In this document: positions 1 through 64,000 of the stretch, in pieces | Layout: every line of letters starts with the position of its first letter | Position numbering within the stretch: position 1 is the first letter of the stretch | Assembly (NCBI GenBank): GCA_951801825.1 | Contig: CATOOF010000002.1 | Location: 164,441 to 228,440 of the forward strand | Length of the DNA: 64,000 bases | Direction of reading: 5' to 3' | Source: an uncultured Alphaproteobacteria bacterium | Lineage (GTDB): Bacteria; Pseudomonadota; Alphaproteobacteria; Rs-D84 | Position numbers and translations under genes: made by a program | The notes under the pieces: model-generated | Database searches by the model: none | The model's input: only the letters and a program-made list of their open reading frames with translations | Told to the model about the DNA's origin: nothing

Positions 1-9
1 CAAAAAATC

Positions 10-36
10 AGCCGTCGCGGAATGCGGCGGCTTTTC
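10..36 (+). terminator. Rho-independent terminator of an upstream gene outside the window
   Basis: 8-bp stem gccgtcgc/gcggcggc (one G-U), loop ggaat, then cttttctt. Confidence 0.7.
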
Positions 37-87
37 TTGTTGTTATGGAATACATGCATATTGTTAGCGCGGCCGTGACGCGGTATT

Positions 88-113
88 ATTTATACTGTCC
101 GGACAGTATAAAT
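88..113. promoter_or_regulatory. 26-bp perfect palindrome, candidate operator
   Basis: atttatactgtccggacagtataaat equals its own reverse complement; lies 26 bp upstream of the ATG at 140. Confidence 0.7.
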
Positions 114-139
114 TAACCCAAAAACAAAAAGGAAAAACT

Positions 140-247
140 ATGTGTAATTGTGATAAAAAACAGTGCAAGAATTGTACAAATGCAATGGGCGAAAAGAAGA
201 ACAAAAACCCGCAGTGCGACAAAAAACCGTCTTGCGAGAGCAAATAA
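140..247 (+). CDS. 35-aa cysteine-rich mini-protein (metallothionein-like composition)
   Basis: ATG preceded by aaggaaaaa; translation MCNCDKKQCKNCTNAMGEKKNKNPQCDKKPSCESK; 6 Cys; followed by a strong terminator; below the ORF-track length cutoff. Confidence 0.65.
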   Translation: MCNCDKKQCKNCTNAMGEKKNKNPQCDKKPSCESK

Positions 248-256
248 TGCATTCGG

Positions 257-286
257 GCACCGGCAAATATGCCGGTGCTGTTTTTT
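257..286 (+). terminator. Rho-independent terminator
   Basis: 9-bp stem gcaccggca/tgccggtgc followed by tgtttttt. Confidence 0.85.
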
Positions 287-355
287 ATGCTTGCACGAAT
301 CGGACTTTTGTTATTAGTATGCGCGAGACGCACTAAAATCAGAGGAGCTTGTCTT

Positions 356-733
356 ATGATAATTGGCATTGGAATTGATTTGGTGGAATGTGACCGCTTT
401 TTGGACTGGTCGGCATTTAAAAAACAGCGCATATTTACAAAAAAAGAATTGGAATACGCGGATGCAGATAATGCAAATGCAGAACGGCATCTGGCAAATT
501 TCTGGGCCGCGCGCGAGGCATGTTTAAAGGCCCTGGGGACAGGGTTTGGCGAAGATATCGCGTTTTCCGATGTTTCGGTAACGCACAATGACGCGGGGTG
601 TCCTGAATTGTTGATTGCCGGTGGCGCCCGTGCAAAATTAAAAGAGCTGGCCGGGGGTGATGGGCGCGTTCATTTGTCCATCACAGATCAAAATGAATAT
701 TCGGCCGCAATGGTTGTAATAGAAAAAATATAA
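356..733 (+). CDS. acpS: Holo-[acyl-carrier-protein] synthase
   Basis: MIIGIGIDLVECDRF... and FWAAREACLKALGTGF are AcpS motifs; start moved to the ATG at 356. Confidence 0.93.
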   Translation: MIIGIGIDLVECDRFLDWSAFKKQRIFTKKELEYADADNANAERHLANFWAAREACLKALGTGFGEDIAFSDVSVTHNDAGCPELLIAGGARAKLKELAGGDGRVHLSITDQNEYSAAMVVIEKI

Positions 734-763
734 AAAATCCCGCCATATGGCGCATATAAAAAT

Positions 764-790
764 ATACCCCGCAACATGCGGGGTATTTTA
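764..790. terminator. Bidirectional terminator between acpS and adk
   Basis: ataccccgca/tgcggggtat stem flanked by A- and T-rich tracts. Confidence 0.7.
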
Positions 791-1351
791 TTTGGTTTTC
801 TGGGATTCCATTGCCGCCAAAATGCGGGCAAAATTTTCATCAACCGGACCGGTAACATCCACGTCCGAGAATTTTATGCCGCCCGCCGTGCGCAACCATT
901 CGATGGCCGGCATCGTGACGTGCCAGAATGTATCCAGGCGTCGCCGTACCGCCGCCGCATCCGCATCATCGGCACGTCCGCCACCTTCGTTTATGCGCTT
1001 GTTTATGCGCTTTATCATAATTTCTTCCGGGACATCCAGGTACAGGATATGGATTGCAAATTTGTCTGCATAGTTTTTAACCAACCACTGGGCCTGGGGT
1101 AATGTGCGCGGAAAACCGTCAATCAATAAATCTTTGGTATTGGTAATCTTTGAGGCAACCAGCTTGAACAGTTCGGGGTCTGGAACCAGATTTCCCGCGG
1201 CAATCAGTTTCGCTATTGCGGAATCTGCCGGCAGACTGCGAAACATGGCGCCCGTCTCGATATAGTTGTAATCATGCCGTGCACGCAACATTTTAGAAAA
1301 CGTGCCCTTGCCTACGCCTTGGCCGCCCATCAGCACAATCATATCTTTCAT
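788..1351 (-). CDS. adk: Adenylate kinase (short LID form)
   Basis: P-loop GGQGVGKGT, DGFPRTLPQA signature. Confidence 0.85.
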   Translation of the reverse strand: MKDMIVLMGGQGVGKGTFSKMLRARHDYNYIETGAMFRSLPADSAIAKLIAAGNLVPDPELFKLVASKITNTKDLLIDGFPRTLPQAQWLVKNYADKFAIHILYLDVPEEIMIKRINKRINEGGGRADDADAAAVRRRLDTFWHVTMPAIEWLRTAGGIKFSDVDVTGPVDENFARILAAMESQKTK

Positions 1352-1402
1352 TGTTGTTTTGCCTTTGGAACTTAAAGGGGGCATATAGTGCCCCCCCTAT
1401 TT

Positions 1403-3091
1403 TTACTTTTTGCTGTTTTCAATCGCAGCGCCCAGAATGTCGCCCAGAACCGAGCCGCTGTCGGCCTGGTTGGCGTATTCTTTGACCGCCTGCTTTTCCA
1501 GCGTTACCTGTAACGCGCGGATAGACAGTTTAACAGTGTTGTTTTCAACGGAAACAACAGATGCCTCTACTGTGTCGCCGACATGGAACTTGTTTGTGTC
1601 CTGTTCGGCCTTTTCACGCGACAGATCTGTGCGGCGGATAACACCGCAGATGTCGTTCGGCAATGCCAAAATCAACTCGTCCGGTGTAACTTCGGAAACT
1701 GTTCCCGAAACAACCGCGCCCTTCTTGATGGCGATAGAGTTGTTGTCCGCACCCTGGGTCAACTGTTTGATACCCAATGTAACGCGCTCTTTTTCCGGAT
1801 TGATATCCAAAATCTTGGCGGTTACTTCCTGGCCGCGAACGAACTTTTTCAGTTCTTCTTCGTCCAGTTTGTTCCAAGACAGGTCGGAAATGTGAACCAT
1901 ACCGTCCAGTTCCGGTGTCAGTGCAACAAACAGACCGAATTCAGTTGTGTTTTTAATCGGGCCTGTTACAACGTCGCCGATATTGTGCGTTTCTGCAAAC
2001 TGTTTCCAAGGATTCGGCTGCAACTGCTTATACCCCAGCGAGATGCGGCGTTTTTCCTGGTCGATGCCCAAAACAACAACGTTTACATCCTGGCCGTTCT
2101 GCAGAACTTTGCTCGGGTGAATGTTCTTGTTTGTCCAAGACAGTTCGGACATGTGAACCAGACCTTCGATATTGTTGCCCAGGTCGATAAATGCACCGTA
2201 ATCGGTCAGAGAAGATACCTTGCCCGAGATTGTGTCGCCAACGTTGAATGCGCGTGACGCGGTGTCCCACGGATCGGCTTCCAGCTGTTTTGCGCCCAAT
2301 GAAATACGATGAGATTCCGGATCGAACTGAATAACCTTAACCTTGATTTTCTGGCCAACATGAACCAGTTCGCGCGGGTGGTTTACGCGCTTCCATGACA
2401 GGTCTGTTACGTGCAGCAAACCGTCAATTCCGCCCAGGTCAACAAACACACCGTAATCTGTGATGTTCTTTACCGTACCTTCAATAACGGCGCCCAGAGT
2501 GATGTTTTTCATCGCTTCTTTCTGTGCGGCCGCAATAGAGTCGGACTGAATCGCGCGACGGGATACAATTGCGTTTGTACGCAGTGCATCCATTTTCAAA
2601 ACGCGGAACTTGTCTTTCAGGCCAATCAGCGATTTTGCATCGCGAACCGGTTTGTGGTCAACCTGAGATGACGGCATGAATGCAAATACGCCGCCCAGGT
2701 CGACTGTAAAGCCGCCACGGACAACGTCGATAATTGTACCCTCTGGGTCGATGCCTTCGGCAACTGTCTTTTCCAGGTCTTTCCATGCCTTTTCCGCACG
2801 TGCCTTTGTATAGGACAGAACCGCTGTACCTTCGCGGGATTCATAACGTTCTACGAATACGTCGATGATATCGCCAACGGACGGGACAGATGCACCGAAT
2901 TCCTTCAACGGAACGCGGCCTTCTGATTTCAGGCCAACGTCAACCATTGCGAAATCGCCGCGAATGTCTTTGACTGTACCCTTGGTTGCGTATCCCTGCA
3001 GCGTTTCCTGTGTGCCATAGTTCGCATCGAACATTTTAACAAAATCTTCGCCGGACAGGGGGTTAAATAAATCTTTGGATAAATCTTTCAT
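1403..3091 (-). CDS. rpsA: 30S ribosomal protein S1
   Basis: Repeated S1/OB-fold units (GTVKNITDYGVFVDLGGIDGLLHVTDLSW etc.); start set at MKDLSKDLF. Confidence 0.95.
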   Translation of the reverse strand: MKDLSKDLFNPLSGEDFVKMFDANYGTQETLQGYATKGTVKDIRGDFAMVDVGLKSEGRVPLKEFGASVPSVGDIIDVFVERYESREGTAVLSYTKARAEKAWKDLEKTVAEGIDPEGTIIDVVRGGFTVDLGGVFAFMPSSQVDHKPVRDAKSLIGLKDKFRVLKMDALRTNAIVSRRAIQSDSIAAAQKEAMKNITLGAVIEGTVKNITDYGVFVDLGGIDGLLHVTDLSWKRVNHPRELVHVGQKIKVKVIQFDPESHRISLGAKQLEADPWDTASRAFNVGDTISGKVSSLTDYGAFIDLGNNIEGLVHMSELSWTNKNIHPSKVLQNGQDVNVVVLGIDQEKRRISLGYKQLQPNPWKQFAETHNIGDVVTGPIKNTTEFGLFVALTPELDGMVHISDLSWNKLDEEELKKFVRGQEVTAKILDINPEKERVTLGIKQLTQGADNNSIAIKKGAVVSGTVSEVTPDELILALPNDICGVIRRTDLSREKAEQDTNKFHVGDTVEASVVSVENNTVKLSIRALQVTLEKQAVKEYANQADSGSVLGDILGAAIENSKK

Positions 3092-3338
3092 AGATGAAAT
3101 GTTATACAAAGTTTGCCATCGCCAGTAATTATTGAAACAGCGAGGTCTTGTGGGGTTAATCGGATTGATTTTGCGCCCACCCGCAAAATCTGACTGATTA
3201 TACGACGCTTTTCTATGAAAATCAAGGCTTTTGTTGACAATAGATGACGTGGTGTCGTGCTTTTCCATCATATCCAATTCGTTATTTTGTTATTAAAAAG
3301 TATCTGTTTTTATACTTTTTGTTTGGACATAATAAGTG

Positions 3339-3366
3339 TTGACAAAATAATATTTTGTGATATATT
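3339..3366 (+). promoter_or_regulatory. Sigma-70 type promoter for the 3410 ORF
   Basis: TTGACA - 16 nt - TATATT. Confidence 0.6.
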
Positions 3367-3409
3367 TAATTTGTCAACGGCATTTTTGCCAAATATAAGG
3401 ATATAAATT

Positions 3410-3853
3410 ATGAGCACGGCAAAGAATATAGCAAAATCAATTTTAATCAGCGGCGTTGCCGTACCTGTTTTAGGGGTTATGTCGCATTGTATGCCGGGCA
3501 AAGGTATGTATATGTTGGATGATGCATCATTGTCGCATCGGTTTGAATGTGCATACAGTTTGAACCCAAATCCAGCACATAAAACATATGTATCATATGA
3601 ATTTAGAAACGCGGACTATTATGACGCCCAGGACGGCATACCTCAACCGCTGACCGACGAGGGTTATGTCGCCGATAGGGGCTGGGTTGAACCGGGCGAT
3701 CCGTATGATAAATTATGCTGTGAGGAAGATTATGCGGCAAACCCTGCCCTGATATATCCGTTGCACGCATTGGTGGCGATTGGGGCATACGCCCGCCTGC
3801 GTCGCAGGGAAAAAGAAATGAAACAGCATGACCCGGTTCGGCGTCAGCGCTAA
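3410..3853 (+). CDS. Hypothetical protein with N-terminal hydrophobic segment
   Basis: 147-aa ORF with upstream promoter and downstream terminator. Confidence 0.7.
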   Translation: MSTAKNIAKSILISGVAVPVLGVMSHCMPGKGMYMLDDASLSHRFECAYSLNPNPAHKTYVSYEFRNADYYDAQDGIPQPLTDEGYVADRGWVEPGDPYDKLCCEEDYAANPALIYPLHALVAIGAYARLRRREKEMKQHDPVRRQR

Positions 3854-3861
3854 AACAATTA

Positions 3862-3896
3862 AATAAAAAAAGACCCGCTATTGCGGGCTTTTTTTA
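3862..3896. terminator. Terminator between convergent genes
   Basis: gacccgctattgcgggc hairpin with flanking A-rich and T-rich tracts. Confidence 0.75.
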
Positions 3897-4352
3897 TTAT
3901 CGCGGAATTATTCGCGCGCGGTCACCGTAATCGGCATCTAATACATATACGGGCTGACCCACCTTGAATACTGTATCGGCGCCCTGGGTAAGTGTCACCG
4001 CTTTGCCGGAATCTAGTTTTACAATATATTCATAACCGTTTTGTGCAGACAGGCCCTCTTGGGCTTTTGCCCCCAGCGCGCCGCCCAGAACTGCGCCGCC
4101 AACGGCACCGATGATGTTAACCGCGCTGTTGCCGCCAATCATAGAACCGGCGGCCCCGCCCGCAATTCCGCCGGCCAGTGAACCGACACCACCGTTTTGG
4201 GTTGCGATACGCACCTGGCGGACGTTTATAATCACGCCTTCTTGGACAGAATTAACCTTGCCGGTGGCGGATGTTTGATAGCTGTTTGTATTTAAATTTG
4301 CGGTACACGCCGTCAGGGCCGCCGCCATGCAAATCGCTATAAATTTCTTCAT
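3897..4352 (-). CDS. SlyB-like glycine-zipper outer-membrane lipoprotein
   Basis: Lipobox-like LTACTAN; glycine zipper GGIAGGAAGSMIGG...GGAVLGGALGAKA. Confidence 0.8.
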   Translation of the reverse strand: MKKFIAICMAAALTACTANLNTNSYQTSATGKVNSVQEGVIINVRQVRIATQNGGVGSLAGGIAGGAAGSMIGGNSAVNIIGAVGGAVLGGALGAKAQEGLSAQNGYEYIVKLDSGKAVTLTQGADTVFKVGQPVYVLDADYGDRARIIPR

Positions 4353-4431
4353 ATTTTTCTCCTTGGATTACAATTTTAAGTATATCTTTTGTGTCTGTTT
4401 TTTGCAAGTTGTGTAAAAAGGATTTTTTATA

Positions 4432-4460
4432 TTGTATTTATTGATGCAATGCTGTATAAT
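4432..4460 (+). promoter_or_regulatory. Sigma-70 type promoter
   Basis: TTGTAT - 17 nt - TATAAT. Confidence 0.6.
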
Positions 4461-4466
4461 TCCGTA

Positions 4467-4711
4467 CGAATCCAAAGGGATATTGGGTTCGGGGTCGTAA
4501 GAAAGCCCATAATCAAGGCAGTCGAGATTTCGGCTGTATCCGCAGTACAATTGCGGCGCATTTGCGCCTTTTATTGTATTTGCCCCGATTGTTATTCGGT
4601 CGGGGGGCCGTCGGTTATACCACAGGGCGCATTTGCGCCCAAAAACCGTCGGGGTCATTTCTTTGATTATGATTTTCTTAACTCCCCGACCGCCATTTTT
4701 TGGCGGTTTTG
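4467..4711 (+). ncRNA. Structured long 5' leader or ncRNA with two terminator-like hairpins
   Basis: Hairpins agtcga/tcggct, ccgca/tgcgg, ggcgc/gcgcc+TTTT, gggcgc/gcgccc, gtcgggg/ccccgac, ccgcca/tggcgg+TTTT; no convincing ORF. Confidence 0.5.
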
Positions 4712-4743
4712 TGTTTTATAAAAAAAGCAAGGGGGCAGAAATC

Positions 4744-5238
4744 GTGAAAAAAGGTAAAATATTGGCAGTGGCGGTCTGTCTGGTGTTGCCGGATGCTGTA
4801 TTTGCAGCGAAGAACTGCTGTGGGGGTGCGTCAGTGCCCGTTGGTTCCAATCCCACATATGATTCAAGTTGTACATCGTCAGTCAGTGGCTCGCTAATGG
4901 ACAACAAGGGGTGCTGTGCAGAATACCGCACAACGACAACATCAAACGGTATGATAACTGTGAAGACGTGTTCAGAGAAAGCAACGTATAATTCGGCCAC
5001 AAATACCGTCAGCGCACAGTGTACTTGTGTTACGACAAGTGAATGCGATGTTGGGTATTACCAAATATCTTCGTTGCGGCTAGAATGTACGCGATGCCCG
5101 TCTGATGGTGGTACATATGGCACAACCGGCGGCACGGGTGCAACGTCGGCCGCCGAATGTTATATTCCATCCGGTACGGCGTTTAGCGATAGTGGTGGCC
5201 GAGGGGCGTATAACAGCAATTGTTATTATTCAATTTAA
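4744..5238 (+). CDS. Secreted cysteine-rich protein
   Basis: GTG start with RBS aagggggc; signal peptide VKKGKILAVAVCLVLPDAVFAA; many Cys with GYYQ..C..CPSDGGTYG pattern. Confidence 0.75.
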   Translation: MKKGKILAVAVCLVLPDAVFAAKNCCGGASVPVGSNPTYDSSCTSSVSGSLMDNKGCCAEYRTTTTSNGMITVKTCSEKATYNSATNTVSAQCTCVTTSECDVGYYQISSLRLECTRCPSDGGTYGTTGGTGATSAAECYIPSGTAFSDSGGRGAYNSNCYYSI

Positions 5239-5239
5239 A

Positions 5240-5272
5240 AACACCCGCCAATCGGCGGGTGTTGTTTTTTCG
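5240..5272. terminator. Terminator
   Basis: acacccgccaatcggcgggtgt hairpin followed by tgtttttt. Confidence 0.8.
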
Positions 5273-5276
5273 TGAT

Positions 5277-6581
5277 TTAGGCCTGCTTGAACAGTTCTTC
5301 GGCCTTGACCTTTTTTTCTTTGGTTTTGACGCCGGCCAGCATTGCATCCAATGCCTTGCGTTCAAATATCATGCCGCGCAACATTGCCAATGCGTTCTGG
5401 TTTTTGTTATAGAATTCAAAAACCTGCTGGGGGTTGGGATAGCGTGCCGCTTCGGCCCATACGGCCTGTTGCAGGTCTTCGCGTGTGACCTCAACTTTAT
5501 TCTGGGTGCCCCATTCCGCCAAAATCAAGCCCAGCTTTACACGGCGTTCGGCCTCTTTGCGCTCTTTTTTCTCGTCCCATTTATGATCGTCGGATTTGCA
5601 GTGGCCGTCACAATGCGCATGTGCGCGTTCGTGTTCTGATTTTGCCATTTCGAATTCCTGGGATACAAGTGTTTCCGGTACGTCCAATTTTATCTTGTCC
5701 GCCAGAATGTCCAGCAATTCGCTGCGCATTTCGCGCTGTGCCGCCTCTGTGTACTGATCTTTTAAAATATTTTCAATGTGTGTGCGCAGTGCGGCGACAG
5801 ATTCCTGGCCAACTGTTTTGGCCAGCTCATCGTTCAGCTCTGGCAGAATATGTTTGCGGATTTCGTGAATTTCAACCTCAAACCGGGCATCCTTGCCGGC
5901 CAGATTTTCCGCATGATATTCTTTTGGGAATTTAACATTTACATCAAATTTGTCGCCTGTTTTATGCCCGATAATCTGATCTTCGAAACCCGGGATAAAC
6001 GCGCCAGAACCTAAAATCAGATGATGCTTTTTTGCTTCGCCGCCTTCGAATGCCTCTTTGCCGACAAATCCTTTAAAGTCAATAACTGCGACGTCGCCGT
6101 CTGCGGCTTTGTACTTTTCATCCTGTTTTTCGGCCGTACTGCGGTTTTTGCGAATGTTTTCCAGCGATTTTTCAATTTCTGCCGGGTCGACATCGGTCAC
6201 TTTTTTTGTAACAGTGAACTTTTCCAGGTCAATCGTCGGCAGTGTCGGCAGAATATCAAATTCCAGGCTGTATTCGGCATCTTTGCCAATTTCCCAACCC
6301 GCCAAGTCTGCCTTTGGGGCGCCGGCCAGACGAATTTTCTTGGATGCGACGTATTCGTTTAAATCCTTGTTCATCAGCTTGTCAATTGCCTCGCCGTATG
6401 CGGATGCACCAAATTTTTGGCGCAGAACCGACAGCGGAATATGGCCCGGACGAAATCCCGGCATTTTAGCCTTTTTTCCGTATTCTGTTAAAATTTCATC
6501 CGACGCCGCCTGCAGGTCGGCCGCCGATATAACACCTGTAACGGAATAATGCAAATCTTTGATTTTTTCTTTTTTGAACAT
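5277..6581 (-). CDS. tig: Trigger factor (peptidyl-prolyl isomerase/chaperone)
   Basis: MPGFRPGHIPLSVLRQKFG and VIDFKGFVGKEAFEGGEA motifs; start set at MFKKEK. Confidence 0.93.
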   Translation of the reverse strand: MFKKEKIKDLHYSVTGVISAADLQAASDEILTEYGKKAKMPGFRPGHIPLSVLRQKFGASAYGEAIDKLMNKDLNEYVASKKIRLAGAPKADLAGWEIGKDAEYSLEFDILPTLPTIDLEKFTVTKKVTDVDPAEIEKSLENIRKNRSTAEKQDEKYKAADGDVAVIDFKGFVGKEAFEGGEAKKHHLILGSGAFIPGFEDQIIGHKTGDKFDVNVKFPKEYHAENLAGKDARFEVEIHEIRKHILPELNDELAKTVGQESVAALRTHIENILKDQYTEAAQREMRSELLDILADKIKLDVPETLVSQEFEMAKSEHERAHAHCDGHCKSDDHKWDEKKERKEAERRVKLGLILAEWGTQNKVEVTREDLQQAVWAEAARYPNPQQVFEFYNKNQNALAMLRGMIFERKALDAMLAGVKTKEKKVKAEELFKQA

Positions 6582-6699
6582 ATTTTTTCCCCTAAAGAAC
6601 AGTGAAATTGCCCCGTGATTATACACGCTTTTTTTATAAACGCAAGCATGATAATTCGCTTTTTATTGACTTTATTACATCGCGGGGTTAAAGTTTATT

Positions 6700-6957
6700 G
6701 TGATTAAAAAGGATATGAAAGTGAACAAGAAAGATGACATTAATTTTCAATTAAAGGCCTATACATTTGGGCAGACATTGGCAACGGCCGGCCTGATAGG
6801 TTTGGTGTTGGCTGCAAAATTGTTGGGGATGGGCCGAACAGATAATCCTGAAAAAGTTCAAGACCCCCAGGTTAAGACCAGTGCCGCCGTTGATTCTGCA
6901 AATGTTGTTCGGATGCATGTTTTGGATAGCGTACACAATACGCGCCGCGTACGTTAA
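6700..6957 (+). CDS. Hypothetical small protein with one hydrophobic segment
   Basis: 85-aa ORF in a gap between operons, followed by a terminator. Confidence 0.55.
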   Translation: MIKKDMKVNKKDDINFQLKAYTFGQTLATAGLIGLVLAAKLLGMGRTDNPEKVQDPQVKTSAAVDSANVVRMHVLDSVHNTRRVR

Positions 6958-7007
6958 TAAAAAACAACACGTTTTTATGTGTTTGTAATTTTCGTTTGAT
7001 AAAAAAC

Positions 7008-7033
7008 AAGACCCGCATAATGCGGGTCTTGTT
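7008..7033. terminator. Terminator
   Basis: agacccgcataatgcgggtct hairpin followed by tgttg. Confidence 0.65.
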
Positions 7034-7054
7034 GTGTCGTGCAAACGCATAATA

Positions 7055-7543
7055 TTAACGTTTGCTGAACTGTGTTGAACGACGTGCCTTGCGAACGCCA
7101 TAGTGCTTACGTTCTACAACACGGCTGTCGCGTGTCAGGAATCCGGCTGCCTTCAGGCTTGCACGCAATTCTGGTTCCGCTTTTTCCAGCGCTTTGGAAA
7201 TACCGTGTTTTACAGCGCCCGCCTGGCCGGACAGTCCGCCGCCCAGAACAAATGCATGAACGTCATATGCGCCCGCGCGCTTGGTAACGTCAAACGGCTG
7301 TGCGATAATCATCTGCAATACCGGACGACGGAAATATTCAGCGGCCACGGATTCATTTACAAATATGTTGCCCTTGCCCGGTACCAAGTATACACGTGCA
7401 ACGGAATCTTTACGTTTGCCGGTTGCATATGTCGCGTTTGTCAGCTTAACTGATACGGCGGCCGTCTTTTTCGCGGCGGATTTCGCCGGGGCGGCTTTCT
7501 TTGTTGTTTTTGCCGCAGTTGCGGTCTTTTTTGTTTCTGTCAT
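7055..7543 (-). CDS. rpsI: 30S ribosomal protein S9 with Lys/Ala-rich N-terminal extension
   Basis: C-terminus [36 protein letters not shown]. Confidence 0.95.
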
Positions 7544-8016
7544 TATTCGCCCCTTTTATTCTTGCGGTTCAATGAACCAAAATCAATAACGACCGGCTTT
7601 TGAGCTTCGTGTTTGTGTTCTGCGCCCGCGTAAACGTGCAATTTTGTCAGGCGCTGGTTTGCCAATGCAACCGCCGTACGACGGCCCATCATGCGCTTTA
7701 CCGCGTTAAATACCAGTTTTTCCGGCTTTTCATTGCGCATCTGGCCCAGTGTGCGTTCCTTTAAGGAACCAGTCCACAGCGAGTGCCAAAAGAACTTTGT
7801 CTTGTCGGCTTTTTTGCCAGACAATGCAACCTTGTCGGCGTTAATGATGATAACATGGTCGCCGCAGTCCATATTCGGGGTCCATGTCGGCTTGTTCTTG
7901 CCACGCAGAATGTTTGCGGTATATGCCGCCAAACGTCCCAGCGTGCAATCTGTTGCGTCAATCAGATACCATTTGGCCTCTAATTCGCACTTTTTTAACG
8001 ATTTTGTCGCTGCCAT
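7543..8016 (-). CDS. rplM: 50S ribosomal protein L13
   Basis: [47 protein letters not shown]. Confidence 0.96.
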
Positions 8017-8093
8017 TATTTTACCTTTTTATTATTAAAGCGACGCAATTATGGATTAATTATACGAAAAAGTCAAGAAAAATACATATGGTA

Positions 8094-8747
8094 TTATCGT
8101 ACCGTGCCGGTGCCCGCGCCTGCGGCCTGTAGCTTGGTGGTCAGTATCGCCTTTTCCAGCTGTGTTTTAAAGCGGCGAATCATGGCATCCATGTACTCGT
8201 ACTGTTTGTTCATCTGTTGGGTAATTACCGTCGTTTTTAGCGCAACAACGTCCCGCATCAGCTGTTTGTCGGCCCCGCTGGGGTTTTCCTGTTCGCCGAT
8301 GTTATATGCGTGTACACTGCACAGCGCCAGTTCCGGCGTTATTCGGTCGTTGTTTTCATCGTCACAGCCGTCGCTGGCACTGTTTGTGGCGGATGTTGTA
8401 CTGGGGCGAGAGGCAACAACCACTAGCTCGCTTAACATATTTGGATTCGCCTGCAGATATATGGTGGAACCGTTTAATGAGCTTGGGGGCAATATTTGTG
8501 GCGCATGGCTCAGGAATCCTATTTCGACGGCCACTGTGTTGTCGGGTACGTTTGCATCAAATTTTCCATCTATATCGGCAACGATGCTTTTAATTTTTTT
8601 ATTCTGGCTGTCGTATGCGTATATGATTGCATTTGAGGCCGTCTCGTTGTCTGTGGCCGATAAGATGGTGCCGTGAATGCGGACCGCATATGCCGAGTTT
8701 ATGCAACTGGTTATGCATATTATCAAAATCGGCAATATTCGGCGCAT
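8094..8747 (-). CDS. Secreted protein with carboxypeptidase-regulatory-like domain
   Basis: Signal peptide; VRIHGTILSATDNETASNAIIYAYD...DIDGKFDANVP pattern. Confidence 0.6.
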   Translation of the reverse strand: MRRILPILIICITSCINSAYAVRIHGTILSATDNETASNAIIYAYDSQNKKIKSIVADIDGKFDANVPDNTVAVEIGFLSHAPQILPPSSLNGSTIYLQANPNMLSELVVVASRPSTTSATNSASDGCDDENNDRITPELALCSVHAYNIGEQENPSGADKQLMRDVVALKTTVITQQMNKQYEYMDAMIRRFKTQLEKAILTTKLQAAGAGTGTVR

Positions 8748-8779
8748 ATTCTCTCTCTTTTATGTCCGCGATGTGGTTT

Positions 8780-10501
8780 CTACATTTCGCTTGGTATGCG
8801 CAGGCCCATTAAAGATATAACCGTTTCCAATGTTTTTTGTGCGGCCCGTGCAATGTAAAGGCGCGTACAGCGCGTTTCGGCACTGATATCGTCACGCAGT
8901 ATCGGACAATTGTGATAGAACGTATTTATCAGCTGGCACAAATCGTATGCATAGTTTGCTAATAAATCTGTGGCGCGGTTGTCAAAAGCACTGCGGATGG
9001 TGCGTTCGAAGTCCAGTATTTCTATAATCAGATTGCGCTCGTCCGCAGATATGGATGAAGGCATCTGTGGGATTTCGTCGCAGTCATTACCTGCGCGGCG
9101 CAAAACACTGTTCAGGCGAACCGCGGTATATAAAATATATGGTCCTGTGCGTCCTTCGAAACTGGTAACGGCGGCGGGGTCAAATATGTAATCAGACTTT
9201 ACATCATGCATTAAATCCGTGAATTTTAATGCAGCCAGTGCAATAGCGCCAATGGTTTCATCATCCAGGTTTTTGCCCGCATCCACACAGCGCTGGCGTA
9301 CGGCATCGCCGACCATGTCTATAATATCCAACAGCCCGGCCGCATTGCCGTCGCGTGTTTTAAATGGCTGGCCGCCGGGACCGTTAATTGTTCCGAAATA
9401 CAAATGTTCCAGATTTTCAACAGGGAACAGGTTCAGCATTTCTGCCACGCGGAACACCTGTTTAAAGTGCAGTTGCTGGCGCGCATCGGTCAGATACCAT
9501 ATTTTGTCGGGATTGTCCGCATCCTTGCGGAACCATATGGCGGCCAAATCGGTTGCCTCGTACGTGTCGGCCCCGCGAGAATTGTAAAACATGAACGGGG
9601 GCATGGGCTCTGAATCTGTTTCGCGACGTACGACCACAATTTCTGCGCCGTCGCTGGTTTCCAACAGATTGCCGGCGCGTAGCATCTCTTCCACCCGGCC
9701 CAAATGCATGGATGCATTGCGTTCCCCCAGTGTTTTGTCAAACGGCATCATATTCAGCTTTTTTATAATGCCGTCCATCATATCCAGTGATACCTTAAGG
9801 AACAAGTTATACAACGCGGTATATCCCGGATGGCCGTTTTGTAAATCTGCGGTAATTTCGCGTGCATGGTTCAGGAATTCTTCATCCTCTTTTCCGCGTG
9901 CGGATGCCGCCGGGTAATATGTATCAAGCTCGGTTGCGGTTATTTTATAATCTGCGGGATTTATTTTTGAGGCATCAAAATCGGCGGCAAAAAATGGCCA
10001 GTCGGGATGCAGGCTTTCAATATACGCGATAACCAGCCCCATCGGACGCCCCCAGTCGCCGATGTGGTTATACGATATTGTTTTGTGTCCCAGATATTTG
10101 GCGATGCGGTTTAAAGTGTCGCCTACGATTGATGTTCTTAAATGGCCGATATGCAACGATTTTGCAACGTTATACGAACCGTAATCCATATCAATCGTAA
10201 GTGTGGGCGTGGAATCTAAATCTGTTGCATGTGCGGCCCCCTGCCACAGAAATTCGTTCTTTATCTTTATATTAATAAAACCCGGGCCGGCGATTGATGT
10301 ATCGGCAACAAAATCCAATTCAGCGATTTTGGATGCAATATCCGCGGCCAGTTCGCGTGGATTTTTCCCGGCCCCGCGTGCCATAACCATTGCGGCATTG
10401 GTGGAGAAGTCGCCGAATTCACGGTTTCGTGGCACCTCAAGATTTACAGGCTGGCCCAGTTTTTGGTTTATTGCGTCTGATACATGCTTGTATAAATTCA
10501 T
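8780..10501 (-). CDS. argS: Arginyl-tRNA synthetase
   Basis: NVAKSLHIGHLRTSIVGDTL (HIGH motif), MPPFMFYNSRGADTYEATDLAAIW. Confidence 0.95.
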   Translation of the reverse strand: MNLYKHVSDAINQKLGQPVNLEVPRNREFGDFSTNAAMVMARGAGKNPRELAADIASKIAELDFVADTSIAGPGFINIKIKNEFLWQGAAHATDLDSTPTLTIDMDYGSYNVAKSLHIGHLRTSIVGDTLNRIAKYLGHKTISYNHIGDWGRPMGLVIAYIESLHPDWPFFAADFDASKINPADYKITATELDTYYPAASARGKEDEEFLNHAREITADLQNGHPGYTALYNLFLKVSLDMMDGIIKKLNMMPFDKTLGERNASMHLGRVEEMLRAGNLLETSDGAEIVVVRRETDSEPMPPFMFYNSRGADTYEATDLAAIWFRKDADNPDKIWYLTDARQQLHFKQVFRVAEMLNLFPVENLEHLYFGTINGPGGQPFKTRDGNAAGLLDIIDMVGDAVRQRCVDAGKNLDDETIGAIALAALKFTDLMHDVKSDYIFDPAAVTSFEGRTGPYILYTAVRLNSVLRRAGNDCDEIPQMPSSISADERNLIIEILDFERTIRSAFDNRATDLLANYAYDLCQLINTFYHNCPILRDDISAETRCTRLYIARAAQKTLETVISLMGLRIPSEM

Positions 10502-10524
10502 CGTGAACAATCCTTAAAAAGTTA

Positions 10525-11805
10525 CTATATCGGCAATACAATTCTTACGCGCAGGCCGCCCAGGTCGCTGTTTTCCAAAAACATTTGGCCGCCATGGTTT
10601 TCAATGGCTGTTTGGGCAATGGACAGCCCCAGTCCTGTTCCGCCGGTTTCCATCCCGCGTGCATCGTCCAGGCGCACGAATGGTCGCATGGCATCTCTTT
10701 TTTTGTCGTCGGGGATGCCCGGACCGTCGTCTTCAATAATGACTTCGACCTGTTCGTCTTCGTCGCGCTCTGTTATCTTTATTTTTTTGTTTGCATATCT
10801 GGCGGCGTTTTCAATTATATTGCCGAATGCGCGCGCCAGAGCCATTGGCCGGGCATAGAACTGAACCGGTTCTTCCGGAAAATCCGTTATGATTTTCTTT
10901 GACGGCGCCGCATCGCGGACCATGCGCATCAGCATTGCCGGCAATTCGGTGGCCTGCTCTATTTCAGGCATTTCGCCGCGTGCAAATGCCAGGTATCCGT
11001 TTACCATTTCCGTCATCCGGTCAATGTCGCGCAACATGTCTTTTTTTGTGGCCGCACCGGTTTCCACGCCCAGGCGCATGCGTGTCAGGGGCGCTTTTAA
11101 GTCATGGCTGACCGCGTTCAGCATATCAGTACGCGTTCTGTTGTATCTATCCAGACGCTCTTTCATCTTTATCATGGCGGATGCGGCCTCGCGTATTTCT
11201 TTTGAGCCGGTCGGTTCAAATCCCGGTGCGTCCAGGCCGCGTCCAAATCTGGATGCGGCGCGGGAAATTCGGCGAATACTGCGTGTGTGCAGAACTATGA
11301 ATGGTGCGATAAGAATGGATACAATTAACAGCGACCCCAGCAACCAAATCAAGAACACTTCTGTACTGGTCGAATATATGCGGTACAGCGTGGTTGCAAA
11401 AGTTGCCGTTTTTCCGTCGGTTGTTGGGATGTCGATGAATATCAGGCGCTTGCCTTTATCAATGTAAATTGAAGATGGACGGTTGATGCGCCGCGCCAGT
11501 TCATCCGCCAGGGGCCCCGCCTCGCCAGAGGCGTTGTCATTATGCTTGGGTCTGTTCAGGCGGTCATGTACGCTGACGTTTATTCCGATACGCTGGGCCA
11601 TCGAGCGGGTCGCATCAATGTCGCCACGATCCATAAAGTCCAGCATGGTTGCAACCTCGCCCGCGAGGCCGCGTGCCATGGTTGCGTGAACACGGTCCCA
11701 ATGGTTGCCAAAGAATACATTGGCAACAATGGTAAGCGCCACCACCAGTGGAATAAGAATCATTAAAATTGTACGCCAAAGAAAACTGCGCGGAATCAAT
11801 CTCAT
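10525..11805 (-). CDS. Two-component sensor histidine kinase (EnvZ-like)
   Basis: HAMP-like region, H-box AVSHDLKAPLTRMRLG, N-box ENAARYA, G-boxes DDGPGIP and GGTGLGLSIA. Confidence 0.9.
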   Translation of the reverse strand: MRLIPRSFLWRTILMILIPLVVALTIVANVFFGNHWDRVHATMARGLAGEVATMLDFMDRGDIDATRSMAQRIGINVSVHDRLNRPKHNDNASGEAGPLADELARRINRPSSIYIDKGKRLIFIDIPTTDGKTATFATTLYRIYSTSTEVFLIWLLGSLLIVSILIAPFIVLHTRSIRRISRAASRFGRGLDAPGFEPTGSKEIREAASAMIKMKERLDRYNRTRTDMLNAVSHDLKAPLTRMRLGVETGAATKKDMLRDIDRMTEMVNGYLAFARGEMPEIEQATELPAMLMRMVRDAAPSKKIITDFPEEPVQFYARPMALARAFGNIIENAARYANKKIKITERDEDEQVEVIIEDDGPGIPDDKKRDAMRPFVRLDDARGMETGGTGLGLSIAQTAIENHGGQMFLENSDLGGLRVRIVLPI

Positions 11806-12458
11806 GACATGTCCTTGTGTTCTGCCGGGGGCGCCAGTACAACCATTTTGTACCCGCGGCCGCGGATTGTAATTATGTCTATGTTGGATAATACACTATT
11901 TAATTTTGCACGCAAGCGTTTTGCAACCATTGGTGCGGCGGGTGCAATATTCCCCATCGGAGATGTAAGGTGTGTCAGCAACTTTTTTTCTTCGCCCGAC
12001 AGGGACAGTGCCCGCGGGGTGTCAATATCATTGTTTCTGATAAAGAATTCGTTATCTGCAAACATCAGACCCTGGGGCAGATGCGGTGCGGATGTGTTTT
12101 TTTTGATTATATTGTTAAGTCGCAGTACAAGTTCGCGCAACTGGAACGGTTTTGCCAGATAGTCGTCCGCCCCGGCGTCCAGACCGGCGATTGCGTTTTC
12201 CGCCCCGCTTAGTGCGGTCAGCATTATAACAGGCGTTGCGTCGCCGGCCGTGCGGCGGGCACTTAGAAAGCTTAACCCGTCTATGCCCGTCATCATTCTG
12301 TCAAGAACAATGGCGTCCACATTTATCTTATCGAGAATTTGAGCGCCCTGCTCGGCCGATGACGCGGCAAGGGTGTTAAAGCCTTCGCCCTGCAGACCTG
12401 CGGCCAATGTGCGCCGCAGCATATCATCGTCATCAATAATCAGAACTGTCTTGTTCAT
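11802..12458 (-). CDS. Response regulator, OmpR family
   Basis: Receiver LIIDDDDMLRRTLA...ALDRMMTGIDG...GADDYLAKPF plus winged-helix C-terminus TIRGRGYKMV. Confidence 0.9.
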   Translation of the reverse strand: MNKTVLIIDDDDMLRRTLAAGLQGEGFNTLAASSAEQGAQILDKINVDAIVLDRMMTGIDGLSFLSARRTAGDATPVIMLTALSGAENAIAGLDAGADDYLAKPFQLRELVLRLNNIIKKNTSAPHLPQGLMFADNEFFIRNNDIDTPRALSLSGEEKKLLTHLTSPMGNIAPAAPMVAKRLRAKLNSVLSNIDIITIRGRGYKMVVLAPPAEHKDMS

Positions 12459-13387
12459 TATTTCTGCATCGGTTCAACCGCATATTCGCCAGGTTGAATC
12501 GTGTGTACCGCGTTGCCGACCCCGTTTGATTCAATATCGCTGTCGATGGCGGCACGAAATTTCATTCCGTTTGTTGTGAATTCTGTTTTGAATAGCGCAT
12601 ATCCCGTTCCGCCGCCGGTTGTCGGGCCCTGTAATCCCAAAGAATAATATCCGCCCATAATGCCGTAATCCAAATCGATATAGTCAATGTTTACCATCAG
12701 GGATACGTTGCTCATCCCGTCGCTGGTCATGTTGCATGCAAATTCGCGATTTGATAATGTCGCCTGCGAGTTTACGGGAACGACAATATCCATTATTGTC
12801 GGCTCGCAACGACGGTCTATTCCATTTACCAGAAATTCGTATGTCATCCCAACAGTTGCCTTGGACAGGCCGGTTGATATGTTTACCTGGGATATTGTCG
12901 CCTTGGGTATTTTTACCATTGCGTTGGCGATTCCGCTGCGTACAGGGAATGATATGCCCGACTGCAGACAGTCGCGTGAAAACGGGTCCGCCTCACAAAT
13001 ATAAACGCGCGAATGCGAGTTCATCATGAACATATTGGCCAAACTGTTGAATAAAAATGTGCGCGTGATTTTGTCGTTCAGCCGCGTACAGCCGAAATCA
13101 CGGCATATAACCATCGGGCGTGATGCAAATGAAACGCCTGGGTGCATATAGTATTCGGCCGCCTGGGCGTCAAGGATTGCCTGGTCGTAATTCAGACTGT
13201 CGGCGCGGTCCATAAATTCCGTTTCGGGAATAAAGTTCGGATCGTCAGGATATGCATAATAAGACTGTACCGGCGTTTCGGTGTAAATAGTCTGAAAATT
13301 GTCAAATGACGCCGTTTCTTGGCCACGCGCGGTGGCGGTATATAAAAATGCAAAAATCGCCGTTAAGATAAATCTAGCCATAATCAA
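12458..13387 (-). CDS. Hypothetical secreted protein, co-oriented with the two-component genes
   Basis: Signal peptide MARFILTAIFAFLYTATARG; start-codon overlap with response regulator gene. Confidence 0.65.
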   Translation of the reverse strand: MIMARFILTAIFAFLYTATARGQETASFDNFQTIYTETPVQSYYAYPDDPNFIPETEFMDRADSLNYDQAILDAQAAEYYMHPGVSFASRPMVICRDFGCTRLNDKITRTFLFNSLANMFMMNSHSRVYICEADPFSRDCLQSGISFPVRSGIANAMVKIPKATISQVNISTGLSKATVGMTYEFLVNGIDRRCEPTIMDIVVPVNSQATLSNREFACNMTSDGMSNVSLMVNIDYIDLDYGIMGGYYSLGLQGPTTGGGTGYALFKTEFTTNGMKFRAAIDSDIESNGVGNAVHTIQPGEYAVEPMQK

Positions 13388-13531
13388 AGCCTTTTATTCC
13401 CTCTTTCTGGAATATTAGAACATTCGGCGCGGCTGTGTCAAAGCAAAAATATTTTTATTGAAAACGGAAACCTATTTGTTCTATATGTATTAATGTAATA
13501 TAAAGAAATACGAAAAGGAAGGTGGTTCAAC

Positions 13532-14191
13532 ATGGTTGATATCATAATTGCCGGCGAGTCTGGAAAACTGCATGCCGTATACCACAAGGCGGCCGCGCCG
13601 GCGGCGCCGTTGGCGGTGGTTCTGTCGGGAAACCCGCGCCAGAAATATCATATGAACGACCGTGTGTCGTATGCAATGTTTCGTGCGTTTATGGATATCG
13701 GATTTTCCGTACTGCGATTCAATTATCGCGGCGTTAATGATTCAGACGGCGCCATCGGAACAACGGCGGACAACATGCTGGATATAGCCACGGTGATTGA
13801 TTGGATTCAAAATCATAATGAAGACAGTGATAAAATCTGGCTGGCAGGTCACGGATTGGGGGCCTGGTACGTACTGCAGGCGATGATGCGCCGCCCAGAG
13901 GTGTCGGGTTTTGCACTGGTGTCGCCGGATGCGTCTATATCTGATTTTGCATTTTTGTCGCCGCGGCCAAATCGCGGGCTGTTACTGCAGGGAACGGGCG
14001 AGACGGATGATGCCAAGGCTTTTGGCGCCCATCTGACCCAGGTTTTGAAAAAACAGGCCCAAATTGATTTGGAAACCATTCGGGTAAAGGGTGCGGATGC
14101 AAACTATAGCGCACCGGTCGACCTGCGCCAGATGTATAATGATTTAAAGGCATATGTTGGTCGTGAAAATGCCGAAGACAAGTTGCTGTAA
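13532..14191 (+). CDS. Alpha/beta hydrolase (serine aminopeptidase-like)
   Basis: LSGNPRQKYHMND, FNYRGVNDSDG, LAGHGLGAW nucleophile-elbow region. Confidence 0.75.
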   Translation: MVDIIIAGESGKLHAVYHKAAAPAAPLAVVLSGNPRQKYHMNDRVSYAMFRAFMDIGFSVLRFNYRGVNDSDGAIGTTADNMLDIATVIDWIQNHNEDSDKIWLAGHGLGAWYVLQAMMRRPEVSGFALVSPDASISDFAFLSPRPNRGLLLQGTGETDDAKAFGAHLTQVLKKQAQIDLETIRVKGADANYSAPVDLRQMYNDLKAYVGRENAEDKLL

Positions 14192-14194
14192 TTC

Positions 14195-15190
14195 ATGAAA
14201 AACGACACAAACGACAGATTTTTTGACCCAAATATTCCAGATGACATGGCGGCGACTATTCGACCGCGTGCATTGGCGGATTTTGTCGGACATGAAAGTT
14301 TGAAACAGAATCTGGGGGTGTTTATTTCCGGCGCGCGCGCGCGGGCCGAGGCGATGGACCATGTATTGCTGTATGGGCCGCCGGGGCTGGGCAAGACAAC
14401 GCTGGCGCATATCGTGGCAAACGAGCTGGGGACGAATTTCCGTGCAACGGCGGCGCCCATGCTGACCAAGCAAGGTGATTTGGCTGCGATTTTGACATCA
14501 CTGGAACCGATGGATGTTTTATTTATAGATGAAATTCATCGTCTGCCCACCGCGATAGAGGAAGTTCTTTATTCCGCAATGGAGGATTTCAAGCTGGATA
14601 TCATGCTGGGGGAAGGCCCCAGCGCAAAAAGCGTGCGCATTGACCTGCCCCCGTTTACACTGGTTGGGGCGACGACGCGAACGGGATTGCTGTCGAATCC
14701 CCTGCGTGACCGGTTTGGAATTGATTTGCGCCTGTCTTTTTATTCGCCCGAAGACCTGGCGAAAATAATAGTACGCAGTGCGAATATACTGGGGACGCCA
14801 ATTGCGCCAGACGGTGCGTTGATGCTGGCGCGGGCGTCGCGCGGTACGCCACGAATTGCAAACCGCTTGTTAAAGCGTGCGCGTGATTTTGCAGGCGCCC
14901 TGTCCCGTGCTGAAATTGGTGCCGACACGATAAAGACCACATTGTTTCAGCTGCATATTGACGAATGCGGTCTGGATGAAATAGACCGTGAATATATGAC
15001 AACGATTGTTCGCAATTATGCGGGCGGCCCGGTCGGGATTGAAAATTTGGCGGCGGCATTGTCTGAACCGACGGATACTATTGAAGATGTTATAGAACCC
15101 TACCTGATGCAGCTTGGGTTTATTCAGCGCACACCCCGCGGGCGCATTGTGACCGATGCAGGGTATGCGCATCTGGGGCTGGAAAAGTAG
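14195..15190 (+). CDS. ruvB: Holliday junction branch migration helicase RuvB
   Basis: [58 protein letters not shown]. Confidence 0.97.
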
Positions 15191-15206
15191 GTAAGAGGTA
15201 ATATTA

Positions 15207-15647
15207 ATGATAGATAGCATCAGTCTTTCGCGGGTTTTTATCCCACAAAGTACAGGATGGTCGTTGCACGGTCGCACGTTCGGCCTGCCGCGTGGGCTAA
15301 GCATGGACCTGTATAAGTATTTTTCCGGCATGGCCAATGTTGTTGACGATAGATTTGAAAACAAGGCCTTTTACGATTTGTTAGAATCGGCATATAAAAT
15401 CCGTCTGGCGGAGCCGGTTAAGTTGCCCTTTGTGATGTATGTTGACTATGTCAAATCCATTGGGGGCAGATTTTCCGAAAATAATATCAGGGCGATACAG
15501 CATTTAAGATTGCACTGCAACACTCTTATTGTGCAATGTGACGAGTTTGAATATCTGAAAAACGAGTATCTGAACGGACGTTTTAGCAAGACGTTTGACC
15601 TGCGCTGTGATATGATTCCTGCGCGTTTTAGAAATTTGGGGCGCTAA
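15207..15647 (+). CDS. Hypothetical protein
   Basis: 146-aa ORF between ruvB and ybgC, same strand, tight spacing. Confidence 0.65.
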   Translation: MIDSISLSRVFIPQSTGWSLHGRTFGLPRGLSMDLYKYFSGMANVVDDRFENKAFYDLLESAYKIRLAEPVKLPFVMYVDYVKSIGGRFSENNIRAIQHLRLHCNTLIVQCDEFEYLKNEYLNGRFSKTFDLRCDMIPARFRNLGR

Positions 15648-15652
15648 AAACA

Positions 15653-16024
15653 ATGGCTCATATATTTCCTTTCTCTATTGCCTATGCGGACACTGATGCG
15701 GGTGGCATTGCATATCACGGTCGTTATATTGAAATCGCAGAGCGTGCACGCATGAACTGGTTGCGTGGGGCCGTGCCGCCGGCCGGTAATGTCGGGTTTG
15801 TTGTTCGTGAAATCAGCGCGCGGTATTTGCATCCATTGCGCCTGGGCGATGATTTTGTTGTAGTGTCTGAAATTGTAAAGCGTGGCGGGGCCAGTCTTCA
15901 TATTGAACAAAAGTTCGTGAAAGACGATGTTGTTTGTGCTATAATTCAACTGACTGCCGCGTACATAGGGGGCGATTTGCGCCCAAAGCGTATACCGGAT
16001 GAATTTCTGGGCTCGGTAAAGTAA
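15653..16024 (+). CDS. ybgC: Acyl-CoA thioesterase, YbgC/4HBT family
   Basis: YADTDAGGIAYHGRYIEIAERARMNWLR. Confidence 0.92.
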   Translation: MAHIFPFSIAYADTDAGGIAYHGRYIEIAERARMNWLRGAVPPAGNVGFVVREISARYLHPLRLGDDFVVVSEIVKRGGASLHIEQKFVKDDVVCAIIQLTAAYIGGDLRPKRIPDEFLGSVK

Positions 16025-16050
16025 GTTTTTATTAAAAAGGAAAAAGGGAA

Positions 16051-16542
16051 ATGACAAATAATTTTTCATTGCTGTCTTTATTCACGACCGGCGACATAAT
16101 GACGCTGGTTATATCGCTGTTGCTGGTGGCGGCCAGTGTTATGTCATGGGCGATTATTATTGAAAAGTTTCGCTTGTGGCGCGCCCAAAAGCGAAAGGCT
16201 TTTAAGATAGATGAAAAAGCGCCAGAATTGTATATTGACCGCGCAATTCGTCCATATGACAGAAATCTGTGGTTTTTATCCATGGTATCGTACGTTGCGC
16301 CGTTTGTCGGATTATTCGGTACAATTTGGGGCGTTATGGATTCTTTTGCATCCATTGGTGTAAACCAGTCGGTTTCAATTGGTGTGATTGCGCCGGGGCT
16401 GGCAACGGCGCTGGGGACAACGGCGCTGGGGCTGATTGCGGCGGTGCCGGCCGCGGTCGCGTACCAGTACTTTACCCGCCGGGCCGATGATTTGTATGAC
16501 GCCATGAATGACGCGGTTCGTGAAACGCGTTTAAAAAAGTAA
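16051..16542 (+). CDS. tolQ: Tol-Pal system protein TolQ
   Basis: VAPFVGLFGTIWGVMDSFASIG...GLATALGTTALGLIAAVPA. Confidence 0.93.
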   Translation: MTNNFSLLSLFTTGDIMTLVISLLLVAASVMSWAIIIEKFRLWRAQKRKAFKIDEKAPELYIDRAIRPYDRNLWFLSMVSYVAPFVGLFGTIWGVMDSFASIGVNQSVSIGVIAPGLATALGTTALGLIAAVPAAVAYQYFTRRADDLYDAMNDAVRETRLKK

Positions 16543-16555
16543 AACGGGGGCGAAC

Positions 16556-16957
16556 ATGTCACGTAACAGACGCAGAAGCGCGGATGCCGCGATATCGCTG
16601 ACACCGATGATTGATATCATGACGGTATTGTTGGCTGTATTTATGGTTACAACCCCGATGATGACGACGGGAATTGATTTGAATCTGCCGACTGCCGGAA
16701 ACTCTGCATTGACCGGCAACGACCATGCAATCCAGGTTAGTGTTGATTCCGCGGGGCGCTATTATCTGGGCGATATGCAGATGTCGCGTGATGATGTGGT
16801 GCGTCGTGCGGTTGCCATGCGTGGCGAAAATCCACAGCTGACTATTATGATAAACGGCGACAGGCATGCCGATTATGGCGCGGTTATGGCCGTTATGGGA
16901 AGTTTAAAGGACGCCGGATTCCAAAAAGTGGGTCTGCGTACACAGCCGGGTAAATAA
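16556..16957 (+). CDS. tolR: Tol-Pal system protein TolR (ExbD family)
   Basis: ISLTPMIDIMTVLLAVFMVTTPMMTTGIDLNLP. Confidence 0.92.
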   Translation: MSRNRRRSADAAISLTPMIDIMTVLLAVFMVTTPMMTTGIDLNLPTAGNSALTGNDHAIQVSVDSAGRYYLGDMQMSRDDVVRRAVAMRGENPQLTIMINGDRHADYGAVMAVMGSLKDAGFQKVGLRTQPGK

Positions 16958-16961
16958 TGCA

Positions 16962-17711
16962 ATGAATTGGCGGACACAATTTTCATCGGAAAATATGCTG
17001 ATGTCCATTGGGGGACACCTGGCGCTGGCCGCTGTTATGATTACATCTTTTGTGCTGGTGGTTGACCGTGCACGAATGGTTGCGCCGGATAGAATTGAGA
17101 TTGTTGAAATTGACCTAAACTCGGTAAAAGTGTCGGGGGATGAAACACACCTTTATAATACCGCGGCGCCGGATGTGGTTCCGGAAACGCCCGCCCCGGA
17201 AAATCCGGCCCCTGCCCCGGCGGAATCTGTGGCGCCCGCACCAATAGAGGAGCCCAGCCTGGCGGATGCAGAGCCTGTGTCGGAAAAGAAACCCGCCGCC
17301 CAGCCCACGCCGCCCCAGGAAAAAACCGTGGGTGCGCCGGCCCCCCGTAAAAAGACGGTTGTCCGTGTTAATCGTGAAACGGTATCTCTGGACAGAACAT
17401 TGACGATATCGGTTGTTGATGCATTGCGTGTTGCGATGACACGATGCTGGGCGATTGATACGACACGCGAAGATATTGCTGATATTCGTGCAGTTGCGCA
17501 TTTAACAATGCGTCAAAACGGAACAGTGCGCGATGTCTGGTTTGAGGGGGCCGCGGCCGCGGATACCGATCCCGCATTTGCATATGTGTTGGATACGATA
17601 CGTGCCGCAATAAATGTATGCCAGCCGTTTCGCATGCTGCCCGCGAACGAGTTTGCAAAATGGGAAAAGATTCAGCTGACCTTTTATCCGAACCAGGGAA
17701 AGGTTATGTAG
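16962..17711 (+). CDS. tolA: TolA-like/TonB C-terminal protein
   Basis: Single N-terminal TM, Pro/Ala/Glu-rich linker, C-terminal domain; position after tolQR. Confidence 0.75.
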   Translation: MNWRTQFSSENMLMSIGGHLALAAVMITSFVLVVDRARMVAPDRIEIVEIDLNSVKVSGDETHLYNTAAPDVVPETPAPENPAPAPAESVAPAPIEEPSLADAEPVSEKKPAAQPTPPQEKTVGAPAPRKKTVVRVNRETVSLDRTLTISVVDALRVAMTRCWAIDTTREDIADIRAVAHLTMRQNGTVRDVWFEGAAAADTDPAFAYVLDTIRAAINVCQPFRMLPANEFAKWEKIQLTFYPNQGKVM

Positions 17712-17715
17712 ACAT

Positions 17716-17738
17716 CCCGAACGGGATGTTTTTTTATT
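17716..17738 (+). terminator. Terminator after tolA
   Basis: acatcccgaacgggatgt hairpin then tttttta. Confidence 0.8.
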
Positions 17739-17804
17739 CATTGATAAATAAGCCTGTTTTCGTAACGGCGCATTTGTAAATAAAAAACAACCGCCCCCGC
17801 AGGG

Positions 17805-18142
17805 ACGGTGCGCAGATGCACGATAAGCCGGATTCTGTCCTGCCACGGGCCCAGTTTTTTCACAAACCACGCCCGGGTAGTGAGCATAATTAATCTGCAT
17901 ACCATGTTACCATGATATGTCGAGCCTTCTACCCGCCCCCAATCCTGGGACTGGTCACAGGGGGCCTATTTGAAGTTGCTGCGCATAGAGATTGCCCGTT
18001 TCACTCGAACTAAATCGTTTCGTCACTGTTGCTCTGATCGTCAGGTTTCCCCGCCCGGTCATTAGCCGGTATGCCGTCCCATGCAGTCCGGACTTTCCTC
18101 CAACCTTGTTAAGGTCAGCTATGCTCTGTGCATCTTACGCGG
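17805..18142 (-). ncRNA. rnpB: RNase P RNA (class A)
   Basis: Minus strand contains aggttggaggaaagtccggactgcatgggacgg near 5' end and gacagaatccggcttatcg near 3' end; P1 pairing agatgcac/gtgcatct; followed by a terminator. Confidence 0.95.
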
Positions 18143-18242
18143 GCTATCGTATCATTATATTTTATAAAATTCAAATTTTTTTGCTTGAACACAATATGTC
18201 TTTTTTTCTATTATTTTTATCAAGAGAAAAAAAGTGGGGAAA

Positions 18243-21200
18243 ATGTCCAAATTTATACGCCTTTTGGCGTGCTTTTTCGCGTTTGCATTTATTGGTTCGG
18301 CATATGGCGCAGGTTATACCTGTCCCACATTGAAAAAATATACATCGTGCAGTTCTGGATATTATCTGTCCAATTGTGGTGCTAATACCGGTAATTGGAA
18401 CGGTCAAACACTTTCTGAGAGTACCTTGACTGCCGGAAACTCTTGTATACATGGTACAAATACCGCCTATACTTATGCGGGGGGGCGTGTCTGCCCAAAG
18501 GCCAATTCCGTTACCATTACGCTGAATAAAAATGGCGGCAGTGGTACAGTGGGTGGTGCATCTGGTACAACCAGCGGCAGTTTGAAGTGTGTTCCTGGCG
18601 CGGCTTGTTCGCTACCAGCAGATGGGATTAGCCGTTCTGGATATGATTTCTTGGGATGGGCAAGGTCTTCGTCATGTGCCAGTCAATCTTGTCTTGATTA
18701 TTCTGCGATAAACGTAAATTCTGTATCAGGTATATTTTCCTCAAATACGACATTGTATGCCGTATGGGCTGCACAACCCAAAATATTGCGCAGTACATGG
18801 GTGCCAAATGGGCTAACCGGATATTATGTTTATACATATGTGACGGCCCCCAGTGGATACAGCATATTACGTGTACAGTTTCCAACCTGGACCACATATA
18901 ATGGCCAGGACGATATTCAAAGCAACTGGCCAATGAATAGCGCCGCATCCGGAACGGCGGGCTCATGGACGATTAAAGGATCTACATATAACTATCGTTA
19001 TCTTGTGAATTTCTCTGACCATGACCGCGTTATACCCTTGTCGTCTGGCGGGGCCACCAACGGGTCCTATAACACCCATATTTACGCATATGCCAGCAAT
19101 GGTGCAAATTTTGGCAGTGCGGACATCGGGGCAATTTATTTTGTTACAATGACATTAAATAAAAACGGTGGAAGTGGTACTGTTTCCACAAACGTTTCTA
19201 GCTATGCATCTACCAATCCCGGTGCCCATTATTGTCCGTACAACCAGCCGTGTTCCCTGCCCGGATACAGCAGTGTATACAAGGCGGGATATTTATCAGG
19301 GGGGTGGAATACATCGTCGGGTGGGACTGGAACAAACTATACATCAACCGGAACATTTGGATCATCAATGACGCTGTATATGAAATGGGGTAATTGCGGA
19401 ACCGGATATTACTGTCCGGCGACATCCGCCCGTGTTTCATGTAGTTCGCTGGGGGGTGGAATGTTTAAAACCACATCAACGGCTAATGCGACATCCAATT
19501 CATACTGTCTGGCGACGTTGGCGGCGGGTCAATATCTGACAAGACAAACTGCCTCATCCGCATCGTCTTGTCCGTCTGGGTATATATGTCCGGGTGGTAA
19601 ATTCTATTATCGCGTTTCTTCTAATATTGGGCGTGGAAACTGCCAGAGAGGTGCATATGCCAGTAATAACAAGTGTGTTTTGTGTCCGGCGGGTCAAACA
19701 ACCAGTTCTAATATTGCCACCAGTTGCGTTTCTTGTCCGTCTATATTTGACGAATTTCAGACGTCTGAAGGTGTTGGCGGATATAATGCATCATCGTTTG
19801 TCAGCAGTACCAGTACCGGTTATACAATATCCTCTGCGTATGGTGGTTTGGGGACTATTACCGGGGTTAATGTTACAAAAAAATGTGCGGTAAGCACTTG
19901 TAAGCCTGGCTATTACTTTATCAATACCAGTGATGATGTTGAATTGTGTATAGATGATAATGGGCCTGCGGATAGTTATTATGAGCTGTGCTATGGCGAT
20001 AGTTATGATCAAACTTCTGCATATTGGATAAACGCGTGTATGCCGTGTGCTCCTGGTACCTATAAGGCAGGCACAAATGCGCAAGAATATTGTAGCCTGT
20101 GTTCACTGGGGACCACTTCTTTTGCCCGGGCTGCCAATTGTACTGCATGTTCCAATAATGCAAATGTGGCGTCATGGACGAATACAACACCAAATTACAG
20201 TTCTACTTATCAATTTAATCGAATGAGTGACAGATTATTAATGGTATCCAATAAATGTTATGTTAATACATGTCAAACGGGATACAATCGTGTTGGAACG
20301 GCCTCGTCAACCGCCGCCACGTCATACAGCTGTACCAACGCCCAATATACAATTACCTTGAAAGACAATGGTGGTACAGGCGGTATGGGCAGTGTTAAGG
20401 AAGTGTATGCGCAGAAGTGGACAAACAACAGCGGCGGGACAATAACCACCGTTACGGTTCCAACGCGTTCAGGGTATGTGTTTAACGGGTATTATACCGC
20501 GACCAGCGGCGGGACCCAGCGTATAAACAACGCGGGTGCATTGCCGGGCAATACAACATTTACAGGTAATACGACATTGTATGCCCAGTGGACCGCCGCC
20601 AGTTGTTCAAAGGGCTCGGGTGTGTCCTCGGTAAGCACCAGCGTTTCCGGCAACAAGGTTACCTGTGCGGTACAGTGCTTAAACGGTTTCAGTCAGAATG
20701 GCGGGACCAATACCACTGCATCATTTAATGTAACAGGTGCATATGGTTCCGCGTCGGTTGCAACCGCATGTAAGGCGCGCACAGTAACGTGTAATGCCGG
20801 TACATATCTGCCTATGAACAGTTTATCCTGTTCGGCATGTATAGCCGGTAGATATTGCGCCGGGGGTACGTATACATTCAACGCGGCATTAAACAGCGGC
20901 GTAACAGGATACTGTGATGCCAGTGGTTGGAGTGCCGGCGGTGCGTCAAACGCGGCGTGTACAACATGTACAACAGCCAGTAACTGTGGCGCGTGTCCGA
21001 CAGGATATTCTTATAATTCCGCCGCCGGAAAGACCGTACGAACTCAGTGCCAGATACAATGTGCCGCGGGAAGGCGGGTGGCGTCGTCAAATGCGACATG
21101 TACAACACCTAACAACAATGGGCATGCCTGGGGATGGTATACCGCACAGCATGTTGTAAATGCGGGCTCTACATCCGGTGTTTCAACGTGTAGCACTGGA

Positions 21201-23969
21201 TACACCACACCGAACACAACAACCCAGGCGGATCATGACGCATCTGCGGACTGTAAGGTAATATCGTATACGGTAACATATAATCAGAACAGCGGCACTG
21301 GGTGCACTAATTCAAACTATACGGTTGCCGCCGCCAAGACATTATGTACCCCCAGTCGCACGGGTTATACATTTGGTGGATGGTTTGCCAATTCCGGATT
21401 GACGGGCAGCGCGGTATCTTCAATACAGGCAGGCTCTACCGGGAATAAAGAGTATTGGGCGAAATGGACGGCCAACTCGTTCACGGTTATATATGACCTT
21501 AACGGTGGTACGGGTACTAAACCCGGGAACAAGGCATGTACGTATAATGCGGCATGCGCACTGGATGCGGGAACCGGTACGTCATATTATCGTGCAGGCT
21601 ATGTATTAAAGGGATGGAGCACAAACAAAGCCGCGACCAGTGGCTCGTTCGACGGGAAAAATTTAGCGGCCAGCGGAAATGTCACGGTATATGCGATATG
21701 GCAGGGATGTGGCGCCGGCTCTGCAAAGGCGGCCGGGGTTGCGGCGGCCACCGCGTGCTCTACATGTGCTGCGGGTACGTATAACACTACGGTTGGAAAC
21801 GCGTCTTGTTCGGCGTGTCCCGCGGGACAGTATTGTACCGGCGGAACAAATCAGACGAATTGTGCGGCTGGAACATATCGCAGTTCGACGGGTGGAAAGT
21901 CTGCCAATGACTGTGCGGCATGTTCTGGGGGACTGCAATATCAGGACGCCACAGGCCAGACTGCGTGTAAAGCAGTGGCCACTGGATATTATAAATCCAG
22001 TAACAGTGCCCAGGCACAATGCGATGCGGGATATAGAAATATTGCGGCAACATCACGCAATGAATGTGTCGGAACGTTTAGCAAAACCGGATCAGTGCTA
22101 GAACCGGGGCTGCCTCCAAACTGTGCGTCCCAGACGTTGGGAACGGCCACGGCAAAAACCTGTAACTATACAAAGAAATATTCTGGAACAGTTGTTGCTG
22201 ATTGTACGCCGGATAATGTAACAAAACCGCGTACTGGATTATCGGCAAAAGAGGGATATTATGTCAACGGAACAACATCCTGTCCGGCATGCGGGGGCAA
22301 TGGATATTTCTGTACCGGGGGCACGGCGGCGCGCCAGAGTGTTTCGGCGGGTTATTACTCAACAGGTGGTACGGCAACCACTCGTACAGGGCAAAGCCAG
22401 TGTACAGGGGCGACATATTGTACCGGCGGCGAGAAATATAACTGTCCTGGGGCTGAAACTAGCTGGGCTCTGGGGGGCGGCACGGGCTGGACCGCTGTGA
22501 CACAGTGCTATCAAACGCAAACGCCTGCAAATTGTGCATCCGGACAGGTAAAAAAGAATGCAACCAGTACAACGGCATGGGGGGCGGTAACGCTGGTGTC
22601 CCAGCTGAAGTCAAATGCGGGATATTATGCATCCACAACCGCAACCAGCTGTACAATTTGTCCGACGGGCTCGTTCTGTCCGGCAAATGCAACGGCGCCG
22701 ACGGCGTGTTCGACACTGGGCGGCGGGCTGTATACGAACAGTGCCCAGGGTTCGTCTGCAAATACGGCATGCTATGTAACCACGACGGCCGGAAAATATA
22801 TTGACGCCAATACTGATACGGCGCAAACCACGTGTCCTAATCGCTATTATTGTGTGTCCAAGACGCTGTATTGGCCGAATGCAGGCAGTAAAGAGGCGTG
22901 TCCGGCGGCAACGTCTGATACAGCTCGTACAACGTTCCCAGACTACTACTATCCATATGATTCTGTCACGGGCAAGTACATAACATCAGGAACTTTAAAG
23001 CGTACTTCTTTTAATACCCAAGAATGGGGAAGCGGATGGTCTGCCATTAATTATTGTCATGCGCGATATATGTTTGAAAATGATGCGGGGTTATTCCGTG
23101 CCAATAATGTTCTGTATAATCCTGCGACCGGAAGATATGATGGTGGCTCTGAACCGGTGTACTATTGGTATAGGGATGGAACTGACATAACGCCGGGGTA
23201 TTATCTGGATACGAAAATTAATGATACATATTGCAATGATTCGACCCATTACATGATGTATACAAGAGCGATTGTTTGTAAGGCTGGGGATTACTGTCCG
23301 GGTTTTGAGATCCCAAAATGCAGTACTGGAACATACAACAGTGAAATGGGGCGCAATAAATGTCCGACCGGATATGCGTCGCAGGCCGGCGCCGGTCCGA
23401 AAACCGACTGCAAAATAAGCTGTGGTGCGGGCACCCGGATTGTAACTGCGGACGCGGCCAGTTGCACCACCCCGGCAGGCAACTGGTGGGTTGGCGCACA
23501 TACGGTTGGCGCTGGAACTACATCAACTGTGAACAATTGCTTGAATAATTATACCATCGCCGGCACTGCGGCCACAGACCACGACGCGGCCACAGACTGT
23601 AAGATAAGCTGTGGCGGGGGTTATTACATTGCGGCGGCGAATGCGACATCCTGCAGCAGTGTTGGTGCCGGATACTGGACGGGCGCCAGTGTGGTATCCC
23701 AGGGCAGTACCGGTTCGCGTACGGCCTGTGCGTCGGGTCTGACCACAATAGGCTATGGTGCTGGTGCGGACGAGTCTGGGGACTGTGGACGTATAATGCA
23801 CTTTGGGGACAGCAAGCTGTACCTGCGCAGTACGAAGAAGACGACCCCGTCGTTGAACGTAAAGGTTGGTGGCAAGACGTATTACGGCAACATGAGCACG
23901 TCGACCAAGGGCAAGTTGCGTATTAAGAAAGACGCAACCACGTACAGTGTTCATGACGACAGTATGTAG
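18243..23969 (+). CDS. Giant secreted cysteine-rich repeat protein (InlB B-type and TNFR/GCC2_GCC3-like repeats)
   Basis: Signal peptide MSKFIRLLACFFAFAFIGSAYGA; five InlB-B-like units; many CPAGxY..C..CPAGQYC motifs; ~1908 aa uninterrupted. Confidence 0.88.
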   Translation: MSKFIRLLACFFAFAFIGSAYGAGYTCPTLKKYTSCSSGYYLSNCGANTGNWNGQTLSESTLTAGNSCIHGTNTAYTYAGGRVCPKANSVTITLNKNGGSGTVGGASGTTSGSLKCVPGAACSLPADGISRSGYDFLGWARSSSCASQSCLDYSAINVNSVSGIFSSNTTLYAVWAAQPKILRSTWVPNGLTGYYVYTYVTAPSGYSILRVQFPTWTTYNGQDDIQSNWPMNSAASGTAGSWTIKGSTYNYRYLVNFSDHDRVIPLSSGGATNGSYNTHIYAYASNGANFGSADIGAIYFVTMTLNKNGGSGTVSTNVSSYASTNPGAHYCPYNQPCSLPGYSSVYKAGYLSGGWNTSSGGTGTNYTSTGTFGSSMTLYMKWGNCGTGYYCPATSARVSCSSLGGGMFKTTSTANATSNSYCLATLAAGQYLTRQTASSASSCPSGYICPGGKFYYRVSSNIGRGNCQRGAYASNNKCVLCPAGQTTSSNIATSCVSCPSIFDEFQTSEGVGGYNASSFVSSTSTGYTISSAYGGLGTITGVNVTKKCAVSTCKPGYYFINTSDDVELCIDDNGPADSYYELCYGDSYDQTSAYWINACMPCAPGTYKAGTNAQEYCSLCSLGTTSFARAANCTACSNNANVASWTNTTPNYSSTYQFNRMSDRLLMVSNKCYVNTCQTGYNRVGTASSTAATSYSCTNAQYTITLKDNGGTGGMGSVKEVYAQKWTNNSGGTITTVTVPTRSGYVFNGYYTATSGGTQRINNAGALPGNTTFTGNTTLYAQWTAASCSKGSGVSSVSTSVSGNKVTCAVQCLNGFSQNGGTNTTASFNVTGAYGSASVATACKARTVTCNAGTYLPMNSLSCSACIAGRYCAGGTYTFNAALNSGVTGYCDASGWSAGGASNAACTTCTTASNCGACPTGYSYNSAAGKTVRTQCQIQCAAGRRVASSNATCTTPNNNGHAWGWYTAQHVVNAGSTSGVSTCSTGYTTPNTTTQADHDASADCKVISYTVTYNQNSGTGCTNSNYTVAAAKTLCTPSRTGYTFGGWFANSGLTGSAVSSIQAGSTGNKEYWAKWTANSFTVIYDLNGGTGTKPGNKACTYNAACALDAGTGTSYYRAGYVLKGWSTNKAATSGSFDGKNLAASGNVTVYAIWQGCGAGSAKAAGVAAATACSTCAAGTYNTTVGNASCSACPAGQYCTGGTNQTNCAAGTYRSSTGGKSANDCAACSGGLQYQDATGQTACKAVATGYYKSSNSAQAQCDAGYRNIAATSRNECVGTFSKTGSVLEPGLPPNCASQTLGTATAKTCNYTKKYSGTVVADCTPDNVTKPRTGLSAKEGYYVNGTTSCPACGGNGYFCTGGTAARQSVSAGYYSTGGTATTRTGQSQCTGATYCTGGEKYNCPGAETSWALGGGTGWTAVTQCYQTQTPANCASGQVKKNATSTTAWGAVTLVSQLKSNAGYYASTTATSCTICPTGSFCPANATAPTACSTLGGGLYTNSAQGSSANTACYVTTTAGKYIDANTDTAQTTCPNRYYCVSKTLYWPNAGSKEACPAATSDTARTTFPDYYYPYDSVTGKYITSGTLKRTSFNTQEWGSGWSAINYCHARYMFENDAGLFRANNVLYNPATGRYDGGSEPVYYWYRDGTDITPGYYLDTKINDTYCNDSTHYMMYTRAIVCKAGDYCPGFEIPKCSTGTYNSEMGRNKCPTGYASQAGAGPKTDCKISCGAGTRIVTADAASCTTPAGNWWVGAHTVGAGTTSTVNNCLNNYTIAGTAATDHDAATDCKISCGGGYYIAAANATSCSSVGAGYWTGASVVSQGSTGSRTACASGLTTIGYGAGADESGDCGRIMHFGDSKLYLRSTKKTTPSLNVKVGGKTYYGNMSTSTKGKLRIKKDATTYSVHDDSM
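18511..18776 (+). repeat. InlB B-like (Listeria-Bacteroides) repeat 1 in giant protein
   Basis: TITLNKNGGSGTV...RSGYDFLGWA...TTLYAVW. Confidence 0.75.
19141..19392 (+). repeat. InlB B-like repeat 2
   Basis: VTMTLNKNGGSGTV...KAGYLSGGWN...MTLYMKW. Confidence 0.75.
20347..20595 (+). repeat. InlB B-like repeat 3
   Basis: YTITLKDNGGTGGM...RSGYVFNGYY...TTLYAQW. Confidence 0.75.
21268..21473 (+). repeat. InlB B-like repeat 4
   Basis: YTVTYNQNSGTG...RTGYTFGGWF...KEYWAKW. Confidence 0.75.
21481..21707 (+). repeat. InlB B-like repeat 5
   Basis: FTVIYDLNGGTGTK...RAGYVLKGWS...VTVYAIW. Confidence 0.75.
23410..23790 (+). repeat. Unnamed Cys/DHDA repeat (two units here, one diverged unit near 21050-21264)
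   Basis: ISCGAGTRIVTADAASCTTPAGNWWVGAHTVGAGTTSTVNNC...ATDHDAATDCK and ISCGGGYYIAAANATSCSSVGAGYWTGASVVSQGSTGSRTAC; earlier QCAAGRRVASSNATCTTP...WYTAQHVVNAGSTSGVSTC...ADHDASADCK. Confidence 0.65.
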
Positions 23970-23984
23970 GTATATGGACGATAT

Positions 23985-24018
23985 GAAACAGCGCCACCAA
24001 TCTGGTGGCGCTGTTGTT
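23985..24018. terminator. Terminator after giant gene
   Basis: acagcgccaccaatctggtggcgctgt hairpin followed by tgtta. Confidence 0.7.
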
Positions 24019-24033
24019 ATTAATAAAGTGGTG

Positions 24034-24249
24034 TTACTTACCTGCCCCTTGGCGGCGTGCGGCGGCCAGGGCCCGGCGCAGTGACTCTTCGGCAATTTGG
24101 CGGATTTTGGGTGCAAATGTGCGCATGTTCATTGTGTCGGCAACGCTGTCTGCGAACAGGCGCGCGATGTATTCAATCTGAGTCGGGGCGACCACAAAAA
24201 TATCACTGGTAATATTGGCGGTATTTAGCCGCTGAACTGGTTCTTTCAT
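24034..24249 (-). CDS. Hypothetical 71-aa protein
   Basis: ORF with ggagggattttataatg RBS region on the minus strand. Confidence 0.55.
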   Translation of the reverse strand: MKEPVQRLNTANITSDIFVVAPTQIEYIARLFADSVADTMNMRTFAPKIRQIAEESLRRALAAARRQGAGK

Positions 24250-24389
24250 TATAAAATCCCTCCGATTATGATAATTTTCTTATTCTTTATACTTGTATGA
24301 TTTGCATACTTGCATTATATCATAAAGTGCCTTGACCGCAAGGCGCAAAATTGCTATCGTCTGGCAGATAATAGAAGGAAAAAATAAAC

Positions 24390-27005
24390 ATGTTAAACGT
24401 TATTAGTAAAATTTTGGGGTCGGCCAATGACAGACTGGTAAAGTCATATGATAAAACCGTATCCCTTATCAATGATTTGGAACCGAAATACCACGCAATG
24501 AGCGATGAAGAGCTGCGTGCCCAGACGGTTGCACTGCGCGAGCGTTTGAAAAACGGCGAAAAAGAAAAAAACATCCTGCCCGATGCGTTCGCATTGGTGC
24601 GCGAGGGGGCTAATCGTGCCGTTGGCATGCGTCACTTTAACGTACAAATGATTGGTGGTATGGTTCTGACAAACGGCCAGATTGCGGAAATGAAAACCGG
24701 TGAAGGCAAAACATTGGTTGCAACACTGGCGCTGTTTTTAAAGGCCCTGCATGGAAAGGGTGCGCACCTGATTACCGTAAACGACTATCTGGCGGCGCGT
24801 GACGCCCAGTGGATGGGGCGTGTTTACAAGTTTTTAGGCCTGAGTATTGGTATTATTCAGCACGATATGTCCGATGACGAACGTCGTGATGCCTATGCAT
24901 GTGATATTACGTATGTTACAAATTCTGAGCTGGGATTTGACTATCTGCGCGACAATATGAAGTTTTCCAAGGAGCAACAGGTTCTGCGACCGCTGTTCTT
25001 TGCGATTGTCGACGAAGTTGACAGTATTTTGATTGACGAGGCGCGTACGCCACTGATTATTTCCGGTCCGGCCGAAGATACCAGTGAACTGTATGCAAAA
25101 GTGGATGCGGTTGTGGCGCAATTGGCCCCCCAGGATTATAAAAAAGATGAAAAAGACCGGCATGTAACATTGACCGAGGCCGGCGTTGACACCGCGACGC
25201 GCATGCTGAAAGATGCAGGGCTGTTGGTGGGCGATAACCTGTATGCATCGGAAAATGCGGCGCTGGTTATGCATATTCAGCAGTCGCTGCTGGCGCATCA
25301 TTTGTATCAAAAGAATGTAAACTATGTCGTTCGCAACGGCGAGATTTTAATCGTGGACGAGTTTACAGGCCGTGTTATGACCGGGCGTCGATTTGGCAAG
25401 GGGCTGCACCAGGCGATAGAGGCCAAAGAGCATGTAACGGTTCAACCGGAAAATCAGACCGTGTCCAGTATTTCTTATCAGAACTTGTTCCGCCTGTATC
25501 CGACGTTGTCCGGTATGACCGGTACCGCAATGACAGAGGCGGCCGAGTTTGAAGAAATCTATAAGTTGCGTGTTGTGTCCATTCCGACAAATCGTCCGGT
25601 GTCGCGTATTGACCACCATGACGAGATTTATCGCAACAAGGATGAAAAGTATGCCGCGATTGTAAAACAGATAAAGGAATGCATCGACAGACGTCAGCCG
25701 GTTTTGGTCGGAACTGTATCGATAGAGAAATCCGAAGAACTGGCGGCGGTTGTTCGCAAGGAACTGGGGATAGAACCGGCGGTTTTGAATGCAAAGCATC
25801 ACCAGTCGGAGGCAAAAATCGTATCTCAGGCCGGTGCACCGGGCGCGGTTACCATTGCAACCAACATGGCCGGTCGCGGTACTGATATCAAGCTGGGGGG
25901 AAATGCAGAGGATTTGATTGCAGAACTGGACCCGGCGGCGCCCGATTTCGAAGAAAAGAAGAAAGAAATATATGCCCGTATAGAGGCGAACAAAAAGCTG
26001 GTTCTGGATGTGGGCGGACTGTATGTAATCGGTACGGAACGTCATGAATCGCGCCGCATTGACAACCAGTTGCGCGGGCGTGCAGGACGCCAGGGCGACC
26101 CGGGCGATTCAAAATTCTTTTTGGCACTGGATGATGATTTGATGCGTATATTCGGCGCGGCACGGTTGAATGGAATGCTGACGACGCTGGGGCTGAAAAC
26201 GGGCGAGGCAATTACCCATCCGTGGATTACGAAAGCGCTGGAAAAGGCGCAAAAGCGGGTTGAGGCACGTTATTTTGAATCGCGTAAAGAATTGCTGAAA
26301 TATGACGACGTTATGAATGAACAGCGTGGCGTTATCTATAAACAGCGCGACGATTTGATGACCAGCGAAGACCTGGCGCCGCTCTCTCGTGAGTTGATTG
26401 GCGACGTTGTCGAAATGATTTGTGAAAACAACATTCCGGAAAAGTCTCATCCCCAGGATTGGAATACCGCCGGTATTCACGATGCGATGCTGCGTACGTT
26501 CGCACTGGATATAACGGATATTGAAAACTGGAAGACGGATGAAACTATTACCGAGCGCAAAGCGTACGAGGTTCTGCATAACCTGGCTATGCGGCGGTTC
26601 GAGGGCCAGGCGACAAAATACGGGTCCGAACTGATGCAGACGGCATCGCGCCAGATGATGCTGGGGGCGCTGGATGCGGTATGGAAACGCCACCTGCAGC
26701 AGATGGACTATCTGCAGACGGCAATCGGTCTGCGAGGGTATGCCCAGAAAAATCCGCTGTATGAGTATAAGCGCGAGGCACTGGAGCTGTTTAAAAACAC
26801 AATCAACAACTTTAAGATTATGTCGGTTGCCTATATCTGCCGGATGGAGCTGACACGGGAAGATGTTGCCGCGACCGAACGCCAGCGTGCCGAACATGAT
26901 GCGGCCCTGAACGCGGCCGGTGCGGCGGCGGAATCGCGCCGTAATGCGCCCTGCCCGTGTGGTTCAGGATTAAAGTATAAGCATTGTTGCGGCAAGCTAA
27001 GCTAA
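24390..27005 (+). CDS. secA: Preprotein translocase subunit SecA
   Basis: MKTGEGKTLVATL, TNMAGRGTDIKLGG, C-terminal SEC-C motif NAPCPCGSGLKYKHCCGK. Confidence 0.97.
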   Translation: MLNVISKILGSANDRLVKSYDKTVSLINDLEPKYHAMSDEELRAQTVALRERLKNGEKEKNILPDAFALVREGANRAVGMRHFNVQMIGGMVLTNGQIAEMKTGEGKTLVATLALFLKALHGKGAHLITVNDYLAARDAQWMGRVYKFLGLSIGIIQHDMSDDERRDAYACDITYVTNSELGFDYLRDNMKFSKEQQVLRPLFFAIVDEVDSILIDEARTPLIISGPAEDTSELYAKVDAVVAQLAPQDYKKDEKDRHVTLTEAGVDTATRMLKDAGLLVGDNLYASENAALVMHIQQSLLAHHLYQKNVNYVVRNGEILIVDEFTGRVMTGRRFGKGLHQAIEAKEHVTVQPENQTVSSISYQNLFRLYPTLSGMTGTAMTEAAEFEEIYKLRVVSIPTNRPVSRIDHHDEIYRNKDEKYAAIVKQIKECIDRRQPVLVGTVSIEKSEELAAVVRKELGIEPAVLNAKHHQSEAKIVSQAGAPGAVTIATNMAGRGTDIKLGGNAEDLIAELDPAAPDFEEKKKEIYARIEANKKLVLDVGGLYVIGTERHESRRIDNQLRGRAGRQGDPGDSKFFLALDDDLMRIFGAARLNGMLTTLGLKTGEAITHPWITKALEKAQKRVEARYFESRKELLKYDDVMNEQRGVIYKQRDDLMTSEDLAPLSRELIGDVVEMICENNIPEKSHPQDWNTAGIHDAMLRTFALDITDIENWKTDETITERKAYEVLHNLAMRRFEGQATKYGSELMQTASRQMMLGALDAVWKRHLQQMDYLQTAIGLRGYAQKNPLYEYKREALELFKNTINNFKIMSVAYICRMELTREDVAATERQRAEHDAALNAAGAAAESRRNAPCPCGSGLKYKHCCGKLS

Positions 27006-27042
27006 GCTATAAAAAATCCCCCGGTTGGGGGATTTTTTATTT
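27006..27042. terminator. Terminator between secA and the convergent small gene
   Basis: aaaaaatcccccggttgggggatttttt hairpin. Confidence 0.85.
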
Positions 27043-27252
27043 TCGTGATTTATAACTTAGCATTGAAAATGCTGCATTCATCAGGCGCGACAGTGCAGGT
27101 TCGGGAAATATGTCACGGCCTATTTCGCAGCGCTTGTACTGCTTTGCGGGCATTTTAAGCAGGGCCGCGGCCTCTGGGGTGGTGATTTTTAGGAACTTGC
27201 GTGTTAGGCGCATTACATCACCGTAATATCTGGGGTCAACTAATAATTTCAT
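27037..27252 (-). CDS. Small HTH-like protein (Cro/CI-like, tentative)
   Basis: MKLLVDPRYYGDVMRLTRKFLKITTPEAAALLKMPAKQYKRCEIGRDIFPEPALSRLMNAAF resembles an XRE helix-turn-helix; RBS ggagg. Confidence 0.55.
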   Translation of the reverse strand: MKLLVDPRYYGDVMRLTRKFLKITTPEAAALLKMPAKQYKRCEIGRDIFPEPALSRLMNAAFSMLSYKSRK

Positions 27253-27277
27253 TTTATCCTCCGTATTTTTGGGTTAA

Positions 27278-27430
27278 ACAAAAATCCGCCGTGATTAAGG
27301 GCGGTTGGAGGTTAAAGACTACTATAACAATAGTGCTGCTTATTTATGTATATCACAGCCCTCCAACCGGTTGTGGAGTTTAAATGTTATAAGAGGTCTT
27401 TACACCTCACACTGGGTATCACCCAATGCG
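27278..27430 (-). ncRNA. Structured leader RNA or sRNA ending in a terminator
   Basis: Promoter at 27464-27437; long imperfect duplex 27308-27329/27385-27408; alternative perfect 10-bp helix 27302-27311/27360-27369; terminator stem ccgcc/ggcgg + T-tract. Confidence 0.6.
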
Positions 27431-27436
27431 ATATGG

Positions 27437-27464
27437 ATTATATCATAAACTGTTTGATTTGCAA
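27437..27464 (-). promoter_or_regulatory. Sigma-70 type promoter for the structured RNA
   Basis: TTGCAA - 16 nt - TATAAT on the minus strand. Confidence 0.6.
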
Positions 27465-27546
27465 ACAAAATACTGTCAACCAAAAAATCGTATTTTTCGT
27501 AAATATATGGTTGCCCTGCCGGGGCATTTTTTGCTATTTTTGCGGC

Positions 27547-30500
27547 ATGGAAAGTCAATTTGTTCATCTTCGTACGCATTCGCGTTTTTCTGTTGGTAAT
27601 GGAACGCTTACAATAAAGGCGATTCCTGCATTGTGTGCCGCCGCCGGTATGGGGGCATGCGCGCTGACCGATACGAATCTGATGTCTGGCGCGGCCGAGT
27701 TTTCTGATGTTATGCCCAAGAACAAGTTGCAACCGATTATAGGTATTGAAATATCATTGAATCATCATACGGCTGATCCGAAAATTTTACGAATGGAATC
27801 GCTGTCGCGGGTGGTGCTGCTGGCCCAGAATCATGATGGATATCTGAACATGTGCGAGCTTAGCCGTATTATGTACATGCGTGGCGATAACCATCATTTG
27901 GGGCCGTATGTGTCTTGGGAAGAACTGGCCGCGCACAGTTCGGGGCTGATTTGCCTGTCGGGGGCGCATATTGGGCCGATTGGGATGGCGTTGCTGAATA
28001 ATCAAGAGGCGGCGGCACGGGATTATGCCGCGCGTATGCAACAGATATTCGGCGACCGTTTTTATATAGAGATTCAGCGCCACGGTTTTGAAGCGGAAAT
28101 AAAGACCGAACCGGGATTTTTAAAAATTGCCCAGGAATTAAATATTCCAATTGTTGCAACGAACGATGTCAGCTTTGCCGCCGATACCGATTACGAGGCG
28201 GCCGATGCGTTAAGCTGTGTTTTGGGCCAGACAAAGGTAATAGACCCGTCGCGTGCGCGTAAGTCGTCGGAACAATATTTTAAGTCGCCTCAACAGATGG
28301 CGGATTTGTTTTCCGACCTGCCAGAGGCGGTGGAAAACACCGTGGTAATATCCCAACGATGCGGATTTATGGTAAATGTTCATGAAAAGCCGTTGTTGCC
28401 GCGATTTGGTGACGATTTAGAGACCGAGTGCCAGATGTTGCGCGACAATACTATGAACGGTCTGGCAGAGCGGTTAAAGCAACATAATATTACAGATACG
28501 GCGCCTTATTATGAACAGGCGGAATTTGAGTTGCAGGTCATTATCGGTATGGGTTTCCCGGGGTATTTCCTGATTGTTGCAGACTATATTGACTGGTGCC
28601 GCAAGAATGATGTTTTAACCGGTCCGGGGCGCGGTTCTGGTGCGGGGTCCATTGTGGCGTGGGCGTTGGGAATTACGCATGTGGATCCGTTGAAATACGG
28701 TCTGCTGTTCGAGCGCTTTTTGAATCCCGACCGTATATCCATGCCCGACTTTGACGTTGACTTTGAACCCACCGGAATAGAACGCGTTCTGGCCTATATT
28801 TGTGACAAGTATGGCCATGATTCCGTATGTCGCATTATCACGTTTGGCAGTCTGCAGGCCCGTGGTGCAATACGTGATATCGGACGTGTGTACAGCATGC
28901 CCTATTCTAAGTCTGACCGGTTATCAAAACTGATACCCCAGGACGCAAAAACACTGAAAGATGCGGTGGGGACCTCTCCGGAAATTCAGGAAATATTGGA
29001 TAACGACGAAGATATGAACAAGGTTGTCCGCGTCGCCCAAGAACTGGAAGGTTCGTTACGAAACCTGGGCCAGCATGCATGCGGTGTTGTTATCGGTGAC
29101 CGCCCCACTACAAAAATCGCGCCTGTGTACCGCGACCCGGCGAACCCGTTGCCGTCGTGCCAGTTTGACGGTCATTATCTGGAATCGGCGGGGTTGATTA
29201 AGTTTGACTTTCTGGGGTTGGAAACGCTGGTGGTGCTAAAGTATGCAACGCGCCTGATTCAGCAGACGCGCGGAATAAATATTGACCTGGACAAGATTCC
29301 AACCGATGACGCAAAAACAATGAAACTGTGGCAGGCGGGACTAACAGAAGGCATATTCCAGTTCGATGCCCCGTTTGTTCAGCAGACCCTGCGTAAAATG
29401 CATCCGACCAGCTTTCTGGAAATATCGGCGTTGAACGCGTTGAACCGTCCGGGCCCAATTGCCTTTATCCCGCAGTTTATTGCACGTATGCACGGCGAAG
29501 AGGAAATTGAATACGTGCATCCAAAGGCCGAACCAATCCTAAAAGAAACATACGGCATTATCGTTTACCAGGAACAGGTTATGCAGCTGACGCGTGCATT
29601 GGCCGGGTTTACCCGTGGCCAATCGGACAACGTGCGCAAGGCCATGGGTAAAAAGATTATAAAGATGCTGGACGAGCTGGAGGGCAAGTTCTATGAGGGG
29701 TGCGAGAAAGAGCAGACCCTGGACCGTGCCACGGCCAAAGACCTGTGGGAAAAGTTTAAGGAGTTTGCAAAATACGCATTTAATAAGTCGCATGCGATTG
29801 CCTATTCCATTGTTGCAAACCAGTGCGCGTATCTAAAGGCAAACTATACTGCGGAATTCCTGGCGGCATCGATGTCAAGTAATCTGAATGACACGGACCA
29901 GCTGGCGGTGTTTGTAGATGATGCAAAATCTAATTTTAATATTGCAATCGTTGCCCCCGATATCAATCTTAGCGAGTCGCTGTTTACCGTTCAAAATGGA
30001 AAGATAGTTTATGGCCTGGCCGCGATAAAGGGCGTTGGCACCCAGGCGACCGATGCAATCGTGGCCGAGCGAAACGCCAACGGCAAATTTAAAAATCTGA
30101 CAGATTTTGCAAAAAGATGTGCGCCGATTATGAACAAACGTATTCTGGAGGCGTTTGCAAAGGTTGGTGTTCTGGATTCGCTGGAACCAAACCGGGCGGC
30201 AATATATATGAATGCGGATGCAATTTTGTCGTATGCATCAAAATCGCGCGATGCGGGCAATACGCTATCGCTGTTTGCGAATACGGTCGAAGACGACGTT
30301 ACCGAAGACAGGTTGCGTAAAAACCTGCCGCGGACGGCGCCGTGGACTTTTTCACAGCGACTGGAAAACGAACTGTCGGCGCTGGGGTTCTATATATCGG
30401 CACACCCGCTGGACCAGTACAAGCATTTGATTGCACGTGCGGGGCTTGCAACCAGCGCAACGCTGGAAAACATGGCGGACAGAAAGCCTGTACAGATTGC

Positions 30501-30957
30501 AGTCAATGCCGGCTCCTTTTCGCGGCGGCGGACAAAAACCGGCAAAGATATGATAACCATAAATGCAACAGACAGTTTTGGTAACATCGATGCGGTGGCA
30601 TTCGGTGACGCCGCCGCCACATTCGCCCAGATTTTGTCGACAGAAAATGTCGTTCTGATTTCTGGGAAAACGTCTGTTCGTGATGACCGTGTTTCAATAT
30701 TTGTTGATTCCATAACCCCGTTGAACCAATGGGTGGCAAAGATTGCAAACAAGGTAACGCTGGATATATGGGACGGCGGGGTTTTGCCGGATGTAAAGAA
30801 AGTGTTGGGGGCGCTGGGGCGCGGGCGTGTCCGCGTTCAGCTGAATCTGCATGCCACGGACAAGGTGGCCACACTGGCACTGCCGGGCGGGGTTGAACTG
30901 GGCGACAACACCGCCGCTGACCTAATAGGCCTCGGGGTTAAGGTTGAAATAGAATGA
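27547..30957 (+). CDS. dnaE: DNA polymerase III subunit alpha
   Basis: FVHLRTHSRFSVGNG (PHP), GPGRGSGAGSIVAWALGITHVDPLKYGLLFERFLNPDR, PDFDVDF; start set at the ATG at 27547. Confidence 0.96.
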   Translation: MESQFVHLRTHSRFSVGNGTLTIKAIPALCAAAGMGACALTDTNLMSGAAEFSDVMPKNKLQPIIGIEISLNHHTADPKILRMESLSRVVLLAQNHDGYLNMCELSRIMYMRGDNHHLGPYVSWEELAAHSSGLICLSGAHIGPIGMALLNNQEAAARDYAARMQQIFGDRFYIEIQRHGFEAEIKTEPGFLKIAQELNIPIVATNDVSFAADTDYEAADALSCVLGQTKVIDPSRARKSSEQYFKSPQQMADLFSDLPEAVENTVVISQRCGFMVNVHEKPLLPRFGDDLETECQMLRDNTMNGLAERLKQHNITDTAPYYEQAEFELQVIIGMGFPGYFLIVADYIDWCRKNDVLTGPGRGSGAGSIVAWALGITHVDPLKYGLLFERFLNPDRISMPDFDVDFEPTGIERVLAYICDKYGHDSVCRIITFGSLQARGAIRDIGRVYSMPYSKSDRLSKLIPQDAKTLKDAVGTSPEIQEILDNDEDMNKVVRVAQELEGSLRNLGQHACGVVIGDRPTTKIAPVYRDPANPLPSCQFDGHYLESAGLIKFDFLGLETLVVLKYATRLIQQTRGINIDLDKIPTDDAKTMKLWQAGLTEGIFQFDAPFVQQTLRKMHPTSFLEISALNALNRPGPIAFIPQFIARMHGEEEIEYVHPKAEPILKETYGIIVYQEQVMQLTRALAGFTRGQSDNVRKAMGKKIIKMLDELEGKFYEGCEKEQTLDRATAKDLWEKFKEFAKYAFNKSHAIAYSIVANQCAYLKANYTAEFLAASMSSNLNDTDQLAVFVDDAKSNFNIAIVAPDINLSESLFTVQNGKIVYGLAAIKGVGTQATDAIVAERNANGKFKNLTDFAKRCAPIMNKRILEAFAKVGVLDSLEPNRAAIYMNADAILSYASKSRDAGNTLSLFANTVEDDVTEDRLRKNLPRTAPWTFSQRLENELSALGFYISAHPLDQYKHLIARAGLATSATLENMADRKPVQIAVNAGSFSRRRTKTGKDMITINATDSFGNIDAVAFGDAAATFAQILSTENVVLISGKTSVRDDRVSIFVDSITPLNQWVAKIANKVTLDIWDGGVLPDVKKVLGALGRGRVRVQLNLHATDKVATLALPGGVELGDNTAADLIGLGVKVEIE

Positions 30958-31802
30958 CAAAGCATATTCCTGTTTTATTGGATGATGTTATGGCGGCGTT
31001 GGGCGACCTGCGCGGGCGGCGGGTTATTGATGCAACGTTTGGCGCGGGGGGGTATACACGCGCGTTTTTGGATGCCGGCGCCGCGGTTACCGCATTTGAT
31101 CGCGACCCAAATGTTGCCGATGATGCAGCGCAAATCGCGGCCGAATATGGTAATAGGTTTACGTTTATACCCCGCCCTTTTTCTGCCATGGGTCAATTGA
31201 CGGAAAAATATGACGCCGTTGTGTTTGATTTGGGCATATCCTCTATGCAGATTGATATTCCAGAGCGCGGATTTTCTTTTCGTTGGGATGGGCCGCTGGA
31301 TATGAGGATGTCTGGCGAAGGGGAATCGGCCGCTGATTTGATTGCGCGTGTGGATGTTGATGAACTGGCCAAAATTTTGCGTGATTACGGCGATGTTAAA
31401 AAGGCGGCAATATTGGCGCGGGCAATAAAAAACGCACAGCCGCGTACAACAATGGATTTGCGCAATCTTATTCATAATCCGCGTGATGTTGCGCCGGTGT
31501 TTCAGGCGTTTCGGATTGCGGTAAACGATGAAATGGGCGAAGTGCGCCGTGCATTGGCCGCTGTTCCTGATTTGTTGGATGCGGGTGGAAAATGTGTTTG
31601 TGTAACATTTCATTCGCTGGAGGATAGAATTGTAAAAAACACTTTTCGCGAATGGACAACAGCCCCGGGGGATCCACGTCTGCCATGTGTGGCGGCGGCA
31701 CCGTTTGCACAGCTGGCGACAAAAACGCCGGCGGCGTCCGAACTGGAGCATAACCCGCGTGCGCGCAGTGCGCATTTGCGCGCCGTTATAAAATCATATT
31801 GA
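30954..31802 (+). CDS. rsmH: 16S rRNA (cytosine1402-N4)-methyltransferase
   Basis: HIPVLLDDVMAAL...DATFGAGGYTRAFLD; DLGISSMQID; CVTFHSLEDRIVK. Confidence 0.95.
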   Translation: MTKHIPVLLDDVMAALGDLRGRRVIDATFGAGGYTRAFLDAGAAVTAFDRDPNVADDAAQIAAEYGNRFTFIPRPFSAMGQLTEKYDAVVFDLGISSMQIDIPERGFSFRWDGPLDMRMSGEGESAADLIARVDVDELAKILRDYGDVKKAAILARAIKNAQPRTTMDLRNLIHNPRDVAPVFQAFRIAVNDEMGEVRRALAAVPDLLDAGGKCVCVTFHSLEDRIVKNTFREWTTAPGDPRLPCVAAAPFAQLATKTPAASELEHNPRARSAHLRAVIKSY

Positions 31803-31867
31803 CCCGTATGGCGGACATTGTGTACGATTTGAGGAAACAATAAAAAAACAAGGAAAGGTTTACAGTG

Positions 31868-32377
31868 ATGAAAAAATCAATATTGCCTGCATTTACGGCG
31901 TTTTTTGTCGCCATGATGGTTGTGCCTGCGGCGTGGGCGGTATGCCCGGTATGCACGGTTGCGGTTGGTGCCGGTCTGGAGGGAGCGCGCCTGTTGGGGG
32001 TCGATGATGTGATTACCGGTATCTGGGCCGGTGGATTAACCTTGTCCCTGTTTTTCTGGACGGTTGGCTGGCTGAAAAAGCGCGGTGTGACAAATGCATG
32101 GTTGCTGATTGTATTGCCGCTGGTGGTATATTACGGCCTGTTGGGGGCGGTTTATCTGATGCCGGGTGTGACGTTCGGCGCCCAGACATTGTGGGGCATT
32201 GATAAATTCATGCTTGGGGTTATTGTTGGTACGCTTGCGTTCTATCTGGGCGCACGCTGGTATGTAAAGATAAAGCGGGACAACGGCGGCCATGCCAAGT
32301 TCGCATTTCAGAAAGTTATTGTACCGTTAAGCTTTTTGTTGGTTGCGACGCTGGTCTTTTGGCTGATAACAAAATAA
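31868..32377 (+). CDS. Hypothetical membrane protein with CPVC motif
   Basis: Signal/TM segment, AVCPVCTVAVGAG, four or more hydrophobic segments. Confidence 0.7.
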   Translation: MKKSILPAFTAFFVAMMVVPAAWAVCPVCTVAVGAGLEGARLLGVDDVITGIWAGGLTLSLFFWTVGWLKKRGVTNAWLLIVLPLVVYYGLLGAVYLMPGVTFGAQTLWGIDKFMLGVIVGTLAFYLGARWYVKIKRDNGGHAKFAFQKVIVPLSFLLVATLVFWLITK

Positions 32378-32392
32378 AAACGGAGGTTGAAA

Positions 32393-33013
32393 ATGGCACA
32401 AAAAACAGTGAAAAAATCAGCGGGAAAAAAACTGACGCTGGAACAGTTGGTCGAACAGGCGGATGCGGCAAAAAAAGTAAATCCGCTGGATTTATCGTCG
32501 GACCAGGATTTGTCAGTGGCCCTGATGAACCTGATTTCGTTGGAAGAGCATTTTTTCTTTAGTGGTGCAAAAACTCGCAAGACCGGTTTTTACGACATGA
32601 TAAACACCGTTCGTGACATGCGAAAAGAGCTGATGGAGCGCATCGTTCAAAAATCAAGTGCTGCAAATGGAGAGGTATGGTGCATTTCCAAACATTTGCT
32701 GGCGGCGTCCATGCGCCTGATGGAGGTGGGAACCAAGGCACTGGGGGCCGGCAACACAAAGGATGCGTATGCAATGTTTGACAAGGCGTACGACCTTTAT
32801 TCCCTGTTCTGGGGGATTAATATGAACCTGATTGATTTGACCGGGGTTCGCCAGGCGGTGCCCGCGTTTTATGACGGGGCGGTCAAAGAATGCAAACTGA
32901 AATCGTCCGCGGATGCGGTGGCACCGTCGGCCTATGCGGCCGGTGCGTCTAAGTCCACTGTTCGTCGTTTGGGTGATTGGGTAAAAAATGCAGTGAATTG
33001 TTGTATCGAGTAA
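32393..33013 (+). CDS. Hypothetical protein
   Basis: MAQKTVKKSAGKKLTLEQLVEQAD...; operon-like spacing with neighbours; ggaggttgaaa RBS. Confidence 0.65.
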   Translation: MAQKTVKKSAGKKLTLEQLVEQADAAKKVNPLDLSSDQDLSVALMNLISLEEHFFFSGAKTRKTGFYDMINTVRDMRKELMERIVQKSSAANGEVWCISKHLLAASMRLMEVGTKALGAGNTKDAYAMFDKAYDLYSLFWGINMNLIDLTGVRQAVPAFYDGAVKECKLKSSADAVAPSAYAAGASKSTVRRLGDWVKNAVNCCIE

Positions 33014-33072
33014 ATTCGGTATTGATTCAGATTGCGAAAATGTGATAAAATATTATCAGAGAGATATAAATT

Positions 33073-35448
33073 TTGAGTTTTCATGCGGTGAAAATTTTTA
33101 AAGTTTCGTTTATTGTTCTGGCATTGATTGCCGACAGGGCTGTTTTTGCGGCCCAGGCACCAAATCCTCGCGGCACGTCAACAACTGTTTCAAGCTCGCG
33201 TGGCGATGGCCGCGAGGTGCGTCATGTCTCTGCCGGTTCGACGGCGGGAACGAACACTGTCAGTGGCGGTGTTGCGTCGCGTTCTGCGACGCGCCGCCCC
33301 GCGACAACGGTTTCCAGGGCTGCGTCCGTGATAAGCATGCCCGCTTCGGGTACTGTTTCCGCGCGCAGTGCCGCGACACCGCGTAACGCGTCTGCGGTAA
33401 AGACAACATCCGCATCCCACTCTATTGTTGGGCGCGCGGCATCAAACAGTGTGGTGCGGGCGGCCCAGACAAAATCTGCCGCACGCAGTGCGACAACATC
33501 TAATGTATCCCGTGCGGGCACCGCACGTGCAACGGCGGTGTTTGACGACATCTCCAAAATTGGCGGTGGCTATTCCGCCTGTCGTGAGGCGTATGCAACA
33601 TGCATGGATCAGTTTTGTGCCAAGGCAAACGATACATATCGCCGCTGTTATTGCAGTGCCAAGTATGAAGAGTTTCGTGATACGGAAAACGCATTGGACC
33701 AGGCAAAGACGCTGTTGTTACAGTTTGAAGATAACAATCTGAACGCCGTTGATAAAACCGCCGCAGAGGTTAACGCGATGTATAGCGCCACAATCGGCGA
33801 ACAGGCGATAAAAAATGACACCAGTGCGGCGGCGGCAACACTTAGCGAAATCGGAGATTTGTTGTCAGGCAAGAAAAAAGCCACGACCAGTTCGCCGTCA
33901 ACATCATTGGGGATATTATCGCTGGATTTCACAGATGATGTTGATGATATATGGAGTGGCGGCGGCAGTTCCATATTTGATACCAGTTCCGGCCAGGATT
34001 TAAGCCAGCTGGAGGGACAGAAACTGTTTAATTCAGCAGACACCCAGTGCATGAAACTGGTTGGGGAATCGTGCGAGAACAAGGCCGTTGTTACCATGGC
34101 GCGCAGTGCCTATAACATCATGATAACCCAGGACTGTAACGCGTATGAAAAAAAGATAAACTCTCAGCGCGAGGCGGTAAAGCAAACAGTTCGCCAGGCA
34201 GAAAAAGTTTTACGTGATGCACGCCTTGAAGAGTATCGCAACCACAATTCTGCAGATGTAAACGAATGTCTGGCAAAGGTGCGCACCGCCCTGACCAATG
34301 ATAATGCGTGCGGAACAAACTACAAGCGCTGCTTGGACTATAGCGGTGTTTATATAAACAGCAACACGGGTGAAGCGATTTATTCCCCGCGCCTGTTCAA
34401 GCTGGTTGAGCAGATAAATCTGGACGGTTCTTCGGATGTGTTGGGCCAGAATCCAGAGTTTAATAGTTTCCTGGATTCCAAGAAGATGTTTGCAACGACC
34501 GCGCTGGACACATGTCGCGACATATCTGACATTGTCTGGCAGGAATTCAAGCGTGCCGCCCTTATTGAAATATCCCAGGCCCAGGACGAAAAGATAGAAG
34601 AAATAAAAATGTCGTGTGTCAGCACGATGGCAGAATGCTATGACACACAGTCGAATGCATTGAAAAGTTTTGATAACACAACCGCGCAATATGCCGGGGC
34701 CCAGGCCGCATATGCCGCCCGTGCAATGTGCCAGGACAAGGTTGCCGCATGTGCCGCGCTGTATGCCGGGCCAAACGACAAGGTGTGTGATTTTGATGGC
34801 AACGGGCGTCTTAAAAACGGTGCAGACTGTGGTCTAAAGGCGTTGGTTAGTTTTGTTCAGACCGTTGATAATGTTCGCGTCGCCGAAGGATGCTCGATTG
34901 CATTGGATAATAAAATGAAGGAAATATGCACACCGGCGAAAGATACCAAGGGCTATCCGTGGAATTGCCGCGGGATGTCTCGCGATGAGCTGAAAAACAC
35001 GGTCGAGACATATGCACAGTTATACTGTACTGACCCGTCATCCAATACACAGGAGGTTGCGGCGGAAACACAGTTCACGATTAATAAAATTATAGATGAT
35101 ATCTATGATGAGTTGGATTATCAGTTAATGGAATCGTGCGAGGAGCTTGATGGCTACTGGGTTGCCACGGGGGATGAGATGCAGGAACAATTATCAGGAA
35201 AGCTGCTGTCGGCATTTTATGCAAATAACTTTGGTGGCCGCACGGATAATACTGAAACATCATATGGGCGCTGTGTCGAGAATGATACGATGATACGATG
35301 CACCAACTATAACAGTGGCAAGGAAGAACAGGTTGCGACATATGACCGTAGCAAGGATGTCTGTATTTTCACCGATGAATGGTACAAAATGAAATGTGAA
35401 TCCATGCAAGGATATTATGAAAATAGCGTTTGCTATGTTGCGCAATAA
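33073..35448 (+). CDS. Large secreted protein: Ser/Ala/Arg/Thr-rich N-terminus, Cys-containing helical body
   Basis: Hydrophobic signal segment IFKVSFIVLALIADRAVFA; 791 aa; TTG or GTG (33088) start. Confidence 0.75.
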   Translation: MSFHAVKIFKVSFIVLALIADRAVFAAQAPNPRGTSTTVSSSRGDGREVRHVSAGSTAGTNTVSGGVASRSATRRPATTVSRAASVISMPASGTVSARSAATPRNASAVKTTSASHSIVGRAASNSVVRAAQTKSAARSATTSNVSRAGTARATAVFDDISKIGGGYSACREAYATCMDQFCAKANDTYRRCYCSAKYEEFRDTENALDQAKTLLLQFEDNNLNAVDKTAAEVNAMYSATIGEQAIKNDTSAAAATLSEIGDLLSGKKKATTSSPSTSLGILSLDFTDDVDDIWSGGGSSIFDTSSGQDLSQLEGQKLFNSADTQCMKLVGESCENKAVVTMARSAYNIMITQDCNAYEKKINSQREAVKQTVRQAEKVLRDARLEEYRNHNSADVNECLAKVRTALTNDNACGTNYKRCLDYSGVYINSNTGEAIYSPRLFKLVEQINLDGSSDVLGQNPEFNSFLDSKKMFATTALDTCRDISDIVWQEFKRAALIEISQAQDEKIEEIKMSCVSTMAECYDTQSNALKSFDNTTAQYAGAQAAYAARAMCQDKVAACAALYAGPNDKVCDFDGNGRLKNGADCGLKALVSFVQTVDNVRVAEGCSIALDNKMKEICTPAKDTKGYPWNCRGMSRDELKNTVETYAQLYCTDPSSNTQEVAAETQFTINKIIDDIYDELDYQLMESCEELDGYWVATGDEMQEQLSGKLLSAFYANNFGGRTDNTETSYGRCVENDTMIRCTNYNSGKEEQVATYDRSKDVCIFTDEWYKMKCESMQGYYENSVCYVAQ

Positions 35449-35468
35449 TTCGAGCAATGGAAAGAAAT

Positions 35469-36698
35469 ATGAAACATACGTTCTGTTTATCTTTGTTAAT
35501 ATATTTTTGTGCGGCGGCTGGGGCGGTGGCCGGTGGCGGAAACAATGTCTCGTCGCTTAGTAGCGACTGGGGTGGTGGGCGCTGGGTTATGTGCGGCCAA
35601 CATGCACTGGGGGCAGATAATGCTTGTATTGGCGCAACAGAAAATTGTGCGTCGCGTTCAATGTTTGCACGAAATTATACCGATGAATGGGCGGTCCAGA
35701 TGCTGGTTGCAATGAAGGTAACCAAAACCGGGGCTATGTTCTGCCCTGTCCAGGTAGAGGGTAAAAATAAAAACAGGGGCAATGCTTGGACCGAATATGC
35801 GTCGGCCGGTAGCAATTGTGTATGGCTGTGCAAGAATGGATATACCGGCGAAGAATGTGCGACCGAGGCCGCGGCCGGAACAACATGTGACCCGACCAAG
35901 TTGCAGGCTAGCAACTATTCCAGTATTTATCGTGTTGCGTCGGGTGCAAACATAGAAGACAGCGTCGCCATGTTTGGCTTTAATAATAATAACTCTTGCG
36001 GTGTGCACAAGAAGCAGGAGCATGATATTATTCTGGGGGTTACGCGTTGGACGCCCAGTGGACATGGTGCCTTTGTTCAGCAGTTGGTTGTTCGTGCCGA
36101 GCGGTCTGGCTGGAAAGATATGGTTTCATGGGCGGCAATATATCCCGCCGGTGGTGCGCCAGAGATTCTGGTATGCAAAAACGGCTATAGGCCAAATGCG
36201 GGCTCTACCGACTGCGAGGAAATAAATATGAACATTTGTGCCCAAGCTCAGGCCTGTTCCGGCTGGTCTAATGCCGGCTTTGATGAGCAGGAGCATGTAA
36301 TGGTGCAGCCCGCCGGCCAATCATGCTATGAGTTTAGATGTGCCCAGCAGGGGTATGCATTTCAATCTGCTGCAGAAAGAAAGTGTATCGAGTGTTCAAA
36401 TAGCTTGCGCGATGGCGCGCATCCGGTTAGCGGTTTGTGCATAAAGTGCGATATCGGCAAAATATTTAACAGTGAAACCGGGGCATGTGATGATGCGGAT
36501 GCGTATAGCAAGCTCGACATGCAGTATGGCAAAGGCAGAACCAAGGACAATACAAAGCTGGAGGCGCAGTGCTGGACGATTGTTGCGCCGCCTGAAGAAT
36601 ATACTGTTTGTGTGCGTAAAGGTGGTGCGGGGGCTTCCGGATCGGCATCGGGGGGCAATTCGGCCCGTGCGGCGCGCGTTCAGGCCTCTATTAAATAG
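35469..36698 (+). CDS. Secreted cysteine-rich protein
   Basis: Signal peptide MKHTFCLSLLIYFCAAAGAVAG; CIECSNSLRDGAHPVSGLCIKCDIGKIFNSETGAC. Confidence 0.75.
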   Translation: MKHTFCLSLLIYFCAAAGAVAGGGNNVSSLSSDWGGGRWVMCGQHALGADNACIGATENCASRSMFARNYTDEWAVQMLVAMKVTKTGAMFCPVQVEGKNKNRGNAWTEYASAGSNCVWLCKNGYTGEECATEAAAGTTCDPTKLQASNYSSIYRVASGANIEDSVAMFGFNNNNSCGVHKKQEHDIILGVTRWTPSGHGAFVQQLVVRAERSGWKDMVSWAAIYPAGGAPEILVCKNGYRPNAGSTDCEEINMNICAQAQACSGWSNAGFDEQEHVMVQPAGQSCYEFRCAQQGYAFQSAAERKCIECSNSLRDGAHPVSGLCIKCDIGKIFNSETGACDDADAYSKLDMQYGKGRTKDNTKLEAQCWTIVAPPEEYTVCVRKGGAGASGSASGGNSARAARVQASIK

Positions 36699-36714
36699 CG
36701 ATATATTCTATAAA

Positions 36715-36743
36715 AAATCCCCGAATATCGGGGATTTTTTGTT
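36715..36743. terminator. Terminator between convergent genes
   Basis: aaaatccccgaatatcggggattttttg hairpin. Confidence 0.85.
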
Positions 36744-36758
36744 TGGCTTAAATATTAA

Positions 36759-37172
36759 TTATGCGGTGCCGTTTAATGTTTTTAACAGTTTCATAATTGT
36801 TTGGCGGGTTTCATCATTGGGCAGTTTCCAATACAGGTTTATTAATTGCAGAGATTCGTTTTTTCCCAACGGGTCGTTCGCCGTCTGCTCTGCTACATGT
36901 AAAGAGCGTGATGCGCGCGTTTCTTCGGGCATGTTTCCCGGCAGACCTGTAAAAAAGAATGAAACCGGTGTTTCCAGCAGTGTGCTAAGCTCAAACAGTC
37001 TGGCCGCAGATACACGGTTTCCGGCCGTTTCATACTTTTGAATTTGCTGAAATGTTACACCGCATTTCTTAGCCAGGTCTTTCTGGGACAGGCCCATCAT
37101 GGTACGACGCAACTGCAGTCGCTGACCAATGTGTTCATCCACTGCTGTTGGGGTAAATGCTCTGCCGCTCAT
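36759..37172 (-). CDS. XRE-family transcriptional regulator
   Basis: IGQRLQLRRTMMGLSQKDLAKKCGVTFQQIQKYETAGNRVSAARLFELSTLL. Confidence 0.9.
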   Translation of the reverse strand: MSGRAFTPTAVDEHIGQRLQLRRTMMGLSQKDLAKKCGVTFQQIQKYETAGNRVSAARLFELSTLLETPVSFFFTGLPGNMPEETRASRSLHVAEQTANDPLGKNESLQLINLYWKLPNDETRQTIMKLLKTLNGTA

Positions 37173-37298
37173 ATTTTCCTCTCCGATACAAATGCAACAT
37201 ATGATATTTATCCTATTTATACATGTTTTCTTTTTCTTTTGCAATCAAAAAAGGGTTGTGCTACTGTTCGCTCTGGAATTTAAAAACAGGGGAAAAGT

Positions 37299-38774
37299 AT
37301 GACAAAACCAGTTGTTTTATGCATTATGGACGGCGTCGGAATTAATCCAAACACATCGCATAATGCCGTGGCGTTGGCAAATATGCCTTTTTTTGACAAA
37401 CTGTTAAAACAGTATCCGCATTCTGTGCTGGATGCCAGTGGGCCTGCGGTGGGGTTGCCGACTGGAACAATGGGAAATTCAGAGGTTGGACATATAACAA
37501 TGGGCGCCGGTCGTGTTGTTAACCAGTTCTTGCGCCGTTTTCAGATTGAAAACTGGGACGAGAATGCGGCGCTGGGCGATTTTATCGCCGATGTGCGTGG
37601 GCGTGGCGGTATCGTTCATTTTGCCGGCATGATGTCTGACGGGCGCGTTCATTCAAATCTGGCCGACATGATTTTGATTATGCGCCGCGTTTTGGATGCC
37701 GGATTGCGTGTTTGCATACATTTTATCGCAGACGGGCGTGATACACTGCCCCAGTCCGCGCCGGAATATGTGGAGGCTCTGCAACGTGAACTGGCGCCAT
37801 ATATGGCCGATGGGCGTGCGTTTTTTGGAACACTGTCCGGGCGGTATTATGCAATGGACAGAAATCAGAATATGGATCGTACCGAACTGGCGTTTAATGC
37901 GATTGCATGTGCGAAGTCCGATTTGCATGCGGCAACCATTGATGCCGCATTGGCGGCGGCATACCAGCGCGGCGAAACAGATGAATTTATTAAGCCGGTT
38001 GTTATTGACGGGGATGTGGCAATTACGCCAAATGATGGATTTTTATTTGGAAATTACCGCAGTGACCGCGCACGCCAGATTGTGCGTGCAATGCTGAAAA
38101 CGGGTGCGGCGATGCTGTGCTTTTCCCAGTATGGCGAAGGATTAAACGAACAATGCCCCGCCCTGTTGCCGGATGTGGCGGTAAACAATACGCTGGGGGA
38201 TGTGCTGGCGGCGGCGGGAAAAAGTCAGCTGCGCATTGCGGAAACAGAAAAATATAATCATGTAACCTATTTCTTTGATGCAGAGCGTAATATAGATTTT
38301 CCGCATTCTGACAAGGTTTTAATTGCATCGCCTGATGTTGCAACATTTGATTTAAAGCCGGAAATGTCCGCAGTGGAAATAACAGATGCATTGTTGCCGC
38401 GCCTGGCGCAATTCGATGTTGTTATATTAAATTATGCCAATGGCGACATGGTTGGGCACACCGGGGTTGAGGCCGCCGCAATTCGTGCGATGGAGACGCT
38501 GGATGAACAGCTGGCGCGATTGGTGCCGGCGGTACTGGAACTGGGGGGGACTGTTTTGATTACAGCCGACCATGGCAACGCAGAGAAACTGTGGGACGAG
38601 GAGAATAACCTGCCCTGGACGGCGCATACGACAAACCCGGTTAACTTTATAGTCGTATCAAATGATGCGCATACGGCGCATGACGGGGGATTGGCCGATA
38701 TCGCCCCGACGGTGTTAAAGCTGGCCGGGGTGCCGGTTCCGCCGGATATGACAGGAAAATCGCTGGTTGATTAA
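37299..38774 (+). CDS. gpmI: 2,3-bisphosphoglycerate-independent phosphoglycerate mutase
   Basis: LCIMDGVGINP, GNSEVGHITMGAGR, HFIADGRDTLP, ITADHGNAEKL. Confidence 0.96.
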   Translation: MTKPVVLCIMDGVGINPNTSHNAVALANMPFFDKLLKQYPHSVLDASGPAVGLPTGTMGNSEVGHITMGAGRVVNQFLRRFQIENWDENAALGDFIADVRGRGGIVHFAGMMSDGRVHSNLADMILIMRRVLDAGLRVCIHFIADGRDTLPQSAPEYVEALQRELAPYMADGRAFFGTLSGRYYAMDRNQNMDRTELAFNAIACAKSDLHAATIDAALAAAYQRGETDEFIKPVVIDGDVAITPNDGFLFGNYRSDRARQIVRAMLKTGAAMLCFSQYGEGLNEQCPALLPDVAVNNTLGDVLAAAGKSQLRIAETEKYNHVTYFFDAERNIDFPHSDKVLIASPDVATFDLKPEMSAVEITDALLPRLAQFDVVILNYANGDMVGHTGVEAAAIRAMETLDEQLARLVPAVLELGGTVLITADHGNAEKLWDEENNLPWTAHTTNPVNFIVVSNDAHTAHDGGLADIAPTVLKLAGVPVPPDMTGKSLVD

Positions 38775-38800
38775 ACAAAACGCCCCGTTTGGGGTGTTTT

Positions 38801-39247
38801 TTATTTGTTTCGGCGGGCCTTGAAAAAATCACGCAACATTTGGGCCGATTCTGCAGCGTACTGTGGTATTTGCGTAATCATTGGACGCCATAGATGGCGG
38901 TCTGTTTCAAATATGCGCGCATTGGCGGTAATGCCGCCGCCCTTTTCATCCGTGGCGGCAAAATAAATATGGCGTATGCGTGCAAATGATATTGCCGTGG
39001 CGCACATCGCGCACGGTTCCAGTGATACATAGATGTCGCATTCGTCCAGAAATTTTTGCCCCAGTTTTTTACACGCTCTATTTATTGCGACGATTTCCGC
39101 ATGCAGTGTTGGGTTGCGCCGTTGTTGGACCCGGTTTTCCCCGCGTGCGATAATTTTTCCGTCATGCACAATTACAGCGCCGATTGGCACGTCGCCATGA
39201 GCGGATGCACGGCGGGCTAAAATTAAAGCTTGTTTCATAAAATCCAT
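38801..39247 (-). CDS. tadA: tRNA-adenosine deaminase/nucleoside deaminase
   Basis: LHAEIVAINRA and PCAMCATAISFARI zinc-binding motifs. Confidence 0.9.
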   Translation of the reverse strand: MDFMKQALILARRASAHGDVPIGAVIVHDGKIIARGENRVQQRRNPTLHAEIVAINRACKKLGQKFLDECDIYVSLEPCAMCATAISFARIRHIYFAATDEKGGGITANARIFETDRHLWRPMITQIPQYAAESAQMLRDFFKARRNK

Positions 39248-39264
39248 ACGGTAAAGTATAAGGC

Positions 39265-39810
39265 ATGGATTCTAAATTGCAAATCATTTCAGGTGAATAT
39301 CGCGGACGTAAACTGCGTCTGCCGCCGGGCGGCCGCCCGACCCAGAACCGTGCCAGAATTGCGCTGTTTAACATGCTGGCGTCGTTGGATGTTGTGCCGG
39401 CGTGCGTATGGGATGCATTTGCCGGCAGCGGCGCGTTCGGTATAGAATGTTTGTCTCGCTGGGCACAGTGTCGTGCGGTGTTCACAGATATTGCGCCGGC
39501 CACGGTTAGAATGAATTTGGGGGGATTGAATATTGATTCGCGGGCGTCTGTTGTGGCGGGTGATGCACTGTCGGCCGTGGGCAAATACGGTCCGCTGTGT
39601 GATTTGATTTTTGTGGACCCGCCCTATTGTGCGGCAGAAACAGGTGTGGCGTTTATAAAAAAGCTGGGGGGCGCGGCACGTTATGGAACAATTGTCGTTT
39701 GGGAGCAAGAAGCATCGGCCGCAATAATGCCAACGGCTGACATATGGGAAATATTGCGGGATAAGCAATATGGGCGTGCACGCTTTATAATTTTGCGAAA
39801 AATTAAATAA
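39265..39810 (+). CDS. rsmD: 16S rRNA (guanine966-N2)-methyltransferase
   Basis: ISGEYRGRKLRLPPG...RARIALFNML; DAFAGSGAFGIE; FVDPPY. Confidence 0.92.
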   Translation: MDSKLQIISGEYRGRKLRLPPGGRPTQNRARIALFNMLASLDVVPACVWDAFAGSGAFGIECLSRWAQCRAVFTDIAPATVRMNLGGLNIDSRASVVAGDALSAVGKYGPLCDLIFVDPPYCAAETGVAFIKKLGGAARYGTIVVWEQEASAAIMPTADIWEILRDKQYGRARFIILRKIK

Positions 39811-39824
39811 AAACCTTGATTTTT

Positions 39825-39892
39825 GCATGTTTTTAATGAATAATTGCCTTCGCGCGGCACCCTTGGAGGTCGCGTGAAACATTAAAACATGC
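39825..39892 (+). promoter_or_regulatory. Long stem-loop in the rplY leader
   Basis: Near-perfect inverted repeat gcatgtttttaatg/cattaaaacatgc enclosing a GC-rich hairpin with exposed ttggaggt. Confidence 0.6.
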
Positions 39893-39908
39893 TATAAAAG
39901 GATTAAAA

Positions 39909-40526
39909 ATGGCAATAAATTTAAATGCAGAAATTCGTACTGTTGCCGGCAAGGGGGCCGCGCGCAGCATCCGCAATAACAAAAATATCCCCGCTGTTAT
40001 CTATGGTGAAAAAAAGGCGCCTGTTGCAATAGAATTGAACGGTCGCGATTTTGAAATGCTTATCAGAACACCGGGTTTGCGGACAAAACTGTTCCAGATT
40101 AAAACATCAAACGGCACAGAAGACGCAATGTTGATGGATATTCAGTATCATCCGGTAACAGATGCGGTTGTTCACGCTGACTTTAAGCGTATCGATGTTA
40201 AAAATCCGGTAAATGTTGTTGTTCCGGTTGAGGTTATTAATGCCGAAACATCCAAGGGCCTGAAACTGGGCGGCGTATTGAACTTTGCCGTACGTAAGGT
40301 TGCACTGCGCGGATTGATTGATGCGATTCCGGAAAAAATCACAATTGATTTGCAGACTCTGACGATTGGCGACAGCGTTCATGGTTCCGACCTGGCGTTG
40401 CCGGCGGGTGTTGAATTGGGCCTGCACCAGGCAGAATTGGCGTTTGCCACAATCGGTGGTAAAATGCCAGAAGAAGCTGATGCAAAATCTGCGCCGGCGG
40501 CCGCGGCGGCACCTGCTAAAAAATAA
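39909..40526 (+). CDS. rplY: 50S ribosomal protein L25 (Ctc form)
   Basis: KGAARSIRNNKNIPAVIYGEKK; long C-terminal TL5-like domain. Confidence 0.93.
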   Translation: MAINLNAEIRTVAGKGAARSIRNNKNIPAVIYGEKKAPVAIELNGRDFEMLIRTPGLRTKLFQIKTSNGTEDAMLMDIQYHPVTDAVVHADFKRIDVKNPVNVVVPVEVINAETSKGLKLGGVLNFAVRKVALRGLIDAIPEKITIDLQTLTIGDSVHGSDLALPAGVELGLHQAELAFATIGGKMPEEADAKSAPAAAAAPAKK

Positions 40527-40546
40527 TATTTTCGTATGGAAATTAA

Positions 40547-40575
40547 AACGTCCCGTTTCGGGACGTTTTTTTCTT
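40547..40575 (+). terminator. Terminator after rplY
   Basis: acgtcccgtttcgggacgt hairpin then ttttttctt. Confidence 0.85.
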
Positions 40576-40594
40576 GTTATTTTTTTCCTGTGGT

Positions 40595-40623
40595 CTTGAA
40601 ATGCTTTTTCGTGTTCACTATAT
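40595..40623 (+). promoter_or_regulatory. Heat-shock (RpoH-type) promoter of dnaK
   Basis: CTTGAA - 17 nt - CTATAT upstream of dnaK. Confidence 0.6.
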
Positions 40624-40657
40624 CAGAGGCAAACAGAGTCTATTTAAGGAGTGAAAA

Positions 40658-42559
40658 ATGGGAAAAGTATTGGGTATTGACTTAGGTACGACCAATTCCG
40701 CCATGGCGTTCATGGACGGCAGCGATCCTAAGATTATTGAAAACGCGGAGGGACAGCGCACGACACCGTCTGTTGTTGCACTGACGTCAAATGGAGAACA
40801 GTTGGTGGGCATTACCGCCAAGAACCAGGCTGTTACAAATCCGGAAAATACAATTTATGAAATTAAGCGCCTGATGGGGCTGCGTTATGACAGTCCGGTG
40901 GTAAAAGAAATTGCCGCACGCGTTCCATATAAAATTGTGCGTGGCGACAACGGCGATGCCTGGGTTGAGATGGAGGGTAAAAAATATGCCCCGTCACAAA
41001 TTTCAGCCATGATTTTGGCAAAATTGAAAAAGGATGCTGAAAACTATCTGGGCGAGCCAATTACGGATGCCGTTATTACAGTTCCGGCATATTTTAATGA
41101 TTCCCAGCGCCAGGCGACAAAAGACGCCGGTCGTATCGCAGGCCTGAACGTGTTGCGTATTGTTAATGAACCGACTGCCGCGGCATTGGCGTATGGTCTG
41201 GAAAAAGACAAGAATGGTATTGTTGCCGTGTACGACTTGGGTGGTGGTACTTTTGACGTATCAATTCTGGAAATTGTTGACGGCGTGTTTGAGGTAAAAT
41301 CTACGAACGGCGACACTCAGTTGGGCGGTTCCGATTTTGATGCCCGCATTTTGGAATATCTGATATCCGAATTCAAAGGCCAGACAGGTATTGATTTAAA
41401 GAATGACAAACTGGCGTTACAGCGTCTGAAGGAAGCCGCCGAAAAAGCGAAAATCGAATTGTCTTCAAAGACATCAACCGACATCAACCTGCCGTATTTG
41501 ACGGCTGATGCGACCGGCCCGAAACATTTTAACACGACATTGACCCGTGCAAAGCTGGAATCGCTGGTTGACGATTTGATTCAAAAAACGATTGAGCCGT
41601 GCAAGAAAGCACTGGCTGATGCGGGAATTGATAAATCTCAGATTAATGAGGTTATATTGGTTGGCGGTCAGACGCGCATGCCAAAAGTGGCCGAGACGGT
41701 TAAAGAATTTTTCGGCCGTGACCCGCACAAGGGCGTTAACCCGGACGAAGTGGTTGCAGACGGTGCCGCGATTCAGGGCGGTGTTCTGAAAGGCGATGTA
41801 AAAGATGTTCTGTTGTTGGATGTTACGCCGTTGTCGCTGGGGATTGAAACACTGGGCGGTGTGTTTACGCGTCTGATTGACCGTAATACCACTATTCCTA
41901 CGAAAAAGTCCCAGGTGTTCTCGACCGCCGAAGACAACCAGTCGGCTGTGACCATCCGTGTATTCCAAGGCGAACGCGACATGGCGGCGGATAACAAACT
42001 GCTGGGGCAGTTTAATCTGGAAGGTATTGCCCCTGCTCCGCGCGGCATGCCCCAGATAGAGGTTTCGTTTGATATTGATGCAAACGGTATCGTACACGTG
42101 TCGGCCAAGGATAAGGGCACAGGCAAAGAACAGACCATATCTATTAAGTCTGATGGTGGCCTGTCCGAAGAAGACATAAAGAAAATGGTTGATGAGGCGG
42201 CGGCAAATGCAGAGGCGGACAAGAAAAAGCGTGCCCTGGCTGAGGCCAAGAACAATGCGGAGGCCGCGGTATTCGGTATTGAAAAATCGCTGAAAGAGCA
42301 TGGCGATAAAATATCCGAAGATGAAAAGAAGGCTATTGAAGAGGCAAAGCAGGCACTGGCGGATGAAATTGCAAAAGCTGATGCCACTGCGGAAAGCCTG
42401 AAAGAAAAGACTGATGCCCTGACGGAAAAGGCAATGAAACTGGGCGAAGCTGTATACAAGGCGGCCCAGGCCGAACAAAACGCGGCGCAGTCTGAAAACA
42501 GCGGTGACAAACCGGCCGATGACGGCACCCGTGATGCAGATTTCTCTGAAAAGAAATAA
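40658..42559 (+). CDS. dnaK: Chaperone protein DnaK
   Basis: [41 protein letters not shown]. Confidence 0.98.
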
Positions 42560-42569
42560 TTGGCATGTA

Positions 42570-42612
42570 TCAAAAATCCTCCCTCAATCCGGGGGGATTT
42601 TTTTTACATTAT
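42570..42612 (+). terminator. Terminator after dnaK
   Basis: aaatcctccctcaatccggggggatttttttt hairpin. Confidence 0.75.
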
Positions 42613-42662
42613 TCAAATGAAACAAACAGCCCGCCAAATGGCGGGCTGTTTGTTATGGTTTT

Positions 42663-43751
42663 TTATTTTACCTCACCAATATATGCGCCCAGGTCTGTCG
42701 CCACACGCAACAGCGGGTCATTGGGCTCGACATATGCATTGGATGTCTGGATGCCCGGGATATGCGGGTCGGGAACCAGGTCGCCAGTATTAAAGAATTC
42801 CGACAACGCGATAGTCTTGCATTCGCCGTTTTGCATGGCGGTCATGACGTATGTTTCATTGTTTTCAATCGCGCGTACCGCACAATCTGCCATGGATGCG
42901 GCAATAATACGGTCGGTGGCCGTGGTGTCGCCCGCGCGCTGGAAATGTTGGGGGAATTCCGCGCGGCAATAAATGCCCGCCGCCGACAATTGTCGTGCAA
43001 TCATTTCAGCGGCCTTGCCCGAATGACCGCGCAGGGATATTCCTTCGGATACAACGATTACACCATAATCTGTGGGTGCATTTTTTATGTGATTTATCAG
43101 GCTGTCCACATCAAATTTTATTTCGGGTATCAGTATTGCGGCGGCGCCTGCGGCTACGCCGGCCTCCAGCGACAGTTTGCCACAGTCGCGCCCCATCGCC
43201 TGTACGACAAACCATCTGCGGTGGCTGCGTGCGGATAATAATATTTGGTCGCAGAATGTTGTTAACTGTTGAACGGCCGTGTTAAATCCGATTGTTGCAT
43301 CGGTCATAGGCACGTCCATATCAATAGTTTTCGGAACGCATACCAGTTTTACACCTGCGTAAATTTCCTTGAATCCCCAGGCCAATGACAAGCTGCCGTT
43401 GCCGCCAACTAGAACCAGTGTGTCAAGCCGCAGTTCTTTTAGTGCACTGTTAAGCTTTGCGTTAAATTCTTTTAATATGCCTTGGCGTGCGGCCTCTTCA
43501 AAATTCATAGTGCCGTCGCGGCCGTTGCGCAGAATACTGCCAGAGAGGCGCGCATATTCCAGCGGCATGTTATCAGGGTTCAGCTCAACCGCGTCAAGAG
43601 GCGTGGCATACAATCCATCGGTGCCGCCGCGAATGCCAACCACCTGCCAGTCGCGCATGGCGGCTGCATTTACAATGCGCTGAATCACTGTGTTCAGACC
43701 ACTGCAGTCACCGCCGGTGGTCATGATTCCAATTCTTTTTTTCTCGCTCAT
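42663..43751 (-). CDS. 6-phosphofructokinase family protein (divergent)
   Basis: RIGIMTTGGDCSGLNTVIQ, LVGGNGSLSLAW, PKTIDMDVPMTDATIGFNTAV, AMGRDCGKLSLEAG. Confidence 0.85.
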   Translation of the reverse strand: MSEKKRIGIMTTGGDCSGLNTVIQRIVNAAAMRDWQVVGIRGGTDGLYATPLDAVELNPDNMPLEYARLSGSILRNGRDGTMNFEEAARQGILKEFNAKLNSALKELRLDTLVLVGGNGSLSLAWGFKEIYAGVKLVCVPKTIDMDVPMTDATIGFNTAVQQLTTFCDQILLSARSHRRWFVVQAMGRDCGKLSLEAGVAAGAAAILIPEIKFDVDSLINHIKNAPTDYGVIVVSEGISLRGHSGKAAEMIARQLSAAGIYCRAEFPQHFQRAGDTTATDRIIAASMADCAVRAIENNETYVMTAMQNGECKTIALSEFFNTGDLVPDPHIPGIQTSNAYVEPNDPLLRVATDLGAYIGEVK

Positions 43752-43860
43752 ATCTAATTCCTCTTTTTTTGCCGATAAATTATAACACAATTAAGTTGAC
43801 AAACAAATATCTTTTGCAATAATTTGTCTACTCTTAATTATTTATTTCCGGAGATATAAA

Positions 43861-44985
43861 ATGGCAAAGAAAAATACAAAAATAAAGACCAAACCCTCAA
43901 CTGATGATTTGATTGATAGCGCCATTGCTCAGCAGAATTCATGGATGGAAAACAGACGTGCGTTTGCGCGGCGATTTTTGCATACGCTTAATATTTTCGC
44001 CCGCCCGGCGCCCAACCGGATGGCCGCGGACGCCGATAAACCGTCACGGCGTGCCGGTGGATTAAAAGCGTATTGGTTCCCTATTTTGTGTGCACTGATT
44101 GTTATTTTCGTTGCGGTGTGGGTTGCGTTTTTTCACAATACCACGCATCGCGTTATTGTGGTTCCGGCGGTTCCGGATCCTGTTGTGCGTGAGGTTGATA
44201 CTGAAACCGCGCCTTCGTTTGACATTGTGCGCATAGAACGCGGCGGAACAATCGTCGTTGCAGGACGCTGGCTGCCGCATCAAAACATATCCATTTTAAT
44301 AAACGGGAAAATCGTTGCAACAGAACGCACCGATTCCCGCGGTGAATTTGTGTATGCGCCGACACACCCGCTGGCGGCCGGAAATTATACATTGTCATTG
44401 TTGGGGGTAAATCCCGATGTGAAATCAGAGGACAAGGTTTTTGTATATGTTTCAGAACATGGATATAAAAATTCTGTTTCACTGTTAATGACCGCCGACG
44501 GCAGTACTCTGTTACAGGCGCCGACAATGCTGGCGGATGGCGATTTGACGGTGTCAAAAATAGATTATCTGAGCACGGGCCGTATTGTTGTGACGGGCGA
44601 TGCACTGCCCCGCCTGCGCGTTTCAATGACACTGGATGGCAAATACATCGGATTTGCCCGTGTGTCAGATCATCGTCATTTTGGCATGGGGGCAGATGTA
44701 GGCGAACTGACGCCGGGTAATGAATACAGTTTGGCGGTGCGTCTGCATGATGGCGATGGGCGGACCGTCGCGACTGTTCGTCATAATTTCAAAATGCCAG
44801 AGATGACAGGTGACGATGATACTTTTTATACGGTACGCCGCGGGGATTGTCTGTGGATAATTGCGCGTAATTTTCTGCGCCGCGGAATACTGTTCAGCAT
44901 GATTGCCGAACGCAACAATATTGAAAATCCTGACCTGATATACCCAAAGCAGTTGTTGCAGATACCTGTTGAAGAGGACAAATAA
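43861..44985 (+). CDS. LysM-domain membrane-anchored protein
   Basis: N-terminal TM; C-terminal LysM YTVRRGDCLWIIARNFLRRGILFSMIAERNNIENPDLIYPKQLLQIP. Confidence 0.88.
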   Translation: MAKKNTKIKTKPSTDDLIDSAIAQQNSWMENRRAFARRFLHTLNIFARPAPNRMAADADKPSRRAGGLKAYWFPILCALIVIFVAVWVAFFHNTTHRVIVVPAVPDPVVREVDTETAPSFDIVRIERGGTIVVAGRWLPHQNISILINGKIVATERTDSRGEFVYAPTHPLAAGNYTLSLLGVNPDVKSEDKVFVYVSEHGYKNSVSLLMTADGSTLLQAPTMLADGDLTVSKIDYLSTGRIVVTGDALPRLRVSMTLDGKYIGFARVSDHRHFGMGADVGELTPGNEYSLAVRLHDGDGRTVATVRHNFKMPEMTGDDDTFYTVRRGDCLWIIARNFLRRGILFSMIAERNNIENPDLIYPKQLLQIPVEEDK

Positions 44986-45018
44986 TTAAAAAAATCGCCG
45001 TTCGTGGCGATTTTTATT
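44986..45018. terminator. Terminator
   Basis: aaaaatcgccgttcgtggcgattttt hairpin. Confidence 0.75.
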
Positions 45019-45019
45019 T

Positions 45020-45093
45020 TGGTGCGGGCGAAGGGAATCGAACCCTCGTCTTCAGCTTGGGAAGCTGACGTGCTACCATTATACCACGCCCGC
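45020..45093 (-). tRNA. tRNA-Gly(CCC), CCA encoded
   Basis: Reverse complement gcgggcgtggtataatggtagcacgtcagcttcccaagctgaagacgagggttcgattcccttcgcccgcacca; anticodon loop ttcccaa. Confidence 0.95.
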
Positions 45094-45186
45094 AGTGATG
45101 GATATAATATAACCCCGCGCATTAAAAGTCCAGTATAAAACATAAAAAGATTTGACTTTTGACTATTTTGGATACATAATGGGCGA

Positions 45187-45308
45187 GCAAATCCCAATGA
45201 TTGCCATTTTTGTTTATCCAGTACGCGGTATGCGTGTGGTACATCAACCGGCGAGTGTTCGCTCTTGATGATGGCTGTTGTGATTTAGAAACATAAGGAA
45301 TTTATAAA
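45187..45308 (+). promoter_or_regulatory. Structured leader of the rpsP operon
   Basis: Promoter-like TTGACT-17-CATAAT at 45152-45180; hairpins acgc-ggtat-gcgt and catcaa(ccg)gcgag-tgtt-cgctc-ttgatg. Confidence 0.45.
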
Positions 45309-45479
45309 ATGTCGAAGAATATTTTGAACTTAGATTATGAATCTTTTTTTCAGCCGACATCTAAACTGAAAAATCAGGCTAAAAAGGAATTGCCTGGGGC
45401 GGTTAAAATGGATATGAGTGCGGCGCAAAAGTTCTTTGGTTTGGAAATGTTGTTCCAGACTGTACAACGTGTAAAATAA
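45309..45479 (+). CDS. Hypothetical 56-aa protein upstream of rpsP
   Basis: MSKNILNLDYESFFQPTSKLKNQAKKELPGAVKMDMSAAQKFFGLEMLFQTVQRVK; RBS aaggaat; below ORF-track cutoff. Confidence 0.6.
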   Translation: MSKNILNLDYESFFQPTSKLKNQAKKELPGAVKMDMSAAQKFFGLEMLFQTVQRVK

Positions 45480-45503
45480 AACAAAAAAACAAGGAGTAAA
45501 AAA

Positions 45504-45929
45504 ATGGCAACAGTTATCAGATTGGCGCGTTACGGTGCGAAAAAGCGTCCGTATTATCATGTGGTTGTAACGGATTCCCGCAATGCCCGCAATTCGGGTA
45601 ATGTTTTGGATGTTGTTGGAAAGTATGACCCGATGCAGCCGCGCGACAGCGAAAAGCGCGTTATTCTGAACATTGACCAGGTAAAGGCCTGGATAGAAAA
45701 AGGTGCCAAACCGTCGGACCGCGTATACAAGTTCTTGGCGAATGCGGGATTGGTTGCAAAAAAGCCGGTTCCCAATCAGACGAAAAAACACCTGCAGTCT
45801 GAAAAGACCCAGATGAAAATAAAAGACAAGGCTGACAAGCTGGCAAAAGCAGCGGAAGAAAAAGCCGCCGCAGAGGCTGCGGCAAAAGCGGCCGCCGAAG
45901 CGCCTGCACAAGAGGCAAGCGCGGAATAA
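45504..45929 (+). CDS. rpsP: 30S ribosomal protein S16 with Ala/Lys/Glu-rich C-terminal extension
   Basis: MATVIRLARYGAKKRPYYHVVVTDSRNARN. Confidence 0.96.
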   Translation: MATVIRLARYGAKKRPYYHVVVTDSRNARNSGNVLDVVGKYDPMQPRDSEKRVILNIDQVKAWIEKGAKPSDRVYKFLANAGLVAKKPVPNQTKKHLQSEKTQMKIKDKADKLAKAAEEKAAAEAAAKAAAEAPAQEASAE

Positions 45930-45985
45930 GCTCGTGATTAATTATGCCCGGTTTCGTCCGGGCATAAAACGTAATGGGGTAATTT

Positions 45986-46183
45986 ATGTCTAAGTGTTCA
46001 TATAATGATAAATTGGAATGTTCTGCAGAACATCAACAACTGGAACTTAATCGTCAACTGTTTGTTGCCGGTATCAGTGGCGCATTTTGGTTAATGTCGT
46101 CCAAGCCGAAACAGTGCAAGGCCCAGCCGCATTTCTGTCAGCGCTTAGCGGCGTTTGCCGAAACCCAACAAAAACAACGATAA
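45986..46183 (+). CDS. Hypothetical small protein within the rpsP-rplS operon
   Basis: 65-aa ORF, co-oriented between rpsP and rimM. Confidence 0.55.
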   Translation: MSKCSYNDKLECSAEHQQLELNRQLFVAGISGAFWLMSSKPKQCKAQPHFCQRLAAFAETQQKQR

Positions 46184-46192
46184 AAATAAGCC

Positions 46193-46459
46193 ATGACAAA
46201 GGTTTCTGAAACATTTATCAGCATATGCCCAATTGACGGATCCGTATGCAAGCCGTCTACAAAAGAATTACGGGAATATGCCGCATGGCTTGAAAAGTTA
46301 GCCGAAAGTAAAAGCACAATGTTATTTTCCAATGGCGGAATTCATTGGTGCCCGGGTGCATGTGGTGAATCGATGCGGCAACAAGCCAATGGTCTCATTT
46401 GTAAAGAAACGGGTATTGATCCGCAACAGTATCTTAATGCCCATGGTCACCAGAGATGA
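46193..46459 (+). CDS. Hypothetical small protein within the rpsP-rplS operon
   Basis: 88-aa ORF; stop/start overlap (4 nt) with rimM supports coupling. Confidence 0.65.
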   Translation: MTKVSETFISICPIDGSVCKPSTKELREYAAWLEKLAESKSTMLFSNGGIHWCPGACGESMRQQANGLICKETGIDPQQYLNAHGHQR

Positions 46460-46923
46460 ATGATAGCACAAAAATCTTAATCGGAAAAATTGTAGCCCCC
46501 CAGGGTGTCCGCGGCGAGGTGCGTGTCCAGGCATATACCGCCAGTCCTATGGATTTTCAGCATATCCCGGTACAGAGTGCGCGTTTTCCCGATGGTGCGT
46601 TTAAGTTTGTACGTCGTCTGAATCCGACGTCTGATGTGATAATTGCGCGCATCGACGGTGTGGGCGACCGTAATGCGGCCGAAGAACTGCGCGGTACGGA
46701 ACTGTTTGTTGCACGTGATGCCCTGCCCGCGGTTGGGGATGATGAATATTATCAGGCTGATTTGATAGGTTTTCATGTTATTCGCAATGGGAAAACAATA
46801 GGCATACTGGACGGCTTTCAAAATTTCGGCGCCGGTGATATAATGGAACTGGATACGGGTGACATGGTGTTGTTTGCCGGGGCGGCCGTTGATTTGGAAC
46901 ACAGGACTATTACGGTAAAATAA
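46456..46923 (+). CDS. rimM: Ribosome maturation factor RimM
   Basis: IGKIVAPQGVRGEVRVQAYT; YYQADLIGFHV. Confidence 0.93.
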   Translation: MNDSTKILIGKIVAPQGVRGEVRVQAYTASPMDFQHIPVQSARFPDGAFKFVRRLNPTSDVIIARIDGVGDRNAAEELRGTELFVARDALPAVGDDEYYQADLIGFHVIRNGKTIGILDGFQNFGAGDIMELDTGDMVLFAGAAVDLEHRTITVK

Positions 46924-46924
46924 A

Positions 46925-47605
46925 ATGCATTTTAATATACTTACCATTTTTCCAGAAATGTTTCCGGGGACGCTGGGGGCTGGGGTTGTCGGGCGTGCAC
47001 TGGACAAGGGCATTTGGTCGTATAATGTAGTAAATATTCGTGATTTTGCCTATAACAGTTATGGCAGTGTCGATGATGAACAGTTTGGCGGCGGCAAGGG
47101 TATGGTTATGCGGCCGGATGTTCTGGGGGCGGCGCTGGATTCTATTAAGGACCGCGGCCGTGTTATATATTTTTCGCCCCGTGGCCCGCGCCTGGACCAA
47201 CATATGGTTCGCGATTTTGCCAGGCGTCCGGATGCGACATACACCCTGCTCTGTGGACGCTATGAAGGAATTGATGAACGAATCATTGAAGAATATGATA
47301 TAATGGAATTGTCTATTGGCGATTATATCCTGTCCGGGGGTGAAATTGCCGCACAGGTTTTTGTTGACAGTGCGGTTCGCTTGATAGATAATGTGGTTGG
47401 TGGCGGCCAAGACGCCACTGCGAATGAAAGTTTTGAAATCGGGGGGCTGGAATGGCCGTTATACACCCGCCCGTCGGCATGGCGCGGACGAAATGTCCCA
47501 GAAGTCCTGCTGTCTGGTCACCACGGCAATATAGAACGGTGGCGGAAACAACAATCGGACGAGATAACCAAACAAAGACGTCCGGATTTAATAAAGGAAA
47601 AGTAA
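46925..47605 (+). CDS. trmD: tRNA (guanine37-N1)-methyltransferase
   Basis: FNILTIFPEMFPG; LLCGRYEGIDERIIEE; SIGDYILSGGE. Confidence 0.96.
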   Translation: MHFNILTIFPEMFPGTLGAGVVGRALDKGIWSYNVVNIRDFAYNSYGSVDDEQFGGGKGMVMRPDVLGAALDSIKDRGRVIYFSPRGPRLDQHMVRDFARRPDATYTLLCGRYEGIDERIIEEYDIMELSIGDYILSGGEIAAQVFVDSAVRLIDNVVGGGQDATANESFEIGGLEWPLYTRPSAWRGRNVPEVLLSGHHGNIERWRKQQSDEITKQRRPDLIKEK

Positions 47606-47608
47606 AAG

Positions 47609-48001
47609 ATGAGCATTATTAAAAAAATCGAAGAACAACAGGTTGCAAAACTGCGCGGCGACAAGAAAATCCCTGCATTTAAGGCGGGCGACACGCTGAA
47701 GGTACACGTAAAAATCAAGGACGGCGACAAATTCCGTATTCAGATTTTTGAAGGTGTTGTTATCGCACGTGACGGTGGCGAAGGCAACAACGCATCGTTC
47801 ACTGTTCGTCGTGAATCATACGGTGTTGGTGTAGAACGTAAGTTCCCGCTGTACAGCCCTGCGATTGAAAAAATCGAAAAGATTCGTATTGGTCGCGTAC
47901 GTCGTGCAAAGCTGTTCTTCCTGCGCGGATTGTCCGGCAAAAAGGCTCGTATCGTCGAAGATTTGGCGGCGGCCTCTGCGGAAAAGAACGCAGGCAAGTA
48001 A
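47609..48001 (+). CDS. rplS: 50S ribosomal protein L19
   Basis: [61 protein letters not shown]. Confidence 0.96.
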
Positions 48002-48009
48002 AGATATAT

Positions 48010-48046
48010 TGCTAGAAAAATCCCGCCAAACGGCGGGATTTTTTTT
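48010..48046. terminator. Terminator after rplS
   Basis: aaaaatcccgccaaacggcgggattttttttt hairpin. Confidence 0.85.
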
Positions 48047-48570
48047 TATCGCTGGAAAACGCGTGGATTTGTAATGTTTGGGTTTATTAATGGTACCGGG
48101 CGATAGTTTGTTTTTTCCACGCTTACATTTATGCAATTTTGATGATTCTGGAAAGTGTAGTCCTGGATGTGCAGATGGCCGTGATAGTTTATTATTGGTA
48201 AAATGTTTCCAAATTCTGGCAATGGCTCATGCGACAGAATTATAAAAAGTTCTGCGTTGTATACGGGCTGGTCGAATACGCGGTCAAATCCTGCATCCAG
48301 CCACCAGCTGACGCTATGACAGCGGTCGTGGTTGCCTAAAATAAGGTGCTTGCGCCCGTGCATGTGTGATAAAATATTGCGAACGCGCTCTTTTGTGGCG
48401 CCAAACATAACATCCCCCAGCCAATAGCAAATATCGTTTTTGCCAACGACAGAGTTATAGTTTACAATTAGGGCCGTGTTCATTTCTGCGGCGTTCTCGA
48501 ATGGACGTTTGCCAAAATGAATAATTCGCTCGGAATAAAAATGAGGATCCGAGTACACAAATGTAGCCAT
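48046..48570 (-). CDS. Calcineurin-like metallophosphoesterase
   Basis: VYSDPHFYSERI, YWLGDVMFG, LILGNHDR, INYHGHLH. Confidence 0.88.
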   Translation of the reverse strand: MATFVYSDPHFYSERIIHFGKRPFENAAEMNTALIVNYNSVVGKNDICYWLGDVMFGATKERVRNILSHMHGRKHLILGNHDRCHSVSWWLDAGFDRVFDQPVYNAELFIILSHEPLPEFGNILPIINYHGHLHIQDYTFQNHQNCINVSVEKTNYRPVPLINPNITNPRVFQR

Positions 48571-48574
48571 GCGT

Positions 48575-49516
48575 CTATCTCCCTAATGTATTGATTTGGC
48601 GGCACTGCATTTGCAAGCGCGCCAGTTTATCCATAATATCTGACCACAGGGGCGGCGTGGTCAAAAATTCGTCTTTCATCGATTCATAATCCTGCTGCAG
48701 GTCGCGCAGGACTGCCGGCGACGGCAGTAAAGACAGGTCTTTTGCTGAATGGATGTTGGTAATGTTTTTTGTTGTATAAATCTGCTGATATAGAACAGTG
48801 TTTTGCAACATGTGTTTCGTATCGGCCAGATTTACAAACGGCATCATGGTTGCAATGTCGTAGTAATGACGCGATATAAAAAAATTGCTTTTTGGCATTC
48901 CAATCGCAGAGAAAGAGTTCAATGCAAACATTTTATCCCAAAACGTCTGCTCGTATGCAACGGTTGGTATGACGCGCATTGGCTCTTTTGTAGAATATGG
49001 TTGTACCGCACGATATTTTATCGTTTTGCTGTCATATTTTCGCGGAATGATTTCAATGCATATATGCTGAAACATTTTGTTTATGTCCGATTGAAACAAA
49101 ATATGCAGTGTCGGGTACGATGTCTGTTGTTCTGGATTGTGCAGCGCCCGCCATTCACGGTCGGTTGATAGCATAAAGCGCCTGTCCTGATTTATTGCAT
49201 AGTTGATGCGAGGCATCAGTACGTCAAATATAAATTCTTTGAAACATGCGACATGTTTTTTTAGTCTGCATCTGGTGCGCGCCAGGGGCAGTTCTTCAAA
49301 TTCATTCGTTACCAGGTCAATATCGTGACTGATGCGCTGACAAATATTGTATGATTTTCGTAGTGTTGCGCCACCCGCAAATACCAATGTCTCGAATGCC
49401 GATGCGTCCTCAAACAGCGTGCTCAGAATTTCGCATTCCATATAATCTTGCTCCGCCGCGAGAGGGTTTGGCATATTTTTAATAATTTTTTGTGCCCCAG
49501 GGCTTTTTACAGACAT
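48575..49516 (-). CDS. AbiEii/AbiGii-like nucleotidyltransferase
   Basis: FAGGATLRKSYNICQRISHDIDL nucleotidyltransferase motif; FFISRHYYDIATM. Confidence 0.82.
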   Translation of the reverse strand: MSVKSPGAQKIIKNMPNPLAAEQDYMECEILSTLFEDASAFETLVFAGGATLRKSYNICQRISHDIDLVTNEFEELPLARTRCRLKKHVACFKEFIFDVLMPRINYAINQDRRFMLSTDREWRALHNPEQQTSYPTLHILFQSDINKMFQHICIEIIPRKYDSKTIKYRAVQPYSTKEPMRVIPTVAYEQTFWDKMFALNSFSAIGMPKSNFFISRHYYDIATMMPFVNLADTKHMLQNTVLYQQIYTTKNITNIHSAKDLSLLPSPAVLRDLQQDYESMKDEFLTTPPLWSDIMDKLARLQMQCRQINTLGR

Positions 49517-49522
49517 ATATAT

Positions 49523-49551
49523 TTTATAGTACGTTTTGTCGCTTTTGTCAA
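49523..49551 (-). promoter_or_regulatory. Sigma-70 promoter abutting the AbiEii-like start codon
   Basis: TTGACA - 17 nt - TATAAA on the minus strand; -10 ends 6 nt before the ATG at 49516. Confidence 0.7.
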
Positions 49552-49609
49552 GTTTTGATGATTTAAGAATTTGACTTTATCAGACGACAGCGCTAATATA
49601 TAAGCCGGT

Positions 49610-49969
49610 ATGAAAAAATATATTTCTGCATTTTTGATGGCGTGTGCCCTGCTAATTGGGCCGTCGGCTGATGCATATATCGACCGTGAAACGGCGGTTT
49701 TGCGCGTAATGAACAAGGCCGCGGGCAAGGCTCACACTATTTATGTTCCGGTGGGGGCACGTTCTTCGTTTGAAAAGCTGGGGATAATGGTGCGAACATG
49801 CAAGCAGACAGACCCTTTCCAGGCCGAAGACTTTTTTGCTTTTATAGAAGTATCCCAGGACAGTAAAATTTTCAGCGGCTGGATGAGTCGAAACGAGCCG
49901 GGAAACAATCCGTTACAGCATCCGGATTATGATTTGTGGTTGGTTGAATGTCGCAGTATGGCGGAGTAA
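49610..49969 (+). CDS. DUF2155-like secreted protein
   Basis: Signal peptide; TAVLRVMNKAAGKAHTIYVPVGARSSFEKLGIMVRTC...FSGWMSRNEPGNNPLQHPDYDLWLVEC. Confidence 0.8.
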   Translation: MKKYISAFLMACALLIGPSADAYIDRETAVLRVMNKAAGKAHTIYVPVGARSSFEKLGIMVRTCKQTDPFQAEDFFAFIEVSQDSKIFSGWMSRNEPGNNPLQHPDYDLWLVECRSMAE

Positions 49970-49992
49970 TTAATAGATAAAGGAGACTGAGA

Positions 49993-50298
49993 GTGAATTT
50001 TATAAAAAAATATTTTAAAATTTTAATCGGTGTTGCCGCGCTGATACTTGTTTTTATGATTTTTATAATGAGCCAGCGCTCCGAAAATCTGGAAACGGCC
50101 CCGCTGAAGAAATGGCCGGCGGCATCGCTGGAGCGCAGAATTGCCGCCGCTAAGATACTGGCCGGTACGGATGACAACGCGGAACTGATTGTTCAATGCA
50201 TAGACAAGATTGCCACCCTGCCCGATTCTGCCGAAATGGCTGTGCGTGATGCCGCGTCTTTGTGCTATACCGGAATTCAGTTAAAGGATAACTTATAA
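49993..50298 (+). CDS. Hypothetical single-TM protein
   Basis: 101 aa, N-terminal TM, operon-like spacing. Confidence 0.65.
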   Translation: MNFIKKYFKILIGVAALILVFMIFIMSQRSENLETAPLKKWPAASLERRIAAAKILAGTDDNAELIVQCIDKIATLPDSAEMAVRDAASLCYTGIQLKDNL

Positions 50299-50300
50299 AA

Positions 50301-50996
50301 GTGTTGCGCCTGCTCTTTGTCATATTAATTACTGCGGGGTGCGTTTGTGGCGTGCCCCGCGATTGTCAGCTGGGGGCGCAGTATCTGGGCGCGGCCTATG
50401 AATTGGATCCGCTGGGCGAAGGCTATGGATACGACCCTGATCCGCTGATACGAACAGATGCGTTTGACTGTACCACTTTTGTTGAAACAGTTCTGGCGAA
50501 TGGCGATGTGGGGCGGTTGAACAAAATAAGATATGCGGACGGTATTGTCGCATTCGAGCGGCGGAATCACTTTATTGAAACAGACTGGCTGGTTAACAAT
50601 GCGGCGATGCTTGAAAACGTCAGTGGACAATATGGCCGGGCCGACATACGCCGCGTGCTAATCGATAAAAGCGCATGGGCGCGTGTGGTACACGGAATAG
50701 AAATACAGGCCGCGCCGGTTGCGACGGACATAGAATACATACCGTATGAACATCTTGAAAAAATAAACACCCAAGATGTGTTGATTGCTTTATTTATCGT
50801 TGGTAATTCTGAAAAACATGCTAAGATTGGAACCGATATCGCGGTTGTGCATATGGGTTTTGTATTGCCGGGTGGCAAGGTTTTACGGCATGCATCCACC
50901 GGTCGCGGCGTCGTAGACGATGATTTTGCAGAGTATGTTGAAATGCGCCGCAAAATGAAAGGCAATATTGGTGTTGCATTGGTAAAAATAAAATGA
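50301..50996 (+). CDS. DUF1460-like (N-acetylmuramoyl-L-alanine amidase-like) secreted protein
   Basis: DAFDCTTFVETVLA, IRYADGIVAFERRNHFIETDW. Confidence 0.75.
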   Translation: MLRLLFVILITAGCVCGVPRDCQLGAQYLGAAYELDPLGEGYGYDPDPLIRTDAFDCTTFVETVLANGDVGRLNKIRYADGIVAFERRNHFIETDWLVNNAAMLENVSGQYGRADIRRVLIDKSAWARVVHGIEIQAAPVATDIEYIPYEHLEKINTQDVLIALFIVGNSEKHAKIGTDIAVVHMGFVLPGGKVLRHASTGRGVVDDDFAEYVEMRRKMKGNIGVALVKIK

Positions 50997-52114
50997 CAGA
51001 AGAAAAGATAATTAAACTGAACATGGGCACACTGTATGGCGGCAGTAATGATGATCGTGCGACGCTGTGTCTGGGGATTGAATCGTCGTGTGATGAAACG
51101 TCTGCCGCAATTGTTGATTCAAATCGCAATATTTTGGCGCATATAATTTATTCCCAAATACCAGAACATCAAAAATATGGCGGTGTTGTGCCGGAACTGG
51201 CCGCGCGTGCGCATATATTGGCCATAGACACCGTTGTCCGCCAGACACTGGATGCGTGCGGAAAAAAAATAGACGACATTGATGTAATAGCCGCCACTGC
51301 GGGACCGGGCTTGATTGGCGGTGTTCTTATCGGCTGGATGGCGGCCACGGGCATTGCCCATGCGACGGGGAAACCGCTGGTTGCGGTAAACCATCTGGAA
51401 GGACACGCCCTGGTCCCGCGTTTGCATGCGGCGGATGCCGCCGGGGGTGATGCGGCGTGCGCGGTTGATTTTCCGTATCTTTTAATGCTGGCATCGGGCG
51501 GACATTGTCAAATTTTGCTGGTGCGCGGTGTCGGCCAGTATGAACAAATAGGCCAAACACTGGACGACAGCGCCGGCGAGGCATTTGATAAAGTTGCAAA
51601 GATGCTGGGGCTGGGGTATCCGGGTGGGCCGATTGTTGATTCGCGTGCACGTGCCGGCAATCCAGAGCGGTTTAAATTTCCGCGCCCGTTATGTGATAAG
51701 CCAGGATGTGATTTTTCATTCAGTGGCATAAAAACGGCCGCCCGTGTTATGCTGGACAAGGCGCCCACACCATACACTGAAGAGTTTGTAAATGATTTCT
51801 GTGCATCGTTTCAGTCCGCGGTTGTTGATTGTATTGTTAACCGTCTGGGGCATGCGATGGATGATAAACGCGTTCGCGCGGCGGCGCCAAAAACATTGGT
51901 CGTGGCCGGCGGCGTGGCAAAAAACAGCGCAATTCGCGCCGCGATGGGTAAACTGGCGGCGGCGAACAACATGGTGTTTGCGGCGCCGCCATTGTCGCTG
52001 TGTACGGATAATGGCGCAATGATTGCATGGGCGGGGCTTGAAAACTATCGGGTTGGGCGTGTCGTAGATGGCCCGGTTGCGCCGCGGCCGCGATGGCCAC
52101 TTACTGAATTGTAA
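50993..52114 (+). CDS. tsaD: tRNA N6-threonylcarbamoyladenosine synthase TsaD
   Basis: LGIESSCDETSAAIVD, VNHLEGHALVPRL, GGVAKNSAIR. Confidence 0.96.
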   Translation: MTEEKIIKLNMGTLYGGSNDDRATLCLGIESSCDETSAAIVDSNRNILAHIIYSQIPEHQKYGGVVPELAARAHILAIDTVVRQTLDACGKKIDDIDVIAATAGPGLIGGVLIGWMAATGIAHATGKPLVAVNHLEGHALVPRLHAADAAGGDAACAVDFPYLLMLASGGHCQILLVRGVGQYEQIGQTLDDSAGEAFDKVAKMLGLGYPGGPIVDSRARAGNPERFKFPRPLCDKPGCDFSFSGIKTAARVMLDKAPTPYTEEFVNDFCASFQSAVVDCIVNRLGHAMDDKRVRAAAPKTLVVAGGVAKNSAIRAAMGKLAAANNMVFAAPPLSLCTDNGAMIAWAGLENYRVGRVVDGPVAPRPRWPLTEL

Positions 52115-52145
52115 ATGTGGCGGATATATGATATAATTTTTGATT

Positions 52146-52652
52146 ATGAACAAAAAGAAACATGAAATATATGAGAGCGTTACCAAAAGCCTTGTAAAAC
52201 AGCTGGAGGATATGAATCTGCCACGGGACCAGCGGTTGCGCGCTAAGAATTTGACACTGCTGTTTCGTGATAGCTTTAAGCTGGAAACTGTAAAGCATGC
52301 AACTTTTTATATCGACGCTAAATATGATTACAAGTTTTTTCCGTATGATTCTTACGGATTTTGTCGTGCATCCAGCTTTTCTTTTGTTGCATTGATGAAC
52401 AACCCTGACTGGCAGTTGATGTACATTGATGATATTTGGGCATATGGCCCCCACTTTTTTGTAATGCACATGCCCAGTCGCAAGCCATTTGATTTGACAT
52501 TTGACCAATATCTGTATGACGGGATAGAAATTCCGTATTACTTAGGCCGGCCGGCTAAAATTGATAAAGACGGCAAAAACGTAATTACAAGATTTTTGCA
52601 TGCGGCAGAATTTGATTTTTCGCTGGCGCTAAAAAATCTGAACAGGGATTAA
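52146..52652 (+). CDS. Hypothetical protein
   Basis: 169-aa ORF between tsaD and xseA, same strand. Confidence 0.65.
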   Translation: MNKKKHEIYESVTKSLVKQLEDMNLPRDQRLRAKNLTLLFRDSFKLETVKHATFYIDAKYDYKFFPYDSYGFCRASSFSFVALMNNPDWQLMYIDDIWAYGPHFFVMHMPSRKPFDLTFDQYLYDGIEIPYYLGRPAKIDKDGKNVITRFLHAAEFDFSLALKNLNRD

Positions 52653-52658
52653 CAATCT

Positions 52659-53900
52659 ATGCAAAAACCAGAACCGTTTGTGAAACCAGATACCGTGTTC
52701 AGCGTTACCGATGCGGCCGCATTGCTAAAAGGTGTTGTTGAAACAGCTTTCCCGTGTATAAAAATTCGCGGTGAACTGTCGCAGATTACGCGTGCATCAT
52801 CGGGTCATATGTATATGACCATAAAAGATTCCGGTGCGGCAATATCTGCAATAATTTGGCGCGGAACACCGGTAAATTTTAAGCTGGAAGATGGCCTGGA
52901 GGTTATAATAAGCGGGCGTTTGACCACATATCCGGCACGCAGTAATTATCAAATTATTGTAAACGAAATTGAAATGGCCGGTGTTGGCGCAATTTTAAAG
53001 ATGTTAGAGGCGCGAAAACAAAAGCTGGCGGCAGAGGGCTTGTTTGACGCCGCCCGCAAAAAGCCGCTGCCGCGGTTGCCGCGACGCGTTGGTGTTGTAA
53101 CCAGTCCAACCGGCGCCGCGTTCCAAGATATTCAAAACCGTCTGCGCGAACGTTTCCCTGTACATGTAATTTTATACCCTGCAACGGTTCAGGGCACAAC
53201 CGCCGCGGCCGAGGTTGCCGCCGGCATAGAATATTTTAATCGTGAGAAAAATGTTGATGTAATAATTGTTGCGCGCGGGGGTGGTGCACTGGAAGATTTA
53301 CTGCCCTTTTCCGAAGAAATTGTCGTGCGTGCCGCCGCGGCCAGCCAGATACCGCTGATATCGGGTGTCGGGCATGAGCCTGACTGGATGCTGATTGATT
53401 TCGCAGCCGATTTTCGCGCCCCCACCCCAACCGGTGCGGCCGAAACGGTTGTGCCGACAAAGTTGTCGCTGATTCAGGATTTGGATAATATGTGGCACCG
53501 ATTGTCGGGGAATTTTACAACGCGGCTTGCCCATGCGCACAGTCGAATGGATGCAATCGTGATAAAAAGCCCGCGCCAGATGTTGATGGAACGGGCCCAG
53601 CGCCTGGATGACATCGGTCACAGCATGGATATAATAATCAGCGCAAAAATGCAGCAAGGACATCAAAAAATACAGATGGCCTCTACATTCCCGAATATTT
53701 TAACGGCCAGAATGGCGGCCCTGAATCAATCCGTTATGCATTTGGGCCAGATGCTGAATTCGTTGAGTTATAAAAATGTTTTGGCGCGCGGATATGCAAT
53801 TGTTCGCGACGCGGATGAAAACATTATCAGCAGTTCCGCAACCAGCACACAGCCCGCCACAATAGAGTTTGCTGACGGTGTTTTGGAAATATGCAAATAA
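52659..53900 (+). CDS. xseA: Exodeoxyribonuclease VII large subunit
   Basis: IRGELSQITRASSGHMYMTIKD, RVGVVTSPTGAAFQDI, VARGGGALEDLLPF. Confidence 0.95.
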   Translation: MQKPEPFVKPDTVFSVTDAAALLKGVVETAFPCIKIRGELSQITRASSGHMYMTIKDSGAAISAIIWRGTPVNFKLEDGLEVIISGRLTTYPARSNYQIIVNEIEMAGVGAILKMLEARKQKLAAEGLFDAARKKPLPRLPRRVGVVTSPTGAAFQDIQNRLRERFPVHVILYPATVQGTTAAAEVAAGIEYFNREKNVDVIIVARGGGALEDLLPFSEEIVVRAAAASQIPLISGVGHEPDWMLIDFAADFRAPTPTGAAETVVPTKLSLIQDLDNMWHRLSGNFTTRLAHAHSRMDAIVIKSPRQMLMERAQRLDDIGHSMDIIISAKMQQGHQKIQMASTFPNILTARMAALNQSVMHLGQMLNSLSYKNVLARGYAIVRDADENIISSSATSTQPATIEFADGVLEICK

Positions 53901-53946
53901 ATTCCGATTTAAATATGTAAAAAAATAAAATCCGCGATTGCGGATT

Positions 53947-55602
53947 TTATTTTTTCATCAGTGTTTTTGCCGTTGCCAGTGATTCCGGTGTTATTTCGGC
54001 GCCGCTGATTATTCGCGCGATTTCATTCAAACGTTCGGCCGCGGTTATTTCGCATACACTGGTTGTGGTTACGTCGTTTGAAACCTGTTTGCTGATTTTA
54101 AAATGACGGTCGGCATATCCTGCCACCTGGGCGGAATGCGTTATGACCAGCGCCTGGCCGGCCGCCGCCAGGCGCCCCAGGCGTGCACCAACCGCACTGG
54201 CGGTGGCGCCGCTGATGCCGGTGTCAATTTCATCGAATATAAATGTCTGGGCGCCTTGTGTGCCGGCCAGAACCACGCGTAACGCCAGCATAAATCGGGC
54301 CAGTTCGCCACCGGATGCCGTTTTGTGGATTGGCCCAAAAGGCATGCCTGGATTGGTCTTTATCATAAATGTAACATTATCCGTTCCCGCGCCACAGGCC
54401 GGTGCATTAGATATTTCCGCAACAAAATCCGCATGCCCCAGTTTTAAATCGGGCAGTTCTGCCAGTATGCTTTTACGCAATACGTCCGCCGCCATGATGC
54501 GGGCCTGGTGCAGTGTGGCGGCATGTCTTTCAAATTCGGCCCGCTTTTTTGACATTTCCAATGTTACTTTTTTCAGTTCCGCATCAGAATTGTCAATGGT
54601 TGCCAGCTGGTGGGCCATCGTTGCCAGTTTTTCAGGCAATTCATCCGCAGGGATGCGATGCTTGCGGGCGGCGGCGCGTATGGCGAACAGGCGCTCTTCT
54701 ATGGATTCTAAATCAGCGGTATCAATGTCTGCCGGCGCCAGACTGCCCGCGATATCGGATAAAGTCTGGGCGATGTCATACAGTTTGTCTATCTGTTCCT
54801 GGTATGGATTTGGCGACGTTTTTATGTGTTCCAAGATATGCGCCACAGAATAAACCGTCGCATCCAGCGAGTTGCCACGCGGTGCCAGTGCCGCAACCGC
54901 ATCATTTAGTACCGCGGTGTCTTTTTCTGCATTCATCATCGCACTGCGGCGTGTTGCCAGTTCTTCTTCTTCGCCCACAACAACACCGAGCGCTTCAAGC
55001 TCTGCGACATTGTGTTCTAAAAAATCGCGCTCTGACGCCGCGCGCGCCAACATTTCAGTCAGCTCGTTCATCCGCTTGCGGGCGGCATTGTATTCGCCAT
55101 ACGCCCGGCGTGTGGCGGCGGCAATTTCATAAAAACCACTGTCGTTTCTGGCCGCAAATTCATCCAGCGCCCCGCGGTGCGTCGTGCCGTCCAGTAATGC
55201 ATGATTTGCAAACTGGCCATGAATTTCCACCAGTATATCCCCAACCGCTTTTAGCGTTTTTACAGACGCCGCACAGTCGTTTATCCATGCGCGTCCTTTT
55301 CCGTCGGCGGAAATTGTGCGCCGCAAAACCAGCATGTCGTCGTCACATTCTATGCCGACATCTGTTAATATTTCACGAACCGCGGCCGGCGTTGTATCGA
55401 ATTCCGCCGTTACGGATGCGCTATCCTTGCCGCCGCGTACCAGACCCGCATCGCCCCGCGCACCCAGCGCCAGCGCCAAAGCGTCCAATAATATACTCTT
55501 TCCGGCGCCAGTTTCACCGGTTAATATATTCAACCCCGCGCCAAAATCTAAATTCAGGCGCTCAATCAATACGATATTGGATATTGATAATCTTGTAAGC
55601 AT
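53947..55602 (-). CDS. recN: DNA repair protein RecN
   Basis: MLTRLSISNIVLIERLNLDFGAGLNILTGETGAGKSILLDAL; FIFDEIDTGISGATA. Confidence 0.96.
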   Translation of the reverse strand: MLTRLSISNIVLIERLNLDFGAGLNILTGETGAGKSILLDALALALGARGDAGLVRGGKDSASVTAEFDTTPAAVREILTDVGIECDDDMLVLRRTISADGKGRAWINDCAASVKTLKAVGDILVEIHGQFANHALLDGTTHRGALDEFAARNDSGFYEIAAATRRAYGEYNAARKRMNELTEMLARAASERDFLEHNVAELEALGVVVGEEEELATRRSAMMNAEKDTAVLNDAVAALAPRGNSLDATVYSVAHILEHIKTSPNPYQEQIDKLYDIAQTLSDIAGSLAPADIDTADLESIEERLFAIRAAARKHRIPADELPEKLATMAHQLATIDNSDAELKKVTLEMSKKRAEFERHAATLHQARIMAADVLRKSILAELPDLKLGHADFVAEISNAPACGAGTDNVTFMIKTNPGMPFGPIHKTASGGELARFMLALRVVLAGTQGAQTFIFDEIDTGISGATASAVGARLGRLAAAGQALVITHSAQVAGYADRHFKISKQVSNDVTTTSVCEITAAERLNEIARIISGAEITPESLATAKTLMKK

Positions 55603-55644
55603 GTGGGAATTATAGCGTTGTCATACACCGTATTTCAAGATTTT

Positions 55645-56088
55645 TTATAGATTTTCCAGTTGCCAATCATGTGTCCACAAAATAGAGGCGCATATTTTAT
55701 ATCCCGGATAAATTATCCGTAGTAAATCGCAGTATTCGCGCAGCTGGGCCTGGTATTTTGTTCGCCGGGCCGATTTGTCTATGTCTGTTTTGTAATCAAG
55801 TATGCGAATGATTTTTTGCGCATCGTTGATAATCATGCGGTCAATACGTCGGCTGACAAATACACCGTTTATAGTTCCCGCCACAGGCACCTCTGTACGG
55901 GCGCGGGGCGAAAAATAATCTGCGGCGCCATCAATGCCCGATATCTTTTCCGCCAAGGCCGCATCGCCACATATATTTTCGCCATCGATGGTTATTTTTT
56001 GCAGGCTGTCATGCATGCGTGTTCCGCATTGCGTTGCAAATTGTTTTGCCTGTTGTGCCGCAATTAAGTCGCATAATGTTTCAGACAT
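55645..56088 (-). CDS. addA: AddA-type PD-(D/E)XK nuclease domain as a separate ORF
   Basis: GTRMHDSLQKI, RRIDRMIINDAQKIIRILDYKTDIDK; starts inside the 3' end of the helicase ORF. Confidence 0.75.
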   Translation of the reverse strand: MSETLCDLIAAQQAKQFATQCGTRMHDSLQKITIDGENICGDAALAEKISGIDGAADYFSPRARTEVPVAGTINGVFVSRRIDRMIINDAQKIIRILDYKTDIDKSARRTKYQAQLREYCDLLRIIYPGYKICASILWTHDWQLENL

Positions 56089-58684
56089 TTGTAATCCTTA
56101 TCGGGGTCGATGATGTGTCGCCAAAAACATCCCACAGACGCGCATGCCAAGAATCCGGATTGGGCGCCTTGTTTGAGGTGTATCCATATATGTACAGACG
56201 GTCGCGTGCACGCGTCATTGCAACATACAGCAGACGATAGTATTCCGCGATTTTGTCGCGCATTGCGGCCGCGGCGGCATCCGCGCGCCGGGCCGATGCC
56301 GCCGCCCGGGGCACCCAAATCCATGGCACCGGCATATCGTCGTTGCGGCGTATTGCGGGTACGGGAATAAATTTGTCGCCGTCGGGCATGTTGGTTGTGT
56401 CTATCAGAAATACTATCGGCGCCTCCAGTCCCTTGCTGCCGTGAACTGTAACTATTCTGACGCCACTGCTTTCGTCCATGTCGCGTTTTATTTCACTGCC
56501 GCCGGTAATGAACCATTTTAAAAAGTGACGCATTGTGCCTGGCTGGGTTCGTTCATACGCCAGACAAATTGTTAAAAACTCTTCCAACGGATCTATTATC
56601 TGGGCGCCCAATGCCGCAATCATTTCACCGCGAACATTATTTGAATTTAATACGCCAGAGAAAAAGGTATGTGGGCCATCGATGGCGGCATGCTCAATCA
56701 TTGCATTTAAACGCTGGAAAATATCGGGGTGTGCATTCTTTATGATATCAAATACTGATGTTGCGGCATCCGTGTTTGGATTGGATTTTATTGCGTTCAC
56801 ACGTGCGGTACATAAATTTAAAATATCGCCTTCTGTCAATCTGAAAATAGGACTTTTTAATACGCAACATAAAGAATAGTCGTCTGTGGGTAAAATGCAA
56901 AAACGGACAAGATTCAGTAAATCTCTGATTGCAGGAAAATCCGGCAGAACAATTCGATCGCTGCCCGCGACATCTATATTGCGCCGTTTAAGTTCTGTTA
57001 CCAGTGGCGCAACCAGCGGCTTTCGTTTTTGGACAAGAATCATGATGTCGTCGGCACAGCATTCGTTTCCATTAATCATGTGTTGGATTTTATCGGCTAT
57101 TGTGCGTACGTATTCACGGACATCACGCCCGTCTTCTTTTTTTGAAACAAACGGATGCAACTCGACCAGGCCGGGTGCGTTCTCGCGAAAACATTTGTGC
57201 GCATTATTTGCAAAACCGCTAAGCTCTATTATTTCACGGTTGCTGAAAAATCTGTCGACGGTTTCCAAAATTGGCGCGGTAGACCGGAAACTTTGAGCCA
57301 GCGGTATTTCGCGTATCTCGCGAAAGTTATGCTGTATTTGTGCCGCGATATCATGCCGACTGGCGGCGAATGCGGCCGGGTCTGCGCCCTGGAACCCATA
57401 AATAGACTGTTTGCTGTCGCCAACAACGAATATTGAATGCGGCGTTTTGCCGGTGTCGCCGTCTGTAAAAAAGTCGCCCGCCATCATGCGCAGAATATCC
57501 CACTGTTGGGGGCTGGTGTCTTGTGCCTCGTCTACCAGAATATGGTTCAGCGACAGGTCCAGTTGTGACAGCACCCACCCCATTGTTTCGGGGCGCGCAA
57601 ACAGACGACGGGTGTATAAAATCAGGTCGTCAAAATCCAATACGTTGCGCATCTTTTTTTGCTTCATATATGATTTGGAAAAGGCAGCCGACAAATCAAA
57701 TAGAGCGATTGTATCGTCCATAATTTGACGATTTAAATTATACTGCGCCAATTCGTAAACACGGTCTTGTTCTTGTCGCAGATAATCCTTTTTTGAAACG
57801 TCTTTCTTTTTATCCAAACCCAATGTTAAGTAGGCAAACTTATATTCTTCAAAATCTGTAGTTTTATCAATAAACTGTTTTGTTTTGTTAATTATATCTG
57901 TCAGGTAGACGGCCGGTGTTTTTCGTGTTTTTTGATCTAATTCAGCGTTTTCTATGATTTTTTGCAATAAATCATGTGATATTTCCGGCTGTGGCGATAA
58001 ATTAGAAAATAAAAATTCTTTAATCGTATCAATAAAGTATTTGCGATACTTATCAATGTTTTCAACCTGAAAAAAGGTCTTGTACTGTGCGGTCAGTTCT
58101 TTTAATAAATCAGGCATATAGTATTCTGATACACGCCCTATTATATGCGCAAACGCATCTGCCGTCCGGACATCTGTTCCGGAAAACAGAATCATTTTAT
58201 CAAACGCATCCTGTAATAATACCTTTTGGCTGGCATCAGAGACAAGAGACCATGCCGGCGACAGCCCCGCCTCTATTGGGAAACGATGCAGAATTTCCTC
58301 ACAGAAACCATGAATAGTTTTAATTTTTAATATGTCGGGGTTGTCTATATATTTAAAAAAGATATTTCGGGCATTTTGCAAATCTGTCGCATTGGGTGTG
58401 CCATTAAACGCAACGCCAGCCAGCATATCGCGCAAATCGTCATCTGATGCCATTGCCCAGCCGCGCAACATTGACAATATTCTGTTGCGCATTTCGCCGG
58501 CACCAGCATTTGTATACGTCAAACACAAAACGCCCCCGGATGCATCGGTGCGAAACAGAATTCGCAACAAACGCTGGACCAGAACGCTGGTCTTGCCGGT
58601 GCCGGCATTGGCCTGAACCCATACGTTTTCTGATGGCTCTGCCGCAGTGTTTTGCTCTGGTGAAAGAGTCGTTTTTTTTGCCAT
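56081..58684 (-). CDS. addA: UvrD/AddA-type helicase portion of the double-strand break repair helicase-nuclease
   Basis: VQANAGTGKTSVLVQRLLRIL, VDEAQDTSPQQWDILRMMA, VGDSKQSIYGFQGADP, VTVHGSKGLEAPIVFLID. Confidence 0.88.
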   Translation of the reverse strand: MAKKTTLSPEQNTAAEPSENVWVQANAGTGKTSVLVQRLLRILFRTDASGGVLCLTYTNAGAGEMRNRILSMLRGWAMASDDDLRDMLAGVAFNGTPNATDLQNARNIFFKYIDNPDILKIKTIHGFCEEILHRFPIEAGLSPAWSLVSDASQKVLLQDAFDKMILFSGTDVRTADAFAHIIGRVSEYYMPDLLKELTAQYKTFFQVENIDKYRKYFIDTIKEFLFSNLSPQPEISHDLLQKIIENAELDQKTRKTPAVYLTDIINKTKQFIDKTTDFEEYKFAYLTLGLDKKKDVSKKDYLRQEQDRVYELAQYNLNRQIMDDTIALFDLSAAFSKSYMKQKKMRNVLDFDDLILYTRRLFARPETMGWVLSQLDLSLNHILVDEAQDTSPQQWDILRMMAGDFFTDGDTGKTPHSIFVVGDSKQSIYGFQGADPAAFAASRHDIAAQIQHNFREIREIPLAQSFRSTAPILETVDRFFSNREIIELSGFANNAHKCFRENAPGLVELHPFVSKKEDGRDVREYVRTIADKIQHMINGNECCADDIMILVQKRKPLVAPLVTELKRRNIDVAGSDRIVLPDFPAIRDLLNLVRFCILPTDDYSLCCVLKSPIFRLTEGDILNLCTARVNAIKSNPNTDAATSVFDIIKNAHPDIFQRLNAMIEHAAIDGPHTFFSGVLNSNNVRGEMIAALGAQIIDPLEEFLTICLAYERTQPGTMRHFLKWFITGGSEIKRDMDESSGVRIVTVHGSKGLEAPIVFLIDTTNMPDGDKFIPVPAIRRNDDMPVPWIWVPRAAASARRADAAAAAMRDKIAEYYRLLYVAMTRARDRLYIYGYTSNKAPNPDSWHARLWDVFGDTSSTPIRITNV

Positions 58685-58768
58685 TTATACCCTTGCTTTA
58701 CTTTTAAGATTCTAGTATAAATTTCATAGAACTTCAAGAATGATATATTTTGTCGCGGAGGGGCGAAA

Positions 58769-60715
58769 ATGGAAGCAGGCATTTCTGTTTTACTGGGTAA
58801 TAAAACAATATTGATTGCATTTGGCGGCATGACGGCGCTGATGCTGGCGGCGATAGGAACGCTGTTTTTCGTGTCGAGAAAATCGCAAAAGGTTATGGAA
58901 TCCCTGTTGGGGATAATGTTACAGCCAGAACGCGTAAAAATACACGATGCCGCCCGGGTTTTGCGCAGTCTGTTGGCCGACGAAATCGCAAAGATAGAGG
59001 CCGGTTTTAAAACCATGTGCGACACGATGGAGGCCCAGATTGCGGCCACAAACAAGTTGCAAGAAGAGCTGGGGGTGCAAAATGAAAAACTGGTGGCGAC
59101 GGCCGATGCGGCAACGAAAAAGCTGGCGGTGATGTCGCAACGTCTGGACAACACCGTGGGCGGCCTGAAGAATGTTGTAGAATCGGAAACATGGCACGAC
59201 GTTGAAAGCGCAACAGATCGTTTTGCCGCAACAGTTAATGAATTATTGGCGCGGATAGACGCCACATCCCAGGATGCGACAACACGCATTGCAAACATAC
59301 AATCTCAAATCGATGGATGGGTGGAATCTGGCAACCAGCTATCTGAGCGTCTGGCGTCAGAATTTGAAAAGAACGGCGCACAAATGACCGACATATCGGG
59401 CCGTGCGGAAACAATGCGTGATGGTTTAAGCGCCCTGGCCCAATCGGTGACCGACGGATTTAACAATGTAAAGTCATCCGCCGGCGATTATGAGGCCACC
59501 ATGAACGCAAATGACAAGTTGCTGGGCGAACATATTGCAAAAATGGAAAACTATAGCAAGCAGTCAAAAAAACAGCTGACTGCACAGATGAATACGATTA
59601 CAAATACGGCAAACGTTGTCGGCGGCCAGGTGCGTCTGGCGGAATCCTCGATAGATAAACAGGTGCGCAAACTAACGGATGCGGTCGAAACGCTGATGGC
59701 GTCCGCAACAACAACGGAAAATTCAGTTCGCGGCATATCAACAGAGCTGGCGACGCTTACCAACAGGTTTAACGGCGAGATAAAGGAATTCGCAACCGGC
59801 GTGGTCTCAGAACTGAAAACTGTTTCTGGCGTTGCAAATGTTACATTGGAAAATACAAAGACCGCGGCCGGCGCCTTCTCTGAATCTGTTCGGGCGATGG
59901 CAACAGGCGTGCGTGAAACGCTGATAGAAATGAATACTGCGCACACCCAGCTGTCGGGCCAGTCGGCCAGTCTGATAAAAATGTCGGCCGAAACCACCGC
60001 GCAACTGCAACCGCTGTCGGAACTGATAGAGAAGTATTATGCCGCCCTGCCCGACCTGTCGCGCGGCTCGGCGGAAACAACCCAGAACTTGGAAAAGATA
60101 GTTGCGTCGTTAAATGAAAAAATAAATCTGATGCGCGACACCGTCGCCCAGTCGATGGATACTATATCAGACTCTTCGGTAAAGCTGGAGGATTTGGCAG
60201 GCCAGTCGCGCCAGCAAATGATTGATTTGATGGCTGATTACGCAAAGGCCGTAAACACGATGCAGACGCTGAACAAACAAATGATGGTTGCCCGCGCGTC
60301 AGCCCCCATGGATGCGATTAAATCTGCGCCGACAGAATCTTTTGCCCGCGTCAGCAGTCAGGATTTTCTGCAACAGAGCGAACGCATGTTTGATAAAATG
60401 CATGAGCAGTCACTGGATTTGACGCGTGCGGCCGGGGCGGATATTCCGGATGTTGTATGGAAAAAGTATCATGCCGGCGATAAAACCATCTTTTCCAAAT
60501 GGCTGGCTAAGATGATGGCGGCGGCCGACAAGAAACGCGTGCGTGATTTGCTGAAATCGGACGCGGTATTTAAATCCCAGGCGTCACAGTTTGTACGCAG
60601 TTTTGACAAAGTGCTGGCGGCGGCGCGCCAGGCCGACAATGCAGACAAGCTGGCCGCGACACTGCTTAAAACAGATTTGGGACAAATATATACAGTACTT
60701 AAGACACACTTATAA
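58769..60715 (+). CDS. Membrane-anchored coiled-coil protein, hypothetical
   Basis: N-terminal TM ILIAFGGMTALMLAAIGTLFFV then ~600 aa of helical/heptad-rich sequence; RBS ggagg. Confidence 0.75.
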   Translation: MEAGISVLLGNKTILIAFGGMTALMLAAIGTLFFVSRKSQKVMESLLGIMLQPERVKIHDAARVLRSLLADEIAKIEAGFKTMCDTMEAQIAATNKLQEELGVQNEKLVATADAATKKLAVMSQRLDNTVGGLKNVVESETWHDVESATDRFAATVNELLARIDATSQDATTRIANIQSQIDGWVESGNQLSERLASEFEKNGAQMTDISGRAETMRDGLSALAQSVTDGFNNVKSSAGDYEATMNANDKLLGEHIAKMENYSKQSKKQLTAQMNTITNTANVVGGQVRLAESSIDKQVRKLTDAVETLMASATTTENSVRGISTELATLTNRFNGEIKEFATGVVSELKTVSGVANVTLENTKTAAGAFSESVRAMATGVRETLIEMNTAHTQLSGQSASLIKMSAETTAQLQPLSELIEKYYAALPDLSRGSAETTQNLEKIVASLNEKINLMRDTVAQSMDTISDSSVKLEDLAGQSRQQMIDLMADYAKAVNTMQTLNKQMMVARASAPMDAIKSAPTESFARVSSQDFLQQSERMFDKMHEQSLDLTRAAGADIPDVVWKKYHAGDKTIFSKWLAKMMAAADKKRVRDLLKSDAVFKSQASQFVRSFDKVLAAARQADNADKLAATLLKTDLGQIYTVLKTHL

Positions 60716-60720
60716 AACAA

Positions 60721-60746
60721 ACGCCCCCAGCGGGCGTTTTTCTTTT
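60721..60746 (+). terminator. Terminator
   Basis: aacgcccccagcgggcgtt hairpin then tttcttttt. Confidence 0.75.
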
Positions 60747-60788
60747 TACGCCTGTAGGTATCAGGCTTTTTTACCGTACTAAAATAAA

Positions 60789-62339
60789 TCAGAAACCCAG
60801 AGAAATGTTTGCCGCCAGACCGTATGATGTTCCCATGTCGTCGCGTAATCCGCGAACGGCAAGACTGTACGTTGCGTCGTCATATGGCGTTACAATGTCT
60901 AACTTTAAAGCCGCGCCTAATAACGAGTTTGTATGGGCGGATATCTGGATGCCGTATTTATATGTTATGTCTGCCGTGCGATTGGCATACTCTATGGCAA
61001 CGCCGCCGCGGCCTGTTATGTGTGTATCATGCGTAACAACTTTTGCATAGTCGGCCCCAACACCGATTGTCGGTGTTACAGCAACCGCGCCACCAATATA
61101 TAAATTTGGCCCGACGTCCATATTTACATACACGGATGCCGCGGACGGGTTGCTTAAAATTATATCGTTATCAAACAGGGATGGCGTATTCAGTCGTCCC
61201 ATAGTGGCGCCCGCCTGTGTTTGAACAAAAATATTTTTACTGTTGTGGCGAAATGTCGCCATCGTGCCGTATAGTATTCCGGCATAATCATCTATGCCAT
61301 CGGTTAGTTTTATACCGCCAACATATCCCGATGCGGATATGCTTGTAACGTCTGATACCGACAGATTTAGAGACAGCCCCGTTCCATATACAGATATGTC
61401 ATTTCCTGTAATCAACAATGGTGATACAGACACCGGCAAGCCTGCATCCGTGTTCGACAGGCTGTATTGAATATGATTGTCAAATGTTCTTAGCGCGTTG
61501 TTAAATTTACGCGGATGCAGTCGCATGGAACGGCGCATAATTGCATTTAGTTCTGTAATGTTTTGCGCCTGGTCCAGCATTCGTATCAAATTCTCGTTTG
61601 CATTGTTGCGGCGCACGGTATTTAAAAAGCGGCCAGTTGGACTGCCCAGTATTTTGTAATAGTCTGTTTCACGCACCGTGCGAACATACAAATTTCCATT
61701 TTCAATAAACCCAGTGACGGCATAAAGTATATCCAGATTTTGCGCATTTATATTTACGGCGCCGTCCCCGGATATGTTTGACAGGACGGGCACATCGGGA
61801 ACAATATCAGCCATATTTATATTTATTTCATTTTCGCCGATTAGTTCGATTAGCGGTGGCACGCTTTTTAGTTTCGGCAAAAAGTTATGAGATATTTGTA
61901 TTTTGGAATCTGCCAGTGTTATTTTGTCTGCATTGCTGGCGATATTGCTGATGTCGGACCATGTTATGTCCGTTCCGCGATAGACCAGTATATTATAAGG
62001 CCCGTTAATGTTTAGTTCTTTTATGTCGTTGGAATTTTGTATTACCTGTGTCACAACGGCGTCAGGTTCCAGATTGATGTCGCCGTTTATTGTGCCATTG
62101 TTTCGGATGTATACGTCACAGCCACTGCCAATTGATATATCCGAGGATATAATGCCATGATTGTTCAAGTACACCGATTGAATAATATTTATATTCTTTG
62201 CGCTGAACAGTATCTCTGGCGCAATAGTAATATTATCTTCAAAATTGAAATAATCGCCATATATGTCGCTGTTGATATACGCGGCATTTGCAGAGCCGGA
62301 AACAATTACGACATACAGCGTAAAGTGATATAGCCTCAC
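60789..62339 (-). CDS. Autotransporter-type outer-membrane protein
   Basis: Signal peptide; passenger with repetitive beta-like Asn/Ile-rich sequence; C-terminal barrel ending in aromatic Phe (GLAANISLGF). Confidence 0.75.
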   Translation of the reverse strand: MRLYHFTLYVVIVSGSANAAYINSDIYGDYFNFEDNITIAPEILFSAKNINIIQSVYLNNHGIISSDISIGSGCDVYIRNNGTINGDINLEPDAVVTQVIQNSNDIKELNINGPYNILVYRGTDITWSDISNIASNADKITLADSKIQISHNFLPKLKSVPPLIELIGENEININMADIVPDVPVLSNISGDGAVNINAQNLDILYAVTGFIENGNLYVRTVRETDYYKILGSPTGRFLNTVRRNNANENLIRMLDQAQNITELNAIMRRSMRLHPRKFNNALRTFDNHIQYSLSNTDAGLPVSVSPLLITGNDISVYGTGLSLNLSVSDVTSISASGYVGGIKLTDGIDDYAGILYGTMATFRHNSKNIFVQTQAGATMGRLNTPSLFDNDIILSNPSAASVYVNMDVGPNLYIGGAVAVTPTIGVGADYAKVVTHDTHITGRGGVAIEYANRTADITYKYGIQISAHTNSLLGAALKLDIVTPYDDATYSLAVRGLRDDMGTSYGLAANISLGF

Positions 62340-62406
62340 AACGCTCTCTCCTCATCCCCATTTGGGGACAAGATTAGCATATAGGATATTTTTCATAAAG
62401 TAAAAA

Positions 62407-63006
62407 TTAACGTATCATCTGATATCGCAGCAAAAAACATTTAAGGCGCGGCGACAACACAACTTCTTGTGTGTTGCATTTCGCCATAAAATCAATATCA
62501 AGCCCTGCATTCAGTATATCGGACGGTTCACACGTATTGTTTGTTCGAACTGCGTCATCGTCGGGCATATTTGCGCGTTTTCGAGCTATGTCCATGCTAT
62601 TATGGGGCGGAATAAAGTACAATGTTTTTATGTCATATTCGTTGTGCAGATTATGCTCAAAAAACCAATACTTCAGCTGATATGCATATCTGGGCTGAAT
62701 AACGTCATATACCAGGTTTTTGTCCAGGTTGGCGCGAACTTCAAATTCTGGCGCACCATAAAGCCATTTCGGTTTTCCCGGCATCCATAATGTCTCGTTT
62801 ACCCAAAGACGCGTTGCCAGCTTCATTGAATCAAAATCAGCCTCGCTGCGAAAATAGTAGTCTCGCCCATCTGCCTCGCCCGGGCGCATGGGCCGCGTTG
62901 TTGCCGAAACCAGCTTATGAAACATTTTTTTTGGCAGATAATTTTGTATAAAATAAGATTTCCCGCTGCCCGATACGCCCACGCAGAGTAATAATGTCTT
63001 TTTCAT
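62407..63006 (-). CDS. Guanylate kinase-like P-loop protein
   Basis: GVSGSGKSYFIQNYL and SATTRPMRPGEADGRDYYFRSEADFD (guanylate kinase signature). Confidence 0.78.
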   Translation of the reverse strand: MKKTLLLCVGVSGSGKSYFIQNYLPKKMFHKLVSATTRPMRPGEADGRDYYFRSEADFDSMKLATRLWVNETLWMPGKPKWLYGAPEFEVRANLDKNLVYDVIQPRYAYQLKYWFFEHNLHNEYDIKTLYFIPPHNSMDIARKRANMPDDDAVRTNNTCEPSDILNAGLDIDFMAKCNTQEVVLSPRLKCFLLRYQMIR

Positions 63007-63054
63007 ACCTAATAACTATATAGTTCGCCCCCGTTTATTTAACGGGGGTGTAAA

Positions 63055-64000
63055 TTAATCCTCCAAGAAACTGCGCAGTTTTCTGGCGCGGGTCGGATGC
63101 TTTAGCTTATTAAGCGCCTTTTGTTCTATCTGGCGGATACGTTCACGTGTTACGCCGATATATTCGCCAACCTCTTCCAGGGTGCTGGTTTTATTTGTGC
63201 TCATACCGAAACGCTGGCGCAGAACAGTTTCTTCTTTTGGATCCAGTTCCGATAAAATCTGGGTAACAATTTTGCGCAGGTTTTTCTGAGCCGCCGACGT
63301 AAATGGATTCTTGGCGGTTTCGTCTGCAATAATTTCTATACGGCTGCTATCATCTTCGGTTCCAACCGGCGCCTCCAACGATATGGGTTTCAGATTAACC
63401 TTCATTGCCTTATGTATCTTGTCGACAGGCAAATAGATGATTTTTGACAGCTCTTCCGCCGTGGGATTGCGCCCGTACTTATGCATAAACTGACGAGAGG
63501 CGCGCTGAATCTTGTGAATGTTGTCAATCATATGAACCGGGATTCTGATTGTTCGTGCCTGGTCTGCGATACTGCGCGAGATTCCCTGCTGAATCCAGTT
63601 GGTGGCATATGTTGAAAACTTGTTGCCCAAACGATAGTCGAATTTGTCCACAGCCTTCATCAGACCGATATTGCCGTCCTGGACCAGGTCGGAAAAATCT
63701 AATCCCAGACCGCGATTGCTGGATTTTTTTGCAAATTTGATAACCAGACGCAGGTTCGCCTCTATCATTTCGCGTTTTGCACGCGCCGCCTCTGTCTGGC
63801 CGCGTCGAACCAGTTCAACAACCTTTTTATATTCGGCCGTTGGCTGGCCGGTTTCGGTTGCGATGGCGGTTATGTCCTCCTGAATTTTCAGGATGTCTTT
63901 TTCGTGTTTTTTTGCAAAATTCGCCCACAATGCATTTTTGGATTTGGCCAGTTTCTTTACCCAGTTACGGTTTAATTCATTTCCGGTGTATTCCGCCAGG
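63055..64000 (-). CDS. rpoD: RNA polymerase primary sigma factor RpoD (5' end outside window)
   Basis: [91 protein letters not shown]; frame stays open to 64000. Confidence 0.93.

Follow-up and report, generated by a model that had tools for sequence, protein, structure and literature searches.

A multi-copy leader RNA upstream of small HTH genes in Alphaproteobacteria: a candidate two-domain switch remotely related to sRNA-Xcc1

The minus strand of the window, the 64,000-nucleotide stretch of alphaproteobacterial DNA analyzed here, encodes a folded leader of about 150 nt (27280-27429) that has its own promoter, ends in a terminator-like hairpin and is followed by a 71-aa XRE-type HTH gene. 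Its mutually exclusive helices, the massive compensatory change found in them and a layout kept across dozens of copies make it very likely, as judged by sequence comparison, that this is a regulatory leader. We think it somewhat more probable than not that the leader is a switch RNA of two domains, remotely homologous to sRNA-Xcc1 and transcribed from its own promoter, that would act in cis on read-through into the next gene. What the sequences show is the anatomy and its conservation, compensatory change in each of the helices described below, the multi-copy spread and the homology with sRNA-Xcc1. No description of the multi-copy leader was found in Rfam or in the literature searched, most subscription journals lying outside that scope.

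Leader anatomy and compensatory change

A sequence-only reading of this DNA had proposed a structured, probably bistable leader with a terminator 5′ of a small HTH gene. Every element that it named between 27430 and 27252 on the minus strand is present where it was placed, and the proposal is largely upheld by the exclusive helices, their compensatory changes and the conserved layout. The elements are as follows (percentages are cells paired; fractions are pairs with two-sided changes unless stated otherwise):

27437..27465, minus strand: sigma-70-like promoter, TTTGCA-17-TATAAT (alternatively TTGCAA-16), extended -10; transcription predicted to begin near 27430
27409..27429, minus strand: P0, 5′ hairpin of 8 bp (27422-27429 with 27409-27416); 95.2%, 8/8
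27393..27408, minus strand: H1, hairpin GAGGU/ACCUC; 5/5, outside the aligning model
27396-27402 with 27313-27319, minus strand: P1b, long-range helix of 7 bp; 97.5%, 7/7
27385-27391 with 27323-27329, minus strand: P2, long-range helix of 7 bp; 91.1%, 7/7
27360..27378, minus strand: P3, hairpin of strand A (27369-27378) and strand B (27360-27368); 93.5%, 4/5
27360-27368 (GGUUGGAGG) with 27303-27311 (CCUCCAACC), minus strand: competing helix B:C; 98.9%, 7/9 (39 diverse copies)
27335..27359, minus strand: P4, hairpin with a conserved A/U-rich internal loop; 98.8%
27319..27333, minus strand: P5, hairpin CUAU/GUAG with a 7-nt loop; UA to AU and CG exchanges, outside model R1
27280..27304, minus strand: intrinsic-terminator-like hairpin CCGCC/GGCGG with T tract; 97.6%, compensatory changes at 3/5 pairs
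27037..27252, minus strand: 71-aa XRE/Cro-C1-type HTH gene; SD GGAGG 5 nt upstream of the ATG at 27252

By itself, the promoter match is not above chance (2 found against 1.9 expected); both of its boxes align at the same place in eight close copies of the leader from the same genome. A terminator hairpin with its T tract lies between promoter and gene, as in an attenuator, and was unlisted by a simple terminator scan because its 9-nt loop exceeds the 8-nt limit of the scan. In close copies, the T tract can also pair with the A-rich stretch before the SD (window 27253-27285; TTTTTGTTT...AAAAAT here), giving a second small hairpin. The competing 10-bp helix that had been said to overlap the terminator holds up: B:C is 9 bp long in the family and 10 bp in the window copy, it covaries, and it overlaps the terminator stem by its last two bases (2-3 nt).

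The long duplex described earlier is present as pairing (GAGG/CCUC plus 7 bp, then 7 bp), while the term "rod" given to it also covers two hairpins, GAGGU/ACCUC and CUAU/GUAG, in which each loop pairs with the 3′ flank of the other; covariation favors the rod and the two-hairpin readings alike. The H1 loop is the 5′ strand of P1b, and P2 joins the 3′ flank of H1 to the P5 loop in a sequence that is different in nearly every copy. Alternative H1 stems occur in other copies, e.g., GCGAG/CUCGC in two of them (L113 and L118). The rod-like fold of about 150 nt had also been called compatible with a 6S-type RNA, the likelihood of which is now negligible, and we reject it: RF00013 gives no match even at E=10, and there are dozens of copies, mostly ahead of a gene.

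To describe the family we used a covariance model, R1, built from 23 copies and holding the rod and A:B helices without B:C. Across 105 copies, 95.4% of the cells of the R1 structure are paired, with two-sided changes at 36 of the 41 pairs and a covariation score of 0.592, compared with 0.193 for shuffles and at most 0.107 for slid alignments; as this alignment was fitted to the R1 structure, these counts lean towards it. H1 and P5 are free of that bias, and the helices outside the model (H1, P5 and B:C) are paired in 91.8% of cells, with two-sided changes at 13 of 18 pairs. Exchanges in B:C over the 39 diverse copies, which span several orders, include UA (22) to CG (16) and GC (26) to AU (12), with a small bias possible from the choice of strand B as the best complement of C. 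At the dnaE-locus ortholog in a relative, 90% identical over 3.15 kb, P1b, P2 and P4 have been swapped for other complementary pairs. The sequence-only reading had made its proposal hinge on compensatory changes in both competing helices, and such changes are present on a large scale.

The score of the core with its own 5′ domain is far above that with the domains of other copies, both in the window family (32.3 vs 17.7) and in other orders (34.8 vs 22.0; 0/2000 permutations in each case), indicating that the pairing partner is private to each copy. The P4 loop sequences, for their part, are nearly invariant across distant taxa. A separate subtype (L115, L116, L117, L123, L125 and L126) carries CUCCUG / GGUCAGGAGG / CCUCCUGACC in place of CUCCAACC / GGUUGGAGG / CCUCCAACC, so that the three competing strands are all altered together; it precedes proteins with apparent signal peptides, not HTH genes.

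Compared with dinucleotide shuffles, the terminated form (z = -5.3) and the full leader (z = -4.3) are both unusually stable, with 0/200 shuffles as stable in either case. The minimum-energy fold consists of the rod and complete terminator at the terminated length, and of B:C and a shorter terminator stem in the full leader. The two folds of the window copy differ by 3.2 kcal/mol (terminated length) and 2.3 kcal/mol (full leader), and the switch in minimum-energy fold directly supports the prediction that they are nearly equal. Over 84 copies, the rod is usually preferred to B:C, by a mean of 9 kcal/mol at the terminated length and 6 in the longer form; these are nested energies, those disfavoring B:C were computed with a penalty term, and pseudoknots, which B:C would permit, are not scored by the program. 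On these predictions, most copies would not be balanced unless pseudoknots help B:C.

Copies, distribution and downstream genes

A DNA search of the genome carrying the window returned eight full copies with 77-100% identity, which share the promoter boxes and the position of the SD and each lie directly 5′ of a different small HTH gene. With R1 (E<=0.01; its E values, like those of the model R2 below, are rough), the same 0.897-Mb genome holds 36 copies, or about 1 per 25 kb. Copies were found in 54 of 59 genomes of the genus, in 129 of 142 genomes and 15 of 20 genera of the order, and in 15 of 289 genomes sampled from the class, with E values down to 1e-23 outside the order. Scanning named genomes with a sequence pattern gave hits only in five MAGs, of which four carry the title Alphaproteobacteria (one came from horse faeces) and one the title Rickettsiales. 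A phage or plasmid origin was rejected: the leader pattern matched no viral contig, and a search with the window copy gave no match in annotated plasmids and a single 26-nt chance match in phages. The window copy lies between dnaE and secA, and the same place is occupied in the relative G023.

Riboregulators often stand in tandem. At seven places in the own genome (G000), R1 finds tandem pairs and one triple, with units about 200-240 nt apart (C2:82043-82640, C1:281652-282075, C1:472367-472727, C2:48737-49149, C2:62010-62419, C2:100474-100881 and C1:418211-418634), and every unit of these tandem leaders has its own terminator-like end. Four copies of another conserved hairpin, CCGTCTTCTCATCTCCAATCANAGAAACGG, lie in this genome outside the window (C2:61902, C2:81935, C2:280089 and C1:282148), each shortly 3′ of a leader copy with no reading frame between them; the hairpin is also present in two relatives. 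Its loop shares CUCCAA with strands A and C, and the hairpin is possibly a non-coding RNA under the control of the leader.

The copies precede many different genes, and the conserved unit is therefore the leader and not one gene. Among 95 distinct downstream proteins, the overlapping sets HTH_31, HTH_19 and HTH_3 count 44, 33 and 30 members, and the others include outer-membrane barrels, surface antigens and apparent signal-peptide proteins; more distant copies also precede secreted or surface proteins. The SD and ATG of the HTH genes follow the leader at a near-constant distance. No SD-bearing reading frame starts within 75 nt of 23 of the 122 copies, several of which are upstream members of tandem sets. 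A survey of candidate structured RNAs in human microbiomes likewise reports HTH_XRE as the domain most often encoded immediately downstream (15 candidates; PMC8040213); we compared its motifs with the leader by description.

The HTH protein of the window matches PF13560 at E=0.0024, below the family cut-off. Its AlphaFold model is a small XRE-like bundle (pLDDT 94.5), whose best PDB folds in Foldseek are XRE, HipB and C.BclI, with weak E values of about 0.01. Such proteins could conceivably set the switch themselves by binding their own leader RNA or promoter. Most close copies do precede XRE-type HTH genes (with HTH_31 in 44 of the 95 downstream proteins), the predicted fold is similar to those of XRE, HipB and controller proteins, and Aca2, an XRE-like protein, reportedly binds RNA. 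We nevertheless find autoregulation distinctly unlikely, given that the HTH proteins diverge widely while the leader core hardly varies, and that many copies are followed by surface or secreted proteins rather than immediately by an HTH gene.

Relation to sRNA-Xcc1

Infernal searches with 4227 Rfam families, 6S included, gave no family at cut-off for the leader; in the window, only an ordinary class A RNase P RNA (17808-18137, minus strand) and an ordinary tRNA-Gly(CCC) (45020-45093, minus strand) pass. Phe_leader, OrzO-P, RNAI and other chance matches were set aside, as they map to the HTH gene's ordinary terminator (27017-27032), outside the leader. The family that recurs is sRNA-Xcc1 (RF02221), found in about ten different copies and always in the same register: it scores 29.6 bits (E=0.004) on the window copy and more on relatives (L144, the best, 44.1 bits; L080, 41.0; L142, 35.7; L150, 35.0; and others). 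Every copy tested scores under the gathering cut-off of 53 bits, and the window copy is not an RF02221 member by this measure. The earlier statement that no known consensus was recognized thus needs correcting: the core is distant kin of sRNA-Xcc1, at scores under the Rfam cut-off.

In the converse direction, a model trained on alphaproteobacterial cores only (R2: B:C, P4 and P5) detects 9 of 30 RF02221 loci in register, with rough E values down to 1e-11; nearly all of these loci belong to other classes of Pseudomonadota. When 299 genomes of the phylum were scanned blind with R2, six matches lay outside the class, five of them at RF02221 sites. R1, which lacks B:C, found none of the sRNA-Xcc1 loci on which it was run. 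The order of core elements is also the same, namely the closing helix B:C, P4 with an AAUA/GAAUA internal loop, P5, a single strand and C; judged by its closing helix, P4, P5 and single strand, the leader has the core structure of sRNA-Xcc1. We conclude from these comparisons that the leader core and sRNA-Xcc1 are homologous, if remotely.

The RF02221 model spans an 87-nt core and omits the 5′ partner domain. The sRNA-Xcc1 loci likewise carry a 5′ pairing domain: at 30 loci above cut-off, pairing with the own upstream region scores 35.6, compared with 25.9 when the regions are swapped (joint bipartite test, 0/5000 permutations). Many of these loci show the same two pairing sequences again around the SD of the next gene (UGCAAA-GGAG-ACACAAG in L174, CCGAAAA-GGAG-CAAACAG in L175), and this match too is locus-specific (30.3 vs 22.9; 0/5000 permutations). 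A second copy of the 5′ domain flanking the SD was noted in L174, L175, L163, L171, L172, L176 and L186. Since both the 5′ domain and the SD-site repeats are specific, the sRNA-Xcc1 core can pair with either the 5′ domain or the ribosome-binding site, and an SD flanked by a copy of the 5′ domain suggests that translation is controlled by the neighboring RNA. These sequence patterns further suggest that sRNA-Xcc1 has so far been seen only in part.

The two branches differ in what surrounds the core. In the window family, a terminator stands behind C and, unlike in sRNA-Xcc1 loci, the pairing site is not repeated at the ribosome-binding site (19.4 vs 19.3 for own and other copies); such a repeat is also absent in other Alphaproteobacteria (20.8 vs 20.6). 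The window family precedes XRE and surface-protein genes, whereas sRNA-Xcc1 precedes SymE/Bro/KilA-like genes, the products of which resemble SymE, Bro-N/KilA-N and Rha proteins by eye.

sRNA-Xcc1 has been detected as an 88-nt RNA by RACE and as a band of about 100 nt in Northern blots (PMC2996969), and the title of a 2011 paper, as cited in PMC12444791, names it trans-acting. The leader could likewise be mainly a trans-acting sRNA, a terminated RNA of about 150 nt with the P5 loop and following single strand as its seed. The 5′ domain would then be a built-in decoy and the downstream gene would be reached by leaky read-through only, a corollary that we hold to be just as doubtful. We regard a trans-acting sRNA as possible but doubtful. 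It is consistent with the presence of an own promoter and terminator, with these descriptions of sRNA-Xcc1 and with the match of the seed in true sRNA-Xcc1 loci to the ribosome-binding site of the next gene, but the seeds of the window family match their own 5′ domain with no excess at their own ribosome-binding site, and the near-constant spacing of the HTH-gene SD and ATG behind the leader fits control in cis.

In Xanthomonas, sRNA-Xcc1 lies upstream of symE in integron cassettes (2025 paper, PMC12444791), and five homologues stand in a row in Xylella (PMC12189769). This setting, together with the many dispersed copies, raises the idea of a mobile repeat, e.g., an integron attC-like site acting through its fold in DNA recombination. 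We consider it highly improbable: promoter, terminator stem and downstream SD are kept, the pairs covary as in an RNA, and the copies are dispersed mostly beside different genes; the window copy found no relatives among phages, plasmids or viral contigs and itself lies at the dnaE-secA locus, not in an integron cassette.

A candidate switch and its meaning

In the cis-acting switch that we favor, the 5′ domain (H1 and its 3′ flank) would be the private pairing partner of a 3′ core in which B:C encloses P4 and P5. Two zipping contacts are envisaged, the H1 loop with the segment after P5 and the H1 flank with the P5 loop, and strand B would choose between strand A upstream and strand C downstream, A:B presumably forming first during transcription. 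In the OFF state, the 5′ domain and core would zip through P1b and P2 into the rod, with B staying on A and the end of C free, and the full terminator hairpin would stop transcription before the HTH gene. In the ON state, B would capture C, the rod and 2-3 bases of the terminator stem would be lost, and the polymerase would read on. We infer, for this scheme, an exchange between the two states inside the cell, control exerted at termination, and the assignment of ON and OFF. The antiterminator effect of B:C may be weak, given that its overlap with the terminator is only 2-3 bp.

Such a design resembles transcription attenuators and terminator-platform riboswitches in that three strands, A, B and C, compete next to a terminator-like hairpin 5′ of an SD and ATG. 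The competing helix that overlaps the terminator covaries, and in the window copy the alternative folds lie within about 3 kcal/mol. The leader differs from these systems in that it shows no leader-peptide, tRNA or ligand signature and has a private, copy-specific 5′ domain as its partner. The most likely candidate site for the action of a protein or ligand is the internal loop of P4, which is A/U-rich and conserved. A metabolite or ion riboswitch, in which this loop and the junction would bind a small molecule favoring one fold, could account for the near-invariance of the P4 loops across distant taxa, for the tandem copies and for the terminator platform; it appears rather unlikely, as the downstream genes have no common metabolic theme, no ligand is indicated, and P1b and P2 vary freely, unlike most aptamer joints. 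HTH autoregulation and ligand binding are also possible as triggers of the switch rather than as replacements for it.

With at least 36 copies of this leader in 0.9 Mb, the genome probably relies on it for a sizeable share of its regulation. The link to sRNA-Xcc1 gives that RNA a testable role, with an upstream partner and, in many loci, a copy of this partner at the ribosome-binding site of the next gene. We see about an even chance that what is known as sRNA-Xcc1 is the 3′ half of an RNA switch platform widespread in Pseudomonadota. The constant core of this platform, with a bipartite, copy-specific seed, would pair with a private 5′ domain or, alternatively, with a target downstream, namely the ribosome-binding site in the sRNA-Xcc1 branch and a terminator circuit in the alphaproteobacterial branch; in gut Alphaproteobacteria with reduced genomes, dozens of separately barcoded copies would control small HTH regulators and surface proteins. 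If true, sRNA-Xcc1, thought to act on distant targets, would be recast as a switch of the neighboring gene.
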